Below, piece by piece: positions 1 through 62,069 of a DNA stretch of 62,069 nt. The number at the start of each line of letters is the position of its first letter. Position 1 is the stretch's first letter. Location of the stretch: the NCBI GenBank assembly GCA_016218495.1, contig JACRDU010000034.1:1-62069 (forward strand), in the 5' to 3' direction. The translations under genes were made by a program, and so were the position numbers. The notes beneath the pieces were generated by a model. It made no database searches. It worked only from the letters and a program-made list of their open reading frames with translations, and was not told the DNA's origin. This DNA is from Elusimicrobiota bacterium (lineage in GTDB: Bacteria > Elusimicrobiota > Elusimicrobia > UBA1565).

Positions 1-1467
1 CCGCATCAGGGTCTTCACCATCTGCCGCAGCTCCGCCTTGCGACCTATCATCGGCGTGAGCTTGCCCTCCACCGCCTTCGCCGTCAGGTTCGAGCCGTAT
101 TTGTTCAGGTTCTCGTACTTCTTGTCGTCTTTGGCGATGAGGGGGAAGGGGGCTTTCTTGGGAGCCGGGGCCGGCAGGGCCTTCGGGGTCCCGGGCTTCT
201 CGTCCATCTCGTCGACCACCGACTTCAGGTTTGCGATGGCCCGGGCCAGGTTCTTGGCTGGAGCCGTGTCGTCGGTCTGGGGGCGGTACTTCTCGAAGGC
301 CGTGCGCATCCAGGACGCCGCGTACTTGTTGAGCGGGTCGGGGACGTAGCCGACGCCGAAGTACGCGTCCTTGATCAGGTCGAGCGAGCGCTGCGCCGTC
401 CCCTTGTCCTCGCCCGTGCCCGAACGGTCGGCTATCTGCCTGACATAGGAGCGCAGGAACTCGACGCCGGCGTTGAGGCGCATCACCTCGGCCTGCTCCA
501 GTTCCGCCTTGGCGGCGGGGTTGCCGCTCTTCACGAGGGCCGCGTAGGCGTCTCTGGAGTCGGTCAGGGCGTTGAAGGCCTGGGCCTGGGCATGGATGTG
601 GCCGTCGTTGAGGAGGGCCACGCCCTGATGGAAGAAGGAGCGTGCGGCGGCGAAGTTCCCCTCGGAAGCGGCGGGCACGTCGACGAAGACCCGGGTCCCG
701 TTGGTCATCGCCGCGATGTTGCCCCGGTTCGCCAGCTCGGCCAGCGCGGCCCCCATCATCTCGACGGGCACGCCGGCCATGCCGGCCAAGGTCCCCTCGA
801 GTTCGAGGGTGAAGGCCTCTCCCTTCTGCATCTCCGAGCGCAGGGTGTCGAGGACGGCCGAGACGGCCGCCTCGGGGACGGGGCGGGAGCCTTCGCCGTC
901 GGTCACGCCGTTTAGGGCGCCGGCGGCGCCGTTGCCGAACATGCGCGAGCCGTCGAAATGGGCGCTGAAGCTGCGAGCCAGGCCTTTGGCCGCCGACTTG
1001 AGGACCCCCAAGGCGGTCTTCTCGGCCTTGGCTCCCTCGGGCGCGGCGACGGCGGCGGCCGCCTTGGCGTTGGACAGGCGTGAAGCGGTCTGGACGGCCG
1101 CGCGCGGCAGAGCGGCGGCAGCGGAGGCCGGGACGGCCGCCTGGGCGGAGACGCCGCGGGCGGCCATAGGCAGGGCCTTGGCGGCGGACGCGGGGGCCGA
1201 GACGGACGGAGTGACGGAGGGAAGGGTGAGGGCGGCGGCCGGGAGGACGGATACGCCGGCGGGCATGGACAAGGCCGGGGCGGAGACGGAGGCCGAGATG
1301 GGGGCCACGGGGACGACCGGGGTGGAGCCGGCCGAACGCGCGGCGCCCGAGACCATCTGCGCCATGGCCTGATAGCTGCCGATGCCCGGGGACAGCACAA
1401 CGAGCGTTCCCGCCAGGGCCACTGCCGTCAAACGCGAAAGCGTCCGGCGGTCGATTGCGTAGGTCAT
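1..1467 (-). CDS. Exported or membrane-anchored Clp-type AAA+ ATPase, partial (3' end beyond window)
   Basis: The frame is open from the ATG at 1467 to the window edge, giving 489 residues. The start is preceded by a GGAGGG ribosome binding site, and an AT-rich TAATAT (1488-1493) could be its -10. The N-terminus is a basic n-region (DRRTLSR) followed by a hydrophobic stretch ending near AMA, which looks like a signal peptide or anchor. About 110 residues rich in Ala, Pro, Val and Ser follow, then an unrecognised helical region. Residues about 457-489 read YGSNLT..EGKLTPMIGRKAELRQ, which matches the linker just before the first Walker A motif of ClpA/ClpB/ClpC (YGxDLTxxAxxGKLDPVIGRxxEI). The ATPase core itself lies outside the window. 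A Clp ATPase behind an export signal is unusual. The Clp assignment rests on this one diagnostic motif. Confidence 0.7.
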   Translation of the reverse strand, partial: MTYAIDRRTLSRLTAVALAGTLVVLSPGIGSYQAMAQMVSGAARSAGSTPVVPVAPISASVSAPALSMPAGVSVLPAAALTLPSVTPSVSAPASAAKALPMAARGVSAQAAVPASAAAALPRAAVQTASRLSNAKAAAAVAAPEGAKAEKTALGVLKSAAKGLARSFSAHFDGSRMFGNGAAGALNGVTDGEGSRPVPEAAVSAVLDTLRSEMQKGEAFTLELEGTLAGMAGVPVEMMGAALAELANRGNIAAMTNGTRVFVDVPAASEGNFAAARSFFHQGVALLNDGHIHAQAQAFNALTDSRDAYAALVKSGNPAAKAELEQAEVMRLNAGVEFLRSYVRQIADRSGTGEDKGTAQRSLDLIKDAYFGVGYVPDPLNKYAASWMRTAFEKYRPQTDDTAPAKNLARAIANLKSVVDEMDEKPGTPKALPAPAPKKAPFPLIAKDDKKYENLNKYGSNLTAKAVEGKLTPMIGRKAELRQMVKTLMR

Positions 1468-1592
1468 CCACCCTCCATGTCCCCCATATATTAGGGAGGA
1501 AGCGAAAAGCGCAGGAGGGCTATAAGGGAAGGAACGGAGGAAAAAACGGCCTATTCCGGCGGACCCGGAGGACCTACGCCGGGCGTCCTCAT

Positions 1593-1632
1593 AGCCCCGC
1601 TGAAGCCCGGCACAGCGGGGCTCCGCCCCGCT
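1593..1632 (-). terminator. GC-rich hairpins at the end of moaA
   Basis: The arms AGCGGGGC (1614-1621) and GCCCCGCT (1625-1632) form a perfect 8-bp stem that overlaps the moaA stop codon. The first arm can alternatively pair with 1593-1602 (AGCCCCGCTG against CAGCGGGGCT). There is no immediate U-tract. A run of six A on the plus strand at 1541-1546 gives U6 in the minus-strand transcript further on. Confidence 0.45.
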
Positions 1633-2608
1633 AGCCGCCGATGGCGTTCATCGCCCTGTCGGGCCTATGAAAGGAAGGCAGGCCGATGAGATGTCCCGGA
1701 CCCTTGGCCGCCACCGCCGAGCGCATGAGTCCGGCCAGCGCCTCGTCCGAAGCCCCCGCCCGCAGGGGCCCCCTCAGGTCGGTGCCGCTCTCGGCGAAGA
1801 GGCAGGTCCGGAAGGTGCCGTCGGCGGTCAGCCGGATGCGGTCGCAGTCGGCGCAGAAGGCCCGCGTCACCGAGGCGATGACCCCGAAGGAGCCCCGGCC
1901 GTCGGCATAGTCGTAGGTCACCGAAGTCGCGCCCGCGGCGCCGGGACGCTCTACGGCCGGGAAGCGGGCCGTGACGGCGTTGACGATGTCCGCCGCGGGG
2001 ACCAGCAAGGAACGGCTCCAGATCTTGTCGCCTTCAAGAGGCATGAACTCGATGAAGCGCAGGCTGCGCCCCGTCCGGCGCCCCCACTCGGCCAGGTCTC
2101 CCAGCTGGGCGTCGTTGACCCCGCGCATGACGACGCAGTTCACCTTGAGCGGCCCGAACCCCGCGGCCTCCGCCGCGTCCATGCCGCGCAACGCGTCCGC
2201 GACGCCGTCCACGCGCGCCATGGCCTTGAAGGTCTCCGGCTCCAGCGAGTCGAGGCTGACCGTCACGCGGTCCAGGCCCGCCGAGCGCAGCGCCGCCGCC
2301 TGATCGGCCAGACGGGTGCCGTTGGTGGTCAGGGCCACCTCCTCCAGGCCGGGGACGGCCTTGAGCATGCCCACGAAACGGTCGAGGTCCTTGCGCAGCA
2401 GCGGCTCGCCTCCCGTGACGCGAACCTGGCGCACCCCTTCTGCGACGGCGACGGCGGCCAGGCGGCCGAGCTCCTCGTAATCGAGGATCTCCGCGCGCGG
2501 CAGCCAGACGGGCCGCTCGGGCATGCAGTAGACGCAGCGCAGGTCGCAGCGGTCGGTGACGGAGACGCGCAGCTTGCGCGCGATGCGCCCGTGCCCGTCT
2601 CTCAGCAT
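1631..2608 (-). CDS. moaA: GTP 3',8-cyclase MoaA (molybdenum cofactor biosynthesis)
   Basis: This 325-residue radical-SAM enzyme converts GTP to (8S)-3',8-cyclo-7,8-dihydroguanosine 5'-triphosphate, the first step of molybdopterin synthesis. The N-terminal cluster motif CDLRCVYC has Cys at 21, 25 and 28. The SAM-binding GGEPLL motif follows. The C-terminal cluster motif CADCDRIRLT..TC and the terminal Gly-Gly (MNAIGG) needed for activity are all present, so the enzyme looks intact. The ATG was chosen because it overlaps the stop of the upstream hydrolase (ATGCTGA), implying translational coupling, and because it gives the usual family length. No other moa or mob gene is in the window. Confidence 0.95.
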   Translation of the reverse strand: MLRDGHGRIARKLRVSVTDRCDLRCVYCMPERPVWLPRAEILDYEELGRLAAVAVAEGVRQVRVTGGEPLLRKDLDRFVGMLKAVPGLEEVALTTNGTRLADQAAALRSAGLDRVTVSLDSLEPETFKAMARVDGVADALRGMDAAEAAGFGPLKVNCVVMRGVNDAQLGDLAEWGRRTGRSLRFIEFMPLEGDKIWSRSLLVPAADIVNAVTARFPAVERPGAAGATSVTYDYADGRGSFGVIASVTRAFCADCDRIRLTADGTFRTCLFAESGTDLRGPLRAGASDEALAGLMRSAVAAKGPGHLIGLPSFHRPDRAMNAIGG

Positions 2609-3345
2609 CCGAGCCGTTCCGCCAGCCAAGAAGAGGTCAGGCGCGTCAGCCAGGGACGCCGGTCGAGGAAGGCGTGGTCCGCGCCCCGGGCGGTGACGAG
2701 CCGCGCGCGCTCGCCGGCCCGGGCCGCCAGGCGGCGGGACACGGGGTAAGGCACGACCTCGTCGGAATCGCCGTGCACGAGCAGCAGGGGACAGCCGGGG
2801 CGGGACACCGCCCGGGCCGGGTCGTCGCGGCGCACGGCCGACTTGAAATCCTCGAGGAGCGCCGCCGGGGAAGGCGCGTCGAGCGGCCGCGAAAGGCGGG
2901 TCAGGGTGTCGAGCGATTCCGGCGTGACCATCTCGGGCCCCCCCACCGGGGCCACGGCGACGGCGGCGGCCAAAGACGGGACCTTGCCCGCCAGGTTGAG
3001 GGCCGCCCACCCGCCCATCGAGAAGCCGAACACGGCGAGCCGGCGCGGGTCCACGCAGTCCATGGAGGCCAGCACGCTCAGGGCCCGGCGCGCCTGGGCG
3101 ACCAGAGTGGAGAAGCGGTAGGCGCCGTCCGAACCCCAGGCTCCGGCGAAGTGCGGCGCGAACGATGCGACGCCGCGGTCCATGAGCGCGCGCTGGATGT
3201 CGACGCTCTTCTCCGAGCCGGGGAAGCCGTGGAGGAACAAGACTCCGGGGGCCCTGCGCCCCTGAGGCAGGGCGGGGCGGTGCTGGACCCCCACCATCTT
3301 CAGCCCTTTCCAGCGCCAGATCTGATAGCCGCTATGGGGTTTCAC
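2602..3345 (-). CDS. Alpha/beta hydrolase (serine peptidase/esterase-like)
   Basis: A 247-residue cytoplasmic alpha/beta hydrolase of the dipeptidyl-aminopeptidase-like type. The oxyanion-region motif FLHGFPGS, the nucleophile elbow GFSMGGWA, the acid strand LLVHGDSDEVVP and a late His in GADHAFL give a complete Ser-Asp-His set. The GTG at 3345 was chosen because it includes the typical first strand (WRWKGLKMVGV) and because the hexamer TTTAAT lies exactly six bases before it, as at other apparently leaderless genes here. An ATG at 3297 is the alternative. It ends overlapping moaA by 7 bases, so both are probably one transcript. The substrate cannot be inferred. Confidence 0.82.
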   Translation of the reverse strand: MKPHSGYQIWRWKGLKMVGVQHRPALPQGRRAPGVLFLHGFPGSEKSVDIQRALMDRGVASFAPHFAGAWGSDGAYRFSTLVAQARRALSVLASMDCVDPRRLAVFGFSMGGWAALNLAGKVPSLAAAVAVAPVGGPEMVTPESLDTLTRLSRPLDAPSPAALLEDFKSAVRRDDPARAVSRPGCPLLLVHGDSDEVVPYPVSRRLAARAGERARLVTARGADHAFLDRRPWLTRLTSSWLAERLGC

Positions 3346-3347
3346 CG

Positions 3348-3363
3348 TTTTATTAAATAAAAT
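3348..3363. promoter_or_regulatory. AT-only palindrome with back-to-back -10 elements between divergent genes
   Basis: In a strongly GC-rich sequence, 3348-3362 is a perfect AT-only inverted repeat, TTTTATT-A-AATAAAA. It contains TTTAAT on the minus strand (3357-3352), six bases before the hydrolase GTG. TAAAAT on the plus strand (3358-3363) lies 15 bases before the sigma-factor ATG. It may be a divergent promoter, an operator, or both. Confidence 0.55.
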
Positions 3364-3378
3364 CCGAATGAATCCCGC

Positions 3379-3975
3379 ATGAAAGAAAACCCGGCCGAGG
3401 CGCGTAAGGATGACGAGGGCAGCGCAGGAACGCCACCCGTGGACCAAGCCAAGGCCATCGTCGAGCGCTACACCCCGCACGCCTACGCCTTGGCCTTCCG
3501 CCTCACGGGGAATCAGGCCGACGCCTGGGACCTGGCTCAGAACGCCATGCTCCGGGTCCTGCGCAGCTACTCGACCTATGACCCCAGCTACTCGATGGAG
3601 CAATGGCTCAGCCGCATCGTGCGCAACCTCTTCATCGACAAGAAGCGCTCCGACCAGCGCCGCCGGGAGAGCCCGCTGGAGAGCGGGGCGGAGGACGACG
3701 ACAGGCTGTTCCCGGCCGACACCCTGGCCGACCCCTCCGACAGCCCGGAGGACGACGCCGCCAAGGGCGACGAGGCCGCCGTGGTCCGCGCGGCGGTCGC
3801 GGCGCTCCCCGCGGAGACCGCCATGGCCGTGATGCTCGTCGACATCGAAGGACGCTCGTACGAAGAGGCCGCGCGGATGCTCGAAATCCCGGTCTCGACC
3901 CTGGGGGTCCGGGTGTTTCGGGGACGCAAGACGCTCAAGGAGCGCCTGAAAGGATATTGGGAGGGACGCGCATGA
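3379..3975 (+). CDS. ECF-type RNA polymerase sigma factor
   Basis: A 198-residue sigma-70 family protein of the extracytoplasmic-function class. Region 2 spans roughly residues 30-95 (FRLTGNQADAWDLAQNAMLR, then the -10-recognition segment ending LFIDKKRSDQRRR). An acidic, Asp/Glu-rich linker follows. Region 4 lies at about residues 140-195, with the helix-turn-helix SYEEAARMLEIPVSTLGVRVFRGR. Its stop overlaps the start of the zinc-finger protein downstream (ATGA), the usual sigma/anti-sigma arrangement. No strong ribosome binding site precedes the ATG. The leader predicted from the TAAAAT hexamer would be only about 9 bases. Confidence 0.92.
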   Translation: MKENPAEARKDDEGSAGTPPVDQAKAIVERYTPHAYALAFRLTGNQADAWDLAQNAMLRVLRSYSTYDPSYSMEQWLSRIVRNLFIDKKRSDQRRRESPLESGAEDDDRLFPADTLADPSDSPEDDAAKGDEAAVVRAAVAALPAETAMAVMLVDIEGRSYEEAARMLEIPVSTLGVRVFRGRKTLKERLKGYWEGRA

Positions 3976-4343
3976 CCGACCGATTCCGCTGCTGGTCGAC
4001 GGAGAACATCCTCGACCTGTTCGTCGACGGACGCTTGGCCGCCGCCCAAGAGGCGCGGGTGGGACGCCATCTCGAGGCCTGCCCGTCCTGCCGCGCCAGG
4101 GCGGAGGAGCTCCAGCCCCTGGCCTTCAAGGCCGCGGCCCCCGCGCAGGCCCCGGCCGGGCTGGCCGACGCCATCTTGCGCCGGTTCAACGAACGCTCCA
4201 CGGCCCCGGCCGCCCCGGTCTGGAGGCTGACGCCGGCCCAGGCCGTCGGGCTGGCCGCCCTGGCCCTCCTCGCCCTCTCGCACGGCGTTCCCGGGCCGAC
4301 GACGGCGGCCCTGAAGCCCGCCGCCGTGGAGGCCCCGCGATGA
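3972..4343 (+). CDS. Zinc-finger anti-sigma factor, single-pass membrane protein
   Basis: A 123-residue protein with an N-terminal anti-sigma zinc-finger segment of the HxxxCxxC type (HLEACPSC near residues 34-41). One hydrophobic helix near residues 85-105 (AVGLAALALLALS) probably anchors it in the inner membrane with a short periplasmic tail. Such proteins hold the co-encoded ECF sigma factor inactive until an envelope signal releases it. It overlaps both neighbours by ATGA junctions, so the three genes should be translated from one mRNA. The periplasmic part is only about 20 residues, so the signal may be sensed by a partner, possibly the next gene product. Confidence 0.85.
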   Translation: MTDRFRCWSTENILDLFVDGRLAAAQEARVGRHLEACPSCRARAEELQPLAFKAAAPAQAPAGLADAILRRFNERSTAPAAPVWRLTPAQAVGLAALALLALSHGVPGPTTAALKPAAVEAPR

Positions 4344-6070
4344 ACGCGCGCGCGGTCTCCCGGCTCGATGCGGCGCTGGAGGCCTGCCTGCTCGCCGCGG
4401 CCTTCCTCGTCCCGCTGGCCGTCCATCTCAAGGCCTACGACCCCTACAGCCTGAAGTCCGCGCTGCTCTGCACCGGGGCGCTGCTGGCCGTCGGCCTCTG
4501 GCTGGCCCGCGCCCTCGAAGCAGGGCGCTTCGAGCTGCCGTCGTCGCGCGCGCTGACGGCCGGCCTGGCCGCGGCGCTCTTGGCCTGGTCCATGCTGCGC
4601 GCCGGCCCCGCGGCCGACGCGGCCCTTGCCCGCGCGGCCGGACCGGCCCTGTTCCTCGCCGTCCTGCTCGGACCCGGCTCCGCGTCCTTCGCGCGCTCGC
4701 TCTCGTGGAGCGTGCTGGCCTCCGCCGCGGCCGCCTCCCTCTACGCGCTGGCCGGCGCGCTGGGGTTCGACCCGCTGCCGTGGAGCCCCCGCGGCGGCAC
4801 GCTCGGCTCGGGGAGCCTGCTGTTCGCGGCGCAGCTCTGCGCCCTGCCGATGGCCTGGCCGCTGGTGGTGGACCTCGAAGCCTCCCGGGAGCGCCGCGCC
4901 CTGGCCTGGCTGTTGGCCGCGCTCTGCCTAGCCGGCCTGACCGGCGGGGCGGCGTCGCTCGACGCCGCCGCCCTGGCCGCCGCCCTGCCCGGCAAGGCGC
5001 AGGCCATGGGCGTGTTGAGCGGGCTGTTCGCCGTCTCTCCCCTGATGGGCGCGGGAGCCGGGGAACTCTCCCTCCACCTGCTCTCGGGCCTGCCCGAAGC
5101 CGCCACGGCGCTCCCCATGCTCCCGCCCTCCGAGCCCTTGGCCACCGCCGCCGAGCTCGGACTGCCCGGAGCCCTGCTCTGGACCGCCATGGTGCTGGGA
5201 GCCCTCTCCATGGCCCTCCTCGAGGCGCGCCGCCGCTCCGGCTCGGGCGACGACAGGGGCGCGGCGCTGTGCGGCGCGCACGCGGCGTCTTTGGGCCTGC
5301 TCACCCTCGCCGGGCTCGTCAGCGCCGCCACCTACGCCCCGGCCCCGGGGCTATGGCTGTGGCTGATAGCCGGCTCCGCCGCCGCCCTGGCCACGGAACG
5401 CGGCTCGGCCGTCGTCAGCGCCTCCGCCGTCCCGCTGCCGGCGCCGGCGCGCCGCCTGCTCCTCGTCCCCCTGGGCGCGGCTCTGCTCCTGGTCTGTGCC
5501 CTGCCGGCCGCCCGCCTTGGCGGCCAGCTCATGCTCAACCGCGCAGCGGCCCTCGAGGAGGCCGGAGACCCGCGGGGCGCGCTGGAGCTCTACCGGACCC
5601 TGCGTCCCGAGGACGCGGCGGGGCTCCAGGCCTCCCTGCGCGCCGCCCGGCTCCTGCTGCAGGAAGACGACGGGGACTCCGTCGTCCAGGCCCGCGAGGT
5701 CCTCGCCGGAGCGATGCGCTTCGACCCGTACTTCGCGGACGCGCTTTTCCTGTGCGCCGAGGCTGACCGGCGGCTCAAGGAATGGGGAGAGGCGGAGCGC
5801 GGCTACGCGCTCTATGCCCGGCTCAACCCTGGCGACCCGCGCACCTACCAGCCCTTGGCCGAGATGCGCCAGACCCTGGGCGACCCGGCGGGGGCCGTCG
5901 CCTCCGCGCAGACCTTGGTCCGCCTCGCCCCCGAGGACCCCGAGGCCTGGCGCTTCTACGCGGAGACCGTCCACTCCGTCGACCCGGCCGCCGCCCGCCC
6001 GCTCTTTGCGAAGGCCGCGCAGGTGCGCGACCTGGCGTCGGCGCGCAAGGACGCCCGCCCCCTGCCCTAG
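4340..6070 (+). CDS. Polytopic membrane protein with C-terminal TPR domain (O-antigen-ligase-like architecture)
   Basis: A 576-residue protein with about ten hydrophobic helices over residues 10-390. A soluble C-terminal part of about 180 residues follows, with tetratricopeptide-like helices (for example EEAGDPRGALELYRTL and EWGEAERGYALYARLNPGD). The layout resembles O-antigen ligase/Wzy-like proteins carrying C-terminal TPRs, but the family motifs are not clear enough to assign enzyme activity. It follows the anti-sigma gene with an ATGA overlap. It may therefore be the target of, or sensor for, the sigma/anti-sigma pair. Ala and Leu content is very high throughout. Confidence 0.6.
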   Translation: MNARAVSRLDAALEACLLAAAFLVPLAVHLKAYDPYSLKSALLCTGALLAVGLWLARALEAGRFELPSSRALTAGLAAALLAWSMLRAGPAADAALARAAGPALFLAVLLGPGSASFARSLSWSVLASAAAASLYALAGALGFDPLPWSPRGGTLGSGSLLFAAQLCALPMAWPLVVDLEASRERRALAWLLAALCLAGLTGGAASLDAAALAAALPGKAQAMGVLSGLFAVSPLMGAGAGELSLHLLSGLPEAATALPMLPPSEPLATAAELGLPGALLWTAMVLGALSMALLEARRRSGSGDDRGAALCGAHAASLGLLTLAGLVSAATYAPAPGLWLWLIAGSAAALATERGSAVVSASAVPLPAPARRLLLVPLGAALLLVCALPAARLGGQLMLNRAAALEEAGDPRGALELYRTLRPEDAAGLQASLRAARLLLQEDDGDSVVQAREVLAGAMRFDPYFADALFLCAEADRRLKEWGEAERGYALYARLNPGDPRTYQPLAEMRQTLGDPAGAVASAQTLVRLAPEDPEAWRFYAETVHSVDPAAARPLFAKAAQVRDLASARKDARPLP

Positions 6071-6079
6071 CCCGCTAGG
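6066..6079. terminator. Small inverted repeat between convergent genes
   Basis: CCTAGC and GCTAGG form a 6-bp stem with a two-base loop spanning the plus-strand stop codon and the 4-base gap to the convergent minus-strand gene. It could be a weak bidirectional terminator, but it has no U-tract. Confidence 0.25.
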
Positions 6080-7214
6080 CGAAACGGGGCTCGCCGAGCT
6101 CCCGCCCGAGCGCCCTGTTGGCCGCGTTGACGAAGGTGTCCTTGTCCTTGATGATGGCCTGGGGCGGCAGCTGCTCCGTAGCCGTCCCAAGCCCCGCCAT
6201 CCTGCGCACCGCCGTCCCGATGACGAGGAACTCGATCATGCCGCCGCCGAGCTGGTAGACGTAGGTCTTCACCCCGACCACGTCGTCGGCCCCGCAGGCC
6301 TCGGCCTGGCGCTTCACCTGCAGCAGCGCGTTCGCCCGGGCCTCGTAGATGAGCGTGGTCAGTTCGGGGATCTCCCCGCGGGCCAGAGACCGGAAGAAGG
6401 CCGACACGCCCCCCACCACGCCCAGGGAATAGACCGACACCCCCAGCACCAGCTGGACGGGCATATAGCCGATGCGGATGAGGTTCCACATCTCCTCGTT
6501 GGTCAGGTCGCTGGTCACCACATCGACGCCGGAGACCGGCGCGGGCAGCGCGCCGTGGCGCGAGGCGGTGCCGATCATGACCATCTCCTGCATCCCTTGG
6601 AACGGCACGATGGAGGTCCTGATGCCGACCACGGCGTTGGCCTGCGCCGCGCGCGCCTCCTCCGCGATGCGCTCCAGGGCCAGGTGGCGGGTGCGGTAGA
6701 AGACCTGCGAGAACTCCGGGACCTCCCCCCTCTTGAGGCTGCGCAAGGCCCCCAGCACGCCCCCGCCCAGACCGATCGAGTAGGCCACGTTCCCGAACAC
6801 GAACTTCACCGGATGGAAGCCCGCGTCGAGCTGGCAATAGAGCTCCTGCCCGTCGGCCGAAGTGGAGAACGGATGCTCCCCCCCGCCGCCCGCCGCGTGC
6901 ACGCACGAGCCGACGGAGAGGAACTCCACGCTGCCGGCGTGCTGGATGATCTCGCTCGACATCCCCGTCACGCCGTCGGCGCCGCGGTGGCGCGCCTCGT
7001 GGTGCAGACGCTCGATCGCGTTGAGGCGGCCTTCGTGGATGACGCTCGTGATCTGCGTCACCTCGCCGCCGATGAGGGTCTTCAGCGACGAGGCGATGCC
7101 GCCGATGAAGCCGACCGAGAAGACGCTGTTGCCCACCACCAGCTCCCCCGGCGTCATGCCCTTGAGGCTGAGGCAGTGCATCTCGTTGCCCGACAGGCCC
7201 GTTATGATCGCCAT
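6075..7214 (-). CDS. Protein with three tandem YbjQ-type (UPF0145) domains
   Basis: A 379-residue soluble protein built of three copies of the YbjQ fold (PF01906), normally a free protein of about 105 residues. The copies begin near residues 5, 125 and 235. Each has the strand and loop GNSVFSVGFIGG / GNVAYSIGLGGG / GVSVYSLGVVGG. Each then has a helix rich in Arg/Glu/Ala (NAIERL.., LALERIAEEA, NALLQVKRQAE), a GADxVxG or ANAVVG turn and a closing V..SVGS / MIGTA / VIGTA strand. The ATG at 7214 has a GGAGG ribosome binding site. The fold forms pentamers when single-domain; its role is poorly defined and the heavy-metal label is historical. There is no signal peptide. Confidence 0.82.
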   Translation of the reverse strand: MAIITGLSGNEMHCLSLKGMTPGELVVGNSVFSVGFIGGIASSLKTLIGGEVTQITSVIHEGRLNAIERLHHEARHRGADGVTGMSSEIIQHAGSVEFLSVGSCVHAAGGGGEHPFSTSADGQELYCQLDAGFHPVKFVFGNVAYSIGLGGGVLGALRSLKRGEVPEFSQVFYRTRHLALERIAEEARAAQANAVVGIRTSIVPFQGMQEMVMIGTASRHGALPAPVSGVDVVTSDLTNEEMWNLIRIGYMPVQLVLGVSVYSLGVVGGVSAFFRSLARGEIPELTTLIYEARANALLQVKRQAEACGADDVVGVKTYVYQLGGGMIEFLVIGTAVRRMAGLGTATEQLPPQAIIKDKDTFVNAANRALGRELGEPRFA

Positions 7215-7280
7215 CCAAACCTCCGGGAGACACCGGAGCATACTGAAATAAGCCCGCCTCCCCCAGCGTAGGGTCTGTGA

Positions 7281-7294
7281 CGGGGCTAGCCCCG
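7281..7294. repeat. 14-bp perfect palindrome in divergent intergenic region
   Basis: CGGGGCTAGCCCCG lies between the divergent YbjQ-repeat gene and the gene starting at 7312, just upstream of that gene's AGGAG ribosome binding site. It could be an operator or a leader hairpin that hinders initiation. Nothing decides between these. Confidence 0.4.
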
Positions 7295-7311
7295 CTCAGG
7301 AGACGACTAAA

Positions 7312-8457
7312 ATGGACTCGAATCGCGTGATGAAGCTGGCGGCGGTGGTGGGCGCCGCCGGCGCCGCCGCCGCCCTCGGCATCGGCCTCTTCCTTCCCAC
7401 GCAGACGGACCCGGAAATCTATCTGGGCTGGCACCGCGGCGGAGAACCGGCGTTCCCCGCGCGCGAAACTCCGGAGATGACGCCCGACGAGCACGCCTCG
7501 GCCCTGGTCCCCGCGCTGACCTCGGAGGACGCCGAGAACCGGCATCTGGCCCGCGAGGCTCTGGGCGCGCTGCTGGAGCAAGGGACCGCCCTGGCGCCCT
7601 CGGTGCAAGACGACGTCGCCCTGGCGCTGGCCGAGATGCACCGCCTCTCGACCGGCTCGACCAAGTCGGAGATCGCCGAGCGCCGGGAGTGCCTGACCCT
7701 GCTGGTCGCCGGGGTCAAAGGCGACGCGGCGCGCGCCTATGCCGAGCAGGTGCTGGCCGTCGGGGACGGCGCCGACAAGAAGGCGGTGCTGGAGGCCATG
7801 CTGGAGCCGGGAGCCCTGCGCGGGAAGGCGCTCTTCGAGTCGGCCTATGAGCTGACCAAGACCGCCGAGGTCCCCGAGAGCCTCAAGCCCGCCGTCATCC
7901 GCCGCGTGCGCGGCAAGGCGGCGGCCGAGGAGCTGATGGCGTTCGTGCGGGAGACCAAGGACAGGAAGGCCCTGGCCGCCGCCGCCGTCGAGGTCCAGAA
8001 CCTGCACCGCCCCGAGCTGCTCGGGGAGGTCATCGCCCGGCTCGACGACGAGGAGATGCTCAAGGACGCCAAGCAGCTGCCCTGGTTCAACGGGAACCTC
8101 CTGGCGCAGCACATCGGCAAGGCCGAGGGCGTCGAGCTGGTCAGGGCCCTGCGGGTGGTCTGGGCGCGGCCCAGCCTGACCAAGCAGACGTTCAAGTCCG
8201 TGCAGGAGACGCTGGCCTCCGCCGACCCGGCGGTGCGCCGCATGGCCGCCCGGCTGGTGCCCGACGCGGTCAAGTACGAGGCGCTGCAGGCCGACGAGGG
8301 CGAGAAGACGCTCTCCGCGCGGCTGGATGTGGAGACCGACCCGGCGGTCAAGGGTGAGCTGGAAGCCGTCCTCGGGGAGGTCCGCCGGAACCGGCGCCCG
8401 GCGGAGACCGCGGTCGTCGAAACGCCCCTGACCGAGGCGCAGCCCCAGAACCCGTAG
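7312..8457 (+). CDS. Membrane-anchored helical-repeat protein of unknown function
   Basis: A 381-residue protein with one N-terminal hydrophobic segment (residues about 8-29, AAVVGAAGAAAALGIGLFLP) followed by an all-helical Ala/Glu/Leu-rich body that resembles degenerate HEAT repeats. Examples are EDAENRHLAREALGALLEQG near residue 70 and SADPAVRRMAARLVPDAV near 303. The C-terminus is a Pro/Glu/Thr tail. An AGGAG ribosome binding site precedes the ATG. A strong hairpin follows the gene, so it is probably monocistronic. The next gene also encodes HEAT repeats, hinting at shared ancestry or function. No catalytic motif is visible. Confidence 0.7.
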   Translation: MDSNRVMKLAAVVGAAGAAAALGIGLFLPTQTDPEIYLGWHRGGEPAFPARETPEMTPDEHASALVPALTSEDAENRHLAREALGALLEQGTALAPSVQDDVALALAEMHRLSTGSTKSEIAERRECLTLLVAGVKGDAARAYAEQVLAVGDGADKKAVLEAMLEPGALRGKALFESAYELTKTAEVPESLKPAVIRRVRGKAAAEELMAFVRETKDRKALAAAAVEVQNLHRPELLGEVIARLDDEEMLKDAKQLPWFNGNLLAQHIGKAEGVELVRALRVVWARPSLTKQTFKSVQETLASADPAVRRMAARLVPDAVKYEALQADEGEKTLSARLDVETDPAVKGELEAVLGEVRRNRRPAETAVVETPLTEAQPQNP

Positions 8458-8478
8458 GCCGGGACCTGGAGGTGAAAC

Positions 8479-8504
8479 GCGGCCCCCCCGCAAGGGGGGG
8501 CCGC
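8479..8504 (+). terminator. Hairpin terminator with GCAA loop
   Basis: The arms GCGGCCCCCCC and GGGGGGGCCGC form a perfect 11-bp stem closed by a GCAA tetraloop, 21 bases after the stop of the preceding gene. There is no U-run, so it is intrinsic-like rather than canonical. Confidence 0.65.
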
Positions 8505-8515
8505 CCTGTTCCTGC

Positions 8516-8528
8516 TATCATCCATCAA
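8516..8528 (+). promoter_or_regulatory. TATCAT-N6-ATG, probable leaderless promoter
   Basis: An extended -10-like element, TGC-TATCAT (8513-8521), ends six bases before the ATG. The predicted transcription start therefore falls on the A of the start codon. No Shine-Dalgarno sequence precedes this gene. Confidence 0.5.
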
Positions 8529-10210
8529 TGAGATATCTTCCCCTCTTGCTGCTCCTTGCCGCGGCGGCTTCCGCTTCCGACGGGGTCCACCGGGCCCAGG
8601 AAGCCTTCCTCCTCGGACAGAAGGGCCTGGCCGAGGCCGCCGACGGCGCCCCGGAGAGCCCCGCGATGAGGGAGGAGCGCCTGGCCGCCGCCTCAGCCCT
8701 CCTCCCGCTGGCGGCCGAACCTGACCCGCTCGTGCGCGCCGCGGCCGTAGAAGGCCTCGGCAAGACCGGCGCGGCGGAATCCGAAGCCGCCCTGCTTGCC
8801 GCCGCCCGGGACCCCGACGCCGCCGTCCGGGCGGAGGCCGCGCTGGCCTTCTTCCGACAAAGGCTCCTCAAACGCGTGCCTGAATATTCGACGGCGGCGG
8901 TCACCGCCCTGGCGACGCTCGGCGGAGACCAGGACGCCGAGGTGCGCTGGCGCGCCGTCTACGCCTTTTCCCGCTGGGCCGAACCGCGGGCGGCCCAAGT
9001 CCTGACGACGGCCCTGCATTCCGCCGACCCGAGGCAGCGCCTCTTCGCGCTGCGCGGCTTGACCAAGCTCGGGCCCCTGCCTCCGGCCCCCCTTCTCGAC
9101 GAGGACCCCTATGTCCGTGCCGAATCCGTGGGGGCGTATGGTCCGACCCCGGCTTCCTTCAGGGACCCCTCCCCCCACGTCCGGGCCGCCGCGGCCGCCT
9201 GGAGCGGTTCGCACCCCGTCTCCCCGGCGGCCCGCTCCGAGCTCGAACGCATGGCGGATTCCGACACAGCGATGCCGCGCGGCGAGAGCCTCGTAGCCTT
9301 GGCCCGCCTCGGCGCCCCGGGCGGGCGCTTCGCCGCGGCGCGGGCGGACCGGCATTGGTGGGTCCGCTCCAAGGCCTATGAGGCCACGTCGCTGACGGCC
9401 GGCTCCGAGGAGGCCGTGGCCGCCGGCCTAGACGACCCCGACCCGCGCGTCGCCGCCGGCGCCATGGAAGCGCTGGCCGCCTCGAGCCCGACCTACGCCG
9501 GAGCACGCATCGCCGCCGTCCTGCGCGACGCGAAGGCTCCGCTCGAACTCCTGGGCACGGCCGCCGACGCCGCCGCGGCCCGCGGCCCCGAGATGACGGA
9601 AGCGCTGCTCGACGCGCTGAAGACGGGGGCGCCCGGCCTGACGGCCGAGGTCCGCGGCACCATCCGCAAGGCGCTGCGCGCGGCCGCCGAAGCCCGCCCG
9701 GACGACGCCTCGCGCATCGCCGCGGCCCTGGCCGCCTTCCCCGAGATGACGGACTCCCCCCGCCGGTTCAAGCACCTGTCCCGCCCGGCCTCCGTCGTCA
9801 TCAAGACCGAGAAGGGCGTCGTGGTCATCGAGCTCGACCCCGCCGCCGCCCCCAACCATGCGGCCGCCTTCGTCGACTCCGTGAAGAGGAGGCTCTACGA
9901 CGGGACCGTCTGGCACCGAATCGTCTCCGGCTTCGTCGTCCAGGGCGGGGACCCGCGCGGGTCGGGCTGGGGAGACGACGGCTGGCGCCTGGAAGACGAG
10001 CCGTCCCGGCGCCGGTTCCTGCGCGGCACCGTGGGCATGCCCAAGGCAGGCAAGGACACGGGCGGCTGCCAGCTCTTCTTCAGCCTCGTCCCCACGCCCC
10101 ACCTCGACGGGCGTTATACGGTCTTTGGCAGCGTGGTTTCGGGACTCGACGTCCTCGACCGCCTCGAGCCGGGCGACCGCATCATATCGGCACGCCTCAA
10201 GAAAGGGTAG
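8528..10210 (+). CDS. Exported HEAT-repeat protein fused to a cyclophilin-type peptidyl-prolyl isomerase
   Basis: A 560-residue protein. Residues 1-15 are a short signal peptide (YLPLLLLLAAAASAS). Residues about 40-400 hold HEAT repeats, for example DPLVRAAAVEGLGKTGAAES and DPDAAVRAEAALAFF. Residues about 415-555 are a cyclophilin domain. It has the strand VVIKTEKGVVVIELD, WHRIVSGFVVQGGDP, a GTVGM strand and QLFFSLVPTPHLDGRYTVFG, which keep the Arg, Phe, Gln and His positions used in catalysis. The domain should isomerise Xaa-Pro bonds in the periplasm, with the HEAT solenoid holding a client or partner. The hexamer TATCAT lies six bases before the ATG. Confidence 0.88.
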   Translation: MRYLPLLLLLAAAASASDGVHRAQEAFLLGQKGLAEAADGAPESPAMREERLAAASALLPLAAEPDPLVRAAAVEGLGKTGAAESEAALLAAARDPDAAVRAEAALAFFRQRLLKRVPEYSTAAVTALATLGGDQDAEVRWRAVYAFSRWAEPRAAQVLTTALHSADPRQRLFALRGLTKLGPLPPAPLLDEDPYVRAESVGAYGPTPASFRDPSPHVRAAAAAWSGSHPVSPAARSELERMADSDTAMPRGESLVALARLGAPGGRFAAARADRHWWVRSKAYEATSLTAGSEEAVAAGLDDPDPRVAAGAMEALAASSPTYAGARIAAVLRDAKAPLELLGTAADAAAARGPEMTEALLDALKTGAPGLTAEVRGTIRKALRAAAEARPDDASRIAAALAAFPEMTDSPRRFKHLSRPASVVIKTEKGVVVIELDPAAAPNHAAAFVDSVKRRLYDGTVWHRIVSGFVVQGGDPRGSGWGDDGWRLEDEPSRRRFLRGTVGMPKAGKDTGGCQLFFSLVPTPHLDGRYTVFGSVVSGLDVLDRLEPGDRIISARLKKG

Positions 10211-10230
10211 ACGGGGCGCGCGCTCCGAGA

Positions 10231-10243
10231 TAAACTCTAGAAA
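10231..10243 (+). promoter_or_regulatory. TAAACT-N6-ATG, probable leaderless promoter
   Basis: TAAACT occupies 10231-10236, exactly six bases before the ATG at 10243. No Shine-Dalgarno sequence is present. The -35 region has no clear consensus. Confidence 0.45.
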
Positions 10244-10716
10244 TGACGACCTGCGCGGGCTGCGGAGCCTCGGTCGACGGCCTGCTCTGCCAGGCCTGCG
10301 GCCGCGCCACGCCCCATGTCGGGGACGCGCAGACGGAGCGCAGGGCCCTCGAGGAGCTCCACGGCGCCGCGGCGAAAGCTGGCGACGAGGCCGCCGCCCG
10401 CCTGCTGACGGCCGGGTTCCTCCCGTCCTCGAAGGCCGTGCTGATCGAGGCCGGCCTGCGCTGCCTGGCGCTGGCCGGGGAGAGCTCCACCTACTACATG
10501 CGCACCGGCGCCGTCGACCGGCTCCGGGCCGTGTCCGCGAAGCTGCGCCTGCAGCCCCAGGATGCCGAAGCGGCCCGCGCCCTGGAGCGCTTCGAGCATG
10601 CGGTCCAGGCGGCGGAGAAGAACACGCGCAGCGACCTCGCCGTCTTCCTCGCGGTCTGCCTGCTGCTGCTCCTGCTCGCCGGCGGGACGGCCGCGCTTTT
10701 CCTCCTCCGCCCCTGA
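10243..10716 (+). CDS. Small zinc-ribbon protein with C-terminal membrane anchor
   Basis: A 157-residue protein. The N-terminus holds a zinc-ribbon pair, CAGCG (residues 4-8) and CQACG about 12 residues later. A helical middle of about 100 residues follows. A single C-terminal hydrophobic helix (VFLAVCLLLLLLAGGTAALFLL) ends two residues before the stop, making it a tail-anchored protein with a cytoplasmic zinc ribbon. It lies 32 bases after the HEAT-cyclophilin gene and has its own -10-like hexamer. The function is unknown; zinc ribbons of this kind usually mediate protein or nucleic-acid contacts. Confidence 0.75.
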   Translation: MTTCAGCGASVDGLLCQACGRATPHVGDAQTERRALEELHGAAAKAGDEAAARLLTAGFLPSSKAVLIEAGLRCLALAGESSTYYMRTGAVDRLRAVSAKLRLQPQDAEAARALERFEHAVQAAEKNTRSDLAVFLAVCLLLLLLAGGTAALFLLRP

Positions 10717-10760
10717 CGCTCGTCATAGCCCGCGATCTGCGGCGACGCGTAGGATATTCG

Positions 10761-12365
10761 ATGCTCAACAGAGTCCCTTTGCTCATTTTGGCCGCGGCCC
10801 TAGCCTCCCCTGGGGTGACGGCCGCCCAAGCGCCCGCCTCCGAGAAGTTTCTCGAGATAGACAGCCGCACAACGGTGCGCATGACCCAGGTCTCCGGCCT
10901 CGGACGCAGCGCAAGCTTCTATCGGTCCGGGACATACGCTGTCGAAGAGCCTGCCCTCTACTTCCGGAAGTCCTTCGCCCAGGACTGGCGGACCAGCGCC
11001 GAGTTCCGCCCCCGATTCACCAACGACAAGCTGACCGACCAACGGGGTTTCTCCATCGAAACGCTATCCATGGAGGTTAGGAACTCGAGCCGAATCTTCT
11101 CGGCGGGAGACTATTTCGCCGTCATGTCGCAGTACAGCATGAGCCAGCTCATAAAAGGCGCCGCGTACCAGCGGAACTTCCGCAACGAGGAGAACTACCT
11201 CCGCGCCGCGCTCGGCTCCTTCGACGGCCAGTGGGAATACCTTTATAAGGAAGACCCGAACGAGCCCATGGACCGCCGGGGCGGCGGCCTGCGCGGCCAA
11301 TTGGCCCGGGACAAGTACCGCATGGGGCTCAACTGGGCCTTCGTCCAGGACGACCGCCAGGACAGCGTCCGCCAGCGCACGAGAGAAGACGCCTATTACC
11401 AGAACGTCGGCGCCCTCGACTGGGAATGGCGGCCGGGGACCCTGACCCTCGACGGCGAACACGCCGCCATGGTGACGACGCGGGCTCCCTTGAACGCCGC
11501 GCGCACCAAGAACCACGGCCATGCCAACCGCATCCGGATCCAGGGCAATCTCCTGGGCACCCGCCTGCAGGGCAGCTTCGAGAACGTCGCGAAGGACTTC
11601 ACGCCCCTGGCCGGCAGCGCCTCGTCGGACCGCCGGCGCTACAACCTGCAGGCCGACCGACGCCTCACCCCCCTCTGGCGGGCCTTCGCCAAGTTCAGCC
11701 TCAGCCATGACGACCTCGAGGGCTCGAACCTCAAGACGCGCACGACCCTGACCAACTACGACATCGGCGTCACGCGCACCAAGCTCTTCGGGCGCAAGAA
11801 CCTTGAGGCCTCACTGGCCTGGCGGCGTTCCCAGACCGACACGCGCAATTACACCCGCGACAAGACGAGCGACCGCCTCCAGGTCAACGTCTCCGATCAG
11901 CTGGCCAAGACCCTGCGCGGCTCCATCCTCTTCGAGCCGACCCTCGACAAGGACCATTCCCGCGGCACGGACGCCAGGCACTATTTCTACGAAGTCCGCC
12001 TCTCCGACCGCCGGCGCCTGCCCAAGAGCTGGAGCATGAACACCACGCTGTCGGGGCGTGAGCGCGACACCGACAACCTCGTCAGCCTCGGCTATGACCG
12101 CCAGCGCGGCGGCGCCTTGCTGCTCGATTTCTCCCGGCCCGGGGGGATGCAGACCGGGGCCGAATACGACCTCTCGACCACGGACCTCCATACGGGGACC
12201 GATTCTCGGACGGACCGCGGACGAGCCTTCTTCGAGTTCAAGCCCAAGGTCTTCGGCGACATGACGAGCGGGCTTGAGTACAATCTCGCCAGATATCGCT
12301 TCTCCGACCCCCTGCGCAATTACGACGAGCACCACGTCAGACTCTCCCTGACCTGGAAAATCTGA
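10761..12365 (+). CDS. Predicted outer-membrane beta-barrel protein
   Basis: A 534-residue protein that starts a tight plus-strand set of four exported proteins. The ATG at 10761 was chosen because a signal peptide follows at once (MLNRVPLLILAAALAS..TAAQA). The mature part is rich in alternating aromatic, polar and charged residues, as in amphipathic strands. Turns are Asp/Asn/Arg-rich (KTRTTLTNYDIGVTRTKL, DARHYFYEVRLSDRR). It ends in HHVRLSLTWKI, a plausible last strand. I recognise no named porin family. TAGGAT lies five bases before the ATG, and its AGGA could also act as a weak ribosome binding site. The next gene begins 7 bases after the stop. Confidence 0.7.
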   Translation: MLNRVPLLILAAALASPGVTAAQAPASEKFLEIDSRTTVRMTQVSGLGRSASFYRSGTYAVEEPALYFRKSFAQDWRTSAEFRPRFTNDKLTDQRGFSIETLSMEVRNSSRIFSAGDYFAVMSQYSMSQLIKGAAYQRNFRNEENYLRAALGSFDGQWEYLYKEDPNEPMDRRGGGLRGQLARDKYRMGLNWAFVQDDRQDSVRQRTREDAYYQNVGALDWEWRPGTLTLDGEHAAMVTTRAPLNAARTKNHGHANRIRIQGNLLGTRLQGSFENVAKDFTPLAGSASSDRRRYNLQADRRLTPLWRAFAKFSLSHDDLEGSNLKTRTTLTNYDIGVTRTKLFGRKNLEASLAWRRSQTDTRNYTRDKTSDRLQVNVSDQLAKTLRGSILFEPTLDKDHSRGTDARHYFYEVRLSDRRRLPKSWSMNTTLSGRERDTDNLVSLGYDRQRGGALLLDFSRPGGMQTGAEYDLSTTDLHTGTDSRTDRGRAFFEFKPKVFGDMTSGLEYNLARYRFSDPLRNYDEHHVRLSLTWKI

Positions 12366-12372
12366 GGAACCC

Positions 12373-13791
12373 ATGACCACCTCCCCCGCCATCCTCCTCG
12401 CCTGCCTCGCGGCCGCTCCGGCCCGGTCCGCCTGGTACGACTTTGCCAAGAACGATTCCGCCCCCGAGGTGGTCGAGCTGCAGGTCGCCGGCCGACAGAT
12501 GGAGAACCTCGTCGATGTCCTCGAGATGTTCCCCGACGAGCTCAAGGGCGGGAAGCTCGTGGTCCGCGGCAAGGCCTCCACCACCCGCGGGAGCATCGGG
12601 GCGGTGCTCGTCAGCGTCGACGGTGGCGCGAACTTCACCAAGGCCCAGCTCGAGCGCTCGGGGGCCTTCTACTTCGACTTCTCCCCCACCATCGAGCGTG
12701 AGCACGAGTTCCAGATCCGTGCCGTCGACACGACCGGGAGAGCCTCCGACCCGAAGGCTGGGGGCTTCAAGATCCTCGTCCTCCCCGACAAGAGCCGCGA
12801 GGAGGCCCTGGCGCTCTTCAACAAGCTCCTTGAGCTCTATAAAAAACGCGACCGGGCCGGCTTCATGGCCCTGGTCGCGGAGGACTTTGAGGGCAACCGC
12901 GCCTCCCTGGAGGAAGGGCTAGAAAACGACTTCTCGAGCCTGAGCAGCATCGACATTGTCCCGAGCATCTTGCGCATCGGGAAAGTCGGCGGCGTGATGG
13001 AGCTCGAATTCAGCTTTGTCCGCAGGGTCCAGTCCCGGACGTCCGGCAAGGTCCTCAGCGACAATTCCCGTACCGTGATGGGATTCATCCGCCAAGGAGA
13101 CGAGCTCCGGCTCTATTCCATGGCTGCCCCCCTCATCTTCGGCGTTGCGGCCGGCGGGGAGGCCGCCACATCCGTCGACGCCACGGCCGGCGGCGACAAA
13201 ATCCTCGCCGTCACGGCCGAGGGAGACGTGGTGAAGGTCGATCAGCAGCAGACGGTGGGCGCCACGGCGAACCAAACCGTTTCGAACATCGTCACGGGCC
13301 AGCTCAGCATCGTCTGCGCGATGGCGACCGGGGACACCAATACGAACTGCTCTTCGGTCGCACTGGATTCGAGGGCCGCGACGCGCAATCTTACATACCA
13401 GCAGCAGAGACACGCCCGAGACATGAACACGGGAGAGGTCAGTGTGACGGCCCATTTCAACGAACACCCGCCTGCCACCGCGGCCACAGGCTGCGTCTGG
13501 GTGGTCGAGCCCAACAGCCTGATTCGAGACCTGGGGGTCAGCGACCCGAGTTCGGTCAAGACCGTATCCTCCGATGCGGCCGACTACGAAACGGCCATCC
13601 CGGCCAACGGCGAGGTACGCCTCGTCGCCGGCAGAGTCTATGCGGTCAAGACGCCGACCCTCTATGCCCTGCTCAAGGCGACTACGGCGAACTGCTCCTA
13701 CACCCCCCCGGGGGGCGGGCCGGACGTGGTCAGCGTGAACGCCGTCTTTGAGTACCGCATCCAGCTGAGCCAGAACCCCGCCTTCTATTGA
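12373..13791 (+). CDS. Exported protein with Ig-like and NTF2-like domains
   Basis: A 472-residue protein with a signal peptide (residues 1-20, ILLACLAAAPARSA). Residues about 30-140 look like an Ig-type beta-sandwich (GGKLVVRGKASTTRG, VLVSVDGGANF, EFQIRAVDTTGRASD), as in FlgD-Ig or bacterial surface modules. Residues about 145-265 read like a SnoaL/NTF2-like fold: helix ALALFNKLLELYKKRD, GFMALVAEDFEGN, then strands ending FIRQGDELRLYS. The remainder is Thr/Val-rich and beta in character, with five Cys that could form disulfides. A GAGGAA ribosome binding site precedes the start. The NTF2-like part recurs in the next two genes. Confidence 0.62.
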   Translation: MTTSPAILLACLAAAPARSAWYDFAKNDSAPEVVELQVAGRQMENLVDVLEMFPDELKGGKLVVRGKASTTRGSIGAVLVSVDGGANFTKAQLERSGAFYFDFSPTIEREHEFQIRAVDTTGRASDPKAGGFKILVLPDKSREEALALFNKLLELYKKRDRAGFMALVAEDFEGNRASLEEGLENDFSSLSSIDIVPSILRIGKVGGVMELEFSFVRRVQSRTSGKVLSDNSRTVMGFIRQGDELRLYSMAAPLIFGVAAGGEAATSVDATAGGDKILAVTAEGDVVKVDQQQTVGATANQTVSNIVTGQLSIVCAMATGDTNTNCSSVALDSRAATRNLTYQQQRHARDMNTGEVSVTAHFNEHPPATAATGCVWVVEPNSLIRDLGVSDPSSVKTVSSDAADYETAIPANGEVRLVAGRVYAVKTPTLYALLKATTANCSYTPPGGGPDVVSVNAVFEYRIQLSQNPAFY

Positions 13792-13804
13792 GAGGCCGGC
13801 CCCC

Positions 13805-16800
13805 ATGAACCGGCCGAACCGCGTCTGTGCCCTGATTCTGGCCGGGACCCTTCTGCTCGCGCCAGCCCCTCCCGTGCCGGCCGAAGGCATCAAGGGTTCG
13901 ATGACCGAGGAGCAGCTTAACGACAAGTGGTGGGAGTACTATAAGAACATGGGGGGCGTCGACCCCATGGAGAAGTGGAAGGAGTACGTCGAGGAATCCA
14001 TCACGCCGGCCGAGCTTGCCGAGCTCAAGGACTATAAAGAAAAGGCCGACGCGGCCATGAACGCCGTTGACAAAATATCCCGGGGCGAGTTCCGCATCGA
14101 CGGTCAGAAGGCCCTCAAGCTGGCGTACGAGAGGCTCCGGGCGACCAAGAACCTCCCGCGCAAGCTCCGCCGCGAACTGCCCAGTGCGGCCCTGATAGGA
14201 AAGCTGCTGACCACCGTGGAGTTGGCCGCGACGATGATGAAGGCCAACAAGGGCAACGAGGTCGCGCTCCAGGCCGAAACCCTGTTCCAGACCCTGGCCC
14301 GGGATTCGAGCCTTTCGGGGCCGGACGACCCCCTGCCGGCGGACACCCACGCGGCCCTGGCCGTGTACAACAAGTATTGGCTTCCGCGGCGATCCGAGCA
14401 GACCAGGCTCGAGTCCATCGCCCGCCACCAGGGTTATCTGAGTATGAAGTTCCGCGAGCAGGACAACCTCGGCGCGCCTACGACCAGGAGCTATGTCGAC
14501 GGCACGCCCTTCAACGGCACGGTCGGCATGGAGGACCTCAGCACCTACGACGCCAACGTCGTGGATGCGCTGGTCAGCGTCCTGAAGATGGCCGCCGACT
14601 ACAAGAAGGGCGACATCCAGCAGCGCCAGGCCCAGACCGAGGCCCGGGAGCTGATGTCGGGGTTCGAGCGCTGGGGGCACATCACCGGAGAAGATTTCGA
14701 CGCGCTTCAAAGCCTGCTCGACATCGAGAAGAAGGTCGAAGCCGCCGTCCCGAGCTATGCGAAGATGCTCGCCGCAGTCCCTGTTGAGCTGGCCGAGGCC
14801 CGGGCCTCGCTGAAAGACGACATGGGGATGGCCTCCAAGTTCTGCGGGACGACGGCCCCGGCCCTCTACTCCGCCAAGCTGGGCCTGAGGGATTTCGGGG
14901 CCCGCAGCACGAAGGTCGTCCAGAAGGTGCAAGGGATGCTGCCAGCGGTCACCGCCGCGGAGCAGGATGCCCGCAAGTTCTGCGACGAATTTTCGCGGCT
15001 GAGCGAGCTGAAGGAGGCCGAGCGCCTCAAAGAGAAGGATAAGGAATACGCGCAGTATGTGAAGGACATCCGGAACGCCTGCAGCGCAGGCGGCTTTTCA
15101 GGCATGCGATACGACGGCCCCAGGCAGGCCGAAATCGATGCGCTCGTCGGAAAGGTCGATGCCGCCATAGCGAGAGACGGTCAAAACGACGTCACCGTTG
15201 GGAAATTCCTCGACCTTCACTATCTGGACCAAGTCCCGTCCTATGACGAGACCGCCGACGAATCGTCGCGTGCGCAGATCCTGAGCCGCCTGCGGGGCGA
15301 CATTTCCGCCCCGCCGGACGATTCGCTCGCAGGGCTCTATCTGAAGGCCATCGGCCTTTTCGAGGCCCATCTCAAGGCCCGTGCCGCCTTGGTCAAAACG
15401 GCGAACGCCGCGGCGCAGGCCATCGGAGCGGAGAGCGCTAGGCAGCAGAGCAGATGCGAGGCGATGCGGGAACTGGCCCGCCAACAGAAGAAGCCCGAGC
15501 CGGACTGCGTCTGGTGCGACGCCGGCCCCGCTGCGGAGGCCGCCGGCATCGCCATCAGCCGGATCCCCGCCCTCAAATTCTCGGGTCTCGAGGCGCCCGT
15601 GCGGCGCTGGCGGGCAGCCCAGGATGCGGCCGCGAAGATCTCCCGGGCGGCCCAGACGTCGTTCTTCGAGGATATCAGCAACGCCATCAAAGCCCTCGAC
15701 TCAGTCTTCGTTGCGGGAGAATCCTTCACGAGCAGCGCCGATACGATCCGCGGGTTCTACACCCGGGTCCTCCAGGAGACGCAGGCAAGCGGCTATTTCC
15801 ATGCCTTCAACGAGCTGCGCAATGCGGGGATGCGCCTGCGCTCACAGCACGACGAGATGGAGCGCGAGCTCGCCCTCGCCCAGAAGAGCTCCGCAAAGAC
15901 CACCGCCGCCATCCTCAAGGCCGCTCAGGACGCCGAGCAGGAGCTCTCCCGACTTCGCAGCGAGTCGAATACTGCGGCACGAAACTTCCAGATCGCGACC
16001 GATTTCTTCAGCCAGTCCCCCTGGCCCGAACAGGCGGCGTGGTACAGGGAGAAGGCGAAGGAGATTCCGGAATCGCTCGCCCAGCTCCAGGAGCTCATCA
16101 CCAAGACCAAGAAGTCGGCCCCGGGATATGAGAAGGGGCTGCAGGAGGCCGCCGCGGCCCTCAAGGACCTCGACTGGCATGCGGCGTCGTTCAGCGCCTC
16201 GGCGGCCAAGCTCAAGAAGCTTGGCGACGAGATCGAAGCCGATTGGCATCTTCGCGAGCTGCAGTCCCGCGCCGCGGGAGGAGAGCGCGCGGGCAACCAG
16301 TACCTGCAGGGGCTCGACGCCCCGATGAAGGCCGCATTGACGGACAAGCTCTCCAAGGCCCGCTCAGGTATGGGCGAGGTCGAGCTCAAGGTGGCCGGCT
16401 TCGCGGCGCGCGAGGTCGAGAAGATGCTGGCCGTCCTCTCCAGGCTCAAGGTTGTTCCAGCCGACGCCATCCTGCTCGACGGCGGCAAGACCGAGAGCCT
16501 CCTCCAGGCGAAGGTCTACCGCGACCTCGGGGCTAAGGCGCGCAAGCTCAATCCGGAACTGATGGCATCGCAGGGAGAGGCGGCCCGCATCCGAGGCGAG
16601 GTCGAAGGCGTCTATACCTTCGATGACTTCTACCGGAAAGAATACGCCTCCCACCCCGTCTTAAAGGCTTATCAGGACGCCCTGGCCGCCTGCGACGAGG
16701 TCGAGAAGAAGGGAGAGGCCTCTCGCGCAAAGCTGGCCTCCTCGATGAAGATGGAGGTGGACGCCATCTCCAAGGAGATGGACCCCCTCTTCAAGAAGCC

Positions 16801-17842
16801 CGGCGACGCCACTTCTGCTAAGCTCGCCTCCCTGGAGACAAGGATAAGGGCCGTGGTGGGCCAATACCGCCTTGGATTCTCCGGGAAGGACCGTGAAGGC
16901 CTTGGCTTCGACCCCCAGGAGCTCGAGCCGCGCTTAGGCGAGCTGAGGACGGCCGCCGAGGAAGCCGGGCGGGACAAAGCCGCAGAGAGCGCGCGCAAAG
17001 CCCTGAGCGCCCTCATCCCAAGGATGGCCGCCGCCACTCCCTCACAAGCCGGCGCCATCCTCCAGGAAGCCCAGAAGCTGGCTTCGGACGGACGCATCGG
17101 CGGCGAGCCGGAAACTCAGGACATCATGGGCAAGCTCGCCGAGCTTGCGCGCCAGAAAGGAGCGTCGGGGCCGCCCTCGGCGGACGGCCCCGGGGACGAA
17201 GTGGGAAAGGACTTTTTCAACGACCTCGGCGCGCTCCAGCGCGACCTGATCGCACTCCCCGGGGGACCCGGCTCCCAGGACCGCGCCGACGACCTGGTCG
17301 AGCGGGCGAATATGCTCCTTGAAAAGGCGCAGGACAAGCTCCCCGCCGGCCCTTCCGGACGCCCCAACCCCAATCTCCTGCCGATGCGGGACGCCCTTGC
17401 CGTATTCCAGAAATCGGCCGAAGCCAGGAAGGTCCAGGCCGGCCCTTCCTCCCCGGGGGCGGACGCGGCCGCTATGGAACCCGTCCGGAAGCTCTATGAA
17501 CGCTTCTCCGCCGCGTTCGCCGCCAAGGACCTGGCCGCCGTGCTCGACTGCCTCACTGAAGATTGGGAGGCCTCGGAAGGCACGACCCTCTCGGACATGG
17601 AGAGTACGCTCTCAAACTCGTTTCAGGCTTTCGACAGCGTGAGAATGGAGATCCAGAACCTCCAGATACGTCCGGCAGGGAACGGAAGATTCACGACATC
17701 ATACAGCACCCATATGGTGGGAACCATCCGCCAGAACGACATTCGCCACGAAGAGAAATCCACGCACCAGGACACCGTGGTCTTCACGAACGGAAGCCCG
17801 CGGATCCAGCGCACCACCGGAGGGACAGGATGGGTCCAATGA
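13805..17842 (+). CDS. Giant exported helical protein with C-terminal NTF2-like domain
   Basis: A 1345-residue protein. Residues 1-26 are a signal peptide (ALILAGTLLLAPAPPVPA). The body to about residue 1080 is almost entirely helical and charged, with many coiled-coil-like heptads (for example around 400-420 and 690-720). A few Cys include a QQKKPEPDCVWCDAG segment near 565. Residues about 1120-1215 are Gly/Pro/Asp-rich and flexible. Residues about 1220-1345 resemble an NTF2/SnoaL domain: MEPVRKLYERFSAAFAAKD, VLDCLTEDWEAS, then strands. It starts 13 bases after the preceding gene. A periplasmic scaffold or spacer role is an inference; no enzyme motif is visible. Confidence 0.65.
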   Translation: MNRPNRVCALILAGTLLLAPAPPVPAEGIKGSMTEEQLNDKWWEYYKNMGGVDPMEKWKEYVEESITPAELAELKDYKEKADAAMNAVDKISRGEFRIDGQKALKLAYERLRATKNLPRKLRRELPSAALIGKLLTTVELAATMMKANKGNEVALQAETLFQTLARDSSLSGPDDPLPADTHAALAVYNKYWLPRRSEQTRLESIARHQGYLSMKFREQDNLGAPTTRSYVDGTPFNGTVGMEDLSTYDANVVDALVSVLKMAADYKKGDIQQRQAQTEARELMSGFERWGHITGEDFDALQSLLDIEKKVEAAVPSYAKMLAAVPVELAEARASLKDDMGMASKFCGTTAPALYSAKLGLRDFGARSTKVVQKVQGMLPAVTAAEQDARKFCDEFSRLSELKEAERLKEKDKEYAQYVKDIRNACSAGGFSGMRYDGPRQAEIDALVGKVDAAIARDGQNDVTVGKFLDLHYLDQVPSYDETADESSRAQILSRLRGDISAPPDDSLAGLYLKAIGLFEAHLKARAALVKTANAAAQAIGAESARQQSRCEAMRELARQQKKPEPDCVWCDAGPAAEAAGIAISRIPALKFSGLEAPVRRWRAAQDAAAKISRAAQTSFFEDISNAIKALDSVFVAGESFTSSADTIRGFYTRVLQETQASGYFHAFNELRNAGMRLRSQHDEMERELALAQKSSAKTTAAILKAAQDAEQELSRLRSESNTAARNFQIATDFFSQSPWPEQAAWYREKAKEIPESLAQLQELITKTKKSAPGYEKGLQEAAAALKDLDWHAASFSASAAKLKKLGDEIEADWHLRELQSRAAGGERAGNQYLQGLDAPMKAALTDKLSKARSGMGEVELKVAGFAAREVEKMLAVLSRLKVVPADAILLDGGKTESLLQAKVYRDLGAKARKLNPELMASQGEAARIRGEVEGVYTFDDFYRKEYASHPVLKAYQDALAACDEVEKKGEASRAKLASSMKMEVDAISKEMDPLFKKPGDATSAKLASLETRIRAVVGQYRLGFSGKDREGLGFDPQELEPRLGELRTAAEEAGRDKAAESARKALSALIPRMAAATPSQAGAILQEAQKLASDGRIGGEPETQDIMGKLAELARQKGASGPPSADGPGDEVGKDFFNDLGALQRDLIALPGGPGSQDRADDLVERANMLLEKAQDKLPAGPSGRPNPNLLPMRDALAVFQKSAEARKVQAGPSSPGADAAAMEPVRKLYERFSAAFAAKDLAAVLDCLTEDWEASEGTTLSDMESTLSNSFQAFDSVRMEIQNLQIRPAGNGRFTTSYSTHMVGTIRQNDIRHEEKSTHQDTVVFTNGSPRIQRTTGGTGWVQ

Positions 17843-18255
17843 AGAGCGCCGTCATCCTCGCCGCAACCGGCCTCCTTGCGGCCTGCCGGGGCACGGCTCA
17901 GACGCGGCCTGATGACCGTCCGGTTGCGGAGCTCCTCAAGAGCGTGGAGACCGGCATCCGGGAACGCAATCCCGACACGACGCTGGAGTTCTTCGACCCC
18001 GAGACTTCCCAGGGCGCCCTGGAGCTCCGACGCAGGGTCGAGGATTTCCTCAAGGCGAACCGGGTGACCCAGTTCGAGTTCTGGGTCGACTCCGTCCACC
18101 GCAAGGACGGCCTCATCTGGGTCAAGACCCACTGGAAGCGGGTCATCCACGACTCCGCGGGGCGGCCCTCCCAGGCTTCCGGGGAGAGCGACCTGATCCT
18201 GCGGGAGGGCAAGCGCCTGAGGATCCTCGAAGTGCGCGGCAGCCCTATCTTCTGA
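17830..18255 (+). CDS. Small lipoprotein with NTF2-like domain
   Basis: A 141-residue lipoprotein with lipobox LLAAC (Cys about residue 20). The mature part has an initial helix VAELLKSVETGIRERNPD, then TLEFFDPETSQG and alternating strands (TQFEFWVDSVHRK, LIWVKTHWKRVI, ESDLILREGKRLRILEV) typical of an NTF2-like cone fold. The ATG at 17830 follows a GGAGGG ribosome binding site and overlaps the end of the 1345-residue gene. A second ATG at 17839 makes an exact ATGA junction and is equally possible. It is the last gene of the four-gene exported set. Its 3' end overlaps the convergent methyltransferase gene by 11 bases. Confidence 0.72.
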   Translation: MGPMKSAVILAATGLLAACRGTAQTRPDDRPVAELLKSVETGIRERNPDTTLEFFDPETSQGALELRRRVEDFLKANRVTQFEFWVDSVHRKDGLIWVKTHWKRVIHDSAGRPSQASGESDLILREGKRLRILEVRGSPIF

Positions 18256-19060
18256 AGGCCAGCACCCGGTAGCGGATGAGGCCCAGGCGCGAGCTCCACT
18301 CCAGGAGCTTGGTAGCCCGGCGCAGGTTGACGGCCTGCGCCCCTTCCGTCCCCTTCAGGAGCCCCAGCAGGATGGGATAGGTGGGCAGGGTGTGCGCGGT
18401 TATGTCGCGGTCGAGCACGACCTCCAGGCCGGCCTTGCGCGCCATCACCGCATAATCGCCGTCCGGCCAGCCGGTGCCCATCACCCCGTAGCCGCGGCCG
18501 ATCTGCTCGCCCAGGCGCTGCCCCAGCCAGGAGGCCTTCCCGTCGGGGTCGTTGGGCACGAAATCCGAGAGCGCCAGCATCCCGCCCGGCTTGAGCACGC
18601 GGGCGGCCTCCCTCAGGAAGGCGAAACGCGACGGGAAATGGAAGATGCACTCGACGGCCAGCGCCCTGTCGAAGGAGCCGGACGCGAACGGCAGCACGCA
18701 GGCGTCGCCCTGCACCCAGGAGCTCCCCGCCGCCGTCTTCGCGGCGACGGCGAGCTGGCGCGCGTCGATGTTGAGCCCAATCAGGCGCATGTCCCGGCGC
18801 TGCGCCGCCACCGCGGCCAAGGTCCCGCCGAAGCCGCAGCCGGCGTCGAGCAAGGCCTGCCCGTCCCGCAGTTCGGCGGCGTCGAGCAGGAGCCCGTTGA
18901 GCCGCTCCATCGCCGCGCCCAGCCCCTCGGGGGTCCGGGGCGCCCCGGCGGGGTCTTCCCAATAGCCCCAATGCACGAAGCGGCTCAGCGCCTCCGAGGC
19001 CGGCTCCCCGCGGGAACGGCCTTCCAGGATGATGTCGAAGTAAGGGAGTCGGCCGTCCAC
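18245..19060 (-). CDS. SAM-dependent methyltransferase (class I)
   Basis: A 271-residue class I methyltransferase. The SAM-binding motif I is LLDAGCGFGGT (near residue 69), followed by the acidic loop LIGLNIDARQL, QGDACVLPFASGSFDRALAVE (motifs II-III) and FLREAARVLKPGGMLALSDF (post-motif III). The architecture resembles small-molecule or sterol/sarcosine methyltransferases (Methyltransf_11/25 type). The substrate is unknown. It lies 10 bases after the amidase gene on the same strand, so the two probably share a transcript. No strong ribosome binding site is visible. Confidence 0.88.
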   Translation of the reverse strand: MDGRLPYFDIILEGRSRGEPASEALSRFVHWGYWEDPAGAPRTPEGLGAAMERLNGLLLDAAELRDGQALLDAGCGFGGTLAAVAAQRRDMRLIGLNIDARQLAVAAKTAAGSSWVQGDACVLPFASGSFDRALAVECIFHFPSRFAFLREAARVLKPGGMLALSDFVPNDPDGKASWLGQRLGEQIGRGYGVMGTGWPDGDYAVMARKAGLEVVLDRDITAHTLPTYPILLGLLKGTEGAQAVNLRRATKLLEWSSRLGLIRYRVLAFRR

Positions 19061-19070
19061 GGGGCTCGGG

Positions 19071-21095
19071 CTACTTCGCGCCCGCGGCCAGCCGTTCGGC
19101 CCGGGAGCCGCGCTGCAGGCGCTGGTAGTCCTTGAGGTAGTCCAGGATGCCTTCGAGGATGGTGCCGGCCAGTTTCTTCTGATACTCGGGCCGGCGCAGG
19201 CGCTCCTCCTGCTCGGGGAGGATCATGTAGGCCGACTCCGTCAGGATGGCGGGCATATAGGTCCCGCGGCACACGGCCAGGTCTCCCCAGCGCAGGCCCT
19301 CGTCGGGCAGCTCGGGCTGGTTGCGCCGGTAGGACTCCTCGACGGCCTCGGCCAGGCGGCGGCTCTGCGGGTGGTAGTAGAAATGCATGTAGCCCCGCGC
19401 CGTTTCGGCCGGGTCGGCCGTGACGGGCAGCGCGTTGTTGTGGATGGAGACGTACAGGTCGCCCCTGGCCTCGTAAGCCAGGGCCGGCCGCTCGCCCAGG
19501 CCCGGCCCGTCCGAGGAACGCCGAATCATATAGACCTGGGCCCCCTCGGAGAGGAGGAGGCCTTCCAGCGCCCCCGCGATGGCGAGGTTGGTGTCCCGCT
19601 CCGTCGTGCCCAGCGGTCCGACCGCGCTCATCTCGGGGCCGTGCCCCGGGTCGACGACGACCTTGCGCCCTGCCAGCACGTTGGAGCCCCTGGTCAGGTC
19701 CGGGGGCCGGCGGATCTCGAGGAAGAAGTTCCCCGACTCGTCGTAGCCGGAGGCGTAGCCCCAGCCCCAGGCCAGGTGGGTGTCCACCTCGAGGGTCACG
19801 ACCTCGCCGGATTCCTGGCGCCACCGCACATCGCGCACGATGGCATCCTGGGTATCGAAGCGCATCCTGTCGAAGCGCTGGCGGGAGTTGTAGAAGCGCA
19901 CCGAGAAGCCCAGCGGTTCGACCGTCTGCCGGACCTCGTAGGCCACCCGCTCGGAGGCGCTGACGACCAGCTTCACGGAACGGTCGGAGGCCGTCGTGGT
20001 GATGTAGCGTCCCACGATGGCGCGGGGCGGTGGGGAGCCGGCGGCCAGCTGGGCTAGGGATTTCTGGTCCACCCAGCCGTCGTCCTTCTCGGAGAGCCGG
20101 ACATGGGCCATGGGGCCGCGCCGGCCGATGGTCTCCAGCCGCACCCCGGCCGGCAGGAAGAGGGAATAGCCCTGTTCGGAGGATTTGAGGATGCTGACCC
20201 GGGAGGTCGTGACCGCGGCGCGGGTCTGCAGGGCGTCGAGGACGGAGACCTTCCCGACGGCCTCGGCCTTGCCCTTCCCTCCCGGGGCCTTGACCCGGCA
20301 CACCACCTCGGCGGGCTCGCGGCGCTCGGTGGCCGGGGCGTAGAAATGGCCCTCGTAGAGCCCTCTCACGGCCGGATTCTCCGCCATCGGCAGGCTGCGG
20401 GCGATGCGCCCCACGGAGAACTCGGCGGCGCCGCCCTCCGGACCCCGGCAGCGCACGGCGAGCAGCTCTCCGGGCATCACCTCGGCGTCTTCGGCGGGCT
20501 CGAGCGCCAGGACCTCCCCGAGCTTGGGCTCAGGGCCGTTGGGGGGAGCCACCTGGACGACGCGGCGCGTCGAGACCATGATTCCTGAGAACTTGGACTC
20601 GAAGTCCAGCGTGAAGGTCCCGGTGGAGAACGGGAGCATGGAGAAGAAGGCCCCGGAAGGCAGCACCTGCACGGGCTGGTCGTTGATGGTCAGCGCGGCG
20701 CCCGGGTTCGCGCGCCCGAAGACGAAGGAGCGTTTGACGAAGGGCAGCGAGTCCTGCTCCTTGGGCCAGACCACATCGAGGACGGGGATGATGGGCTGGG
20801 GCGGAAGAGGGGGCGCGGGCGGGGCCGCAGGCGTCGACACGGCCGGCGGCTCGGCGAGCAGGCCGTCGAGGGCTGCTTTGTCCTTGGCGGAGAGCTTGTC
20901 GGAAGGCGCGGCCTCCGGGGCCGGCTCGGCCTTGGCCTTCGCGCGGCGGGATTTGCGCGGCGTCTTGCGGGCGGGCTTGGCTTCGGCGGGGGCGTCGTGG
21001 ACGGGCTCGGAACGGAGCCCCGAGACGGCTTCCGTGGAAACGGTCTGGGCGGCTATGGGGGCGGCGAGGAGCAGGCAGAGCAACGCCGGGGTCAC
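19071..21095 (-). CDS. N-acetylmuramoyl-L-alanine amidase (Amidase_3, AmiC-like), exported
   Basis: A 674-residue periplasmic amidase that cleaves the lactyl-L-alanine bond of peptidoglycan. It has a signal peptide (PALLCLLLAAPIAAQ), a Lys/Ala/Pro-rich linker (about 35-100), beta-rich regions including a probable SH3-like segment near residues 290-345, and a catalytic domain at about 478-660. Zinc ligands are His485 (DPGHG), Glu499 (TTERDTN) and His552 (SIHNNA). The catalytic Glu620 lies in LTESAYM, so the site is complete. The start is GTG at 21095 with TACAAT six bases upstream and no ribosome binding site. An EnvC-like candidate activator lies at 60854-62069. It is probably cotranscribed with the methyltransferase. 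Confidence 0.92.
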   Translation of the reverse strand: MTPALLCLLLAAPIAAQTVSTEAVSGLRSEPVHDAPAEAKPARKTPRKSRRAKAKAEPAPEAAPSDKLSAKDKAALDGLLAEPPAVSTPAAPPAPPLPPQPIIPVLDVVWPKEQDSLPFVKRSFVFGRANPGAALTINDQPVQVLPSGAFFSMLPFSTGTFTLDFESKFSGIMVSTRRVVQVAPPNGPEPKLGEVLALEPAEDAEVMPGELLAVRCRGPEGGAAEFSVGRIARSLPMAENPAVRGLYEGHFYAPATERREPAEVVCRVKAPGGKGKAEAVGKVSVLDALQTRAAVTTSRVSILKSSEQGYSLFLPAGVRLETIGRRGPMAHVRLSEKDDGWVDQKSLAQLAAGSPPPRAIVGRYITTTASDRSVKLVVSASERVAYEVRQTVEPLGFSVRFYNSRQRFDRMRFDTQDAIVRDVRWRQESGEVVTLEVDTHLAWGWGYASGYDESGNFFLEIRRPPDLTRGSNVLAGRKVVVDPGHGPEMSAVGPLGTTERDTNLAIAGALEGLLLSEGAQVYMIRRSSDGPGLGERPALAYEARGDLYVSIHNNALPVTADPAETARGYMHFYYHPQSRRLAEAVEESYRRNQPELPDEGLRWGDLAVCRGTYMPAILTESAYMILPEQEERLRRPEYQKKLAGTILEGILDYLKDYQRLQRGSRAERLAAGAK

Positions 21096-21107
21096 GGCGC
21101 CATTGTA
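21095..21107 (-). promoter_or_regulatory. TACAAT-N6-GTG, probable leaderless promoter
   Basis: On the minus strand TACAAT (21107-21102) stands exactly six bases before the amidase GTG codon. It lies in the short gap after the protease gene. No ribosome binding site is present. Confidence 0.5.
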
Positions 21108-21119
21108 GCCTTAGAGGCC

Positions 21120-24100
21120 CTACCTTATAAAGAGGGTCAGCCCGCCCCACACCGAGGCCCAGGCCCGGGGCAGCACGGAGGAGAAGAGCTTCGTGAACCA
21201 GCCCTGGGGCGCCGCGGGCGCGGCGGGCTGGTCGCCGTACTTCTTGTCCGCTTCGTCGTACATCGTCTTAGAACGGGCGGCCACCGCGTCGAGGTCCTTG
21301 AGGTCCGAGTCCATCGCGGCCAGGGCCTTCTCGAAGGACATCAGCCCCGCACCGACCGCCTCGACGCCGCCCGCCACCGGCTCGGCGGTCCGTTCGACGA
21401 GGTCCTCGAGGTAGAAGGTGTAGCCGTTGGGCAGCGTCCGGCCGGCCGCCTCGTAGGCCTTGACCATCCGCTCGATGAGCAGGGCCATCTTGCCCGTAGT
21501 ATGCGGCGCGGCCATCGAGGTCCCCGACATGTAGTGGTAGAGGGTCTGGTCCTTCCAGCGCACGGCGGTGGGCTCGGAGCCCATCGCCTCGGCCAGGCGG
21601 CGGTTCAGCGCGGAGACGATCTCGTAGGGGTTGGGGAGTCCGAAGAAGACCCCGCCGCCGAAGTCGAGCCAGCTCACCAGCCGCTCGCCCCGCGCTCCCC
21701 GCGAAGAGTAGTCGGTGAGCCCGCGCTTCTTGTCGACCGCGCCGACCGAGACGGCCAGCGGGGCGTTGGCGGGAGACCCCACCGTGCCCTCCATCGGGCC
21801 CTCGTTGCCGGCTGCGGCGATGACGAAGATGTTCTTCAGGCGGAGCTTGTTCACGAGCCGTCCCATCGCGCTGTCGGGAGAGCCGGGGCCTCCCAGGGAG
21901 AGGTTGACCACCACGGGGTCCTTGAGAGGATCGGCCGAGAGGCTGGCCGCCCACTCCAGGCCCGCCATCACGGTGGCCTCCGAACCGCCCTGGGCGCCGA
22001 GGACCTTCCCCACGGCGAAGCGCACGCCGGGGGCCATGCCGACATAGGGCGACCCGTCGACGGATTGGCCGCCGACGATCCCCATGCCGTGCGTGCCGTG
22101 GCTGACGCTCTCGGACTCCACATCCTCGGCCCCGCCCTCCTCGGCGACGAAGTTGCGCTTGCTCGCGATGCGCGAGCGGGGGATGGCGGGATGGTCGGTG
22201 TCCCCGCCCTCGTCGAGGTAGGCGACGAGCACCTTCTCCCCGGTCAGCGACCGGCTCTCGCGGGCCGCGGGCATGTCGGAGAGGGGCCCCGTTTCCTTCA
22301 GGAAGCGGTACATCGGCCCTGCGCGGGAGACCTTGAAGCCCCGGCCTTCCAGCTCAGCGCGCAGCGCGGTGACTTTCGCGGCCGGGACGTTCATCCATAG
22401 CGTCTGGGAAAGGGGCATCGCCGCCTGGAGGGCCGCGTCATGGCGCTGGATGGTCTCCGCATCAAGGCCATAGGCCTGCGCGGACTCCACCGCGTTCTGC
22501 GCGGGCAGTCCGCGGAAATCCTGGAAGCGGGCGATGCGCGCCCCTCCCTCCGGGAGCTCCACGATGAGGTGGACCGCGCCCAGGGCCGAGTCGACCCCCG
22601 GGACCCCGGCCCCGTGGGGGTCGGGCAGCGGCGTGGGCAGGTCCAGCGGCACGTTGACCACGCGGGCGAGCAGGCGGACCATCTGGCCCAGCGCGCCCTC
22701 ATGGTTCGCATACGCCTTGAACTTGTTGATGAAATCCACCACGGCGCCCTTCAGGGGCTCCTCGGAGATCCGACGCCTGGCGTCCGGGGAGCGCGATACG
22801 GCGGCGAAGAACTTCGCTATGGTCCGGGTCAGCGCGAAGTTCTGAGGGCCCGAGGCGGCGAGCAGGCCGAGGATGGTCTCATTGGTCACGGACCCCGGCT
22901 GGTTCGACGCGATCTCGGTCAGGGAGGCCACGGCGACGTGGCGCACGTTGCCCCTTTCCTTCTCGTTGACCGCGCGCGCGCTCAGCGCGTCCGACGCGGA
23001 CGGCGGGGCGCGGGTCCCCAGGCGCCCCAGCAGCCAGACCGCGCTCATGCGCACGCGCTTGTCCTCGTGCCCGGCCGCCTCGGTGAGGCGGGCCAGCCCG
23101 CTCTCGTCTCCGTGCCGGGCCAGCGCGTAGGCCGAGTACATCCTGACGTCCGGGCGGGAGTCGGCGAGGGCGGCGCGCAGCGCCTCGTCGGCGGCGTAGC
23201 TCTGCGCCTCCGCGAGGGCCAGGAACGCGGCCTGGCGCACGCGCGGCTCGGGGTCGGAGAGGGCCGCCTCGACGAGGGCGACGGCGGCTTCGGGCGTCTT
23301 ATGGTTGGCCAGGGCGAACGCGGCGTAGAACCGGACGAGCCAGACCTCGTCCTTGAGGGCCTTGGTCAGGCCGGCCGCGGCATCGGTCCGCGCCGCGGTG
23401 AAAGCCCGGTCGAAGGCGACGTTGGCTTGGTCGCCCAGCTCCCCCTTGGCCGCATCGGCGGCGGCCGCATCCTCGATAGGGGCTTCGGAGGCCGCGGACG
23501 GCTCCGCCTTCTTCTTAGCGTCCAGGAAGGACTTGCGCGCCGCTTCGGCCTCCAGGTAAGGCTTGTCCTCCAGCGCCCAGACCGCTTGGGCGCGCGAGAC
23601 CCAGTCCCAAGGCTCGGCCGAGGCCTCGGAGACCGCGGCCAGCGAGGAACGGCCGGCGGAGACGAGCAGGCGGGCGATGCGCCGCGGCAGGCTGAGCAGC
23701 TCGCCGCCGAAGGTCCGGACGGCCAACCGGACGGCGGCCTCCGCGTCGACGAAGCCGCCTTCCTGGAAGAAGAGCGGCACGCCCATGTCCTTGGAGGAGC
23801 GCATCAGGACGAGGGTGACGGCCTGAGGCAGGTTCTCCATGAAGAAGCGGTGCGCGGGGGTCCCCTCCTTGAGCACCTTGAGGGCGGCCTGCTTGACCAG
23901 CAGGGCGATGGCGGCCACCATCGGGTTCGACATTGAGGTCCCGGACATCCGGGTATGCTTCCCGTCCGGCGCGTCGGAGACGCCGGCCGGCATGTCCTTG
24001 GACTTCACGGATTCGATGCCGTGTTCATAGACGTCCGCCACGCCCGGGGGGGTGGTCACGTCGCCGCCCAGCGCCGTCAGGCCGTAGGGCCTCCGCCAGC

Positions 24101-27100
24101 GCGCCCGGCTCCAGCGGCGGTCGATGACCGGGCCGACCGACGAATAGAACGAGATCTCGGGGACGCCGTCGTCCTCGCTCTTGGCGGCCGCCGTCACGGT
24201 GGTGACGAACTCGCCGGAGGAGGGCTGGGAACGCGTCTCGTTGAACGGCCCGGCGTTGCCCGCCGAGGCCGTGATGATGGGGAAATGTCCCCGGGAGTTC
24301 TTCTTGCGCGAGAGGTCCGAGAAGAACTTGGCCAGCGGCGCGTCGACGGTGCCGGGGCTGCCCAGGCTCAGGCTGATGACGTCGGCGTCCCACTGCATCG
24401 CGTCCATCGCGGCGGCCATGATGTCGCCGTCCGAGGCCCCGAAGCCGTTCTGGGAGAAGACCTTCCCCATCCGTCCTTCGGCCTTGGGCGCCATGCCCCG
24501 GTAGACGGAACCGTCCGCGTAGGAGATGCCGGCCTTGTGCGAGCCGTGCCCGACCCAGTCTTCCGGCCCCTCGTTGACGAAGTCGATGGACATCAGGCCG
24601 CGGCCGGCGAAGTCGGGGTGGGTCGTGTCGAGGCCGGTGTCGATGTCGTAGATGCGGCCCCCGGCGCCGTCGAACCCCAGCGCCCAGGCCTTGTCCACCC
24701 CCTGGACGGGTCCGGACGTGCGCAGGTGCAGGGAGTAGCCGGAGACGGACTGCTCCACGGAATAGCCGCCCTCGGCCCCGAAGCGCTTGAGCGCCTTCGC
24801 ATGCGATCGCCGGACGCTCACATAGAGCTTGCCGCCGAACTCCTCTCCGAAGGAGTGCTTCACGCGCAGCCCGGCGCTGCGGAACCTGGCCAGGTCCTCC
24901 TCCGAGAAGCCCGCGTCGCGCAGGATGGCCTCCTGGCGGCTGCGGGGCTCGGCGAACAGGCGCGTCTCGTTGGTCCAGACCTTCCCCCCTTCCTTGGGCC
25001 TGAGCCAGAGGTCCACCCGGGGCTCGAGCTTGCGGGCCACGATGACATGCCCCCCTTCGGGGAGGTCGACGCGGGAGACCATGAAGGAGCCGCCGTCGGA
25101 GCCCTGCCAATAGCGGACCAGGCGCTGGACGGTGTCGAGCCCGGTCTCGCCGGGGGCGAAGGGCAGCAGGAGCGCTCCCTTATAATCCATAGACTGGTAG
25201 AGCTTCTCGAGCACGGCGGCGGCCTGGACCTGGGCCAGCCCCTGGCGGGCGGCCTTGAACATCATCTCGTCGAGCATCGACTTGATCCGGCCGGCCTTGG
25301 GCTTCTCCCGGCCCCGGCGGCCCAAGGTCTCCGCGGCCAGGTCCCCGAAGCGGCGGCCCTCGGGCGTCCCGTCGGCGAAGGCCGAAGGGCCGGAGACGGC
25401 CAGCTTCTGGCGCAGGAGGCTCAGCTCGTCGAGCTTGCGCAGGGCCGACTGCAGGCGCAGAGACTCCGGGGTCTCTCCGGAAGGGAGCGCGCCGAAGCTC
25501 TGCGGATAGACGATGAGCCGGAAGCGCTCGCCGTAGCCCTTGGCGCCCAACGCCGCGATGATCCTGTCCGCGGCGGGAAGCTGGTCCTCGCGGCGCGAGG
25601 CTGCCCCGCTCACCATGGCGATGGACCTCGCCTCGGCCGGCGCGCCGGTCTCCAGGGAAAGCATGCGGGCTTTACCGCCGGAGAGCTCGATGTAGGTCTG
25701 GGGGTTCCTCGTCTCGTGGGAGCCGGGATGGACGATCAATGCGTCGTATTCGTGCCCGAGGTCGAGGGAGATGTGCGCGTCGTGCAGGACGCGCTCGAGC
25801 ACCGGGATGCGGAGGCTCGAGAGCGTCCTCTTCGGGGTCCACTCCTTGATGCGGGCGTCGAGCTCCGAAGAGAGGAAATCCCAGCCGCGCCGGAGCAGGC
25901 CCCCGTCCTGCGGGGGTCCCCGCCCTTTGTCCTTCGCGTAGTGGGCCAGCTCATGGCGCAGGACCCAGCGGAACAGCCAGGGGGTGCGGGCCAGCTCCGG
26001 CCTGAGCCAGATCGAGCCGGCCTGCGTGAATGCGAAGGAGAGGTGTTCGAAGGGCTGCGCCGGGCGCCAGACCTTGAGCAGACCGCGCCCCGGGCCGGTT
26101 CCGAGGAGGCTGGCGGTCACGCTGGGGTGCAGGTTCCAGCGCCGGACCTCCTTGCGCACGAAGCGCCAGAACTCCTCGTCGGAGACCGGCGCCCGCTTGG
26201 CCACGGCGAAGGTGAAGAGCGCCGCCTCCCATGCGGCGTAGGCGGCGGACATCGCCGCGGCTATCCCCGCCGCCGCCGCGAAGACCGTGGCCGTGGCGGC
26301 CACCGTCCCGGTGGCCGGGATGTTGAGGGCGCCCAGCGCCCCCGGCAGCCAGGAGGAGAAGACGTTGAAGGCGGCCGGGCCGAGCGTCAGGACGGCGAAG
26401 AGGGCGCCGGCCGCCGCCGCCAGGGTCAGAGGGAAGTAGACGGAACGGTGCCGGACGCCGGTATCCGTGCGGGCAGGAGCCGCCGGCATCGCGCCGCGGA
26501 CCGGAGCGGCCGCGCCTTCCTGCGGGCGGGACAGCCCGGAGGCGGCACGCGCCGACTGGACGCCTCCCGCGGGGATGGCCTCGGCGGCCCGGGACAACGG
26601 CTCGCCGGTCACCCGGCGCGCGAAGTCCTGTTCGGCCGAGGCGCGCGACCCGGACCCCGAGGCGCCGGGAGAGACCGAAGAGGGCAGGGAAAGGGCCGCC
26701 ATGACGGCTTTGAAGGACTTGCTCGCCGCCGCCGGAGATTCCGCCGTCCCGAGGAAGGCGGGAGCAGCGGCCTCGGAAGAGGGCGCGGCCGGGACCGGGG
26801 CAGCGAAGGCGGGGCGGAACGCCGCGGGCGCCGCCGATAGTCCGGCGGGAGCGGGGGTTACGGCGGCGGCCCGCGCGGCGCCGGAGGCGGAGGCGGAAGG
26901 CCCCAGCACGGGGGTGGGCAAGGGGATGGAGGGCAGGACGGGGGCCGCGGCGCCCAATCCCGGCGCGGCCAGGGACGGCAGGCCGAGGGAGACGACCCCG
27001 GGAGCGGCGGCCGCCGCTCCCGTCACAGGCGCCGCCGGGGCGGCCGGGGCCGCCGTCCTCACCACCTGGGCCCAGCCGGACGTCCCGGGGGCCGCGAGGA

Positions 27101-27140
27101 AGACCGAGGCGGCGAGCAGGGTGGCGAGAGAGCGCTTCAT
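21120..27140 (-). CDS. Giant exported multi-protease: HExxH segment, subtilisin, HEAT repeats, subtilisin
   Basis: A 2006-residue protein. A signal peptide (SLATLLAASVFLAAPGTSGWA) is followed by about 200 residues rich in Ala, Pro, Val and Ser and two hydrophobic stretches at about 230-320. His396 begins HELAHYAKD, the zinc HExxH motif of M48/M56-like metallopeptidases. The first S8 domain has Asp834 (DIDTG), a His in GHGSHKAG and Ser1069 (SGTSMSNP). HEAT repeats span about 1260-1375 (DPEPRVRQAAFLALAEAQ, SRPDVRMYSAYALARHGD). The second S8 domain has Asp1643 (YLDEG), a His in SHGTHGMG and Ser1875 (SGTSMAAP). Both subtilisin triads look intact. It follows the 27143-28330 gene by 2 bases. Confidence 0.88.
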   Translation of the reverse strand: MKRSLATLLAASVFLAAPGTSGWAQVVRTAAPAAPAAPVTGAAAAAPGVVSLGLPSLAAPGLGAAAPVLPSIPLPTPVLGPSASASGAARAAAVTPAPAGLSAAPAAFRPAFAAPVPAAPSSEAAAPAFLGTAESPAAASKSFKAVMAALSLPSSVSPGASGSGSRASAEQDFARRVTGEPLSRAAEAIPAGGVQSARAASGLSRPQEGAAAPVRGAMPAAPARTDTGVRHRSVYFPLTLAAAAGALFAVLTLGPAAFNVFSSWLPGALGALNIPATGTVAATATVFAAAAGIAAAMSAAYAAWEAALFTFAVAKRAPVSDEEFWRFVRKEVRRWNLHPSVTASLLGTGPGRGLLKVWRPAQPFEHLSFAFTQAGSIWLRPELARTPWLFRWVLRHELAHYAKDKGRGPPQDGGLLRRGWDFLSSELDARIKEWTPKRTLSSLRIPVLERVLHDAHISLDLGHEYDALIVHPGSHETRNPQTYIELSGGKARMLSLETGAPAEARSIAMVSGAASRREDQLPAADRIIAALGAKGYGERFRLIVYPQSFGALPSGETPESLRLQSALRKLDELSLLRQKLAVSGPSAFADGTPEGRRFGDLAAETLGRRGREKPKAGRIKSMLDEMMFKAARQGLAQVQAAAVLEKLYQSMDYKGALLLPFAPGETGLDTVQRLVRYWQGSDGGSFMVSRVDLPEGGHVIVARKLEPRVDLWLRPKEGGKVWTNETRLFAEPRSRQEAILRDAGFSEEDLARFRSAGLRVKHSFGEEFGGKLYVSVRRSHAKALKRFGAEGGYSVEQSVSGYSLHLRTSGPVQGVDKAWALGFDGAGGRIYDIDTGLDTTHPDFAGRGLMSIDFVNEGPEDWVGHGSHKAGISYADGSVYRGMAPKAEGRMGKVFSQNGFGASDGDIMAAAMDAMQWDADVISLSLGSPGTVDAPLAKFFSDLSRKKNSRGHFPIITASAGNAGPFNETRSQPSSGEFVTTVTAAAKSEDDGVPEISFYSSVGPVIDRRWSRARWRRPYGLTALGGDVTTPPGVADVYEHGIESVKSKDMPAGVSDAPDGKHTRMSGTSMSNPMVAAIALLVKQAALKVLKEGTPAHRFFMENLPQAVTLVLMRSSKDMGVPLFFQEGGFVDAEAAVRLAVRTFGGELLSLPRRIARLLVSAGRSSLAAVSEASAEPWDWVSRAQAVWALEDKPYLEAEAARKSFLDAKKKAEPSAASEAPIEDAAAADAAKGELGDQANVAFDRAFTAARTDAAAGLTKALKDEVWLVRFYAAFALANHKTPEAAVALVEAALSDPEPRVRQAAFLALAEAQSYAADEALRAALADSRPDVRMYSAYALARHGDESGLARLTEAAGHEDKRVRMSAVWLLGRLGTRAPPSASDALSARAVNEKERGNVRHVAVASLTEIASNQPGSVTNETILGLLAASGPQNFALTRTIAKFFAAVSRSPDARRRISEEPLKGAVVDFINKFKAYANHEGALGQMVRLLARVVNVPLDLPTPLPDPHGAGVPGVDSALGAVHLIVELPEGGARIARFQDFRGLPAQNAVESAQAYGLDAETIQRHDAALQAAMPLSQTLWMNVPAAKVTALRAELEGRGFKVSRAGPMYRFLKETGPLSDMPAARESRSLTGEKVLVAYLDEGGDTDHPAIPRSRIASKRNFVAEEGGAEDVESESVSHGTHGMGIVGGQSVDGSPYVGMAPGVRFAVGKVLGAQGGSEATVMAGLEWAASLSADPLKDPVVVNLSLGGPGSPDSAMGRLVNKLRLKNIFVIAAAGNEGPMEGTVGSPANAPLAVSVGAVDKKRGLTDYSSRGARGERLVSWLDFGGGVFFGLPNPYEIVSALNRRLAEAMGSEPTAVRWKDQTLYHYMSGTSMAAPHTTGKMALLIERMVKAYEAAGRTLPNGYTFYLEDLVERTAEPVAGGVEAVGAGLMSFEKALAAMDSDLKDLDAVAARSKTMYDEADKKYGDQPAAPAAPQGWFTKLFSSVLPRAWASVWGGLTLFIR

Positions 27141-27142
27141 GG

Positions 27143-28330
27143 TCAGCGGATGAAGATGAGCTCCGGCTGGGATTCACGCGCCGTCTTCTTGGGTTCGGGC
27201 TCCGTCTTGTCCCATATCCAGTAGCGGTCCTTGCGGGACGAGGGCACGCTGCGGGCCTCGGGCATCGCGCTGGAGCGGCGCCGCGGGGCCTTGGGGGGCG
27301 GGACCGGGTCTATCTCGCGGGGACGCTCGGGCGCCGACTGCGCGAGGTTGGGCGGCCGGTTCCGGCCGTGGCGCACCAAGGCGCTGCGCGCCCCGATCCG
27401 GAACGGCGCGGCCAGGCCGGTCGAGATGACGAAGGACTTGCCCGCCATCGGCCCCATCGCCTTGAGCTCGCCGTTCATGAAGAACTTGAAGAAGGACCCG
27501 TCGCGCTGGAAGCCGGCGATGAAGCGCCCGTTGTCGGCATAAGGGCTGTTGGAGGCCCGGCCGACGGACGGAGTGATCAAAGGGGTCTTCCACTGCGCCT
27601 CGAGCTTGTCGCTCACGGAGCCGATGACCCTGTTGTAGCCGAACCCGGCGAACGGGAGGTACTTGCCGTAGCTCTGGCTCGCCATCAGGTTGAGCCCGAA
27701 GGAGCGCACGTCCCATTCCAGCGTCCCGAAGTTCGTCGAATCCGCGAAGAAGCCGTTGGTCAGCTCGACATGCTTGAACTCGTTGGTGAAATTGAAGAAT
27801 CCGAAGGTGTGGTTGTAGATGGCGGAGACGCTGACGAGGGGTTGCTCCCCGCCCATGAAGTGCTTGCGGACCGCCACGCCGAGGGTGTTCGACTGCCCGT
27901 CCCCGGTCGTCGTCGGGGAGAGCTTATAGTTGCTCGGCGTCGTCATGTTCGCGAAGCGGGCCCCGAAGTCCGTCCGGCCCGGCAGCCCCATGCGCATGTG
28001 GATGGTCAGGTTGGGGAACATCATCTGGCTCGGCAGGGCCTCCTCCGGGTGCTTCTCAGCCAGCGAGGCGACCTGCATCCTCGGGAACGCCTTCTTGTCG
28101 AAAGGGAGGAAGCCCACGCCGAGGCTGACGTCGGGCTGGATGCGCCAAGGCCGCACCTCGGTGGGCGGGGAGAAGGACGAGCCGGAGTTGAATCCGAGGC
28201 CGTCGGCCGTGCCCTTGGTCAGCCAGTCCATGATGCGGGAGAAGTCGTCGGACATCGAGGGGTTCGCGGCGCGGGCGGGCGACGCCGCGCCCGCCAGGAT
28301 CGCCGCCGCGAGAAGGGTCCCCAGGGCCAT
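27143..28330 (-). CDS. Exported beta-rich protein, possible outer-membrane barrel
   Basis: A 395-residue protein with a signal peptide (LGTLLAAAILAGAASPARA). The mature part has Gly/Phe/Asn-rich amphipathic segments suggestive of a beta-barrel (SLGVGFLPFDKK, LVSVSAIYNHTFGFFNF, FGLNLMASQSYGKYLPFAGF). The last 75 residues are instead a hydrophilic tail rich in Pro, Arg and Lys (PPPKAPRRRS). The ATG at 28330 has no ribosome binding site. TAGAAT lies seven bases upstream. Only two bases separate it from the giant protease, so the two are probably cotranscribed and could act together. I do not recognise the family. Confidence 0.65.
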   Translation of the reverse strand: MALGTLLAAAILAGAASPARAANPSMSDDFSRIMDWLTKGTADGLGFNSGSSFSPPTEVRPWRIQPDVSLGVGFLPFDKKAFPRMQVASLAEKHPEEALPSQMMFPNLTIHMRMGLPGRTDFGARFANMTTPSNYKLSPTTTGDGQSNTLGVAVRKHFMGGEQPLVSVSAIYNHTFGFFNFTNEFKHVELTNGFFADSTNFGTLEWDVRSFGLNLMASQSYGKYLPFAGFGYNRVIGSVSDKLEAQWKTPLITPSVGRASNSPYADNGRFIAGFQRDGSFFKFFMNGELKAMGPMAGKSFVISTGLAAPFRIGARSALVRHGRNRPPNLAQSAPERPREIDPVPPPKAPRRRSSAMPEARSVPSSRKDRYWIWDKTEPEPKKTARESQPELIFIR

Positions 28331-28337
28331 TACAGTA

Positions 28338-28343
28338 ATTCTA
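28338..28343 (-). promoter_or_regulatory. TAGAAT hexamer seven bases before ATG
   Basis: This minus-strand -10-like hexamer matches the consensus at 5 of 6 positions and lies seven bases before the ATG at 28330. It suggests a leaderless or nearly leaderless transcript. Confidence 0.4.
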
Positions 28344-28445
28344 TCGGGGGCCCGACAGGCATACCCGGGCTCTAGGGCCCAACGCCCCGCTGTAAAAGGA
28401 CCCAGGGCGCACGGCTCGGAAGACCTATCCGCGCCCGGAGTGGTA

Positions 28446-28473
28446 TAAATAGAGGAAGGAGGCATGGTGTCAG
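28446..28473 (-). promoter_or_regulatory. Possible upstream promoter, CTGACA-N16-TATTTA
   Basis: The -35-like CTGACA occupies 28473-28468 and TATTTA 28451-28446, in an AT-rich patch. It would drive 27143-28330 with a leader of about 110 bases. It competes with the closer TAGAAT as the true promoter. Confidence 0.3.
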
Positions 28474-28499
28474 GCTTTAATATTTTAGCACAGAAAGGG

Positions 28500-28533
28500 A
28501 AGGCCCCCCGTCCAGGGAGGGGCGGGGGGCCTT
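28500..28533 (-). terminator. Hairpin after the exported-protein gene
   Basis: AAGGCCCCCCG (28500-28510) and CGGGGGGCCTT (28523-28533) form a perfect 11-bp stem with a 12-base loop. It lies 27 bases after the stop of the minus-strand gene at 28561-29403. The region beyond it, 28331-28499, holds AT-rich promoter-like sequence and no convincing gene. Confidence 0.6.
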
Positions 28534-28560
28534 ACGACTTCAGGGACTGCGGGATTGAGG

Positions 28561-29403
28561 CTATAGCTCGAAGACGCGCAGGGTCTTGCCGTCCTTCTGG
28601 AGGCCGATCCTCTTGTCTTTGTAGACCTTGAAGACCGCCATCTTGTCGGATGGGACGGTCTCCTCGGGAATCAAGAAAACGTGCATCTCCTCCCCCTCCT
28701 TCAGGATGAGTGCGAAGGTGCGCGAGTTGGGGTTCAGGGAGGCTCCTGAGGCCGTCTCCTGCACGTCCTGGTAGTAGAACAGCCTGTAGCTCTGGCCGGT
28801 CAGAGGGAGCGCCTGGCCCGAGGCTTCGATGGCCTCCAAGAGCTTGCCGAGCCGGACGGATTGGAGGTCGTCCTCGTTGGCCTTGTTCTCGAAGGTGATC
28901 TTGCTCTTGAGGGGCTGGAGCGGGTTGGCCTCGAGGTAGAGGGAATAGACGGCGCCGCCCGAAACGACGGTCCCCGCCTTGTCGAGGAGTCCTTTGATGT
29001 TGAAGACCAGGGGGGCGGCCTCGCCCTCGACCCAGACCGTCAGGAAAGCGTTCTGCTGCCTGTCGAAGACTCCCCCGATGAAGGACTTCTTCCCGCCCAA
29101 GGTCACGGTCAGCTGGGACTTCAGGTGCGCGTTCAGGAGGGCCCCGAGGTCGACCTCGGTCCCCTTCGCCAACGGGATGCCCCGGGTCCCTTCCTGAGGG
29201 GCGCTGACGGCCTGGAACGGGGGTTTCTGGAGCGGGACCCCGGTCAGGCCCTTGAATTCTGCCGAGCGGAAGGCGGAGGCGGGCAGAGACGTGGCGGCGA
29301 AGTAGGAGCCGCGGGCGGCGACGGCGGACCCCTCGAGGGTCGGGGCCGCGTAGGCGGCCGGGGCCAGCAGGGCCGCGGCGACCAGGGCGATGGGCGTCTT
29401 CAT
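28561..29403 (-). CDS. Exported protein of unknown function
   Basis: A 280-residue protein with a signal peptide (MKTPIALVAAALLAPAAYA). The ATG at 29403 was chosen because GGAGAGAGG immediately precedes it and the signal peptide starts there. The mature part is a mixed alpha/beta domain (SQLTVTLGGKKSFIGGVFD, AFLTVWVEGEAAPLVFNIKG, KSKITFENKANEDD, RTFALILKEGEEMHVFLIPE). It has no Cys and no recognisable catalytic motif. It looks monocistronic: a good promoter with a leader of about 108 bases lies upstream and a hairpin downstream. A periplasmic or surface role is likely but unspecified. Confidence 0.72.
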   Translation of the reverse strand: MKTPIALVAAALLAPAAYAAPTLEGSAVAARGSYFAATSLPASAFRSAEFKGLTGVPLQKPPFQAVSAPQEGTRGIPLAKGTEVDLGALLNAHLKSQLTVTLGGKKSFIGGVFDRQQNAFLTVWVEGEAAPLVFNIKGLLDKAGTVVSGGAVYSLYLEANPLQPLKSKITFENKANEDDLQSVRLGKLLEAIEASGQALPLTGQSYRLFYYQDVQETASGASLNPNSRTFALILKEGEEMHVFLIPEETVPSDKMAVFKVYKDKRIGLQKDGKTLRVFEL

Positions 29404-29421
29404 CCTCTCTCCAAGTCCCAC

Positions 29422-29444
29422 CACCGGCTTGTCGGCCGCCGGTG
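29422..29444 (-). promoter_or_regulatory. Leader hairpin just upstream of ribosome binding site
   Basis: CACCGGC and GCCGGTG form a 7-bp stem in the predicted 5' leader of the exported-protein gene, ending some 11 bases before its GGAGAGAGG. It could modulate translation or protect the mRNA. Confidence 0.35.
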
Positions 29445-29483
29445 TCAGGCTTTAGCTTCCGAACCCCCCGGTGCCGGACTTTA
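29441..29483. repeat. Two copies of a 14-base GGTGYCRGRCTTTA element (third copy at 28466-28479)
   Basis: GGTGTCAGGCTTTA is found at 29441-29454 and, identically, at 28466-28479. A variant, GGTGCCGGACTTTA, is at 29470-29483. All lie in non-coding DNA upstream of minus-strand genes for exported proteins. The function is unknown. Confidence 0.45.
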
Positions 29484-29517
29484 GGGATTCAGACGCCAGC
29501 CTCCTCGGGACCCGTTC

Positions 29518-29547
29518 ATTCTAGGATGGATGGTTGAGCGGCGTCAA
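29518..29547 (-). promoter_or_regulatory. Sigma-70-like promoter TTGACG-N18-TAGAAT
   Basis: On the minus strand the -35 TTGACG (29547-29542) and -10 TAGAAT (29523-29518), each 5 of 6 to consensus, are 18 bases apart. They point to the exported-protein gene starting at 29403, giving a leader of about 108 bases. Confidence 0.65.
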
Positions 29548-29574
29548 CCGGAAAGATTGTCCGTGGTCAAAAGC

Positions 29575-29605
29575 GCCGGGCCCCGCGCGAAGCGCGGGGC
29601 CCGGC
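29575..29605 (-). terminator. Intrinsic terminator of the NarL-type regulator gene
   Basis: GCCGGGCCCCGCGC and GCGCGGGGCCCGGC form a perfect 14-bp stem with a 3-base loop. In the minus-strand transcript it is followed by GCUUUU. It lies 16 bases after the regulator stop codon. Confidence 0.8.
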
Positions 29606-29621
29606 CGCCCGTCGGGACGTC

Positions 29622-30302
29622 CTAGTTGGATTCTTCGGCCGAGATGAGCCCGATCTCGATGCCCTTCACCACGGCTTCCGTGCGGTTCGAGACGTCGAGC
29701 TTCTGGAAGATGCTGTTGAGGTGGTTCTTGATGGTCTTGACGCTGCAGCCCAGGCCGGCGGCGATCTCCTTGTTGGCCTGGCCGCGGCCGAGGAGCGACA
29801 GGACCCGGATCTCGGTCTTCGTCAGGGCCACCAGAGTGGCCTCGGCCGTCGCGCTGGACATCTGGCGCAGGCCCTGGATCAGCTTGCCCATGACGGGCTG
29901 CGGGATCATGACCCCCTCGTTGGCGAAGGTCTTCAGGGCGTTGACCAGCTCGGAGGCGGGCAGCATCTTGGAGAGGTAGCCGTTCGCCCCGGCCTGGATG
30001 GACTCCATCACATGCGCCTCGTCCTCGAAGGAGGAGAGGACCAGCACGTTGGTGTCCGGACATTCCTTGCGGATCTGCCGGGTCGCGGAGATGCCGTCGA
30101 GGTGCGGGAGCTTGATGTCCATCAGGACGACGTTGGGCTTGAGCTTCTTGGCCAGGCGCACCGCCTCCTGCCCGTCGGCCGCTTCGCCGACCACGGTGAC
30201 CGATTTCTCGTTGTCGAGGAGGTCCTTGATGCCTTCGCGAAAAAGCGTCTGGTCGTCCGCGATGAGCACGGTGAGCTTCTTCTTAGCGGCGGGCGCGGCC
30301 AT
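29622..30302 (-). CDS. NarL/LuxR-family response regulator
   Basis: A 226-residue two-component regulator. The receiver domain (about 10-130) has the acidic pair DD at 16-17, the phosphoacceptor Asp62 in VVLMDIKLP and the conserved Ser/Thr and Lys (LSS, YLSKML). The C-terminal LuxR-type DNA-binding domain (about 158-220) contains TKTEIRVLSLLGRGQANKEI and the recognition helix SVKTIKNHLNSIFQKL. The ATG at 30302 has an AGGGGG ribosome binding site; an in-frame GTG 21 bases upstream is less likely. It is downstream of the kinase gene at 30363 but has its own promoter and terminator. The adjacent kinases are likely partners. Confidence 0.92.
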   Translation of the reverse strand: MAAPAAKKKLTVLIADDQTLFREGIKDLLDNEKSVTVVGEAADGQEAVRLAKKLKPNVVLMDIKLPHLDGISATRQIRKECPDTNVLVLSSFEDEAHVMESIQAGANGYLSKMLPASELVNALKTFANEGVMIPQPVMGKLIQGLRQMSSATAEATLVALTKTEIRVLSLLGRGQANKEIAAGLGCSVKTIKNHLNSIFQKLDVSNRTEAVVKGIEIGLISAEESN

Positions 30303-30337
30303 AGTTCCCCCTCTCTTCAGCACGGTGAGACGTTCCC

Positions 30338-30365
30338 ATGATACACAATCGTCGCGGCGTTTTCA
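30338..30365 (-). promoter_or_regulatory. Promoter for the NarL-type regulator, TGTG-TATCAT
   Basis: TATCAT (30343-30338), preceded by TGTG as in an extended -10, lies 36 bases before the ATG. The -35 is poor (TGAAAA, 16-base spacing) and overlaps the end of the upstream kinase gene. Confidence 0.45.
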
Positions 30366-31499
30366 CTTCTTCGCCCCGGCCTTCTCCGCGGGGACGGTGA
30401 AGAGGAAGGAAGCCCCCTGCCCCTTGCCCTTCGACTCGACCCAGATCCGCCCCCCATGGCTGTGGACGATCTCCTTGGAGATGGAGAGCCCCAGGCCCAG
30501 GCGGCCCCGCGCCGCATGCGAGCTCGTCGGCTGGTAGAAGCTCTCGAAGATCTTCTGGATCTCCCCGGGCTCGATCCCTTCGCCGGTGTCCCGCACGCAG
30601 ATCCTGACCCCCGAGTCGTCCTTCTCGACCGCGATGGTGATGGCCCCCCCCTTCGCGGTATGGCGCAGCGCGTTCTCGAGCAGGTTCCCGAGGACCTGGG
30701 TGAGGCGCCGCTTGTCGGCCAGCACCTTCGGCAGCCCTTTGGACACGTCCACCTTGAGCTGGATGCCGCGCTGCTGGGCGCGGACCTGATGGCCCCCGAC
30801 GCAGTCCTCGATCACCTTGCCGGGGTCCTGCGCCTCCTTCTCGAGGCGGAACTTGCCCGATTCGATCGAGGCCCAGTCGACGAGGTCCTCGATGAGGCGA
30901 GAGAGCTGGGAGATGCCGTTGGAGATGTACTGCATCCGCTTCTTCTGGTCCTCGGAAGGGTTCAGGCTCCCCATCAGCATCTCGAAGGAGACCTGCAGCG
31001 TCATCAGCGAGTTCGACAGGTCGTGGGAGGCCATCGAGAGGAACTTCGACTTCATGTTCGAGAGGTACAGCAGCTGCTCGTTGGCCTTGCGCAGGTCCTC
31101 GATGAGCCGGCGGTTGTCCTGGGTCAGGCGCAGCTTCTCGACCGCCTTGCCGATGGCCCTCTTCAGGACGTCGAAGTCGACGGGCTTCACGAGGAAGTCG
31201 TAGACCGACTCCCGGATGGCCTTCAGCGCCGTGTCGAGGGAGGCGTGGGCCGTGAGCATCAGGATCTCGCTCTCGGTGTTGACCTTGCGGATGTCCCGGA
31301 TGACCTCGATCCCGGTCGAATCCGGCAGGTTGAAGTCCATCAGGATGACGTCGAAGAAGCCGGTGACGACGGCCTTCATCGCCTCCGCTCCCGTGCCCGC
31401 TTCCACCACCTCATAGCCCTCGAGCTCGAGGTTGTCGCGCACGCTCTCTCGGAGGTTCGCGTCGTCGTCCACGACCAGTATTCTTACCGCCATCGTCAT
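30363..31499 (-). CDS. Cytoplasmic hybrid: receiver domain followed by histidine kinase
   Basis: A 378-residue soluble protein. The receiver (about 5-125) has DDD at 11-13 and phosphoacceptor Asp55 in VILMDFNLP. A helical linker (EKLRLTQDNRRLIEDLRKANEQL) leads to the HisKA dimerisation domain with His159 in MASHDLSNSL. The ATPase domain has the N-box NLLENALRHT, the G1 box DTGEGI and the G2 region RLGLGLSISKEIV. The order REC-HisKA-HATPase, without membrane helices, suits a relay that takes phosphate or a signal from another kinase. The ATG makes an ATGA overlap with the membrane kinase gene upstream, so the two are translationally coupled. Confidence 0.92.
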   Translation of the reverse strand: MTMAVRILVVDDDANLRESVRDNLELEGYEVVEAGTGAEAMKAVVTGFFDVILMDFNLPDSTGIEVIRDIRKVNTESEILMLTAHASLDTALKAIRESVYDFLVKPVDFDVLKRAIGKAVEKLRLTQDNRRLIEDLRKANEQLLYLSNMKSKFLSMASHDLSNSLMTLQVSFEMLMGSLNPSEDQKKRMQYISNGISQLSRLIEDLVDWASIESGKFRLEKEAQDPGKVIEDCVGGHQVRAQQRGIQLKVDVSKGLPKVLADKRRLTQVLGNLLENALRHTAKGGAITIAVEKDDSGVRICVRDTGEGIEPGEIQKIFESFYQPTSSHAARGRLGLGLSISKEIVHSHGGRIWVESKGKGQGASFLFTVPAEKAGAKK

Positions 31500-33517
31500 G
31501 TTCCTTGCGGCCGCGTCGCCGGAAGCGCGCGGGCCGTCTGCGGGGGTTCGGTCCGCGCCGCAGGCTGCGCGGGCGCGGTAATAGGCGGCTGTGCGGACTG
31601 CCTCACGCCGGCCGCGGGGGGCTCCTTGCGGTTCGGGTCGTGCAGAGGCAGGTAGAGGCTGAAGAGGGTCCCTTGGCCGACGGCGGTCTGAACGTCGACC
31701 CGTCCGCCGTGCCGGTCGATGACCTTCTTGACGACGGCGAGCCCGAGGCCGGTCCCGCGGGCCTTCGTGGTATAGAAGGGCGTGAAGATCTTCTCGAGGA
31801 CATCGGGAGGGATCCCCGGCCCCCGGTCGCCCACGTCGAGACGGACCCACCCCTTCTCGAGCAGGGCCGTCGCGATGCGCACCGACCCCTGCGTGGGCAT
31901 CACCTCGATGCCGTTGCCGATGAGGTTGCGCACGGCCTGCTTCATCTCGTCCTGGTCGATATAGACGACCGGGTCGCGCGGGTCGAGGTTCTTCTCGACG
32001 GCGATGTGCGCCGGGAACGGGTAGACCGAGAGCAGCTCCTCGACCCAGAAATTGAGCTTCGTCGCCTCGGGCTTGAGCTCGCGGGAGCGGGAGTAGGTCA
32101 AGATCTCGTCGATGATGGAGTTGGCCTGCTTGACCTCGGACTGGATGATGGAGATGTGGCGCTCCACCTTGGGGTCGAGGGTGCCCTCCTTCGTCATCTT
32201 GGTCTTGATGAAGAAGATCGAGTTGTTGATGACCGCCAGGGGGTTGCGGATCTCATGGCCGACCACGGAGGCCATCTGCCCGATGGCGGCGAGGCGCTCC
32301 TTCTTGATCAGCTCGTCCTGGGCGGCCTTGAGCTCGCGGGTGCGCGACTCCACCCGGCGCTCCAGGTCCCGCCCGTACTTGGTCAGCTCCTCCTTGGCGT
32401 GGAGGAGTTCCCCCGTCTTCTCCTTCAGGGAATCGGACATCTGGATGAACGACTGCGCCAGGTCGCCGATCTCGTCGTTGGTGAGGGTCATCTCAGGCAG
32501 GTCCTCGAACCGTCCGGCGGTCAGCCGCTCGGCGGCCTGCTGGAGCGCCCGGATGGGCTGGGTGATGTGTCCTGCCACGGCCAGGGAGAGGAGCAATGTT
32601 ATGACCACGACCCAGAGCAGCACGCGCAGGACCTGCCCCTTCATCTGGGTGGCCGCGAGGTAGGCGCTCTCGGTGGGCTGCTGGACGTAGACGATCCAGC
32701 CCGTATCCTTGACCTCGGCGAAGGCCCCGAGGACGCGCGTGGAGTCCTTGAGCTCCACTTCGCCGCCCCCGCGCTTGGCGGTCTGCGTCAGGATGACCTT
32801 CAGGATCTCCTCGGGGAGCTTGGCGTCGGCCTTGAAGGCCTCGTTCGGGTTCGAATGGGCCACGAGGAAGCTGTCGCGGACGTCCCCAGCCACGACGGCC
32901 GCCTGGCTGCGCCCCTTCTCGGGGAACTCCTGCCGGAGCATCTGCGAGAGGCCGTTCAGGCTGATTTTCGCCAGCAGGACCCCGCGCTTGACGGCCTGCC
33001 CCGCGCCCGACTCGAGGATGGGGACGGCCAGGGTCAGGGTCGGATAGAGGCCCTGGAAGCGGGCCAGCCCCCCCGCGTATTCGCCGCGGTCCAGAGCCGC
33101 CCGGAAGGGGTCCTCGTCGGCGAAGTTCCGCATCTGCGGGACCGCGCTGAGGAACCGCCCCATGTGGACCGTCTCGCGCCCGGAGGCGTCGAAGACCGAG
33201 ACCTCCAGGAACGCGGGGTGCTGCTGCATGACCCGGTTCAGGTGCCGCTCCTGCTTGACGGGGTCCATGGTGGCGAACCCCTCCAGGCGGGAGGCGATGG
33301 TCAGGACGGTCTTGAAGGTCGAGATGTAGTTGGAGACCGTCTCGGCGAATCCCACGGCCAGCGACTGCTGATGGCGCAGGGACTCCTCTTTGAGGACGGA
33401 CTGGGATATGTCGATGAGGTGCCAGCCCACCACTCCCATCGGGGCGAGCGAGATGAGCAGGAACCAGAGCAGGAACTTGTAGGCGAGCTTGCCCCGCCCG
33501 CCGGCGGCCTCAGGCAT
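31496..33517 (-). CDS. Membrane sensor histidine kinase with periplasmic Cache-like domain and HAMP
   Basis: A 673-residue sensor kinase. Transmembrane helix 1 is at about 12-34 (FLLWFLLISLAPMGVVGWHL). A periplasmic region of about 255 residues with Cache-like features follows (DPFRAALDRGEYAGGLAR, LTLAVPILESG, DTGWIVYVQQP). Helix 2 is at about 298-320 and HAMP at about 320-375 (ITQPIRALQQAAERLTAG). A coiled linker leads to HisKA with His421 in VGHEIRNPL. The ATPase domain has NLIGNGIEVM, DRGPGIPPD and GTGLGLAVVKKVI. The C-terminal 40 residues are Pro/Ala/Thr-rich. It should sense a small extracytoplasmic ligand and pass phosphate to receivers encoded next to it. Confidence 0.92.
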   Translation of the reverse strand: MPEAAGGRGKLAYKFLLWFLLISLAPMGVVGWHLIDISQSVLKEESLRHQQSLAVGFAETVSNYISTFKTVLTIASRLEGFATMDPVKQERHLNRVMQQHPAFLEVSVFDASGRETVHMGRFLSAVPQMRNFADEDPFRAALDRGEYAGGLARFQGLYPTLTLAVPILESGAGQAVKRGVLLAKISLNGLSQMLRQEFPEKGRSQAAVVAGDVRDSFLVAHSNPNEAFKADAKLPEEILKVILTQTAKRGGGEVELKDSTRVLGAFAEVKDTGWIVYVQQPTESAYLAATQMKGQVLRVLLWVVVITLLLSLAVAGHITQPIRALQQAAERLTAGRFEDLPEMTLTNDEIGDLAQSFIQMSDSLKEKTGELLHAKEELTKYGRDLERRVESRTRELKAAQDELIKKERLAAIGQMASVVGHEIRNPLAVINNSIFFIKTKMTKEGTLDPKVERHISIIQSEVKQANSIIDEILTYSRSRELKPEATKLNFWVEELLSVYPFPAHIAVEKNLDPRDPVVYIDQDEMKQAVRNLIGNGIEVMPTQGSVRIATALLEKGWVRLDVGDRGPGIPPDVLEKIFTPFYTTKARGTGLGLAVVKKVIDRHGGRVDVQTAVGQGTLFSLYLPLHDPNRKEPPAAGVRQSAQPPITAPAQPAARTEPPQTARALPATRPQGT

Positions 33518-33547
33518 CGCGCTGCGCCCCTCCGGGTTTCGGCTGCG

Positions 33548-33934
33548 TCAGGACCGGCTGCGGCTCAAAAGCTGGCGGATGCGGACCGAGAGCTCCTGCA
33601 GGTCGAAGGGCTTGGTCAGGTACTCGTCGGCCCCGAGCTCGAAGCCCTGGGTCTTCTCCTCGGCGGACAGGAACCTGCCCGTCATCATGATGAGGATGGC
33701 CTCGCGGGAATGCTTGCGCAGCTCCTGGCAGATCTGGAAGCCGGAGGAGTCGGGGAGCTGGATGTCCATGATGACCACGCGCGGGTTGTTCTTCTTCGCG
33801 GTAGCGATCCCATCCGTGGCCGTCCCGGCCTGCAGGCACTCGAAGCCGTCGAGCTCGAGGACCTCGGCCAGGCTCTCGCGCAGGTGCGCGTCGTCGTCGA
33901 TCACGAGAAGCTTCACGGGCGTCTCTTGGGCCAT
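33548..33934 (-). CDS. Single-domain response regulator (receiver only)
   Basis: A 128-residue receiver with no output domain, like CheY or Spo0F. It has DDD at 13-15, phosphoacceptor Asp57 in VVIMDIQLP, Thr in MMTGRF and Lys in YLTKPFD. The ATG at 33934 has an AGGAGA ribosome binding site and lies 8 bases after the preceding stop. It sits between an OmpR-like regulator and a sensor kinase on one strand, so it is a likely intermediate in a phosphorelay with the two kinases downstream. Confidence 0.92.
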   Translation of the reverse strand: MAQETPVKLLVIDDDAHLRESLAEVLELDGFECLQAGTATDGIATAKKNNPRVVIMDIQLPDSSGFQICQELRKHSREAILIMMTGRFLSAEEKTQGFELGADEYLTKPFDLQELSVRIRQLLSRSRS

Positions 33935-33942
33935 GGTCTCTC

Positions 33943-34740
33943 CTAGATCGAGCCGGGCGGGATGAGCTTGTATCCCACGCAGGGCACGGTCGTGATGAAT
34001 CGGGCCGCCTTGTCGAGCTTCTCTCGCAGGCGGCGGACATGCACGTCGACGGTGCGCGGGGAGCCGAAGTAGTTGTAGCCCCAGACGCGCTCGATGAGAT
34101 AGGGACGGCTGAGCACCCGGTTCGGGGAGCTCAGGAAGACGTAGAGCAGATCGAGCTCCTTGGAGGTCAGCGGGACGTTCTTCCCGCTGACATGGAGGGT
34201 ATAGCTCGTGAGGTTGAGCTCGATGGGCCCCATCTTCAGGACCTCTTCCTGGGGCTTGGACATCGTGCGGTGGAGCACCGCCTTGATACGCGCCACGCAC
34301 TCGGCCACGTCCTGGTCGAGGGTCAGGCACTCGTCGGCGCCGGCCTGGAAGAACAGGATCCTGGGGTTCTGCTTCACCGCCGGGGCCTGTCCCGGGCCCG
34401 TCGGGGCGTTAGGCCGCAGGGCCGGGGCTCCGAAGCCCGCCGGGAGGCGGCGGACCCCCGGGATCTCGGCCGGAGACTGCGGCTGGTGGTCGAGGAGCGC
34501 GACGATGGCCATCGCCTTGGTCGGGCCGCGCCCCCGCAGCGTCTTGACCATCTCCAGGCCGTCGGCGTCGGCGAGCTGCTGGCCGACCAGGAGGAGGTCG
34601 CAAGGCTTCTGGGCGAAGAGGACGGAGAGCTCCTTGGCCCGCTGCACGATGGTCGTCGTGTAGCCGTTGCGGCCCAGGGACTCCAGCAGGACCCCCGCCC
34701 GGTTGGGGTCCCGCATCGCGCAGGCGATGTTCAGTCTCAA
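33943..34740 (-). CDS. OmpR-family winged-helix regulator with degenerate receiver
   Basis: A 265-residue protein. The C-terminal domain (about 165-262) is a clear OmpR/PhoB winged helix: LTSKELDLLYVFLSSPNRVL, LIERVWGYNYFGSPRTVDVHVRRLREKL and TVPCVGYKLIPPG. The N-terminal 150 residues look like a receiver but lack its active site. Where the phosphoacceptor Asp should be, the sequence is DLLLVGQQLAD, and the early acidic pair is missing. A Pro/Ala/Gly-rich insert at about 95-125 breaks the fold. It is therefore probably controlled without phosphorylation. The start codon is TTG at 34740, with GAGGG upstream. Confidence 0.85.
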   Translation of the reverse strand: MRLNIACAMRDPNRAGVLLESLGRNGYTTTIVQRAKELSVLFAQKPCDLLLVGQQLADADGLEMVKTLRGRGPTKAMAIVALLDHQPQSPAEIPGVRRLPAGFGAPALRPNAPTGPGQAPAVKQNPRILFFQAGADECLTLDQDVAECVARIKAVLHRTMSKPQEEVLKMGPIELNLTSYTLHVSGKNVPLTSKELDLLYVFLSSPNRVLSRPYLIERVWGYNYFGSPRTVDVHVRRLREKLDKAARFITTVPCVGYKLIPPGSI

Positions 34741-34742
34741 GG

Positions 34743-35177
34743 TCAGCCCTCGGCTCCCTGCTCGCCGGAGTCCTCGATCTCAAGCTCGATGGCGCCGGCG
34801 TTCATCGTGCCGGCGAAGAGGTTGTAGAGGGCGGCCACGACGAGCACCAGCGCCTCCATCAGGATGGTGTAGAGCAGGGCGAAGAACAGGGTCGAAACGA
34901 GCTTCCAAGGCAGCGTGGCGCCGGAGAGCTGGGCGTTGGGGAGCACGACGAAGTTGACGACCCCGCCGAAGAAGCCCAGCGTCGCCAGGACGCCCGTCAC
35001 GGCCGGCTTGGAGGCGATGAGGACGCTGCAGCCGAGGAGGACGGCGCCGATGATGGTCAGGGCGCCCTGCCCCTTCGTGTAGCCGACCAGGGCCAGGATG
35101 AGGCCCAAGACGGCGGCCGCAATGACGATGGGGTTGGCCATCCAGAACGGGTCGATGCGTCGGACGCGGTAGCTCAT
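34743..35177 (-). CDS. Small polytopic membrane protein
   Basis: A 144-residue protein with four predicted membrane helices (about 15-35, 38-56, 60-80 and 95-120) and an acidic C-terminal tail (AIELEIEDSGEQGAEG). The ATG at 35177 has a GGAGAG ribosome binding site. It is the first gene of the phosphorelay cluster; its stop lies two bases before the TTG start of the OmpR-like gene. It could be a membrane partner for signal input. No family is recognised. Confidence 0.65.
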   Translation of the reverse strand: MSYRVRRIDPFWMANPIVIAAAVLGLILALVGYTKGQGALTIIGAVLLGCSVLIASKPAVTGVLATLGFFGGVVNFVVLPNAQLSGATLPWKLVSTLFFALLYTILMEALVLVVAALYNLFAGTMNAGAIELEIEDSGEQGAEG

Positions 35178-35225
35178 GGGCTCTCCAGGCGCGGCAGGCC
35201 TTCCGGGGCCGGCCGGCGTAGAGCA

Positions 35226-35254
35226 TATTTATCAAGAAAACGACGCCTCCGCAA
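35226..35254 (-). promoter_or_regulatory. Candidate promoter for the phosphorelay operon, TTGCGG-N17-TAAATA
   Basis: In an AT-rich patch on the minus strand, TTGCGG (35254-35249) and TAAATA (35231-35226) are 17 bases apart. The -10 match is only moderate, and GATAAA offset by two bases is an alternative. Confidence 0.35.
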
Positions 35255-35289
35255 TAGGAAAAACGCCAAAATGTCAGGATTTCTCAGCC

Positions 35290-35305
35290 CCCCGCCGCGG
35301 CGGGG
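35290..35305 (-). terminator. Hairpin at the end of the Tad operon
   Basis: The 16-base perfect palindrome CCCCGCCGCGGCGGGG directly follows the stop codon of the HAMP sensor gene. In the minus-strand RNA, U-rich sequence appears only about 20-30 bases later. Confidence 0.45.
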
Positions 35306-36436
35306 TTACCCGACCGGGCCGGCCATCGAACGCTTGGGCTCGAAGAGGATGAGGGTGCGCCGGAGCTCGCCCTCCTCCTCGAGGTGGACGGCCCGGACGT
35401 GGCAGGGCTCCTGCCGGAAGAGGGTGTCGGTCTCGACGACCTGGTTGGGCCGGTCGAGGGCCACGCCGACGAGGCGCAGCACGTCCTGCTGCTGGGAGTC
35501 GATGACGTCCAGGAGGTGCAGCCTGGTGTTGGGGTCGGGCTGGTGGGCCAGCGGGAAGTTTGTGTAGAGGACGGTGTTGTCCTCGTCGACGACGATGGCG
35601 CGGTGGCTCTTCGAGACGATGGTCATCAGGATGGACTGCCACCAGCGCTGCTCGGCCACGCCGCGCTGCTTCTCCTTGACCAGCACGTTGGCGCGCTCGG
35701 CCTTGACCTTCTGGAGGAAGGTGCCCAGCACGGTCGCCAGCTCCCCGATTTCGTCCTTGCGCCCCGTGAACTTCAATTCGAGGTTCTTGAAGGAGATGGC
35801 CTCGACGGAGTCGCGCAGGTTGTGCAGCGGGCTCAAGACGAAGTGGTGCAGGAAGAAATACAGCGGTATGCCCAGCAGGAACAGCACCCCCGCCGCCCCA
35901 AGGACATATTTATTCATCGCCTGCGCGATGACCCGGTTCACGCCCTGGCGCGAGACCTGCATGTCGACGATGCCCACCACCTCGCCGCGCACAGCCAGCG
36001 GGATGGCGATCTCGTAGAACGGCTGGTCCGGCACCGCGCGGACCTTGGGCGTCTTGGTCGTGTAGGCCTGCTCGATGGAGTTCGTGGGGATGGAGACGGC
36101 CTGCTGGAACTCCTCGAAGGACTTCCCGATGAGGGCCGGGTCCTTGAACCAGCGCACCTCGCCGTAGCGGTTCAGGTACACGAGCGACGCCACCCGCTCG
36201 TCCTTGGCCAGGGCGTTGGAGACCACGTCGAACTCGTCGAGGGTGATGGCGGACTGCCGCGTCGAGAGGCCCTTGATCAGCTGGAAGGCGTGGACCTTCA
36301 CCAGGTCGATGGCCTGCTGCTTGAGCTTCTCGTCGAAGGTCCACTTGAAGAGGTTGTAGTAGAAGATGCCGCCCAGGAACATCACGTAGACGCCGATGCA
36401 CAGGTACCACAGGAACCACTTCATGGCGAGCTTCAT
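35306..36436 (-). CDS. Membrane sensor with HAMP and PAS-like segment but no kinase or cyclase output
   Basis: A 376-residue protein. Transmembrane helix 1 is at about 7-27 (FLWYLCIGVYVMFLGGIFYY). A periplasmic Cache-like region of about 150 residues follows (SLVYLNRYGEVRWFKDP, FYEIAIPLAVRGEVVGIVDM). Helix 2 is at about 187-207 and HAMP at about 208-258 (SPLHNLRDSVEAISFKNLE, DEIGELATVLGTFL). The C-terminal 110 residues (SHRAIVVDEDNTVLYTNFPL, EEGELRRTLILFEPKR) look like a PAS domain. There is no HisKA, GGDEF or MCP domain. The ATGA overlap with the upstream TPR gene makes it the last gene of the Tad operon. It may signal through protein contacts. Confidence 0.78.
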   Translation of the reverse strand: MKLAMKWFLWYLCIGVYVMFLGGIFYYNLFKWTFDEKLKQQAIDLVKVHAFQLIKGLSTRQSAITLDEFDVVSNALAKDERVASLVYLNRYGEVRWFKDPALIGKSFEEFQQAVSIPTNSIEQAYTTKTPKVRAVPDQPFYEIAIPLAVRGEVVGIVDMQVSRQGVNRVIAQAMNKYVLGAAGVLFLLGIPLYFFLHHFVLSPLHNLRDSVEAISFKNLELKFTGRKDEIGELATVLGTFLQKVKAERANVLVKEKQRGVAEQRWWQSILMTIVSKSHRAIVVDEDNTVLYTNFPLAHQPDPNTRLHLLDVIDSQQQDVLRLVGVALDRPNQVVETDTLFRQEPCHVRAVHLEEEGELRRTLILFEPKRSMAGPVG

Positions 36437-37116
36437 TGCCCGCCCCCGTAGGAGGAATCCACGCGCGCCAGGCCCGTGGAACAGTCGGAGTTGTCGGAAT
36501 CGAACTTCTTGCAGAGCAGCCACTCGTCGCGCGCCGCCGATATGTCGCCCTTCTGGAAGGCCTTGATGCCCTCGTTCCAGTGCATGACGGCGCGCCGCTT
36601 GTCCTCCTCCGAAGGGGGGGCGGGGAGACCCGCGACGGGACCGCCCGGCGCGGGCGCCGCGGCGCGGGAACCGTCGCTGAGCGCGGCATAGAGCTTGACC
36701 CCTGGGCCGCAGGCCGGGTTGGCGAAATCCAACGCCAGGCAATGCCGGAAAGCCGCCAGCGCCTCGGCGGTCTCGCCGCGCTCGGCATGCTCGAGCCCCG
36801 TCTTGGCGTACTTCTCGGCCAGTTCGGCCGCGGACGGGCGCCGTCCGGCGTCGGCCGGCTGGAACCGCGTCCAGGAGCGGTTGATGCGGGACGCCATCGC
36901 CTGCCCCGTCGAGCACGCCTCATCCGCGGGCCGCGACGCCAGACAGGCCTTGAAGGCCGCCTCGGCCCCTCCGAAATCCTCGGCCGCCGCGGCCGCGACG
37001 CCCTTCTTCCACTCGCGCCGCGCGGCCCAGCGCGCCGGCACGGACCACAGCATAGCCGCGACGGCGGCCGAGGCCGCCGTCAGCACCAGCACGGCCCGGC
37101 GTTTGCGCCGGCTCAC
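36433..37116 (-). CDS. Single-pass membrane TPR-like protein of the Tad operon
   Basis: A 227-residue protein starting at GTG 37116, which forms a GTGA junction with the upstream TPR gene. An N-terminal anchor (AVLVLTAASAAVAAMLWSVP) precedes helical repeats (AEDFGGAEAAFKACLASRPAD, GETAEALAAFRHCLALDFAN) and a Pro/Ala linker. The C-terminal 58 residues (EEDKRRAVMHWNEGIKAF..DEWLLCKKFDSDN..YGGG) are closely similar to the end of the neighbouring 450-residue protein. Cys residues recur once per repeat. Its role in pilus assembly is inferred only from the operon. Confidence 0.75.
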   Translation of the reverse strand: MSRRKRRAVLVLTAASAAVAAMLWSVPARWAARREWKKGVAAAAAEDFGGAEAAFKACLASRPADEACSTGQAMASRINRSWTRFQPADAGRRPSAAELAEKYAKTGLEHAERGETAEALAAFRHCLALDFANPACGPGVKLYAALSDGSRAAAPAPGGPVAGLPAPPSEEDKRRAVMHWNEGIKAFQKGDISAARDEWLLCKKFDSDNSDCSTGLARVDSSYGGGQ

Positions 37117-38465
37117 ATGCCACCGCCGTAGGCGCTGTCGATGCGGCGCAGGCCCTCGACGCACTCGGTGTTGCTCGGGTCGAACTTCTTACAGAGCAGC
37201 CACTCGTCGCGCGCCTTCGCCGGGTCGTTCTTCTGGAAGTACTTGATGCCCTCGTTCCAATGCTTGATGGCCCGCTTCTTGTCGTCCTCGGTCGGGCCGG
37301 TGGGGGCGGTCTGGGCGGGCGCGGGCTCGGTGGCGTCCATGGTCTTGGCGGCCTCTTCGGCCTCCTTCTTCTGGCGCTCCTCCTCCTCCCGCTTGAGGCG
37401 CTCCTCCTCCTGCTGCTTGCGCTCCTCCTCCTCCCGCTTGCGCTCCTCGGCCTGGCGCTTCGCCTCCGCCTCGCGGCGCATCTGGTCGCGGGCGCGCGCC
37501 ACCAGGACGTTGGCGCGGCGCGGGTCGTAGCCGTACTCGACGGACTTGTTCCACTCCTTGATGGCGGAGGTGTACTTGCGGTCCCGGTAGAAGGTGCGGC
37601 CCTGGGCGACGTGCTGCTTGGCTATCTCGAGACGGATCTCCGAGATGAGCTTCGTCGCCTTCTCCTCGCCCGGCTCGATGGTCAGGATCTCGTCGAGGAG
37701 CTTCAGGGCGGCCACGGTTTCGCCCTGGCCGTAGAGGTTCAGGGCGCGCTGCAGCTTCTCGTTGGCCTCGGAGCGGCGCAGCTCCGCCTCGGCCTTGGAG
37801 ATGGCCGCGACGAGCCGCGGGTACTTCGGATTGAGCAGCAGGGCCGCGTACCACTGGTCGAGCGAGTCGCGCAGGCGGTGCTGGCGGTAGGCCGTCTGGC
37901 CGCGCCGGTAGTGCTCGTCGGCCAGCTCGCCGCGCACCTTCTTGAGCCAGTAGCGGGCCTTCAGGTTCCCGGGGGCCAGCTTGACGACCTCCTCCCAGCG
38001 CTGGGACGCCTCGACCAGACGGCCCTGGCGGTAGAGCGCCAACCCCTCCTCGAAGCGGTCCTCGACGAGCTTGCGCTCGGAGAGCATCGGGGCCGAGGAG
38101 CCGTCGAGCTCGGTGGCGGCGCGATGCAGGATCGACGCGTCCTGGAAGGACGGGTCCATCTGGAGGATCTTGTTGGTCAGGTCGCGCGCGCCGTCGAAGT
38201 CGCCCTGGCGGTACATCGCGTAGGCGTTCTCGTAGATGGTCCGCAGCAACTTGTCGGACAGGCGCGACTTCTCGAGCTGTATCGTATAGAGGTACTTGGT
38301 CTTGGCCTGGCCCGAACCCAGCGGCCCCAGCTGGGTCTTGGAGAAATCCAGGAACAGGCTCTCCATCGTCGGCCGCTTGTCGGCGGCCGGGGGCTCCACC
38401 TCCTTGGCCGCGGCCGCGGAGGCCGCCGTCAGGGCGCCGAGCAGGAGCAGGAGCCGGGGAGTCAT
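37113..38465 (-). CDS. Exported TPR protein of the Tad operon
   Basis: A 450-residue protein with a signal peptide (PRLLLLLGALTAASAAAA). Five or six TPR-like units span about 75-320 (AYAMYRQGDFDGARDLTNKI, GLALYRQGRLVEASQRWEEV, GRTFYRDRKYTSAIKEWNKS). A highly charged segment of about 55 residues made of Glu, Arg, Lys and Gln repeats (about 325-380) follows, then a Thr/Pro linker. The last 58 residues resemble those of the next gene. It starts one base after the tadC stop. TPR proteins such as TadD assist Tad secretins and pilins; this one may fill that role, but it is not a typical TadD. Confidence 0.8.
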   Translation of the reverse strand: MTPRLLLLLGALTAASAAAAKEVEPPAADKRPTMESLFLDFSKTQLGPLGSGQAKTKYLYTIQLEKSRLSDKLLRTIYENAYAMYRQGDFDGARDLTNKILQMDPSFQDASILHRAATELDGSSAPMLSERKLVEDRFEEGLALYRQGRLVEASQRWEEVVKLAPGNLKARYWLKKVRGELADEHYRRGQTAYRQHRLRDSLDQWYAALLLNPKYPRLVAAISKAEAELRRSEANEKLQRALNLYGQGETVAALKLLDEILTIEPGEEKATKLISEIRLEIAKQHVAQGRTFYRDRKYTSAIKEWNKSVEYGYDPRRANVLVARARDQMRREAEAKRQAEERKREEEERKQQEEERLKREEEERQKKEAEEAAKTMDATEPAPAQTAPTGPTEDDKKRAIKHWNEGIKYFQKNDPAKARDEWLLCKKFDPSNTECVEGLRRIDSAYGGGM

Positions 38466-38466
38466 C

Positions 38467-39363
38467 TCAGAACCCCAGCCCTCCGCTCTGGAAGACGTTC
38501 TTCATCATCGGGGCGAGCATCAGGATGAAGACCGTGGGGAAGATGAAGAAGAAGATGGGGATGAGCATCTTCGTCGCCGCCTGGGCGGCCGCCTTCTCGG
38601 CCGAGTTCAGGCGCCGGAAGCGCATGTCGGCGGCGAAATTCCTCATCAGCTCGACGAGGCTGGTTCCCAGCTCGTCGGACTGGATGATGAGGCCCACGAA
38701 GGAGCGGATGTCCTGCAGGCCCGTGCGCATCGCCAGGCGCCGCAGGGCGTCGCGGCGGGAGTACCCGAGGGCGATCTCGTTGATGGTCTTCTCGAACTCG
38801 ATCTCGAGCTCGGTGCGCTTCACGGCGGTCTTGATGATGCGCTCGAAGGCCTGCATGTAGTCGAGGCCGGACTCGATGGTCAAGGCGGCCAGGTCGACGA
38901 GCGAGGGGAAGTTCCGGATGATCTCCCGCTGGCGCTCCTCGATGCGCCCCTTGAAGAACATGTCGGGCATGAAGAACCCCGGCAGGGAGACGGCCAGCCC
39001 CAGCTGCCAGCTCTCGGACATGAAGTAGACGAAGCCGCCCAGCATGGCGGCCGCGATTTCCTTCATGTGGAGGATGTTGAGGGGCGTGGGCTTGTTCGGC
39101 TTGCCGAGCAGCATGTGCAGGGTCTCGAGGCGGTCCCCGAGGCGCAGGTTGTGGACCAGGAAGATGTCGAGCCGGTCGACCAGGCCCCCGTTGGGGTTCA
39201 GGGACTCCCAGGGGGAAATCTCGCCGCCCGGGCCCTTCACCGCCAGGCGGGCCAGCGAGTTGACGTCCTCGACGGGGGGCTGGATGATCCGCATGACCGC
39301 GGTGAAGGCGGCCATCGATCCCAGCATCCCGATGATGTAGAGGAATATCTGAGTGCCGTTCAT
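38467..39363 (-). CDS. tadC: Tad pilus inner-membrane platform protein TadC
   Basis: A 298-residue type II secretion F-family membrane protein. It has an N-terminal helix (LYIIGMLGSMAAFTAV), a central pair of helices around 105-140, the cytoplasmic T2SF helical domain (RNFPSLVDLAALTIESGLDYMQAFERI, then LRRLAMRTGLQDIRSFVGLIIQS) and a C-terminal helix (MLIPIFFFIFPTVFILML). With TadB it should form the inner-membrane platform through which the CpaF ATPase drives Flp pilin assembly. It starts 4 bases after the tadB stop. Confidence 0.9.
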   Translation of the reverse strand: MNGTQIFLYIIGMLGSMAAFTAVMRIIQPPVEDVNSLARLAVKGPGGEISPWESLNPNGGLVDRLDIFLVHNLRLGDRLETLHMLLGKPNKPTPLNILHMKEIAAAMLGGFVYFMSESWQLGLAVSLPGFFMPDMFFKGRIEERQREIIRNFPSLVDLAALTIESGLDYMQAFERIIKTAVKRTELEIEFEKTINEIALGYSRRDALRRLAMRTGLQDIRSFVGLIIQSDELGTSLVELMRNFAADMRFRRLNSAEKAAAQAATKMLIPIFFFIFPTVFILMLAPMMKNVFQSGGLGF

Positions 39364-39367
39364 GGGG

Positions 39368-40888
39368 TCACACCTGGATGTCCGCGAGCTTGCGGACGAT
39401 GCCCATCCCGATGGTCATCCAGAAGGCGCAGAACACCACGGTCAGGATTCCCAACGGCGTGAAGTAGTAGGCCGCCATCACTTCCGGCTGGAACAGCCAC
39501 ATCAGGACCAGCATCGCCCACGGCATGAAGCCAACGACGACGGACTGGATGCGCTGCTGGGCGGTGAGGGCCTGCGCCTTCTCCTCCAGGCGGCCCTCGT
39601 CGCGGATGTTCTCGACGATGCGGTCGAAGATCTTCGTGAGGTTGCCGCCGACGCTGCGCTGGATGATGACGGCCTTGATCATGTAAGACAGCAGGCGCGA
39701 GGCGATGCGCTCCTCCATCCCCTGGAGGGCCTTCTCGAAGGAGGTCCCCAGCGAATAGTTCTTGAGCACCAGGCCGAACTCCTCGGAGATCGGCGGCACC
39801 AGGTCGCGCTGGACCAACTCGAAGCCCTGCACGATGTCGAGGCCGGATTTGAGCGCGTTCGACATCAGGATCATGCCGTCCATCAGCTGGGCCTCGACGC
39901 GCTTGCCGCGCCGGTAGCGCACATAGTTGAGGATCCACTCCGGCAGCCGGGCCCCCACGAAGACCCCGGCCACGGTCAGCAGGAGGAAGCCCCAGATGTT
40001 CAGGGTCAGGATGCCGAGCAGGAAGCCCGCCACGATGGGGCCGAACACCATGTACTCCACCTTCACGGTGACGAACTGGCGGTTGAAGTCCTGCGCCCAG
40101 TTCTTGGACTTCTCGACGCGCTCGTCCACCTTGGACCAGAGCCATGCGGAATTGAGCGAGCCATAGGCCCAGGCCGCGACGAACAGCAGGGCCACGCCGA
40201 TGATCTTCATGAGCATCGGGGCCGCCGCCGCCGTCTGATCCTTCTTCTCCATCGGCGGCTCATAGCCGCGGGGCGCGCGGTTGAGGACCTGGAAGGACTG
40301 CTGGGTCAGGGACGCCACGGCCATCACCGACTGGACGTAGAGCTCGGGGTTCTGCGAGGTCAGGGCGTCGAGGACCGAGTCCATCTCGCGCAAGATGAGC
40401 TCGAAGTTCGCGATGACGGCCCGGCCGCGCCCGCCGAGGGAGTCCCCGAGCCGGGCCCGGTAAAGGCGGTCGAGCGCCATCTGGAAGCGCACGCGGCTGT
40501 CCTCGTAGTCCTTGATGAGGACGTAGGGCGGCGTGAGGCTGCCGTTGAACTCGGCCGGGAAGGTCTTGCGCGTGTGCTCGAAGAACTCGTAGAGGACCGA
40601 GACGGGCGCCTGCCAGAGCTGGGCCTCGTTGAGCACGCCCTCCTCGGGGTCCTGCCAGACCGGCCGCTTCAGCATCCCGGGCAGGACCTCCTCGACCCAA
40701 GCCGGCGGCTTCAGGTCCGCGGTCCGCTCGACCTTGAAGTAATGGTAGAAGTACTGCGCGCGCGCCTCGGCCCCGGCGGTGGGGTCGATGATGGCGTGGA
40801 TCTGTTCGCGGGAGAACCCCTGCGCCGCGGCTCCCGCGGCCAGTGCGGCGACCAAGCCCAGGCTCAACGACATCGTTCGCGCGGTCAT
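39368..40888 (-). CDS. tadB: Tad pilus platform protein TadB with extra N-terminal exported domain
   Basis: A 506-residue protein. The C-terminal 280 residues are a standard TadB/T2SF module: MDGMILMSNALKSGLDIVQGFELV, LGTSFEKALQGMEERI, SVGGNLTKIFDRIVENIRDE and a final pair of helices. Ahead of it lies a signal-peptide-like start (MSLSLGLVAALAAGAAAQG). A predicted soluble region of about 190 residues (FSREQIHAIIDPTAGAEARA to RAPRGYEPPMEK) follows, then the first membrane helix. Usual TadB proteins are about 300-330 residues and lack this part. The ATG at 40888 overlaps the stop of the CpaE-CpaF gene (ATGA). Confidence 0.85.
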   Translation of the reverse strand: MTARTMSLSLGLVAALAAGAAAQGFSREQIHAIIDPTAGAEARAQYFYHYFKVERTADLKPPAWVEEVLPGMLKRPVWQDPEEGVLNEAQLWQAPVSVLYEFFEHTRKTFPAEFNGSLTPPYVLIKDYEDSRVRFQMALDRLYRARLGDSLGGRGRAVIANFELILREMDSVLDALTSQNPELYVQSVMAVASLTQQSFQVLNRAPRGYEPPMEKKDQTAAAAPMLMKIIGVALLFVAAWAYGSLNSAWLWSKVDERVEKSKNWAQDFNRQFVTVKVEYMVFGPIVAGFLLGILTLNIWGFLLLTVAGVFVGARLPEWILNYVRYRRGKRVEAQLMDGMILMSNALKSGLDIVQGFELVQRDLVPPISEEFGLVLKNYSLGTSFEKALQGMEERIASRLLSYMIKAVIIQRSVGGNLTKIFDRIVENIRDEGRLEEKAQALTAQQRIQSVVVGFMPWAMLVLMWLFQPEVMAAYYFTPLGILTVVFCAFWMTIGMGIVRKLADIQV

Positions 40889-43515
40889 TTCCCGCTCCCC
40901 CGGAGGTACTCGTCGGAGCCGGGCCGCTTGTGGAACAGCGTGAGCGGGACCTTGCCTTCGAGGCCTTCCAGCTTGAACTCGGGGTAAAATTTGGGCGGCA
41001 CTCCGCAGCCGGTGAAGAAGCCCTGAGACTTCCCTTCGGAGTCGACGCCGGTCTGGCAGTAGCGGAAGATGTCCTGGCTGAGGACGGTGTTGCCGTCGCG
41101 CCCGGTCAGCTCGGTGACGTAGGTGATGCGGCGCACGCCGTCGGGGAAGCGCGTGAGCTGGATGATCATGTGGACGGCGGAGCTCACCATCTCGCGCACG
41201 GCCCAGATCGGCAGCTCGGAGGACGCCATCATGCACATCGCCTCGAGGCGGGTCAGCGCGTCGCGCGGGGTGTTGGCGTGGATGGTGGCCATGGAGCCTT
41301 CGTGGCCGGTGTTCATCGCCTGCAGCATGTCGAAGGCCTCGGAGCCGCGGCACTCGCCGACGACGATGCGGTCGGGGCGCATACGAAGGCAGTTCTTGAC
41401 GAGGTCTCGGATGGTCACCTCGCCCTTGCCTTCGACGTTGGGCGGGCGGGATTCCAGGCGTATCCAATGCTGCTGCTGCAGCCGCAGCTCGGCCGTATCC
41501 TCGACGGTGATGATGCGCTCTTCCTCCGGGATGTAGTTCGAGAGCATGTTCAGGAAGGTGGTCTTGCCGGTGCCGGTACCGCCGGAGATGATGAAGGACT
41601 TCTTGATGTGGACCGCCGCGGCCAGGAAGTCCAGCATGGACTGCTCGATCGAGCCCATCTTGACCAGGATGTCCCCGGTGAAGGGCTTCTTCGAGAAGCG
41701 GCGGATGGTCAGGGTCGCTCCGCTGACGGCCAGGGGCGGGATGATGGCGTTGACGCGGGAACCGTCCTTCAGACGCGCGTCGACCAGGGGCACCGACTCG
41801 TCGATGCGGCGCCCGACCGGCGCGACGATGCGCTTGATGACCTGGATGACCTGGTCGTCGTCGCGGAAGCGCAGGGGGGTCAGCACCAGGCGGCCCTTCT
41901 GCTCGATGTAGACCCGGTCCGGCGCGTTGACCATGATTTCGTTGATCGACGGGTCGCGCATCAGCGTCTCGAGCGGACCCAGCCCCAGGATCTCGTCGAT
42001 GAGCTCTTCGACGAAGCGCGAGCGCATGTCGCGCGAGAGCGGCAGGTTGGTCTCTTTGGCGAGGAGGTTGTCGATGATGATCCCGACCTTCTTGCGGGTC
42101 TCCTCGTCCTCCTTCGCGCCTTCGCCGATTCGGATGCGCTCGGTCTCCATCGCGGTGACGACGTTCTTGTGGACCTTCCCCTTGAGCTCGTCCCAGAACT
42201 CGGGGACGTCGGTGCGCTTGACGACGACCTTGCCCTCGGCGTTCCGGGTCTCGACGACCTGCATCGTCCCGTTGCCGCTTCCGCCGCTGCCGGCGCCCCA
42301 GCCCAGGCCGATGCCCCCCTCGATGTTCGAGCCGCTGGCCGCCGCCGCCCAGTCCTTGGCGTGCGGCTTGGTCTCCATCACGATGCCCAGCAGCGGGCGC
42401 AGGGCCTTGACCCAGTCCGAGTGGGGCTGCTCGACGACCAGGACCCGCGCGGTGTTGGCGAACTCGGGCAGCAGGTCCTCCCACGGCATGTAGGAGAGCA
42501 CGCGCTTGTTCATCGCCGCAAAGAACCTCTCCACCTCCTTGGGGGCCAGCGCCCCCGGGAGGTTGCCCTCGTTGATGACCACCTCGAAGCGCTCGAGCGG
42601 GAAGTGCAGCGTCTTGAGGTCCTGGAACATGTTGTAGGTCGCCTCGAAGTGGGCGCGCTGCGGCAGGCAGGTCCAGAAGATGACGTCGGCCAGGTCGAAG
42701 GCGAAGACCTGCATGGGGAAGAAGGGGTCCACGTCGATGAAGAGGTCGTAGGACTGGCACAGGCTCTCCAGGATGGGGACCACCTGGGCCGGGTTGAGCG
42801 AGGCGGCGTCGAGCCGGTTGTTGCCGAGCGGGAGGGCGCCTACCCCCCACTGCGAGATCGGCACCCGGCCCTTGAGCAGCTTGGAGAGGACGTTGACGTC
42901 CTTCCCGACGGTCTGGGTCAGGCTGGCCAGCGTCGGGGGCTGCAGGTTCAGCATGAAGGAGAGCTCGTTGCGGCAGAGCGGGTCGAGGTGGACCAGGATG
43001 ACGTTCCGGCTCTGCGTCCCGGCCCACGCCAAGGCGAGGTTCAGCGCGATGGTGGTCTTTCCCACGCCCTCCTTCGGCCCCGAGAAGACCACCACCCGGC
43101 CGGTCGGCAGGGTCTGTGCCGTCTGGGTCTGGGTGACGGGCGCGACCGCGGACGGGTTCACCCGGATCTGCGACGGAGGTGCGGCGACCGGAGGGGCGCC
43201 GCCGGGGATGGCCGCGGGCGGGGAGAATGCGGGCGGAGCGAAGGAGGGCGGGGCTCCCGGCGGGCTGAAGGACGGCGGGGCGAAGGCGGGCGGCGCTCCC
43301 GGCGGGCTGAAGGACGGCGGGGCGAAGCTCGGCGGCATGGCCGGGGACGGGGTGAAGGTCGGCGGCGACAGCGGCGGCAGCCCGCCCGGGGGAGCCGTGG
43401 GAGCCGGCGTGGGTATCCCGGGCGTCGGCAGGATCATCGGGCGCGGAGGGACCGAGCCCGGCTTCGGAGCCAGGCCCGGCGGCATGAAGATCCCCGGCGG
43501 TTTCTGTTCGGCCAT
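40885..43515 (-). CDS. CpaE/TadZ-CpaF/TadA fusion: MinD-like ATPase joined to Tad secretion ATPase
   Basis: An 876-residue fusion. Residues 1-115 are Pro-rich with 14-residue repeats (PSFAPPSFSPPGAP). Residues about 138-390 form a CpaE/TadZ-like ParA/MinD ATPase with a Walker A GPKEGVGKTT (Lys153) and DVDPFFP in the Walker B region. A Gly/Ser linker lies at about 395-415. Residues about 440-870 are the CpaF/TadA motor: Walker A GGTGTGKTT (Lys651), the Asp box TVEDTAELRL, Walker B PDRIVVGECRG and the His box ATIHANTP. The motor powers Flp pilus assembly; TadZ normally localises the machine as a separate protein. It overlaps tadB by ATGA. Confidence 0.9.
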   Translation of the reverse strand: MAEQKPPGIFMPPGLAPKPGSVPPRPMILPTPGIPTPAPTAPPGGLPPLSPPTFTPSPAMPPSFAPPSFSPPGAPPAFAPPSFSPPGAPPSFAPPAFSPPAAIPGGAPPVAAPPSQIRVNPSAVAPVTQTQTAQTLPTGRVVVFSGPKEGVGKTTIALNLALAWAGTQSRNVILVHLDPLCRNELSFMLNLQPPTLASLTQTVGKDVNVLSKLLKGRVPISQWGVGALPLGNNRLDAASLNPAQVVPILESLCQSYDLFIDVDPFFPMQVFAFDLADVIFWTCLPQRAHFEATYNMFQDLKTLHFPLERFEVVINEGNLPGALAPKEVERFFAAMNKRVLSYMPWEDLLPEFANTARVLVVEQPHSDWVKALRPLLGIVMETKPHAKDWAAAASGSNIEGGIGLGWGAGSGGSGNGTMQVVETRNAEGKVVVKRTDVPEFWDELKGKVHKNVVTAMETERIRIGEGAKEDEETRKKVGIIIDNLLAKETNLPLSRDMRSRFVEELIDEILGLGPLETLMRDPSINEIMVNAPDRVYIEQKGRLVLTPLRFRDDDQVIQVIKRIVAPVGRRIDESVPLVDARLKDGSRVNAIIPPLAVSGATLTIRRFSKKPFTGDILVKMGSIEQSMLDFLAAAVHIKKSFIISGGTGTGKTTFLNMLSNYIPEEERIITVEDTAELRLQQQHWIRLESRPPNVEGKGEVTIRDLVKNCLRMRPDRIVVGECRGSEAFDMLQAMNTGHEGSMATIHANTPRDALTRLEAMCMMASSELPIWAVREMVSSAVHMIIQLTRFPDGVRRITYVTELTGRDGNTVLSQDIFRYCQTGVDSEGKSQGFFTGCGVPPKFYPEFKLEGLEGKVPLTLFHKRPGSDEYLRGSGK
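43211..43338. repeat. 42-bp tandem repeat encoding Pro-rich units
   Basis: About three tandem copies of a 42-base unit lie in the 5' part of the CpaE-CpaF fusion. Two copies share an identical 33-base core (43253-43285 and 43295-43327). Each unit encodes 14 residues of the type PSFAPPSFSPPGAP. Copy number may vary between strains. Confidence 0.75.
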
Positions 43516-43533
43516 CGGCTGCGCGTCCCTACG

Positions 43534-44319
43534 TCACTCCACGATCTCGAGCGTCACGAAGAGGAACAGGGATTTCTGCTCCTCGATGATGCTCGTGGTG
43601 GTGAAAAGCTGCCCCAGGAGGGGGATGCGGCCGATGAAGGGAACCCGCGTCTTGGTCATGTTCTTGGCGCTGGACTTCAGGCCGCCGATCACGATGGTCT
43701 CGCCCGACTTGATCTCGACCTCGGTCTGGATCTGGCGGGTGACGATGGAGGGGACCGTCGTGTTGCCCACGGTGACGGGCTTGGAGAAGTCGGGGTTCGA
43801 GACCTCGAGCTGCAGCTGGGCGTCGATATGGTCCTTCTTGTTGGGGTTGATGACCGGGAGGATGTTGAGGATGACGCCGAACTTCTTGAATTCGACGCCG
43901 ACGCCCTGGTTGTTGGTGACCGGGTAGGGCTGGTCGCCGCCGACCACGAAGTTGGCCTGGACCGCGTTCTTGGTGATGATCTTCGGGTTGGAGAGCAGCT
44001 GGGCCTTGCCCTCCGTCTCGAGCATCTTGAGCGACGTCTGCATCTGGGTCAGGCGCTCGAAGTTCGCGACCTTGATGATGCCGGGGATGGGGGTCTTCTC
44101 CGCGAAGTTGATCCCGGTCGTGAACGGCGCCCAGGAGAAGCCGATGTCCTTGGACACCGAGCCGCTGATCTCGACGACATCGGCGCTCACGGCCACCATG
44201 GACTCCGATTGGTCGCTCTCCTCGGCCGCGGCCTCCTCCTGCGCCCGCGCCGCGCCCGCGGCCGCCAGGAGGAGGAGCCCTCCCAGGACCGCGTCGAGTC
44301 TCAGCTGGTGGCGTTTCAT
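43534..44319 (-). CDS. Short secretin-domain protein of the Tad locus (CpaC/RcpA-like)
   Basis: A 261-residue protein with a signal peptide (VLGGLLLLAAAGAARAQ) and a complete secretin C-domain. Visible motifs are KMLETEGKAQLLSNPKIITKN, VGVEFKKFGVILNILPVI, VPSIVTRQIQTEVEIKSGETIVIGGL and VPFIGRIPLLGQLF. CpaC/RcpA proteins are usually 400-600 residues with N-terminal ring-building domains, which are absent here: only about 30 residues separate the signal peptide from the secretin fold. It should form the outer-membrane pore for the Flp pilus. It lies 18 bases upstream of the CpaE-CpaF gene. Confidence 0.88.
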   Translation of the reverse strand: MKRHQLRLDAVLGGLLLLAAAGAARAQEEAAAEESDQSESMVAVSADVVEISGSVSKDIGFSWAPFTTGINFAEKTPIPGIIKVANFERLTQMQTSLKMLETEGKAQLLSNPKIITKNAVQANFVVGGDQPYPVTNNQGVGVEFKKFGVILNILPVINPNKKDHIDAQLQLEVSNPDFSKPVTVGNTTVPSIVTRQIQTEVEIKSGETIVIGGLKSSAKNMTKTRVPFIGRIPLLGQLFTTTSIIEEQKSLFLFVTLEIVE

Positions 44320-44361
44320 GGTGTCATTCCGGAGCGCTCGGGATATCTTCGGCTCATCCTC

Positions 44362-45117
44362 TTATCTGAACAGCTTCCTGAAGCTCGCCATCTCCATCGG
44401 GTGCATCTCAATGTCGCCCAGGCCGCGCAGGATGACGGTGATGTCGCCCTGCTTCTGGGCCAAAGAGAGGTACTGCGCCTCGTTGGGGTTCAGGGCCACG
44501 CTGACGATGCCCTTCTCCGCGAAGGCGGCGGAGGTCTTGTCGTCCTTCTCCGCGTCGCCGAACTGCTTGGCCGTCATGCCCTGGCCGAGGTTCCCGCCCA
44601 CGCCGAGCACGAGCACGTTCTGGAGGATGGTTGCGGTGACCTTCTCCTTGCGGTTGTCGGCCATCAGGGCGTCGAAGGTGACCAGGATGTCGACCCGGTC
44701 CCCGGGCTTGATGAGCTTGAGGAGGTCCGACTCGATCGGGACCACGGCGCCGCGATAGCCCGGCGGAATCTTGACGCTGAGGCCGGAGGTCGGCGACAGC
44801 GAGGTCAGCGCGGACTGGCTGATCTGGTTGCCCTTGGGGATGCGGACCCGGGTGACCAGGTTCGCGATCTGCTTCACGTCCGAGGGAACCTTGATCTCGA
44901 CGGCGTCCTGGGCCATGAACTTGCGCGGGACCGCCTTGGTCTGCACCAGGTCTTCCTTCAGCAGGGTGCGCTCGGGCAGGTCGACGCGGGAGACGAGCAC
45001 GGTGGCGTTCTCGTAGGACTGCGAGAGCTGCTTCTCGCGGCTCGTCAGGACCATCAGGTAGACCACGGCGGCTCCCACCGCCAGGACCATGGGTACGAGA
45101 ATGCCTTTCTTTTCCAT
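44362..45117 (-). CDS. cpaB: Tad pilus assembly protein CpaB/RcpC
   Basis: A 251-residue protein with an N-terminal anchor (ILVPMVLAVGAAVVYLMVL). The SAF domain runs at about 40-110 (ATVLVSRVDLPERTLLKEDLV, VTRVRIPKGNQISQSALT). The RcpC C-terminal domain follows, with PPGYRGAVVPIESD, LIKPGDRVDILVTF, ATILQNVLVLGVG and VSVALNPNEAQYLSLAQKQG. CpaB-type proteins are thought to connect the secretin to the periplasm or peptidoglycan. The order tadE-cpaB-secretin-cpaEF matches Tad loci generally. Confidence 0.92.
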   Translation of the reverse strand: MEKKGILVPMVLAVGAAVVYLMVLTSREKQLSQSYENATVLVSRVDLPERTLLKEDLVQTKAVPRKFMAQDAVEIKVPSDVKQIANLVTRVRIPKGNQISQSALTSLSPTSGLSVKIPPGYRGAVVPIESDLLKLIKPGDRVDILVTFDALMADNRKEKVTATILQNVLVLGVGGNLGQGMTAKQFGDAEKDDKTSAAFAEKGIVSVALNPNEAQYLSLAQKQGDITVILRGLGDIEMHPMEMASFRKLFR

Positions 45118-45138
45118 GATGTCACCCTTACCGTGCGC

Positions 45139-45606
45139 TCATTTGAACAACGGCCGCTCTATCGGCATCCTGACCTGAGCCTTCAGCAGACGATAGCGCC
45201 GGTCCTTCGTGTTCGAGAGGATCAGACCCGTCATCGGGAAGATCATCGGAACGCGCTGCATCATCGTCACCACCACGTCGAAATTCGGACAGCCTTCCTG
45301 CGGGTCCGTCAGCGTCTGCTCGGTGATGGCGGACATCGTAATCCCCTTGAGGATCGAAAGGCCGACGGTCTTCATCTTGCCCGCGTTCACCACCGGGGGC
45401 GGACACCCCGGAGCGGCGATGGCCGTCGCGCTCAGGGACCCGATGCGCGCGACCTCGTAGGCCGCATGATGGAGCAGGATGGTCCGGAACGCCAGGTGCC
45501 CCGTCTCCATCACCGTGAAGACGAGCAGCAGGAACACAGGCAGCATCAGCAGGACCTCTATGAGGACCTGCCCTCCGCGTGCGCTGCGCGCCGTCTTCCC
45601 TTTCAT
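45139..45606 (-). CDS. tadE: TadE-like pseudopilin
   Basis: A 155-residue pseudopilin. A short basic leader (MKGKTARSARGG) is followed by QVLIEVLLMLPVFLLLVFTVMETG, the class III pilin motif with Glu at mature position 5 and a hydrophobic helix. This is the site expected for a TadV/CpaA prepilin peptidase, which is not encoded in the window. Two Cys (in GCPPP and GCPNF) could form a disulfide in the globular part. It lies downstream of the two Flp-type pilins and is separated from them by a strong hairpin. Confidence 0.88.
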   Translation of the reverse strand: MKGKTARSARGGQVLIEVLLMLPVFLLLVFTVMETGHLAFRTILLHHAAYEVARIGSLSATAIAAPGCPPPVVNAGKMKTVGLSILKGITMSAITEQTLTDPQEGCPNFDVVVTMMQRVPMIFPMTGLILSNTKDRRYRLLKAQVRMPIERPLFK

Positions 45607-45625
45607 CCATGGTCTCCGCCGCGTC

Positions 45626-45660
45626 CCCGGGTCCGGCGCCGCGTCGGCGCCGGACCCGGG
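45626..45660 (-). other. Perfect 16-bp hairpin between pilin gene and tadE
   Basis: CCCGGGTCCGGCGCCG and CGGCGCCGGACCCGGG form a 16-bp perfect stem with a 3-base loop (CGT). There is no U-tract, so full termination is unlikely. It may cause partial termination or protect the upstream pilin mRNA from 3' decay. Confidence 0.75.
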
Positions 45661-45671
45661 TCGCGCGTCCC

Positions 45672-45881
45672 TCAGCCCTGCCCCACCGTCGAGGCCGCGC
45701 CGGAGATCATCCCCATGATCTGGTTGAAGATGCCGCTGATCTGCGGTTTAAACATCTTGCCGATGACGAGGATGACGCCGACGATCACGGCCAGCATCAT
45801 CAGGTACTCGACCGTGTTCTGGCCCCGCTCGCTCTGGAGCCGGACCAGGACCTTCATGAGCTTCTCTTTGGCTTTCTTCAT
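45672..45881 (-). CDS. flp: Flp-type pilin (major pilin candidate)
   Basis: A 69-residue Flp/Fap family prepilin. The cleavage region is RLQSERGQNTVEYLMMLAVIV, with Gly before the cut, Glu5 and the Glu-Tyr pair typical of Flp. It is followed by a hydrophobic helix and a short tail ending TVGQG. The leader of about 20 residues is basic (KKAKEKLMKVLVRL). A GAGGGGAGG ribosome binding site stands before the ATG, one of the strongest in the window, which suits a major structural subunit. It is followed by the 16-bp hairpin. Confidence 0.9.
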   Translation of the reverse strand: MKKAKEKLMKVLVRLQSERGQNTVEYLMMLAVIVGVILVIGKMFKPQISGIFNQIMGMISGAASTVGQG

Positions 45882-45895
45882 GACTCAACCTCCCC

Positions 45896-46102
45896 TCAGT
45901 AATACGCCGTCAATATGACCTGCCCGGCTTTAGAGAAATAGTTCTTCAGATTGTTCTGGAGCAGCTTGTACATCCCCGTGAAGAGGAACAAGAGCATGGT
46001 CGTCATCAAGAGGTACTCGACCACGGCCTGCCCGCGCGGCAGGCGGCGGCGCCCGCGCGCGCAGGAAGCCTGCGCCGCACCCTTCCACGGACGAGCAATC
46101 AT
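45896..46102 (-). CDS. Second Flp/TadE-like small pilin
   Basis: A 68-residue prepilin-like protein. The leader MIARPWKGAAQASCARGRRRLPRG precedes QAVVEYLLMTTMLLFLFTGMY, with Gly at the cut site and the conserved Glu5-Tyr6. The tail (NNLKNYFSKAGQVILTAYY) is short. The ATG at 46102 was chosen because a good promoter lies just upstream, with its start point predicted near 46121. An earlier in-frame ATG at 46174, overlapping the previous stop, would put the promoter inside the gene. No ribosome binding site is evident. It is the first gene of the Tad operon. Confidence 0.75.
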   Translation of the reverse strand: MIARPWKGAAQASCARGRRRLPRGQAVVEYLLMTTMLLFLFTGMYKLLQNNLKNYFSKAGQVILTAYY

Positions 46103-46127
46103 AAGAGGAAGAACGTTCTCTTCTCGA

Positions 46128-46156
46128 AGTGTAGACGGAATCCCGGAGAGCGTCAA
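46128..46156 (-). promoter_or_regulatory. Sigma-70-like promoter of the Tad operon, TTGACG-N17-TACACT
   Basis: On the minus strand the -35 TTGACG (46156-46151) and -10 TACACT (46133-46128) are exactly 17 bases apart. A 10-base palindrome, AGAACGTTCT (46110-46119), lies between the predicted start point and the first ATG and could be an operator. Confidence 0.65.
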
Positions 46157-46173
46157 GGAAGCAGGGAAACCCA

Positions 46174-47148
46174 TCAGAATTTCACCTTGACCTGCATCAT
46201 GTCCGCCGTCCCCAGCGAGCCGTACGAGACGAGAGTGTAGTCGACGTTGATCCCGTAGCCGAAGGCCTGGGCGGTGAACATCCCCAGCCCGAAGCTGAGC
46301 TTCGGAGAGCCGATCATCGGGTAAAGGAAGCTGCGGTCCTCCTGGAGGACCTGGCCGAGGTCGTCGGCCGAATAGTAGCCCATGCGCAGGTAGATCTGCC
46401 CCACCTGCAGCAGGTCCTCGGGGAGCATGAACTCCCCGCCCAGGCCGAGCCGCACGGGGCCGTCGGAGGGCTTGGCGACCTCGATGGAGGTCGTCATGAG
46501 GTCGAACATCTTGATGGCGGCGCCCCCGCGCGTCACCGAGGCTATCTGGGAGTTGTTCGCCCCGAGGTTCTGCGAGGCGAAGCCGAAGGTGATGTACTGG
46601 TTGGGCTTGAGCAGGGCGCCGAAGTCCCCGGCCATGGCGTTGTGGATGGTCCCCGCGTTGTCCTCGTGTGCCACGCGGAGCGACGCCCCCAGCATGACCT
46701 TCTCGTACCAGAAGGAGCGCCCGACGCCGAAGGTGCCGAACCCGTCCTGCACCCGCACGTCCTCCCCCTGGAGCGGGACGCCCTGGGAGTTGCGGACCTC
46801 GAAGCCGTCCACCGTCAGATACCCGAAGTTCGCCCCGAGCACCGTCCGGCCGAGCGGATGGGCGTAGCCCATATAGAAGGGAGAGTCGATGTCCTGGATG
46901 TGGCGCATGTAGCCGTACGACGCCTCGCGTTGCTGGGTCAGGGCCAGGCCCGCGGGGTTCCAGTTGAGGGCGTCGGTCCCCTCGGCCAGGGCGACATAAG
47001 ACCTGCCCAGCGCCATGGCGCGGGCGCTGCCGATGCCCACCTTGAGGAACGACGCCCCGCCGGTCCCGGCCGCCGGGTCGATGGCGGCCGCGGGCGCCGC
47101 CCCCAGGAGGGCGAGGACGAGGGCGAGGTGGAGGCCGCGGGCGTTCAT
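46174..47148 (-). CDS. PorV/PorQ-family outer-membrane beta-barrel protein
   Basis: A 324-residue protein with a signal peptide (HLALVLALLGAAPAAA). The family signature FLKVGIGSARAMALGRSYVALAEGTDALNWNPAGLA occupies about residues 34-70, and beta-barrel strands follow to a C-terminal MMQVKVKF. PorV is an outer-membrane shuttle of type IX secretion in Bacteroidota. Homologues in other phyla are often of unknown role. It overlaps the stop of the 1121-residue FlgD-Ig-type gene (ATGA), which strongly suggests a shared function, such as export or display of that protein. It precedes the Tad operon but probably is not part of it. Confidence 0.85.
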   Translation of the reverse strand: MNARGLHLALVLALLGAAPAAAIDPAAGTGGASFLKVGIGSARAMALGRSYVALAEGTDALNWNPAGLALTQQREASYGYMRHIQDIDSPFYMGYAHPLGRTVLGANFGYLTVDGFEVRNSQGVPLQGEDVRVQDGFGTFGVGRSFWYEKVMLGASLRVAHEDNAGTIHNAMAGDFGALLKPNQYITFGFASQNLGANNSQIASVTRGGAAIKMFDLMTTSIEVAKPSDGPVRLGLGGEFMLPEDLLQVGQIYLRMGYYSADDLGQVLQEDRSFLYPMIGSPKLSFGLGMFTAQAFGYGINVDYTLVSYGSLGTADMMQVKVKF

Positions 47149-50100
47149 GGGATGAGCAGCTTCTTGATGGTCTGGAAGAGCGACCGCTCTCCGCGGGTGC
47201 CTTCCTCGCGGATGACGGCGAAATACACCCCATGGGCCAGCTTGCGCCCATGCTGGTTGGACTTGTCCCAGACGAAGTTGACGTAGGTGTCGGCGGCATT
47301 GACCCCGAAGTCCTTGTCCAGGACCTGCTCGCCGGCGATGTTGTAGATCTTGAGGCTGACCTTGCCCTGGAGCGGCACGTAGATCTTGAAGGTGGCCGTC
47401 GCGTCCCGCAGCGGGTTCGGATAGACGAAGGTGTTCCCGAAGAAGTTGCCGCGCGCGTCGCCGGCGCCGCTGCGCACCACCGGGACCTCGGCGATGATGA
47501 GGTCCTCGGCCAGCGGGGCCCCCGCCGCCAGGTTTCCCGAGATGGTGTCGATCGAATCGATGGAGGTCGAGCCGACGATCTTGAACAGATAGTTCCCGTC
47601 GGGGACTATGGCCAGGGTCTCGTCGGTCCCGTCCCATACCTCGGAGACCTCGGCGCGCGCCGGGCGGATGCCCACGATGCGCTTGACCAGGCTCTGCGAC
47701 TCGGGCGGGGTCGGGTTGCCGTTCCCATCGAAGATGGTCCCGGGCTTGTAGATCTTCACCGAGACCTTCATCGTCTCCGAGACCTGGTAGGCGATCAGCG
47801 CGGAGCCGAAGTCCGGGCGCAGGGGGCTGACCGCCACGTCGTAGATCCTCAGCGGGTTGACCGAGACCGTGATCTGCGCCGTCGACCCCGAGGCCAGGGT
47901 GGAGGCAAGGTCCTCCGCCACGGCGCGCACGATGTAGAACCCCGGCTCCACGAAGCTGCCCTGGTCGCTGCGGCCGTCCCAGAACTCCTTATTGAGGATG
48001 TTCGCGTCGCGCACCTGCCCCGAGATGATGGTCTTCACGACGCTGGCGGCGACCGACTGCTTGATGACCTGGATGGTCACGGAGGACTGCCGGGTGAGCG
48101 AATAGTCGATCTCGTAGGGCGGCAGCGAGATGGTCTGGCTCGAATTGAAGAGCTGGGGGAAGGTGGGCGTGACGTTGAAGATGGGGAAGACGATCGAGCC
48201 GCGGGCCACCGTCAGGCTCCCGTAGATCTGGTCGCTGGCGAAGAACTTCGGGGTCGTCGTGGACTGGGCGGTCAGGGTGAAGACGTAGTTCCCGTCCGGG
48301 ACGAACAGGCCGTCCTGGTCGCGCCCGTCCCAGAACTCGGTGATGCGCAGCCGGCCCGGGCGCATCCCGCGGATGGTGATCAGCGGCTTGGCCAGGCCCC
48401 CGCCGAGCGTCACCTGCCCGCACAGCCCCGGGTCGATCTGTGCGCAGGGAGGCCAGGTCGCCGTCGAGCCCGTGACGACCGTCCCCGGCGGATAGATGTT
48501 GAGCGCCACCAGCATCGGCTGGGAGAGCTGGTAGCTGAGGGTCAGCACGTCGGTGGCCCCGGTCAAGAGCGGCGAGGTCTGGATGTCCGTGATGCGGAAG
48601 GAATCGATGAAGAAGAGCGCCGTCGTCGTCGAGACCTTGCTGGGGAACACGCTGTCCGCCGCCGTCAGCTGGACCAGGTAGGTCCCGGAGCTCACCCAGA
48701 GCCCGTCGTTGCCCGTCGGGATGAGCCAGCGCTCCCTGTTGAGGAAGTTGCCGGGCCGCACGTCGTTGTTGACCAGGGTCTTAATCAGGGTGTTCCCCGC
48801 CGCATTGAATATCTTGACGCTGACCAGGGCTTCCCGCGAGAGGGAGTAGCTGAATGTGAAGGGGTCGAGGCCCGCCACGGGAGGCGAGGAGCCGATGACC
48901 GTGGAGGCCGGCCCGATCTGGCTCACGGTGACGAGGCCACGCGAGATGGTCAAAAAGCCGCTGCGGGCGTTGGAGGACCAGATGCGCCGATCCGTGCTCG
49001 GGGCGCGGAAGGTGAAGCCGTTGGCGGAGGGCAGCGACGCGTAGAGGACGAAAACGTAGTCCCCGTCCGCCAGCACGTTGCCGTTGAAGTCCCGGCCGTC
49101 CCAGAAGGAGATGACGGATTTGCGGAAGTCCTTCTGCTCCTCGATGTGCCGGACGGGCAGCGCCGAGGCCCCGAAAGCCTTCTGGACCCCCAGGGTGCCG
49201 AAGGCGGAGGTCGCCGCCTCGTCGGCGAGGGCATTGACGCTGTTGAGGCCGTTGCCGAAGGAGGTCCCGGGCGGATAGATGTCGATGAAGACCGTGGCGG
49301 GCTCGGTCACGACATAGCTCAGGACGGCCAGGGAGGTCGACTGGTCCGTCAACGGCTGGACGCGGATGTCGGTGATCTGGAGCGTATCGAGGGCGATCTG
49401 GCGGGTGACGGCGATGCTCAGGTCGGGGCCGAACTGGTCCCGGGAGAAGGATTGCAGGGTGGCCAGATAGACCCCGGGCGGCCCCAGGTCGCCGTTGTCG
49501 TAGCGCCCGTTCCAGGAATCGCCGTTCTGCAGGGTCCCGCTCGGGATGCCTTCCCCGACGCGCGGCAGCCCGGGGACGACGGTCCGGATGATGGGGGTCT
49601 GGAGCGCGTTGGTCACCTGGTGGATGGTCATGTACATCGTGGCGTCTTTGGCGAGCCGATAGGTCATGTTGTACGGCTCGGCCGCCACGCCGGTCAGGTC
49701 GCCCACCACGGTCGGGGAGGCCCGCGCCACGTGCACGTTCGTCACGTCCACGGTGATGGGCTTCTCGTCGACCACGATGCCGCCGGAGTCCTTCGTGAAG
49801 CCGCCGGGATAAGCCCGGGTCTGGGTGATGTTGATGTTCCCACTGGCCCCGGTCTGGTTGGTCGCCACGGTGGCGCGGAACCCGTACTGCCCGTTCGACT
49901 TGCCGAACTCGCCCTGCATGTTGATCGAGCCGTCCCACATCACGCAGAAGGGCGGCAGCAGGACGCCGTTGGTCGAGGACCCGCCCGGAATCTGTCCGGG
50001 GTTGTCGATGAAGAAGGTCCTCAGCGGCGGGGTCGACTGCGCATCGAGGGGGTTCGAACCCTGCTGGTACTTGAAGATCTCGAAATTGACGAAGTCCAGG

Positions 50101-50510
50101 GAGAACGGGGAGTTCCCGGACTGGGTGTTCGACCAGCCCACCTTGGCGCACAGGAACAGGCGGGCATTGCAGACGTTGGCGGCGATGTCTCCGGCGGGGA
50201 TGGACGGGGCGGTGTTGCAGGTGTTGAGCTCGTTGCTGATGACCTGGTCGAATTCGATGTGGGGGTCGTTGGAGATGTTCCCGTTCTGGGGCAGGACCGG
50301 CCGGTTGAAGGCGCCGTCATGGCAGCTGATCTTGTTGCCGAGGTCGTTGCAGTTGACCCCCAGCGACGCCGTGCCGCCGGAATCGTGCACCCAGAGCGAG
50401 TCGATGAACACCTGCTGCGCCGAGGCCGGCGCCGCAAAGAGCAGCGATAGGGCCAACAGACGGACCCCGTCCGCCCCCCTATGCCGCTGATAAAGGATGT
50501 TCCAGTTCAA
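47145..50510 (-). CDS. Large secreted protein with repeated FlgD-Ig-type domains and C-terminal sorting-like module
   Basis: A 1121-residue protein with a signal peptide (VRLLALSLLFAAPASAQQ). The mature part is a series of beta-sandwich repeats with a recurring pattern: FWDGRDxxG followed by PDGNYVFTL or ADGDYVFVL (at about 465, 725, 845 and 965), typical of FlgD-Ig-like modules. The end (NTFVYPNPLRDATATFKIYVPLQGKVSLKIYNIAG to HGVYFAVI) resembles type IX secretion C-terminal sorting domains. It starts at TTG 50510 with GGAG upstream. Coupling to the PorV-like gene supports surface export. It is Asn/Thr-rich compared with its neighbours. Confidence 0.82.
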   Translation of the reverse strand: MNWNILYQRHRGADGVRLLALSLLFAAPASAQQVFIDSLWVHDSGGTASLGVNCNDLGNKISCHDGAFNRPVLPQNGNISNDPHIEFDQVISNELNTCNTAPSIPAGDIAANVCNARLFLCAKVGWSNTQSGNSPFSLDFVNFEIFKYQQGSNPLDAQSTPPLRTFFIDNPGQIPGGSSTNGVLLPPFCVMWDGSINMQGEFGKSNGQYGFRATVATNQTGASGNINITQTRAYPGGFTKDSGGIVVDEKPITVDVTNVHVARASPTVVGDLTGVAAEPYNMTYRLAKDATMYMTIHQVTNALQTPIIRTVVPGLPRVGEGIPSGTLQNGDSWNGRYDNGDLGPPGVYLATLQSFSRDQFGPDLSIAVTRQIALDTLQITDIRVQPLTDQSTSLAVLSYVVTEPATVFIDIYPPGTSFGNGLNSVNALADEAATSAFGTLGVQKAFGASALPVRHIEEQKDFRKSVISFWDGRDFNGNVLADGDYVFVLYASLPSANGFTFRAPSTDRRIWSSNARSGFLTISRGLVTVSQIGPASTVIGSSPPVAGLDPFTFSYSLSREALVSVKIFNAAGNTLIKTLVNNDVRPGNFLNRERWLIPTGNDGLWVSSGTYLVQLTAADSVFPSKVSTTTALFFIDSFRITDIQTSPLLTGATDVLTLSYQLSQPMLVALNIYPPGTVVTGSTATWPPCAQIDPGLCGQVTLGGGLAKPLITIRGMRPGRLRITEFWDGRDQDGLFVPDGNYVFTLTAQSTTTPKFFASDQIYGSLTVARGSIVFPIFNVTPTFPQLFNSSQTISLPPYEIDYSLTRQSSVTIQVIKQSVAASVVKTIISGQVRDANILNKEFWDGRSDQGSFVEPGFYIVRAVAEDLASTLASGSTAQITVSVNPLRIYDVAVSPLRPDFGSALIAYQVSETMKVSVKIYKPGTIFDGNGNPTPPESQSLVKRIVGIRPARAEVSEVWDGTDETLAIVPDGNYLFKIVGSTSIDSIDTISGNLAAGAPLAEDLIIAEVPVVRSGAGDARGNFFGNTFVYPNPLRDATATFKIYVPLQGKVSLKIYNIAGEQVLDKDFGVNAADTYVNFVWDKSNQHGRKLAHGVYFAVIREEGTRGERSLFQTIKKLLIP

Positions 50511-50549
50511 TTTCGCTCCGGCTCTGGGGTGATGGTAGTGTGAAAAGAT

Positions 50550-50590
50550 GGCGGTTTGGTTTCGTAAATATTAACCCTAGGTAAACCGCC
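50550..50590. repeat. Inverted repeat GGCGGTTT...AAACCGCC in AT-rich gap
   Basis: An 8-bp stem (50550-50557 with 50583-50590) spans an AT-rich loop in the 100-base gap. On the minus strand it is followed by AUCUUUUC. It could be a weak terminator for the GT-C-like gene or an operator for the 1121-residue gene. Confidence 0.35.
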
Positions 50591-50610
50591 CCCGGAATAT
50601 AGCAGACGGC

Positions 50611-52500
50611 CTAGAGGCCTTCCAACCGCCTGAGGTTCGCCATGGCGTCCCCTTGGCCGGGATTCCAGGATAACGCCTTCCTATAGAGTAGCGCCGCGGC
50701 CGCATGGTCCCCCCGCTTCTGAGCCAAGCGGCCCAGGTTGTTGAGGACGTCGGCGCCCACTCCGGCGCGGGCGGGGCGGGCCACCAGCGCGAGCGCCCGC
50801 CGGTACGCCTCCTCCGCGCCCGCCCCGTCGCCGGCCGTCTCCAGGACCCACCCGAGCGTGAAGAGGGGCTGTGGCTCCCCCGGGACCATGGCGGCGACGC
50901 GGCGCGCTTCGGCGGAGGCCTCCCCGAGCCGGCCGAGACGGGCCAACGCGTAGGCGGAAAGCACCCCCGCGTTGACGCTGCCGGGGGCGGCGCGGGTGGA
51001 ACGGGCCAGTTCCGCGGCCAGCGCTCCTCCCTGCCCGGGCCGCCCCAGGGCCTCCTCCACCCATTGGTTCGTCCCGCGCCCGGGCTGGAGCAGGCGGTAT
51101 CCCAGGCGGCGGATGCGCTCCGCGTTGGCCGGAGAATCCTTCAGATACACCATCGCCTCGTCGTCCCAATAGACCAGGCGCCAGGACGGCGACTCGTCGA
51201 GGACCCGGCTCGTCCAGGCTCCCGTCGGGTGGCGCCTGAGCGCCGCCGCCGTGAACCCCCAACGGGACTCGAGCCGCGCCCAGACCTCCGGGCGGTGCCA
51301 GGAGAGCGCGGACCTGAAGTGCTCGGCCGGGTATTCGGCGTTGCGCCCGTCGATGAACACCTTCGTCCCGTGGAAGATGAGCGGCCCGCCCGACTCGTAC
51401 TCGTTGAACAGGGGGCCTGCCACGGATTCCTCGCGCAGGAAGCCGGCGGCCCCGGCCAGCGGCACCTCGGCGCGCAGCCCGAAGCCCTTGGCCCCGCGCG
51501 GGGACAGGATGACGGCCGCCGCGCTCGAAGCCCCCAACAGCAGGGCCGCGGCGGCAAGACGGGCCGCGGAGCCCGCCCCCCTCCACGGTCCGGGCGGCGG
51601 GAACGCCGCGGCGACGCAGGCCGGAGCGCAGAGCAGGAACAACGGGACGGAGCGCTGGGCCCAGAGGGCGGCGCCCAGCGCCCCGAGCGTCCAGAGCGCC
51701 CAGGGCGACCGGTTCTTCCAGGCCCGCGGTATGGCCCCCAGCGCGGCGAGGGCCCATGCCCCGAGCGGCCCCCTCAACTCGAACCATGGGGCATTCCACT
51801 CCTTCAGGAGCTCCTTGCCGGGGTACAGCGCGGTCCGCCAGGCCGCTTCCAGCACGCCCCAGCCGTGCGGGTTCGCCAGAACGGCCGCGGCGCAGACGCC
51901 GGTCAGGAGGGTCCACCGGCGCCACGGGCCGCGCCCGGCCTGGATGGCCGCGGAAGCGGCCATGGCGGACACGATGAGCCCGGCCGCTCCGTGGAGGTTC
52001 GCCCAGACCGCCGCCACGACGGGCAGCAGCGCCGCCCGGCGCGGCAGCCCCCCCTCCGCCCTGTCGCTCAGGAGCAGCGCGCTCAGCCCGATGCCGGTCA
52101 GGTCGAAGACGAAGGGACGGGCCACGAGCCACGGGCGGGCGGCGGCGGCGGCGAGCCCGAACATGACGGCGCCCCAGAGCGACCGCGCGCCCGACGAACG
52201 CCAGGCCATGAGATATCCGGCGGCCGAGAAGGCCCCGCAGAGCAGGACGAGCGGGGCGGCGCCGCCCGTCCGCCAGGCGGCCCAGAACAGGAGCTCCGAC
52301 AGCCATTCGAAGCTCACCCAAGGCCGGCCCGCCAGGACGAACGAGAACGGGTCGGAATGCGGGATTCCCGAAGCGGCGATGAGCCGCCCCGCGGCGAGGT
52401 GCCACCAGGTGTCCAGGTCCCGGACGGGGGAGGCGGCGAGGAACAGGACGGCCAAGACCAGCAGCGCGCCCCCGGCAAAGGCTTCGCGACGCTCGGACAT
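50611..52500 (-). CDS. Polytopic GT-C-like membrane protein with C-terminal TPRs
   Basis: A 629-residue protein. The first periplasmic loop carries VRDLDTWWHLAAGRLI with Asp-x-Asp, as in GT-C glycosyltransferases that use lipid-linked sugars. Some ten membrane helices span about 10-345 (for example AVWANLHGAAGLIVSAMAAS and NPHGWGVLEAAWRTALY). A soluble part follows, with FNEYESGGPLIFHGTKVFIDGRNAEYP near residue 375. TPR-like helices are at about 520-629 (GDGAGAEEAYRRALALV, AAALLYRKALSWNPGQGDAM). It may transfer a sugar in surface polysaccharide or glycoprotein synthesis; donor and acceptor are unknown. Confidence 0.72.
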   Translation of the reverse strand: MSERREAFAGGALLVLAVLFLAASPVRDLDTWWHLAAGRLIAASGIPHSDPFSFVLAGRPWVSFEWLSELLFWAAWRTGGAAPLVLLCGAFSAAGYLMAWRSSGARSLWGAVMFGLAAAAARPWLVARPFVFDLTGIGLSALLLSDRAEGGLPRRAALLPVVAAVWANLHGAAGLIVSAMAASAAIQAGRGPWRRWTLLTGVCAAAVLANPHGWGVLEAAWRTALYPGKELLKEWNAPWFELRGPLGAWALAALGAIPRAWKNRSPWALWTLGALGAALWAQRSVPLFLLCAPACVAAAFPPPGPWRGAGSAARLAAAALLLGASSAAAVILSPRGAKGFGLRAEVPLAGAAGFLREESVAGPLFNEYESGGPLIFHGTKVFIDGRNAEYPAEHFRSALSWHRPEVWARLESRWGFTAAALRRHPTGAWTSRVLDESPSWRLVYWDDEAMVYLKDSPANAERIRRLGYRLLQPGRGTNQWVEEALGRPGQGGALAAELARSTRAAPGSVNAGVLSAYALARLGRLGEASAEARRVAAMVPGEPQPLFTLGWVLETAGDGAGAEEAYRRALALVARPARAGVGADVLNNLGRLAQKRGDHAAAALLYRKALSWNPGQGDAMANLRRLEGL

Positions 52501-52517
52501 GGGGTCAGTAAATGAAA

Positions 52518-54338
52518 TTATCGGCGGACGAGGTATTTGTTGAGGAGCGGGTCGCCCGAAGGCAGCGTCGTCAGGACCCAGAGCTCGAGCTGCTGGACCT
52601 GCTTCTCATCGGCCCGGTAGGTCAGCAGCAGCGACTGAGCTCCCGTGGGCAGGGTCGCGGACCGGGCGATGTCGAAGGACTTCTCCTTCTTCTTGAGCAC
52701 GAGGACCTGCTTGCCTTTGGCGTCCCAGGCCCACAGCTCGCCCTTGTGCCAGCGGATGGCCGTCAGCACGGCGTCGAAGTCGAGCCGGAAGGCTTCGGTC
52801 TGGGCCTCCGGCCCCTCGCCGAGGTGGCGGTAGAGCAGCTTCGTGGCCGCGTCGTAGCTCCACAGGTTCTGCCCGTCGTGGGCCAGGGCGGCCGGCGCGG
52901 GCCCGGGAGTCGGCCACACGGCCTCGACCTTGTCCGGGGTCTCCACGGAGAAGCGCAGCACCCGGCCCTGGGCCGCGTCGAGGGCGTACATCTTGCCGGC
53001 CCAGGAGCTCAGCGCCGCCGGGTGGTAGGGTCCTTTGACCCCCACGATCTCCCGCCGGATGGGCTCCGCCGGGTTCTCGGCCTCGAACGCCAGCAGGCCG
53101 CCCTCCCATTCGGAGACCCACAGCGTGTCCCCGTCATAGGCGATGGCGGTGGTCCGCGCGGCCGAGAGGTTGTGGGAGCTCTTCAGCGTGAACGAGAGCT
53201 TGTACATCGCCTTCCAGGCCGGCACGGCGGAGGCGAACATCACGACGGCGGCGGCCGCCGCGGCCAGCCAGCGGCGGTCGATGCGCGGCTTGGCGTCCGC
53301 CTGCGCGGCCGGGGCCTTGAGGTTCGCCATCTCGGCGGCCTTCGCGGCCGCCTCGCGCATGAAATCGGCGATCCGGGAGCCGGCGTCCGAGGAACGGCGC
53401 AGGATCTCGGTCATCTCCTGGGCGTGCCGGGTCTCGGCCTCCTCGAGCTGGCCGAACTTCTGATGGAACGACTCCTTCTCTTCGTGGACCCGGACCTCCC
53501 ACGCCGAGAGCTCCTGCTTCTTGGCCTCCCAGGCCGAACGCTCGCGCTCCCAGAGCTCCTGCCAGGCCTTACGTTCCTCGGTGAAGAGGTTCTGGAGCTC
53601 GTTCATGCGCTCTTCGACGTCCTTGACCCGCTGCAGCGCGCGGCCGCGCTCCTTCTCGGCCTCCTCCCTCTCCCGCCGCTCCTTGAGCAGCTCCCCCAGC
53701 GAGGCCTCGATGGCGCCCTTGGCCTCGCCGAGCTCGGAGAGCGCGCGCTGCTCTGCGCCCAGCGCCGAAGCGGACGACTCGCGCTCCTTCTCCGCGCGCG
53801 CCTCCAGCTCGCGCAGGCGCATCAGGTACTCGGCCTCGCGCGCCGCCCAATCCGCCTCGAGCGCCCGCCAGCGCGTCTCCTCGGAGTTGACCCGGCGGCG
53901 CGACTCCTCCGCGATCGAGCGCAGCCGCGCCTCCTCTTCGGCCAGGCGCGCCTGCGCCGCCTTCTGGGCCTCCTGCGCCGCCTCCAGCTCGGCCGAATAG
54001 GCCATCGCCTGCTGGGTCGTCAGCGCGTCGACGCGCTCTTCGCGCCGGCGCAGCCTCTCGAGCTCGGCGGAGGTCTGGCGGAGGCGCTCCATCGTCTCGG
54101 CCAAGGACCGCTCCTTGAGCTCGAGCAGCTGGGCCAGGCGGGTGACCTCGGCGCGGTGCTGGCGCTTGACCAAGGACAGCGTCTCCAGCGTCACCTCGCG
54201 CGTGATGGCCGGGGCGTCGTGGAGGGAGTACTGCTCGCCGGAAACGGGGAGCGGCATGGCCGGAGCGACGGGCGGCGCGCCGCTCGTCACCTTGGACCAA
54301 AGCCTGTCGAGCTCCTTCTGGATCTCTTCCGGGGTCAT
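52518..54338 (-). CDS. Coiled-coil, transmembrane and beta-propeller-like fusion protein
   Basis: A 606-residue protein. Residues 1-60 contain a short helix and Pro-rich linker. Residues about 65-325 form a long Glu/Arg/Ala-rich coiled coil (LELKERSLAETMERLRQTSA, LRELEARAEKERESSASALG). One membrane helix is at about 345-365 (RRWLAAAAAAVVMFASAVP). The C-terminal 230 residues have WD/SMP30-like blades (AIAYDGDTLWVSEWEGGLLAF, ALSSWAGKMYALDAAQGRVL, ALAHDGQNLWSYDAATKLLY). The coiled coil should be cytoplasmic and the propeller periplasmic. The ATG at 54338 was chosen because the upstream in-frame region is low-quality Arg/Pro sequence. Its function is unknown. Confidence 0.72.
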   Translation of the reverse strand: MTPEEIQKELDRLWSKVTSGAPPVAPAMPLPVSGEQYSLHDAPAITREVTLETLSLVKRQHRAEVTRLAQLLELKERSLAETMERLRQTSAELERLRRREERVDALTTQQAMAYSAELEAAQEAQKAAQARLAEEEARLRSIAEESRRRVNSEETRWRALEADWAAREAEYLMRLRELEARAEKERESSASALGAEQRALSELGEAKGAIEASLGELLKERREREEAEKERGRALQRVKDVEERMNELQNLFTEERKAWQELWERERSAWEAKKQELSAWEVRVHEEKESFHQKFGQLEEAETRHAQEMTEILRRSSDAGSRIADFMREAAAKAAEMANLKAPAAQADAKPRIDRRWLAAAAAAVVMFASAVPAWKAMYKLSFTLKSSHNLSAARTTAIAYDGDTLWVSEWEGGLLAFEAENPAEPIRREIVGVKGPYHPAALSSWAGKMYALDAAQGRVLRFSVETPDKVEAVWPTPGPAPAALAHDGQNLWSYDAATKLLYRHLGEGPEAQTEAFRLDFDAVLTAIRWHKGELWAWDAKGKQVLVLKKKEKSFDIARSATLPTGAQSLLLTYRADEKQVQQLELWVLTTLPSGDPLLNKYLVRR

Positions 54339-54385
54339 CCTCAGGGCAAGGATAGCGGCCCGGAGTAAAGGATTTGTTGCGCGAC

Positions 54386-55765
54386 CTACCGGCGCTGGAG
54401 CTTCTGCAGCTCCATGTTCGCCTCGGCCAGGTCCACGCCCCTGCCTTTGAACTCCGAGAGGATGTTCTTGAGGCGGTCGATCAGGACGGCGTCCGGGACC
54501 CCTTGGAGCCGCAGCTCGTGGTAGCGGCGCCATTCCTCGCGGAAGCGCCCCTCCACGTCGGCCTCCTTCATCCGGACGCGCTCACCCTCGAGCTGCTTGA
54601 GCTCGGACTCGGCCTTGCGGCGGCGCTCTTCGAGCTGTTTGAGGCGGATCTGCTGCTCGGCCCGAGCGGCGCGCTCCTCCGCCTCTCCGGCCTGGGCGGA
54701 CTTGATGTCGAGGTCGCGCCGGAGGTCCGTCATCTCTTCGCGCAGGAGCCGCAGCTCCTCGGCCAGACGCCACTGCTTGACCTCGGAGGCCTCCAGCGCC
54801 TGCGACAGCTCGCCCCGATAGCCCATCTCGGTCTTGAGCAGCCTCTCGTACTCCCCTTCGGGGTCCCAAGCGCCGAACTTGTAGGACAGGCTGACGACGT
54901 GGCTCCAGGTCTTGCCGTGCGCGAGCGGCAGGCGCAGCGCGTAGTCCAGCGTGGCGCCCAGCACGCTCCAGCCGGCGCCCAGGCTCCAGGTCTTGCCCAG
55001 GGTCCCCAGCGAAAGGCCCGAGCGCGCGGTCAGCATGCCGCTGCGCAGGGTCGCCCATGAATACTCCAGGCCGCCGCCCAGGGAGGTCGCCGCGCGGCGC
55101 GAGACGGAAGGCTCCCGCTGCGTCACGTCCGCCATGGCCGCGAACCGGCGCACGCTGCGAGCCACGCCGAGCTTGGCGGTCAACGGGGCGCGGTCCGGCA
55201 CCGGGCCGACGCTCGTGCTCGGGCTGTTGAGGTTCATCAGCGAGAGCCCGACCGAGGACTCCGCCCAGCGGTAGAGCAGGCCCAGGTCCACGGCGGCCTT
55301 GGCCGTCGAGCCGCCCTGGCGCCGCCCGGAGCGGCCGATGGTCTTGAAGGTGAGGCCCGCGTCCAGCGTCCCCGGCCCGATCTCCCGCCACGAGCGCGAG
55401 CCGTAGGTCAGGCCGATGGAGCGGTCCAGCGAGACCGGCTCGACGACGTCGTAGTTCCAGGACAGCCCGAACGCCCCGCGCAGGAAGGGCGCGTCGACCG
55501 GCAGCAGGACGGCGGCCCCCATGCCGTCGATGTCCGTGGGGCCGGCCGGGACCTGGAAGAGCCTCCGGTTGGAGACCTCGACCCGGGCCCGCCGCGCCTG
55601 CCCGACGGCGGCGGGGTTGATGGTCATGGCCCCCAGCCCCTCGGTGTCCGCCGTCACGGCGTCGGCGAGGCCGGCGGCCCGGGCGCCGAAGGCGGCGTCC
55701 TCGTTGGACGCGTGCGCCGTCGCGGAGGCGAGGACGGCGGCCGCGGCGAGGACGGCGGCCCTCAT
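54386..55765 (-). CDS. PorV-like beta-barrel with C-terminal coiled coil
   Basis: A 459-residue protein with a signal peptide (LAAAAVLASATAHAS). Residues 20-60 carry a PorV/UPF0164-like start (AAFGARAAGLADAVTADTEGLGAMTINPAAVG). Barrel-like strands follow to about 300, ending SHVVSLSYKFG. The last 150 residues are a charged coiled coil (LRLLREEMTDLRRDLDIKSA, AEQQIRLKQLEERRRKAESE). The coil should extend into the periplasm and could link the outer membrane to the neighbouring coiled-coil membrane protein. The ATG overlaps the stop of the cyclase gene (ATGA). Confidence 0.72.
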   Translation of the reverse strand: MRAAVLAAAAVLASATAHASNEDAAFGARAAGLADAVTADTEGLGAMTINPAAVGQARRARVEVSNRRLFQVPAGPTDIDGMGAAVLLPVDAPFLRGAFGLSWNYDVVEPVSLDRSIGLTYGSRSWREIGPGTLDAGLTFKTIGRSGRRQGGSTAKAAVDLGLLYRWAESSVGLSLMNLNSPSTSVGPVPDRAPLTAKLGVARSVRRFAAMADVTQREPSVSRRAATSLGGGLEYSWATLRSGMLTARSGLSLGTLGKTWSLGAGWSVLGATLDYALRLPLAHGKTWSHVVSLSYKFGAWDPEGEYERLLKTEMGYRGELSQALEASEVKQWRLAEELRLLREEMTDLRRDLDIKSAQAGEAEERAARAEQQIRLKQLEERRRKAESELKQLEGERVRMKEADVEGRFREEWRRYHELRLQGVPDAVLIDRLKNILSEFKGRGVDLAEANMELQKLQRR

Positions 55766-57237
55766 CGGTCCGCCGCCGAAGGACGCTCGAGCAGGGCCTG
55801 CTGGTAGGTGCATACGCCGTCTCTCCCCCGGGTCTTGACCCAGTACAGCGCCTCGTCCGCGCGGTGGAGGAGGTCCTCCGCCCTGCGCCCGTCCTCCGGA
55901 TAGGCCGCCACCCCGATGGAGGCGGTCATCCCGATCTCCTTGGCCGAAGAGAACGGGACGGGGATGCGCAGCTCCCGCAGGTCGACCAGGAGGCGGCCCA
56001 TGATGTTCGCCGCGTCCTCGGCCGAGGCCTGCGGGAGCAGGATGACGATCTCGTCGCCCCCGAAGCGGGCCGGGAAGTCGATCTTGCGCAGGCGCTTCTG
56101 GATGAGCGCGCCCAGCTCCTTGAGGGCGAGGTCGCCCACCTGGTGGCCGAAGGTGTCGTTGATCCCCTTGAAATGGTCCACGTCGATCATCACCACCGAC
56201 AGCGGGGGCCCGCCGCGCTCGACGCGGTAGAGCTCCTCTTGGAAGCGCTGGTTGAAGTAGCGCCGCACGGCCAGGCCCGTCAGATGGTCGTAGAGGGAGA
56301 GGGACTGCACCTCTTCGAAGAGCCGCTGGTTGTCGACGGCCAGCCCGATCTGACCCGCGAAGGAGCGCAGCAGCCCGATGTCCTCGCCGTAGATCGTCTG
56401 CTGGCTGAGCAGGTTGTCGACGACGAGGAGGCCGATGTTCTGGCCTTGGACCGACAGCGGAAGGTAGACGACCCGCTCTTCGTAGCGCTTCATGAGGGGG
56501 TCCGGCCCGTCGCCGCGCATCACGCGGGCGAAGCGGTGGTCGCCGGTCAGGGGGATCTCCTCGCCGCGCAGGGAAGCGGCCCGCCCACGCAGGTCGACCG
56601 AGACCTCGCCGCGTAGGACCTGGCGCTCCCGCTCGAGCAGGTAGAGCCGGGCCCGGTCGAGGGAGAAGTGCCGGACGATGCCCTGCAGGATGAGCTTGAC
56701 GCCGTCCTCGACCCGGAGCGAGCTGGCGAAGACCGCCGACAGGTCGGTCAGCGCCTCGAGGCGCTTGAGCTGGCGGCGCCGCGCCGACCCGCTGCGCGTG
56801 CGCACCAGGTTCTGGGCCAGCTCGGCGGCCAGCAGGCGGGCGGTCGTCCGCTCCGCCCCGCTGAAGCAGCGCCGGCTGCCGGGCCGCTCGAAGCGCAGCG
56901 CCCCCAGGACCTCGTCTCCCCCGCTGGGGCTGAGCGGCACATAGAGCACGGCGTGCGGGGCCGTCGCGCTGAGCGTCGTCCTGCGCCCCTCGAGCAGCCG
57001 GGAGAGCGCGGAGGAGTCCTTCAGATGGACGACCTCGTCCATCTCCAGCCAAAGGTCGCGGTTCAGCGCGTAGCGCAGCTGGAGCTCGCCCTCCGCGGCC
57101 AGGAACACCCCGACGCGTTCGGCGCGCACGGCGCGCGAGGCCAGGCGCACCCCGGCGTCGAGCAGGGCGTCTTCGGTGAGGAACACCCGGTTGAGGCGGG
57201 TGTGGTAGCGGTACAGGGTCTCGAGTCGGCTCTTCAT
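55762..57237 (-). CDS. GAF-GAF-GGDEF diguanylate cyclase
   Basis: A 491-residue soluble protein. Two GAF-like sensory domains lie at about 10-150 (DAGVRLASRAVRAERVGVFLA) and 165-325 (LILQGIVRHFSLDRARLYLL). The GGDEF domain is at about 335-485 (YDHLTGLAVRRYF, VVMIDVDHFKGINDTFGHQVG). The active-site motif is GGDEI (393-397), with the metal-binding Asp in MIDVDHFK. An RKID motif stands exactly five residues before it, which is the RxxD inhibitory site. It should be an active, product-inhibited c-di-GMP synthase. The ATG overlaps the stop of the solute-binding-like gene (ATGA), so the two proteins are probably made together. Confidence 0.93.
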   Translation of the reverse strand: MKSRLETLYRYHTRLNRVFLTEDALLDAGVRLASRAVRAERVGVFLAAEGELQLRYALNRDLWLEMDEVVHLKDSSALSRLLEGRRTTLSATAPHAVLYVPLSPSGGDEVLGALRFERPGSRRCFSGAERTTARLLAAELAQNLVRTRSGSARRRQLKRLEALTDLSAVFASSLRVEDGVKLILQGIVRHFSLDRARLYLLERERQVLRGEVSVDLRGRAASLRGEEIPLTGDHRFARVMRGDGPDPLMKRYEERVVYLPLSVQGQNIGLLVVDNLLSQQTIYGEDIGLLRSFAGQIGLAVDNQRLFEEVQSLSLYDHLTGLAVRRYFNQRFQEELYRVERGGPPLSVVMIDVDHFKGINDTFGHQVGDLALKELGALIQKRLRKIDFPARFGGDEIVILLPQASAEDAANIMGRLLVDLRELRIPVPFSSAKEIGMTASIGVAAYPEDGRRAEDLLHRADEALYWVKTRGRDGVCTYQQALLERPSAADR

Positions 57238-58460
57238 GACGCGTAGAAGCTCAGGATGTAGTCGACTTCGCTGGCCGCGTGGATGAGTTCCGTGCGCAGC
57301 GCCTCGGGGGTCCAGCGCCTGCGCGCCACGTCGCGGACCAACCGCTCCATCCCCCGCTCGAAGACCCGCTCGAGCGAGCCCAGGACGCTCAGGTTGGGAA
57401 TGAGGCGCGCGCGGGAGAACGCCTCCTCGAAGACATCGCGAAGCTCGGGGTCCTCCGGCCCGAAGATGGCCGCCCCCTCCGCAGCGGGGAAGGCCCCGAT
57501 GGCCTGGGCGTACGACGCGGACGCGGCCCCGCCGACAAGCCAGCGCAGCAGCGCGAAGGCCTCCCGGGGGACGTCGGTGGAGCGGGCCACCCCGAGGTTC
57601 CAGGCGCTGAGCAGCGTCGTCCCGTCCCCCGAAGGGAACGGAGCGGCGGCCACATGGCGCCGCGCCCGGCGCGCCAGCAGGCGCTTGGGCCCGCGCCGGG
57701 GGACGGGCGGCGGTCGCCGGCCCGAGAACTGGAGCGCGCAAGCGCCCTCGAAGAGGTCGAGCGGGGCCAGACCGGACTCGCCCTTGAGGGGCATCGCCCC
57801 CGAGGAGAGTAGCTGGAAATAGTCCGAGATGCCGCGCTGGGCGCGCTCGCGCTGGAACAAGGAACGCGTCCCGTCGGCGGCGAACAGGTCCCCGCCGCGG
57901 CTCCAGACGCAGGGGGCCACGTCGGCCAGCGCGACGGACTCCCGCGGGTTCGGATTGGCGACGGGATGCTGCAGGCCGGCCACGGACAGGCCCTTCTTGG
58001 ATATCCTCCGGCAGGCGTCCTTGAAGCCGTCCCAGGTGGCGAGCGAGGCCGGTGCGACGCCGGCCTGGGCGAGCACGTCCCGGCGGTAATAGAGGATGCG
58101 CGCCTCCACCCACCAGGGCAGCGAATGCACGCGCGGCGTGCCGTCGAGGCGGCACTGCGCCCTGAGCGAGGCCGGCCAGCGCGCCAGGTCCAGGACCGGG
58201 TCGAGCTCGCCCAGGTCGGCCAGCGCGCCCAGGCGGGCCAAGGTCGAGGTCCAGTAGGACGGCAGCTGCACGACGTCGGGCCCCTTCCCCCCCTCTTTGG
58301 CCGCGGCGATGAGGCGGTCCCAGAGCGAGCGCGGGGTGCGCACCGCGATGTTCACCTTGATGCCGGGATGCTCGCGGTGGAAGGCGTAGAGGTGCTCGCG
58401 CAGCGAAGGCACCGTGTCGTAGCCGGAGTTGGGCAGGACCCAGAGGTTGAGCTCCCTCAT
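57234..58460 (-). CDS. Family 1 solute-binding-protein-like protein without signal peptide
   Basis: A 408-residue protein with the fold signature of ABC sugar-binding proteins (SBP_bac_1). It has LREHLYAFHREHPGIKVNIAV near the start, GPDVVQLPSYWTSTLARLGALADL, SLPWWVEARILYYRRDVLAQAG and FALLRWLVGGAASASYAQAIGAFPA. It begins directly with MRELNLWVLPNSGYDTV, the first strand of the fold. There is no signal peptide or lipobox, and no ABC permease or ATPase genes are adjacent. It is therefore probably cytoplasmic. It lies one base after tsaD and overlaps the cyclase gene, suggesting a ligand-sensing partner for that enzyme. Confidence 0.82.
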   Translation of the reverse strand: MRELNLWVLPNSGYDTVPSLREHLYAFHREHPGIKVNIAVRTPRSLWDRLIAAAKEGGKGPDVVQLPSYWTSTLARLGALADLGELDPVLDLARWPASLRAQCRLDGTPRVHSLPWWVEARILYYRRDVLAQAGVAPASLATWDGFKDACRRISKKGLSVAGLQHPVANPNPRESVALADVAPCVWSRGGDLFAADGTRSLFQRERAQRGISDYFQLLSSGAMPLKGESGLAPLDLFEGACALQFSGRRPPPVPRRGPKRLLARRARRHVAAAPFPSGDGTTLLSAWNLGVARSTDVPREAFALLRWLVGGAASASYAQAIGAFPAAEGAAIFGPEDPELRDVFEEAFSRARLIPNLSVLGSLERVFERGMERLVRDVARRRWTPEALRTELIHAASEVDYILSFYAS

Positions 58461-58461
58461 C

Positions 58462-59529
58462 TCATCCCCAGGACCTGATTGCCAGCGCCGGGTCCACAGC
58501 GACGGACCCCGAGCGGCCCGCGGCCAGCATCAGCTCCCCGACGTGCGCCACCATCGCGGCGTTGTCCGTGCACAGCGCCAGCGGCGGGAAGGCGGCCTTG
58601 AGCCCCGCCGCCGCGGCGCGCTCCGTCATCAGCGCGCGCAGCCGGCCGTTCGCCGCGACGCCGCCGCCCACCACGATGCGCCGGACCTTGCAATGCCGCG
58701 CGGCCGCCAGGGTCTTGAGCACCAAGGTCTCGACCAGGGCCTCCTGGAAGGAGGCGCACAGGTCGGCGAGGAACTTCTTGGGAAGGGGCTTGCCGGCGGG
58801 TACGGCCGGCCGGACCCGGTCCGTGCCCGCGTAGCCCGCGTCCCGCACATGGTACAAGACGGCCGTCTTGAGCCCGGAGAACGAGAAGTCCCAGGTGCCG
58901 GGCAGCAGGGGGCGCGTGAAGGGGACGGCGGCGCGGTCTCCCGTTCTGGCCAGACGGTCGACGGCCGGGCCGCCCGGGTAGCCCAGGCCGAGGAACTTGG
59001 CCACCTTGTCGAAGGCCTCGCCGGCCGCGTCGTCGCGCGTGCGCCCCAGGACACGGTATCGGCCGGGAGCCCGCACCAGCACGAGCTCGGTATGCCCGCC
59101 GGAGACGATCAAGGCCAGATGGGGCGGGGGCGTCGGCTCCACGAGGTCCAACGCCAGGGCATGCGCCTCGAGATGGTTGACTCCCACCAGCGGCAGGCCG
59201 TGGGCGCGCGCCAGGGCCTCGGCGGCCACCCGGCCCACGAGGAGCGCCCCGGCCAGGCCGGGGCCCCGGGTGAACGCCACGCCGCCGACCAGCGAGCCCA
59301 GCCTGTCGAGGCGGCCGCGGGCGCCGAACGCCCCGCGCAGCGCGCGTTCGACGACGGGTCCCATCCTCTCGCAATGGGCGCGGCTGGCCAGCTCGGGGAC
59401 GACGCCCCGGTACTCGGCATGGAGGTCCACCTGCGACGAGACGACGCTGGAGAGGACGCGGCCGCCGCGCACGACCGCCGCGGAGGTCTCGTCGCAGGAG
59501 GATTCGATGCCGAGGACAGCGCGGGCCAT
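58462..59529 (-). CDS. tsaD: tRNA N6-adenosine threonylcarbamoyltransferase TsaD
   Basis: A 355-residue ASKHA-fold enzyme that transfers the threonylcarbamoyl group to A37 of ANN-decoding tRNAs, working with TsaB, TsaE and TsaC/Sua5 (none in the window). Visible motifs are LGIESSCDETSAAVV, metal ligands His119 and His123 (NHLEAH), LIVSGGHTELV, GEAFDKVAKFLGLGYPGGP, DFSFSGLKTAV and GGGVAANGRLR. Length is normal for the family. Its ATG overlaps the last base of the ctpA stop (TGATG), so translation is coupled. Confidence 0.96.
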   Translation of the reverse strand: MARAVLGIESSCDETSAAVVRGGRVLSSVVSSQVDLHAEYRGVVPELASRAHCERMGPVVERALRGAFGARGRLDRLGSLVGGVAFTRGPGLAGALLVGRVAAEALARAHGLPLVGVNHLEAHALALDLVEPTPPPHLALIVSGGHTELVLVRAPGRYRVLGRTRDDAAGEAFDKVAKFLGLGYPGGPAVDRLARTGDRAAVPFTRPLLPGTWDFSFSGLKTAVLYHVRDAGYAGTDRVRPAVPAGKPLPKKFLADLCASFQEALVETLVLKTLAAARHCKVRRIVVGGGVAANGRLRALMTERAAAAGLKAAFPPLALCTDNAAMVAHVGELMLAAGRSGSVAVDPALAIRSWG

Positions 59530-60842
59530 CAGCCGTCGGTGGGGCTCAGATGCGAGAGGACCTCGCGGGCCTTGAGGAGCTCGAGGGCGCGCTCCAAGGC
59601 CGAGTCGGCGACCTGGCTCTCCTTCTTGATGACCGACTTGGGGTCCTCCCCCTGCTTGAAGACCTCCTCGGACTGCTCCTGGAGCTTGGCCTCGGTCTCG
59701 CGGCTGACCGGGACCAGGATGTCCGGGGAGATGCCGCCCCCGGCCTCTTCCCCGTTCTTCTTGAAGTCGCGCATGATGGAGCGGCCCGCCGGGGTGTAGT
59801 ACTTCGCCACGGTCAGGCGCAGGCCCGAGCCGTCGGGCAGCGGTATGACGGACTGGACGCTGGCCTTCCCGAAGGTCTTCTCGCCGACGACGACGGCGCG
59901 CTTGTGGTCCTGCAGGGCCCCGGTGACGATCTCGGAGCCCGAGGCCGACCCGCCGTTGACCAGGACGACCATCGGCAGCTCGCCGTACTGCGCCTTCGCC
60001 GAGGCCCGGAAGTCCTGGCGGTTCTCGGCCCGCCGGCCCTGGGTATAGACGATGAGCTTGCCGTCCCCGAGGAAGAACGAAGAGACGTCCACCGCCGCGG
60101 TGAGCAGCCCTCCGGGATTGTTCCTCAGGTCCAGGACCAGGGACGTGGCGCCCGCCTTCTTGAGCTTCTCCAGGGCCGTCCCCGTCTCCTCGGTGGTCTG
60201 GGCGCTGAACTCGATGATGCGCAGATAGCCGGTCTTGTCCTGGAGCATGCGGGACTGCACGCTCTGGATCTTGATGACCTCGCGGGTCACGGAGAAGTCC
60301 TTCGTGGTCCAGTCCGGCTTGTCGTCGGAGGCCATGTTGCGCGCGACCTGGAGCTTGACCGCGGTGCCGGGCTTCCCGCGCAGCTTCTTGACCGCGTCGG
60401 TCAGGTTCATCCCCTTGGTGGAGTCGCCCTCGATCTTGATGATGCGGTCCTGCGGGAGGATCCCCAGCTTGTAGGCCGGGGTCCCGGGCAGCGGGGTGAT
60501 GACGGTCAGCCATTCGTCGCGCATCCCGATGCGGATGCCCAGCCCGCCGAACTGCCCCTCGGTCTCGGTCTTGACGTCCTTGTGGAGCTCGGGGTCCATG
60601 AACTGGGAGAACGGGTCGAGAGTCCCGACCATGCCGCGGGCGGCGCCGTAGATGAGGTCCTTGCTCTGCACCTCCTCGACGTAGTTCTCCTTGATGTAGT
60701 CGAGGATGTCCACGATGAGCTTGAGCTGCTCGTAGGTCCGGTCCACGGAGGCCGAAGCAACCGGGAGGGCGAATGCCGCGACGGCCAAGAGGACCGTCCC
60801 TGCCGCCGCCTTCCGGACGAGACTTCGCGCGTCGCGTTTCAT
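59529..60842 (-). CDS. ctpA: C-terminal processing protease CtpA (S41 family)
   Basis: A 437-residue periplasmic protease. An N-terminal hydrophobic segment (AGTVLLAVAAFALPVASAS) acts as signal or anchor. A PDZ domain lies at about 95-180 (FGGLGIRIGMRDEWLTVITPLPG). The S41 core has LVLDLRNNPGGLL, then NGGSASGSEIVTGALQDHKRA with nucleophile Ser301, and GEKTFGKASVQ with Lys326, the 25-residue spacing usual for the Ser-Lys dyad. The ATG at 60842 has an AGGAG ribosome binding site; a GTG at 60857 overlapping the previous stop is less likely. CtpA proteins often control cell-wall hydrolases, which fits the EnvC-like gene before it. Confidence 0.94.
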   Translation of the reverse strand: MKRDARSLVRKAAAGTVLLAVAAFALPVASASVDRTYEQLKLIVDILDYIKENYVEEVQSKDLIYGAARGMVGTLDPFSQFMDPELHKDVKTETEGQFGGLGIRIGMRDEWLTVITPLPGTPAYKLGILPQDRIIKIEGDSTKGMNLTDAVKKLRGKPGTAVKLQVARNMASDDKPDWTTKDFSVTREVIKIQSVQSRMLQDKTGYLRIIEFSAQTTEETGTALEKLKKAGATSLVLDLRNNPGGLLTAAVDVSSFFLGDGKLIVYTQGRRAENRQDFRASAKAQYGELPMVVLVNGGSASGSEIVTGALQDHKRAVVVGEKTFGKASVQSVIPLPDGSGLRLTVAKYYTPAGRSIMRDFKKNGEEAGGGISPDILVPVSRETEAKLQEQSEEVFKQGEDPKSVIKKESQVADSALERALELLKAREVLSHLSPTDG

Positions 60843-60853
60843 GTTAGCTCCTC

Positions 60854-62069
60854 TCACGGCTTGAGCCAGCGCAGGGGGTCGAGGGCTCGACCGGCCTGCC
60901 TCAGCTCGAGATATACGCTTCCCTGGCCAGCGGCATTGCCGACCGGCGCGTCCAACCGGGCCCTGGCCCCCTTCGCCGGCAGGGGAGCTTCCAGGTGGCC
61001 GTAGATCGAATAGAACCCGCCCCCGTGGTTGATGATCACCACGTTCCCATAGGAGCGGAACGGCCCCGAGAAGATGACCTCCCCCGGGCTGACCGGGCGG
61101 ACCGGGACGCCGACCGCCGCGGCGATCTCGACGCCGTTGTGGACCGACCAGGTCCCCAGCTCCGGGACGCGCCGCTTGCCGAACCCGCTGAGCACCTTGC
61201 CCGCCACCGGCCAGGGCAGCGAGCGGGGCTTGATCGGGGGCTCGGCCCTGTAGCCGGCTTGGGCGGCCCGCGACTCCTTCTTCTCCAATTCCCGCACGAG
61301 GCTGGTCAGGGCGCGGCGCGACTCCTCGAGGGCGGCGATGCGGGCCTCCGCCTCGCCGACGCGGCGGGTCTTGTCCTCCAGGTCCTCCTGCGCCTTGGCC
61401 TTCGAACGGCGCGTCCGCTCGAGCTCGGTGAGCTGGGTCTCCGTGCGGCGCCGCAGGGTCGCCTGATGCCTCTGGGCGGCGGCATGCTCCGTGACGGTCC
61501 GGTCATGGACCACGCCCACCCCGCCGAGATAGGCGGTCTTGGCCCGCAGCGCCCCGCGCCGGACCGCGTCCTCCATGACCCCCGCCGTTCCTGCCGAGGC
61601 CAGCTGGTCCGCGCGGCGGACATAGTCGCCGAGCTCGCGGGCGAGGAGGCGCTGGGCGTCGGAACGGGCCGCGTCGAGCGTGACGAGGCGGCCCCCGAGG
61701 GTCCGGCGGGCTCCCTCCGCGTCGTCGAGCTCCCGGCGCAGGGCCGACATCTTCGACTCCAGACGCCGCTGCTGGAGGGCGCTCTCCGTCAGGTCCCTCT
61801 CCGCGCGCCCGGCCTCCTCGCGATAACGGTCGGCTTCCTCGCGCAGCGCCTCGAGCTCCCGGGAGAGCTTCTCGAGCTCGCGCTTCTGCCGGCTCATCGA
61901 AGCCGCGCGCGCGGACACGGCCGGGAGCAGCAGCAGCGCCGCGATGACGCCCGCCGCCGCCCGCCGCTCGCGGCCCCGCCCGGCCGTATCCGCGGAGGCC
62001 TCGGCGCCGAGCCGCCACGCGAAGACCGCCAGAGCCGCGAACAGCAGCCCGGCGCCGTGGGCGGCGGCG
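60854..62069 (-). CDS. EnvC-like murein hydrolase activator (degenerate LytM/M23), 5' end uncertain or outside window
   Basis: The stop is at 60854 and the frame stays open to the window edge. A GTG at 61918 would give 354 residues but would cut off a good signal sequence (AAAGVIAALLLLPAVSARA) encoded just upstream in frame. No ATG, GTG or TTG precedes that segment within the window. A long coiled coil leads to a LytM domain (HNGVEIAAAVGVPV, YGNVVIINHGGGFYSIYGHL). The zinc ligands are altered: HNGVE replaces HxxxD, and the HxH of active enzymes is SVYLELRQ, as in EnvC. It is therefore probably an amidase activator, not a peptidase. CtpA follows it. Confidence 0.8.
   Translation of the reverse strand, partial: AAAHGAGLLFAALAVFAWRLGAEASADTAGRGRERRAAAGVIAALLLLPAVSARAASMSRQKRELEKLSRELEALREEADRYREEAGRAERDLTESALQQRRLESKMSALRRELDDAEGARRTLGGRLVTLDAARSDAQRLLARELGDYVRRADQLASAGTAGVMEDAVRRGALRAKTAYLGGVGVVHDRTVTEHAAAQRHQATLRRRTETQLTELERTRRSKAKAQEDLEDKTRRVGEAEARIAALEESRRALTSLVRELEKKESRAAQAGYRAEPPIKPRSLPWPVAGKVLSGFGKRRVPELGTWSVHNGVEIAAAVGVPVRPVSPGEVIFSGPFRSYGNVVIINHGGGFYSIYGHLEAPLPAKGARARLDAPVGNAAGQGSVYLELRQAGRALDPLRWLKP

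Follow-up and report, generated by a model that had tools for sequence, protein, structure and literature searches.

A conserved Elusimicrobiota protein family joining subtilase domains, a HEAT solenoid and a candidate metal site

The gene at 21120-27140 on the minus strand of the window (the whole 62,069-nucleotide stretch that was analysed) encodes a 2006-residue protein in which HEAT repeats are flanked by two complete subtilase sets, and an HExxH motif with a candidate third zinc ligand lies nearer the N-terminus. Judged by its homologues, this layout belongs to a conserved, lineage-wide gene family, previously undescribed. The first-pass annotation had called the layout exceptional, which is true of the family, yet the gene is conserved across a lineage and is not a one-off. 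The domain anatomy is well supported, while the specific role is graded lower. To the reading that we prefer we give an even chance: the protein may be an exported, probably membrane-anchored zymogen whose two subtilases, each placed after a pro-domain, would release themselves; zinc binding, membrane anchoring, autocleavage and the substrate are the parts of it that we infer. The features discussed below are the following.

21120-27140, minus strand: whole ORF of the 2006-residue multi-protease gene (ORF, coding signal, homologues)
27066-27140, minus strand: signal-peptide-like N-terminus, residues 1-25 (by eye; relatives' N-termini comparable)
26457-27065, minus strand: Ala/Pro-rich linker of low conservation, residues 26-228 (identity within own family)
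26202-26438, minus strand: hydrophobic helical hairpin, residues ~235-313 (hydropathy; model helices 8-37 and 51-86; relatives)
25785-26195, minus strand: HExxH domain, residues 316-452, gluzincin-like by inferred fold (conservation; AF2 helices bearing the ligands)
25941-25955, minus strand: HELAH motif, residues 396-400 (sequence, alignment)
25863-25865, minus strand: candidate third zinc ligand E426 in SELDAR (invariant in 25/25 aligned)
25002-25778, minus strand: conserved region of alternating strands and helices, residues 455-713 (AF2 model)
24696-25001, minus strand: pro-domain-like segment before subtilase 1, residues 714-815 (AF2 strands/helix, Foldseek, hhalign)
23721-24695, minus strand: subtilase 1, residues 816-1140, with D834, H865, N962 and S1069 (Pfam, Foldseek, alignment)
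22641-23390, minus strand: HEAT solenoid, residues 1251-1500 (Pfam HEAT_2; helical repeats in AF2)
22281-22640, minus strand: pro-domain-like segment before subtilase 2, residues 1501-1620 (AF2, hhalign)
21321-22280, minus strand: subtilase 2, residues 1621-1940, with D1643, H1681, N1779 and S1875 (Pfam, alignment)
27143-28465, minus strand: upstream partner gene for a DUF6588-like protein of outer-membrane-barrel type (likely true start near 28330)
28561-29424, minus strand: 287-residue exported-type protein (neighbourhood conserved in ten other loci)

Anatomy of the protein and a possible zymogen

The reading frame starts at an ATG and its GC content by codon position (0.70/0.54/0.93) resembles that of coding sequence from a high-GC genome. 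The host is an uncultured groundwater-type bacterium of the phylum Elusimicrobiota. Pfam gave two Peptidase_S8 matches (whole-protein E 1.4e-59) and three HEAT_2 stretches (92.6 bits, 1.9e-26), with HEAT itself at 46 bits and several repeats above the cut-off; the same search gave no match in residues 1-815. Cysteine is absent (0 of 2006 residues) and almost absent across the family. The N-terminus, MKRSLATLLAASVFLAAPGTSGWAQ, is signal-peptide-like by eye over residues 1-25, and similar N-termini were seen in relatives. In an alignment with 29 relatives the catalytic regions are conserved and the linker at residues 26-228 poorly so (17-44% identity within the host's own GTDB family). Conservation is among the highest in the subtilase regions, with 87% and about 75-78% identity to a congener against 44% for the linker. 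The segment that follows the linker, at residues ~235-313, has hydropathy peaks of 1.9 and 1.7, is hydrophobic in relatives too and is probably a membrane anchor.

The two subtilisin sets ending at Ser1069 and Ser1875, and the HEAT solenoid between them, had already been proposed from the letters alone and were borne out by Pfam and, respectively, by the alignment and the helical repeats of the AF2 model. Both sets are complete, with N962 and N1779 as the oxyanion Asn, and both domains are predicted S8 peptidases (PF00082) by their Asp/His/Ser triad and this Asn; the best Pfam stretch of subtilase 2 spans residues 1634-1919. A model of residues 700-1899 (pLDDT 75.5, the N-terminal part of subtilase 2 being of low confidence) matched pro-subtilisins and subtilisins in Foldseek over about 460-500 columns, among them ProN-Tk-SP (E 1.8e-18) and unautoprocessed pro-subtilisin E. 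Moreover, the segments before the subtilases (714-815 and 1501-1620) are alike (hhalign probability 61%, E 8e-5). Self-maturation of the protein, raised in the first reading beside a possible sequential processing of substrates, is plausible, since a pro-domain-like segment precedes each subtilase. In the tree, the domains at positions 1 and 2 fall into distinct clusters, each fully supported, which excludes a recent internal duplication; any duplication would therefore be old.

According to the zymogen reading, the signal peptide would direct the chain across the inner membrane, where the hydrophobic hairpin would then probably anchor it, with a small gluzincin-type HExxH...E metal site sitting next to the membrane. 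Each subtilase would fold on, and be inhibited by, its own pro-segment and would then cut its own chain where pro-segment and mature domain meet, near residues 805-820 and 1610-1630. The two or three resulting pieces may stay joined via the HEAT scaffold and, alongside the barrel protein of the upstream gene, may have exported or outer-membrane proteins as their substrates. It counts against this reading that the hydrophobic helices are Ala-rich and of moderate hydrophobicity, and that autocleavage leaves no visible mark in the sequence; the null peptidase searches of the HExxH region and the partner genes found without a protease, both described below, weigh against it as well.

The HExxH...E site

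The motif HELAHYAKD, noticed at position 396 in the first reading of the chain, does occupy residues 396-404. That reading had also raised a possible zinc protease, which would reduce to a double subtilisin if a third metal ligand were absent and the region did not fold as a peptidase. A candidate ligand was found in E426, which stands 26 residues past H400 and is as conserved as the HExxH itself: none of H396, E397, H400 and E426 varies among the 25 aligned family members, at about 40% mean column identity, in an alignment that omits truncated rows, two divergent members where the site is lost (L056 and L065) and L067, a single-contig genome with a frame break at the site. Since E426 is present and invariant, the part of that argument concerning an absent ligand is answered. 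In shuffles of the protein an HExxH arose by chance in 3.1%, and an HExxH with an ExxA 15-40 residues further on in 0.5%; the invariance of the four residues in all 25 rows argues that the motif is not due to chance.

The AlphaFold model of residues 228-850 (pLDDT 78, pTM 0.69) has, in order, two long hydrophobic helices, a strand pair, the HELAH helix and the E426 helix, which places HELAH and E426 on successive helices behind the TM-like hairpin. The sequence thus offers the HExxH and the putative downstream Glu ligand of gluzincins, and motif and helix order alike suggest a domain of this type. The possible zinc protease, although strengthened by a conserved candidate for the third ligand, gained no significant peptidase match: no Pfam family was above cut-off for this region in 27 members (best E 0.06, in one member only), the sole match among PDB profiles was projannalysin 4jix with a non-significant E of 0.77, and the top 50 Foldseek matches of the whole 228-850 model were without any peptidase. 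Assignment to M48 (PF01435) gained no support from profiles, with no Pfam hit at E<=5 in the 27 members and an hhalign probability of 38% that left the Glu unaligned, and likewise to M56 (PF05569), with no Pfam hit in the same members. For the conserved region at residues 455-713, a class I methyltransferase was considered on a Foldseek match to 1wg8 (E 5e-5) and rejected on a TM-score of 0.18 and an rmsd of 14.8; profile comparison gave 1.4% and a PDB profile search nothing.

These null results for family and fold favour another explanation, that of a double subtilisin only, in which the HExxH does not function as a metal site and the N-terminal domain has a structural role. The loss of the site in L056 and L065 points the same way, as does a giant homologue (see below) in which the motif is apparently not kept at the collinear place. 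Yet four ligand or catalytic residues that stay invariant in 25/25 rows at such modest column identity, together with the helix-helix layout of gluzincins in the model, speak against this explanation, and we consider it somewhat unlikely.

Distribution, decay of subtilase 2 and giant reading frames

A search with residues 228-700 gave matches in 38 of 57 genomes, the host's own counted, and the relatives' ORFs are mostly about 1,800-2,870 aa where contigs permit. With the alignment model, 40 of 341 Elusimicrobiota genomes were positive, nearly all in the same order as the host, statements of absence being limited by genome completeness. In the named collection, 22 records, titled Elusimicrobia/Elusimicrobiota or just "bacterium", match along most of the query or up to the contig end; the only other match, from a Myxococcales contig, was weak and covered little of the HEAT/linker query. 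As the collection was scanned with one single peptide pattern, confinement to the phylum was observed, not proved. No database family matches the protein family at full length.

Within the host's own GTDB family (clade support 100/98) both S8 sets are complete in 6/6 members covering them, the host and five relatives, and among the full-length members aligned an intact subtilase 2 was found only there. In the other full-length relatives aligned, the Asp/His part of subtilase 2 is deleted and the Ser is replaced by Gly or Ala or is missing, so that the second-family homologues aligned would not qualify as S8 peptidases at this position. The remnant is nonetheless homologous (hhalign E 1.5e-46) and the second-family domain is, by its residues, a predicted pseudo-subtilase. 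In addition, three relatives have a subtilase 1 without its Asp, the His being retained. Subtilase 2 was probably lost in the second family, loss being the simpler history because distant giant proteins carry a collinear S8 with the Ser motif.

In several second-family members the reading frame extends through amylase-type and GDE_C domains (lowest E 8e-98), the amylase-type or glycogen-debranching part following the pseudo-subtilase, and in other members the debranching enzyme is the next gene. The single GDE_C match of the host genome is on a different contig. A further, more distant family of the same class has unbroken ORFs of 14,654 and 17,755 aa, both inside their contigs, that hold S8 and HEAT parts of the protease module, and a frame of 10,571 aa, also with such parts, that fills its contig and is contig-limited. 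The module of the 17,755-aa ORF (HExxH-region remnant 4239-4302, S8 4730-5107, HEAT 5147-5315, S8 5534-5737) is collinear with the 2006-residue protein, shifted almost uniformly by about 3,900 residues. Its other domains include PLD, glycosyltransferase, DUF885, M48, M50, M14, ClpB-type and more.

Perhaps, then, the gene is of a polyprotein type, in which the subtilases mainly cut linked enzymes apart and the host protein is a short version. The glucan enzyme that is a C-terminal domain in some relatives and the next gene in others would agree with this, and so would the parts of the module in all three giant frames, which in the longest lie among many whole enzymes. The 2006-residue protein, however, consists of proteases, a scaffold and a region of unknown kind only, and the fused second-family members have a dead subtilase 2, which would leave any cutting to subtilase 1 or to an enzyme acting in trans. 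Furthermore, no cleavage motif was found, and long ORFs are no proof of cleavage. Taken together, we hold this origin to be unlikely. In its widest form, equally doubtful to us, the idea would be that Elusimicrobiota make exported polyproteins of up to 17,755 residues, joining many enzymes, which an internal subtilase-HEAT-subtilase module would cut into functional units, with the host gene as the smallest stand-alone form, carrying its own zinc-protease site.

Neighbourhood and comparison with known systems

The stop codon of the partner gene lies 2 bp before the protease ATG, and almost every locus long enough to show it has a partner homologue directly beside the protease. All 24 partner homologues match DUF6588 (PF20230; best 7.7e-9), and a few of them also match outer-membrane barrels; the host's own partner protein scores 19.7 bits against a cut-off of 27. 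The partner is present in 49 of 341 genomes, in several of them without the protease; the pair is therefore not obligate. In three of the seemingly protease-free genomes (G018, G050 and G009) the contig ends shortly after the partner gene, and in some others an exported amylase-type gene sits behind it instead. The C-terminal tetrapeptide IF[IL][QR] occurs in 21 of 327 ORFs, all of them partners; a role as a protease-specific docking tag was rejected, as the partners of protease-free genomes have a comparably hydrophobic C-terminus. Behind the protease, the host and three own-family relatives carry an amidase gene.

What stands behind the barrel gene differs between genera: the protease, its fusion to an amylase, or an amylase-type exported protein on its own. 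This would fit a nutrient-scavenging exoenzyme, that is, a secreted degradative protease working with exported alpha-glucan enzymes and an uptake barrel. Such a function sits poorly with the probable membrane hairpin and with the Pfam search, in which no carbohydrate- or peptide-binding modules were found in the 2006-residue protein; besides, most of the order retains a pseudo-subtilase, which points to regulation or scaffolding and not to bulk digestion. We therefore think it improbable. An anti-phage defence protein was also considered, as such systems can include subtilases and HEAT proteins and PADLOC models do match (subtilase 6.8e-25, HEAT-ARM protein 5.7e-9). These matches reflect generic domains, while the protein is exported, its HExxH region (searched with residues 228-700) is single copy in the host genome and it is syntenic with an envelope barrel gene, which leaves defence extremely improbable next to the zymogen reading.

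CspBA of Clostridioides difficile and relatives (NF040809) has, like the host protein, two subtilase domains per chain; the match of the 2006-residue protein to that model is marginal (E 2e-4, 19.1 bits against a cut-off of 1250). To our knowledge, CspBA lacks a HEAT solenoid as well as a metal site and a membrane hairpin. In C. difficile, CspB alone of the Csp proteins has predicted catalytic activity, and CspA is a pseudoprotease (PMC6199464, PMC12880746). This active-plus-dead state recurs in the second-family relatives, whereas the host protein has both domains complete. Secreted pro-subtilisins (Tk-SP, pro-subtilisin E, fervidolysin), which were the top Foldseek hits, have a pro-domain and then S8, as here; they carry one catalytic domain each and we know of none with a HEAT or metal-site partner in the chain. 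In gluzincins the HExxH lies on a helix and the Glu ligand on a later one, with a strand pair before, and in M48 and M56 TM segments precede the domain. As modelled, the HExxH domain shares this helix order, the strand pair and the preceding TM-like segments with minigluzincins (projannalysin), M48 and M56, yet matches none of them significantly, at the 4jix, M48 and Pfam values given above. Two complete subtilases with an HExxH...E site and a solenoid are a combination of which no description was found in the literature searched.

It is unusual for one chain to hold two complete subtilases, and the family forms a natural series: both domains complete, the second dead, the first without its Asp, fused to glucan enzymes, and inside giant ORFs. 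Such a series could show how a protease turns into a pseudoprotease scaffold. Elusimicrobiota are enriched in proteins of more than 5000 aa that have no functional assignment (PMC11573180; PMC12057145). Compared with the huge proteins of Elusimicrobiota and the PVC group, an internal protease module here links a 2006-residue protein to the giants, and this module offers a specific entry point to the phylum's uncharacterised giants.

Giant reading frames in related genomes

The S8 and HEAT parts of the protease module also occur in giant ORFs from another family of the class, the longest of which, in genome G229, is unbroken and has a GC content of 55%:

L196:8767 to L199:2031 (G229:C5:8767-62031), ORF of 17,755 aa

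Whole enzymes are strung along it (PLD, S8, HEAT, M48, glycosyltransferases, DUF885, MscS-type, M50, AAA, M14, ClpB-type and met-zincin). G230 and G231 carry related ORFs, 14,654 aa long in the former and no shorter than 10,571 aa in the latter. The G229 ORF holds 6 cysteines; the protease family itself is nearly cysteine-free (none among the 2006 residues of the window protein, 0-9 in relatives).

A loss in subtilase 1 and a frame break in the HExxH helix

In relatives at loci L051, L063 and L065, the catalytic Asp of subtilase 1 is replaced by Gly, and because of this loss both subtilases look dead. At L067, in a single-contig genome, the frame is broken exactly within the HExxH helix, possibly through a sequencing error:

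L067:9155-10498 and L067:4923-9467, frame break in the HExxH helix

Partner C-terminus and glucan enzymes

The DUF6588-like partner (window 27143-28465, minus strand) and its homologues terminate with IF[IL][QR], a hydrophobic tetrapeptide that is conserved and follows a variable Pro/Lys-rich tail. Such an end was found in 21 of the 327 ORFs of the loci, every one a DUF6588-like partner, and partners in genomes without the protease retain a similar one.

The glycogen-debranching enzyme is encoded by the following gene in one arrangement and forms part of the protease chain in the other (L047, L048, L049 versus L043, L044, L046); the two constitute a fusion/fission pair. In a small-genome genus, the protease's slot behind the barrel gene is occupied by an amylase-type protein:

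L223:5223-9032, an exported protein whose C-terminal region is hydrophobic and multi-helix
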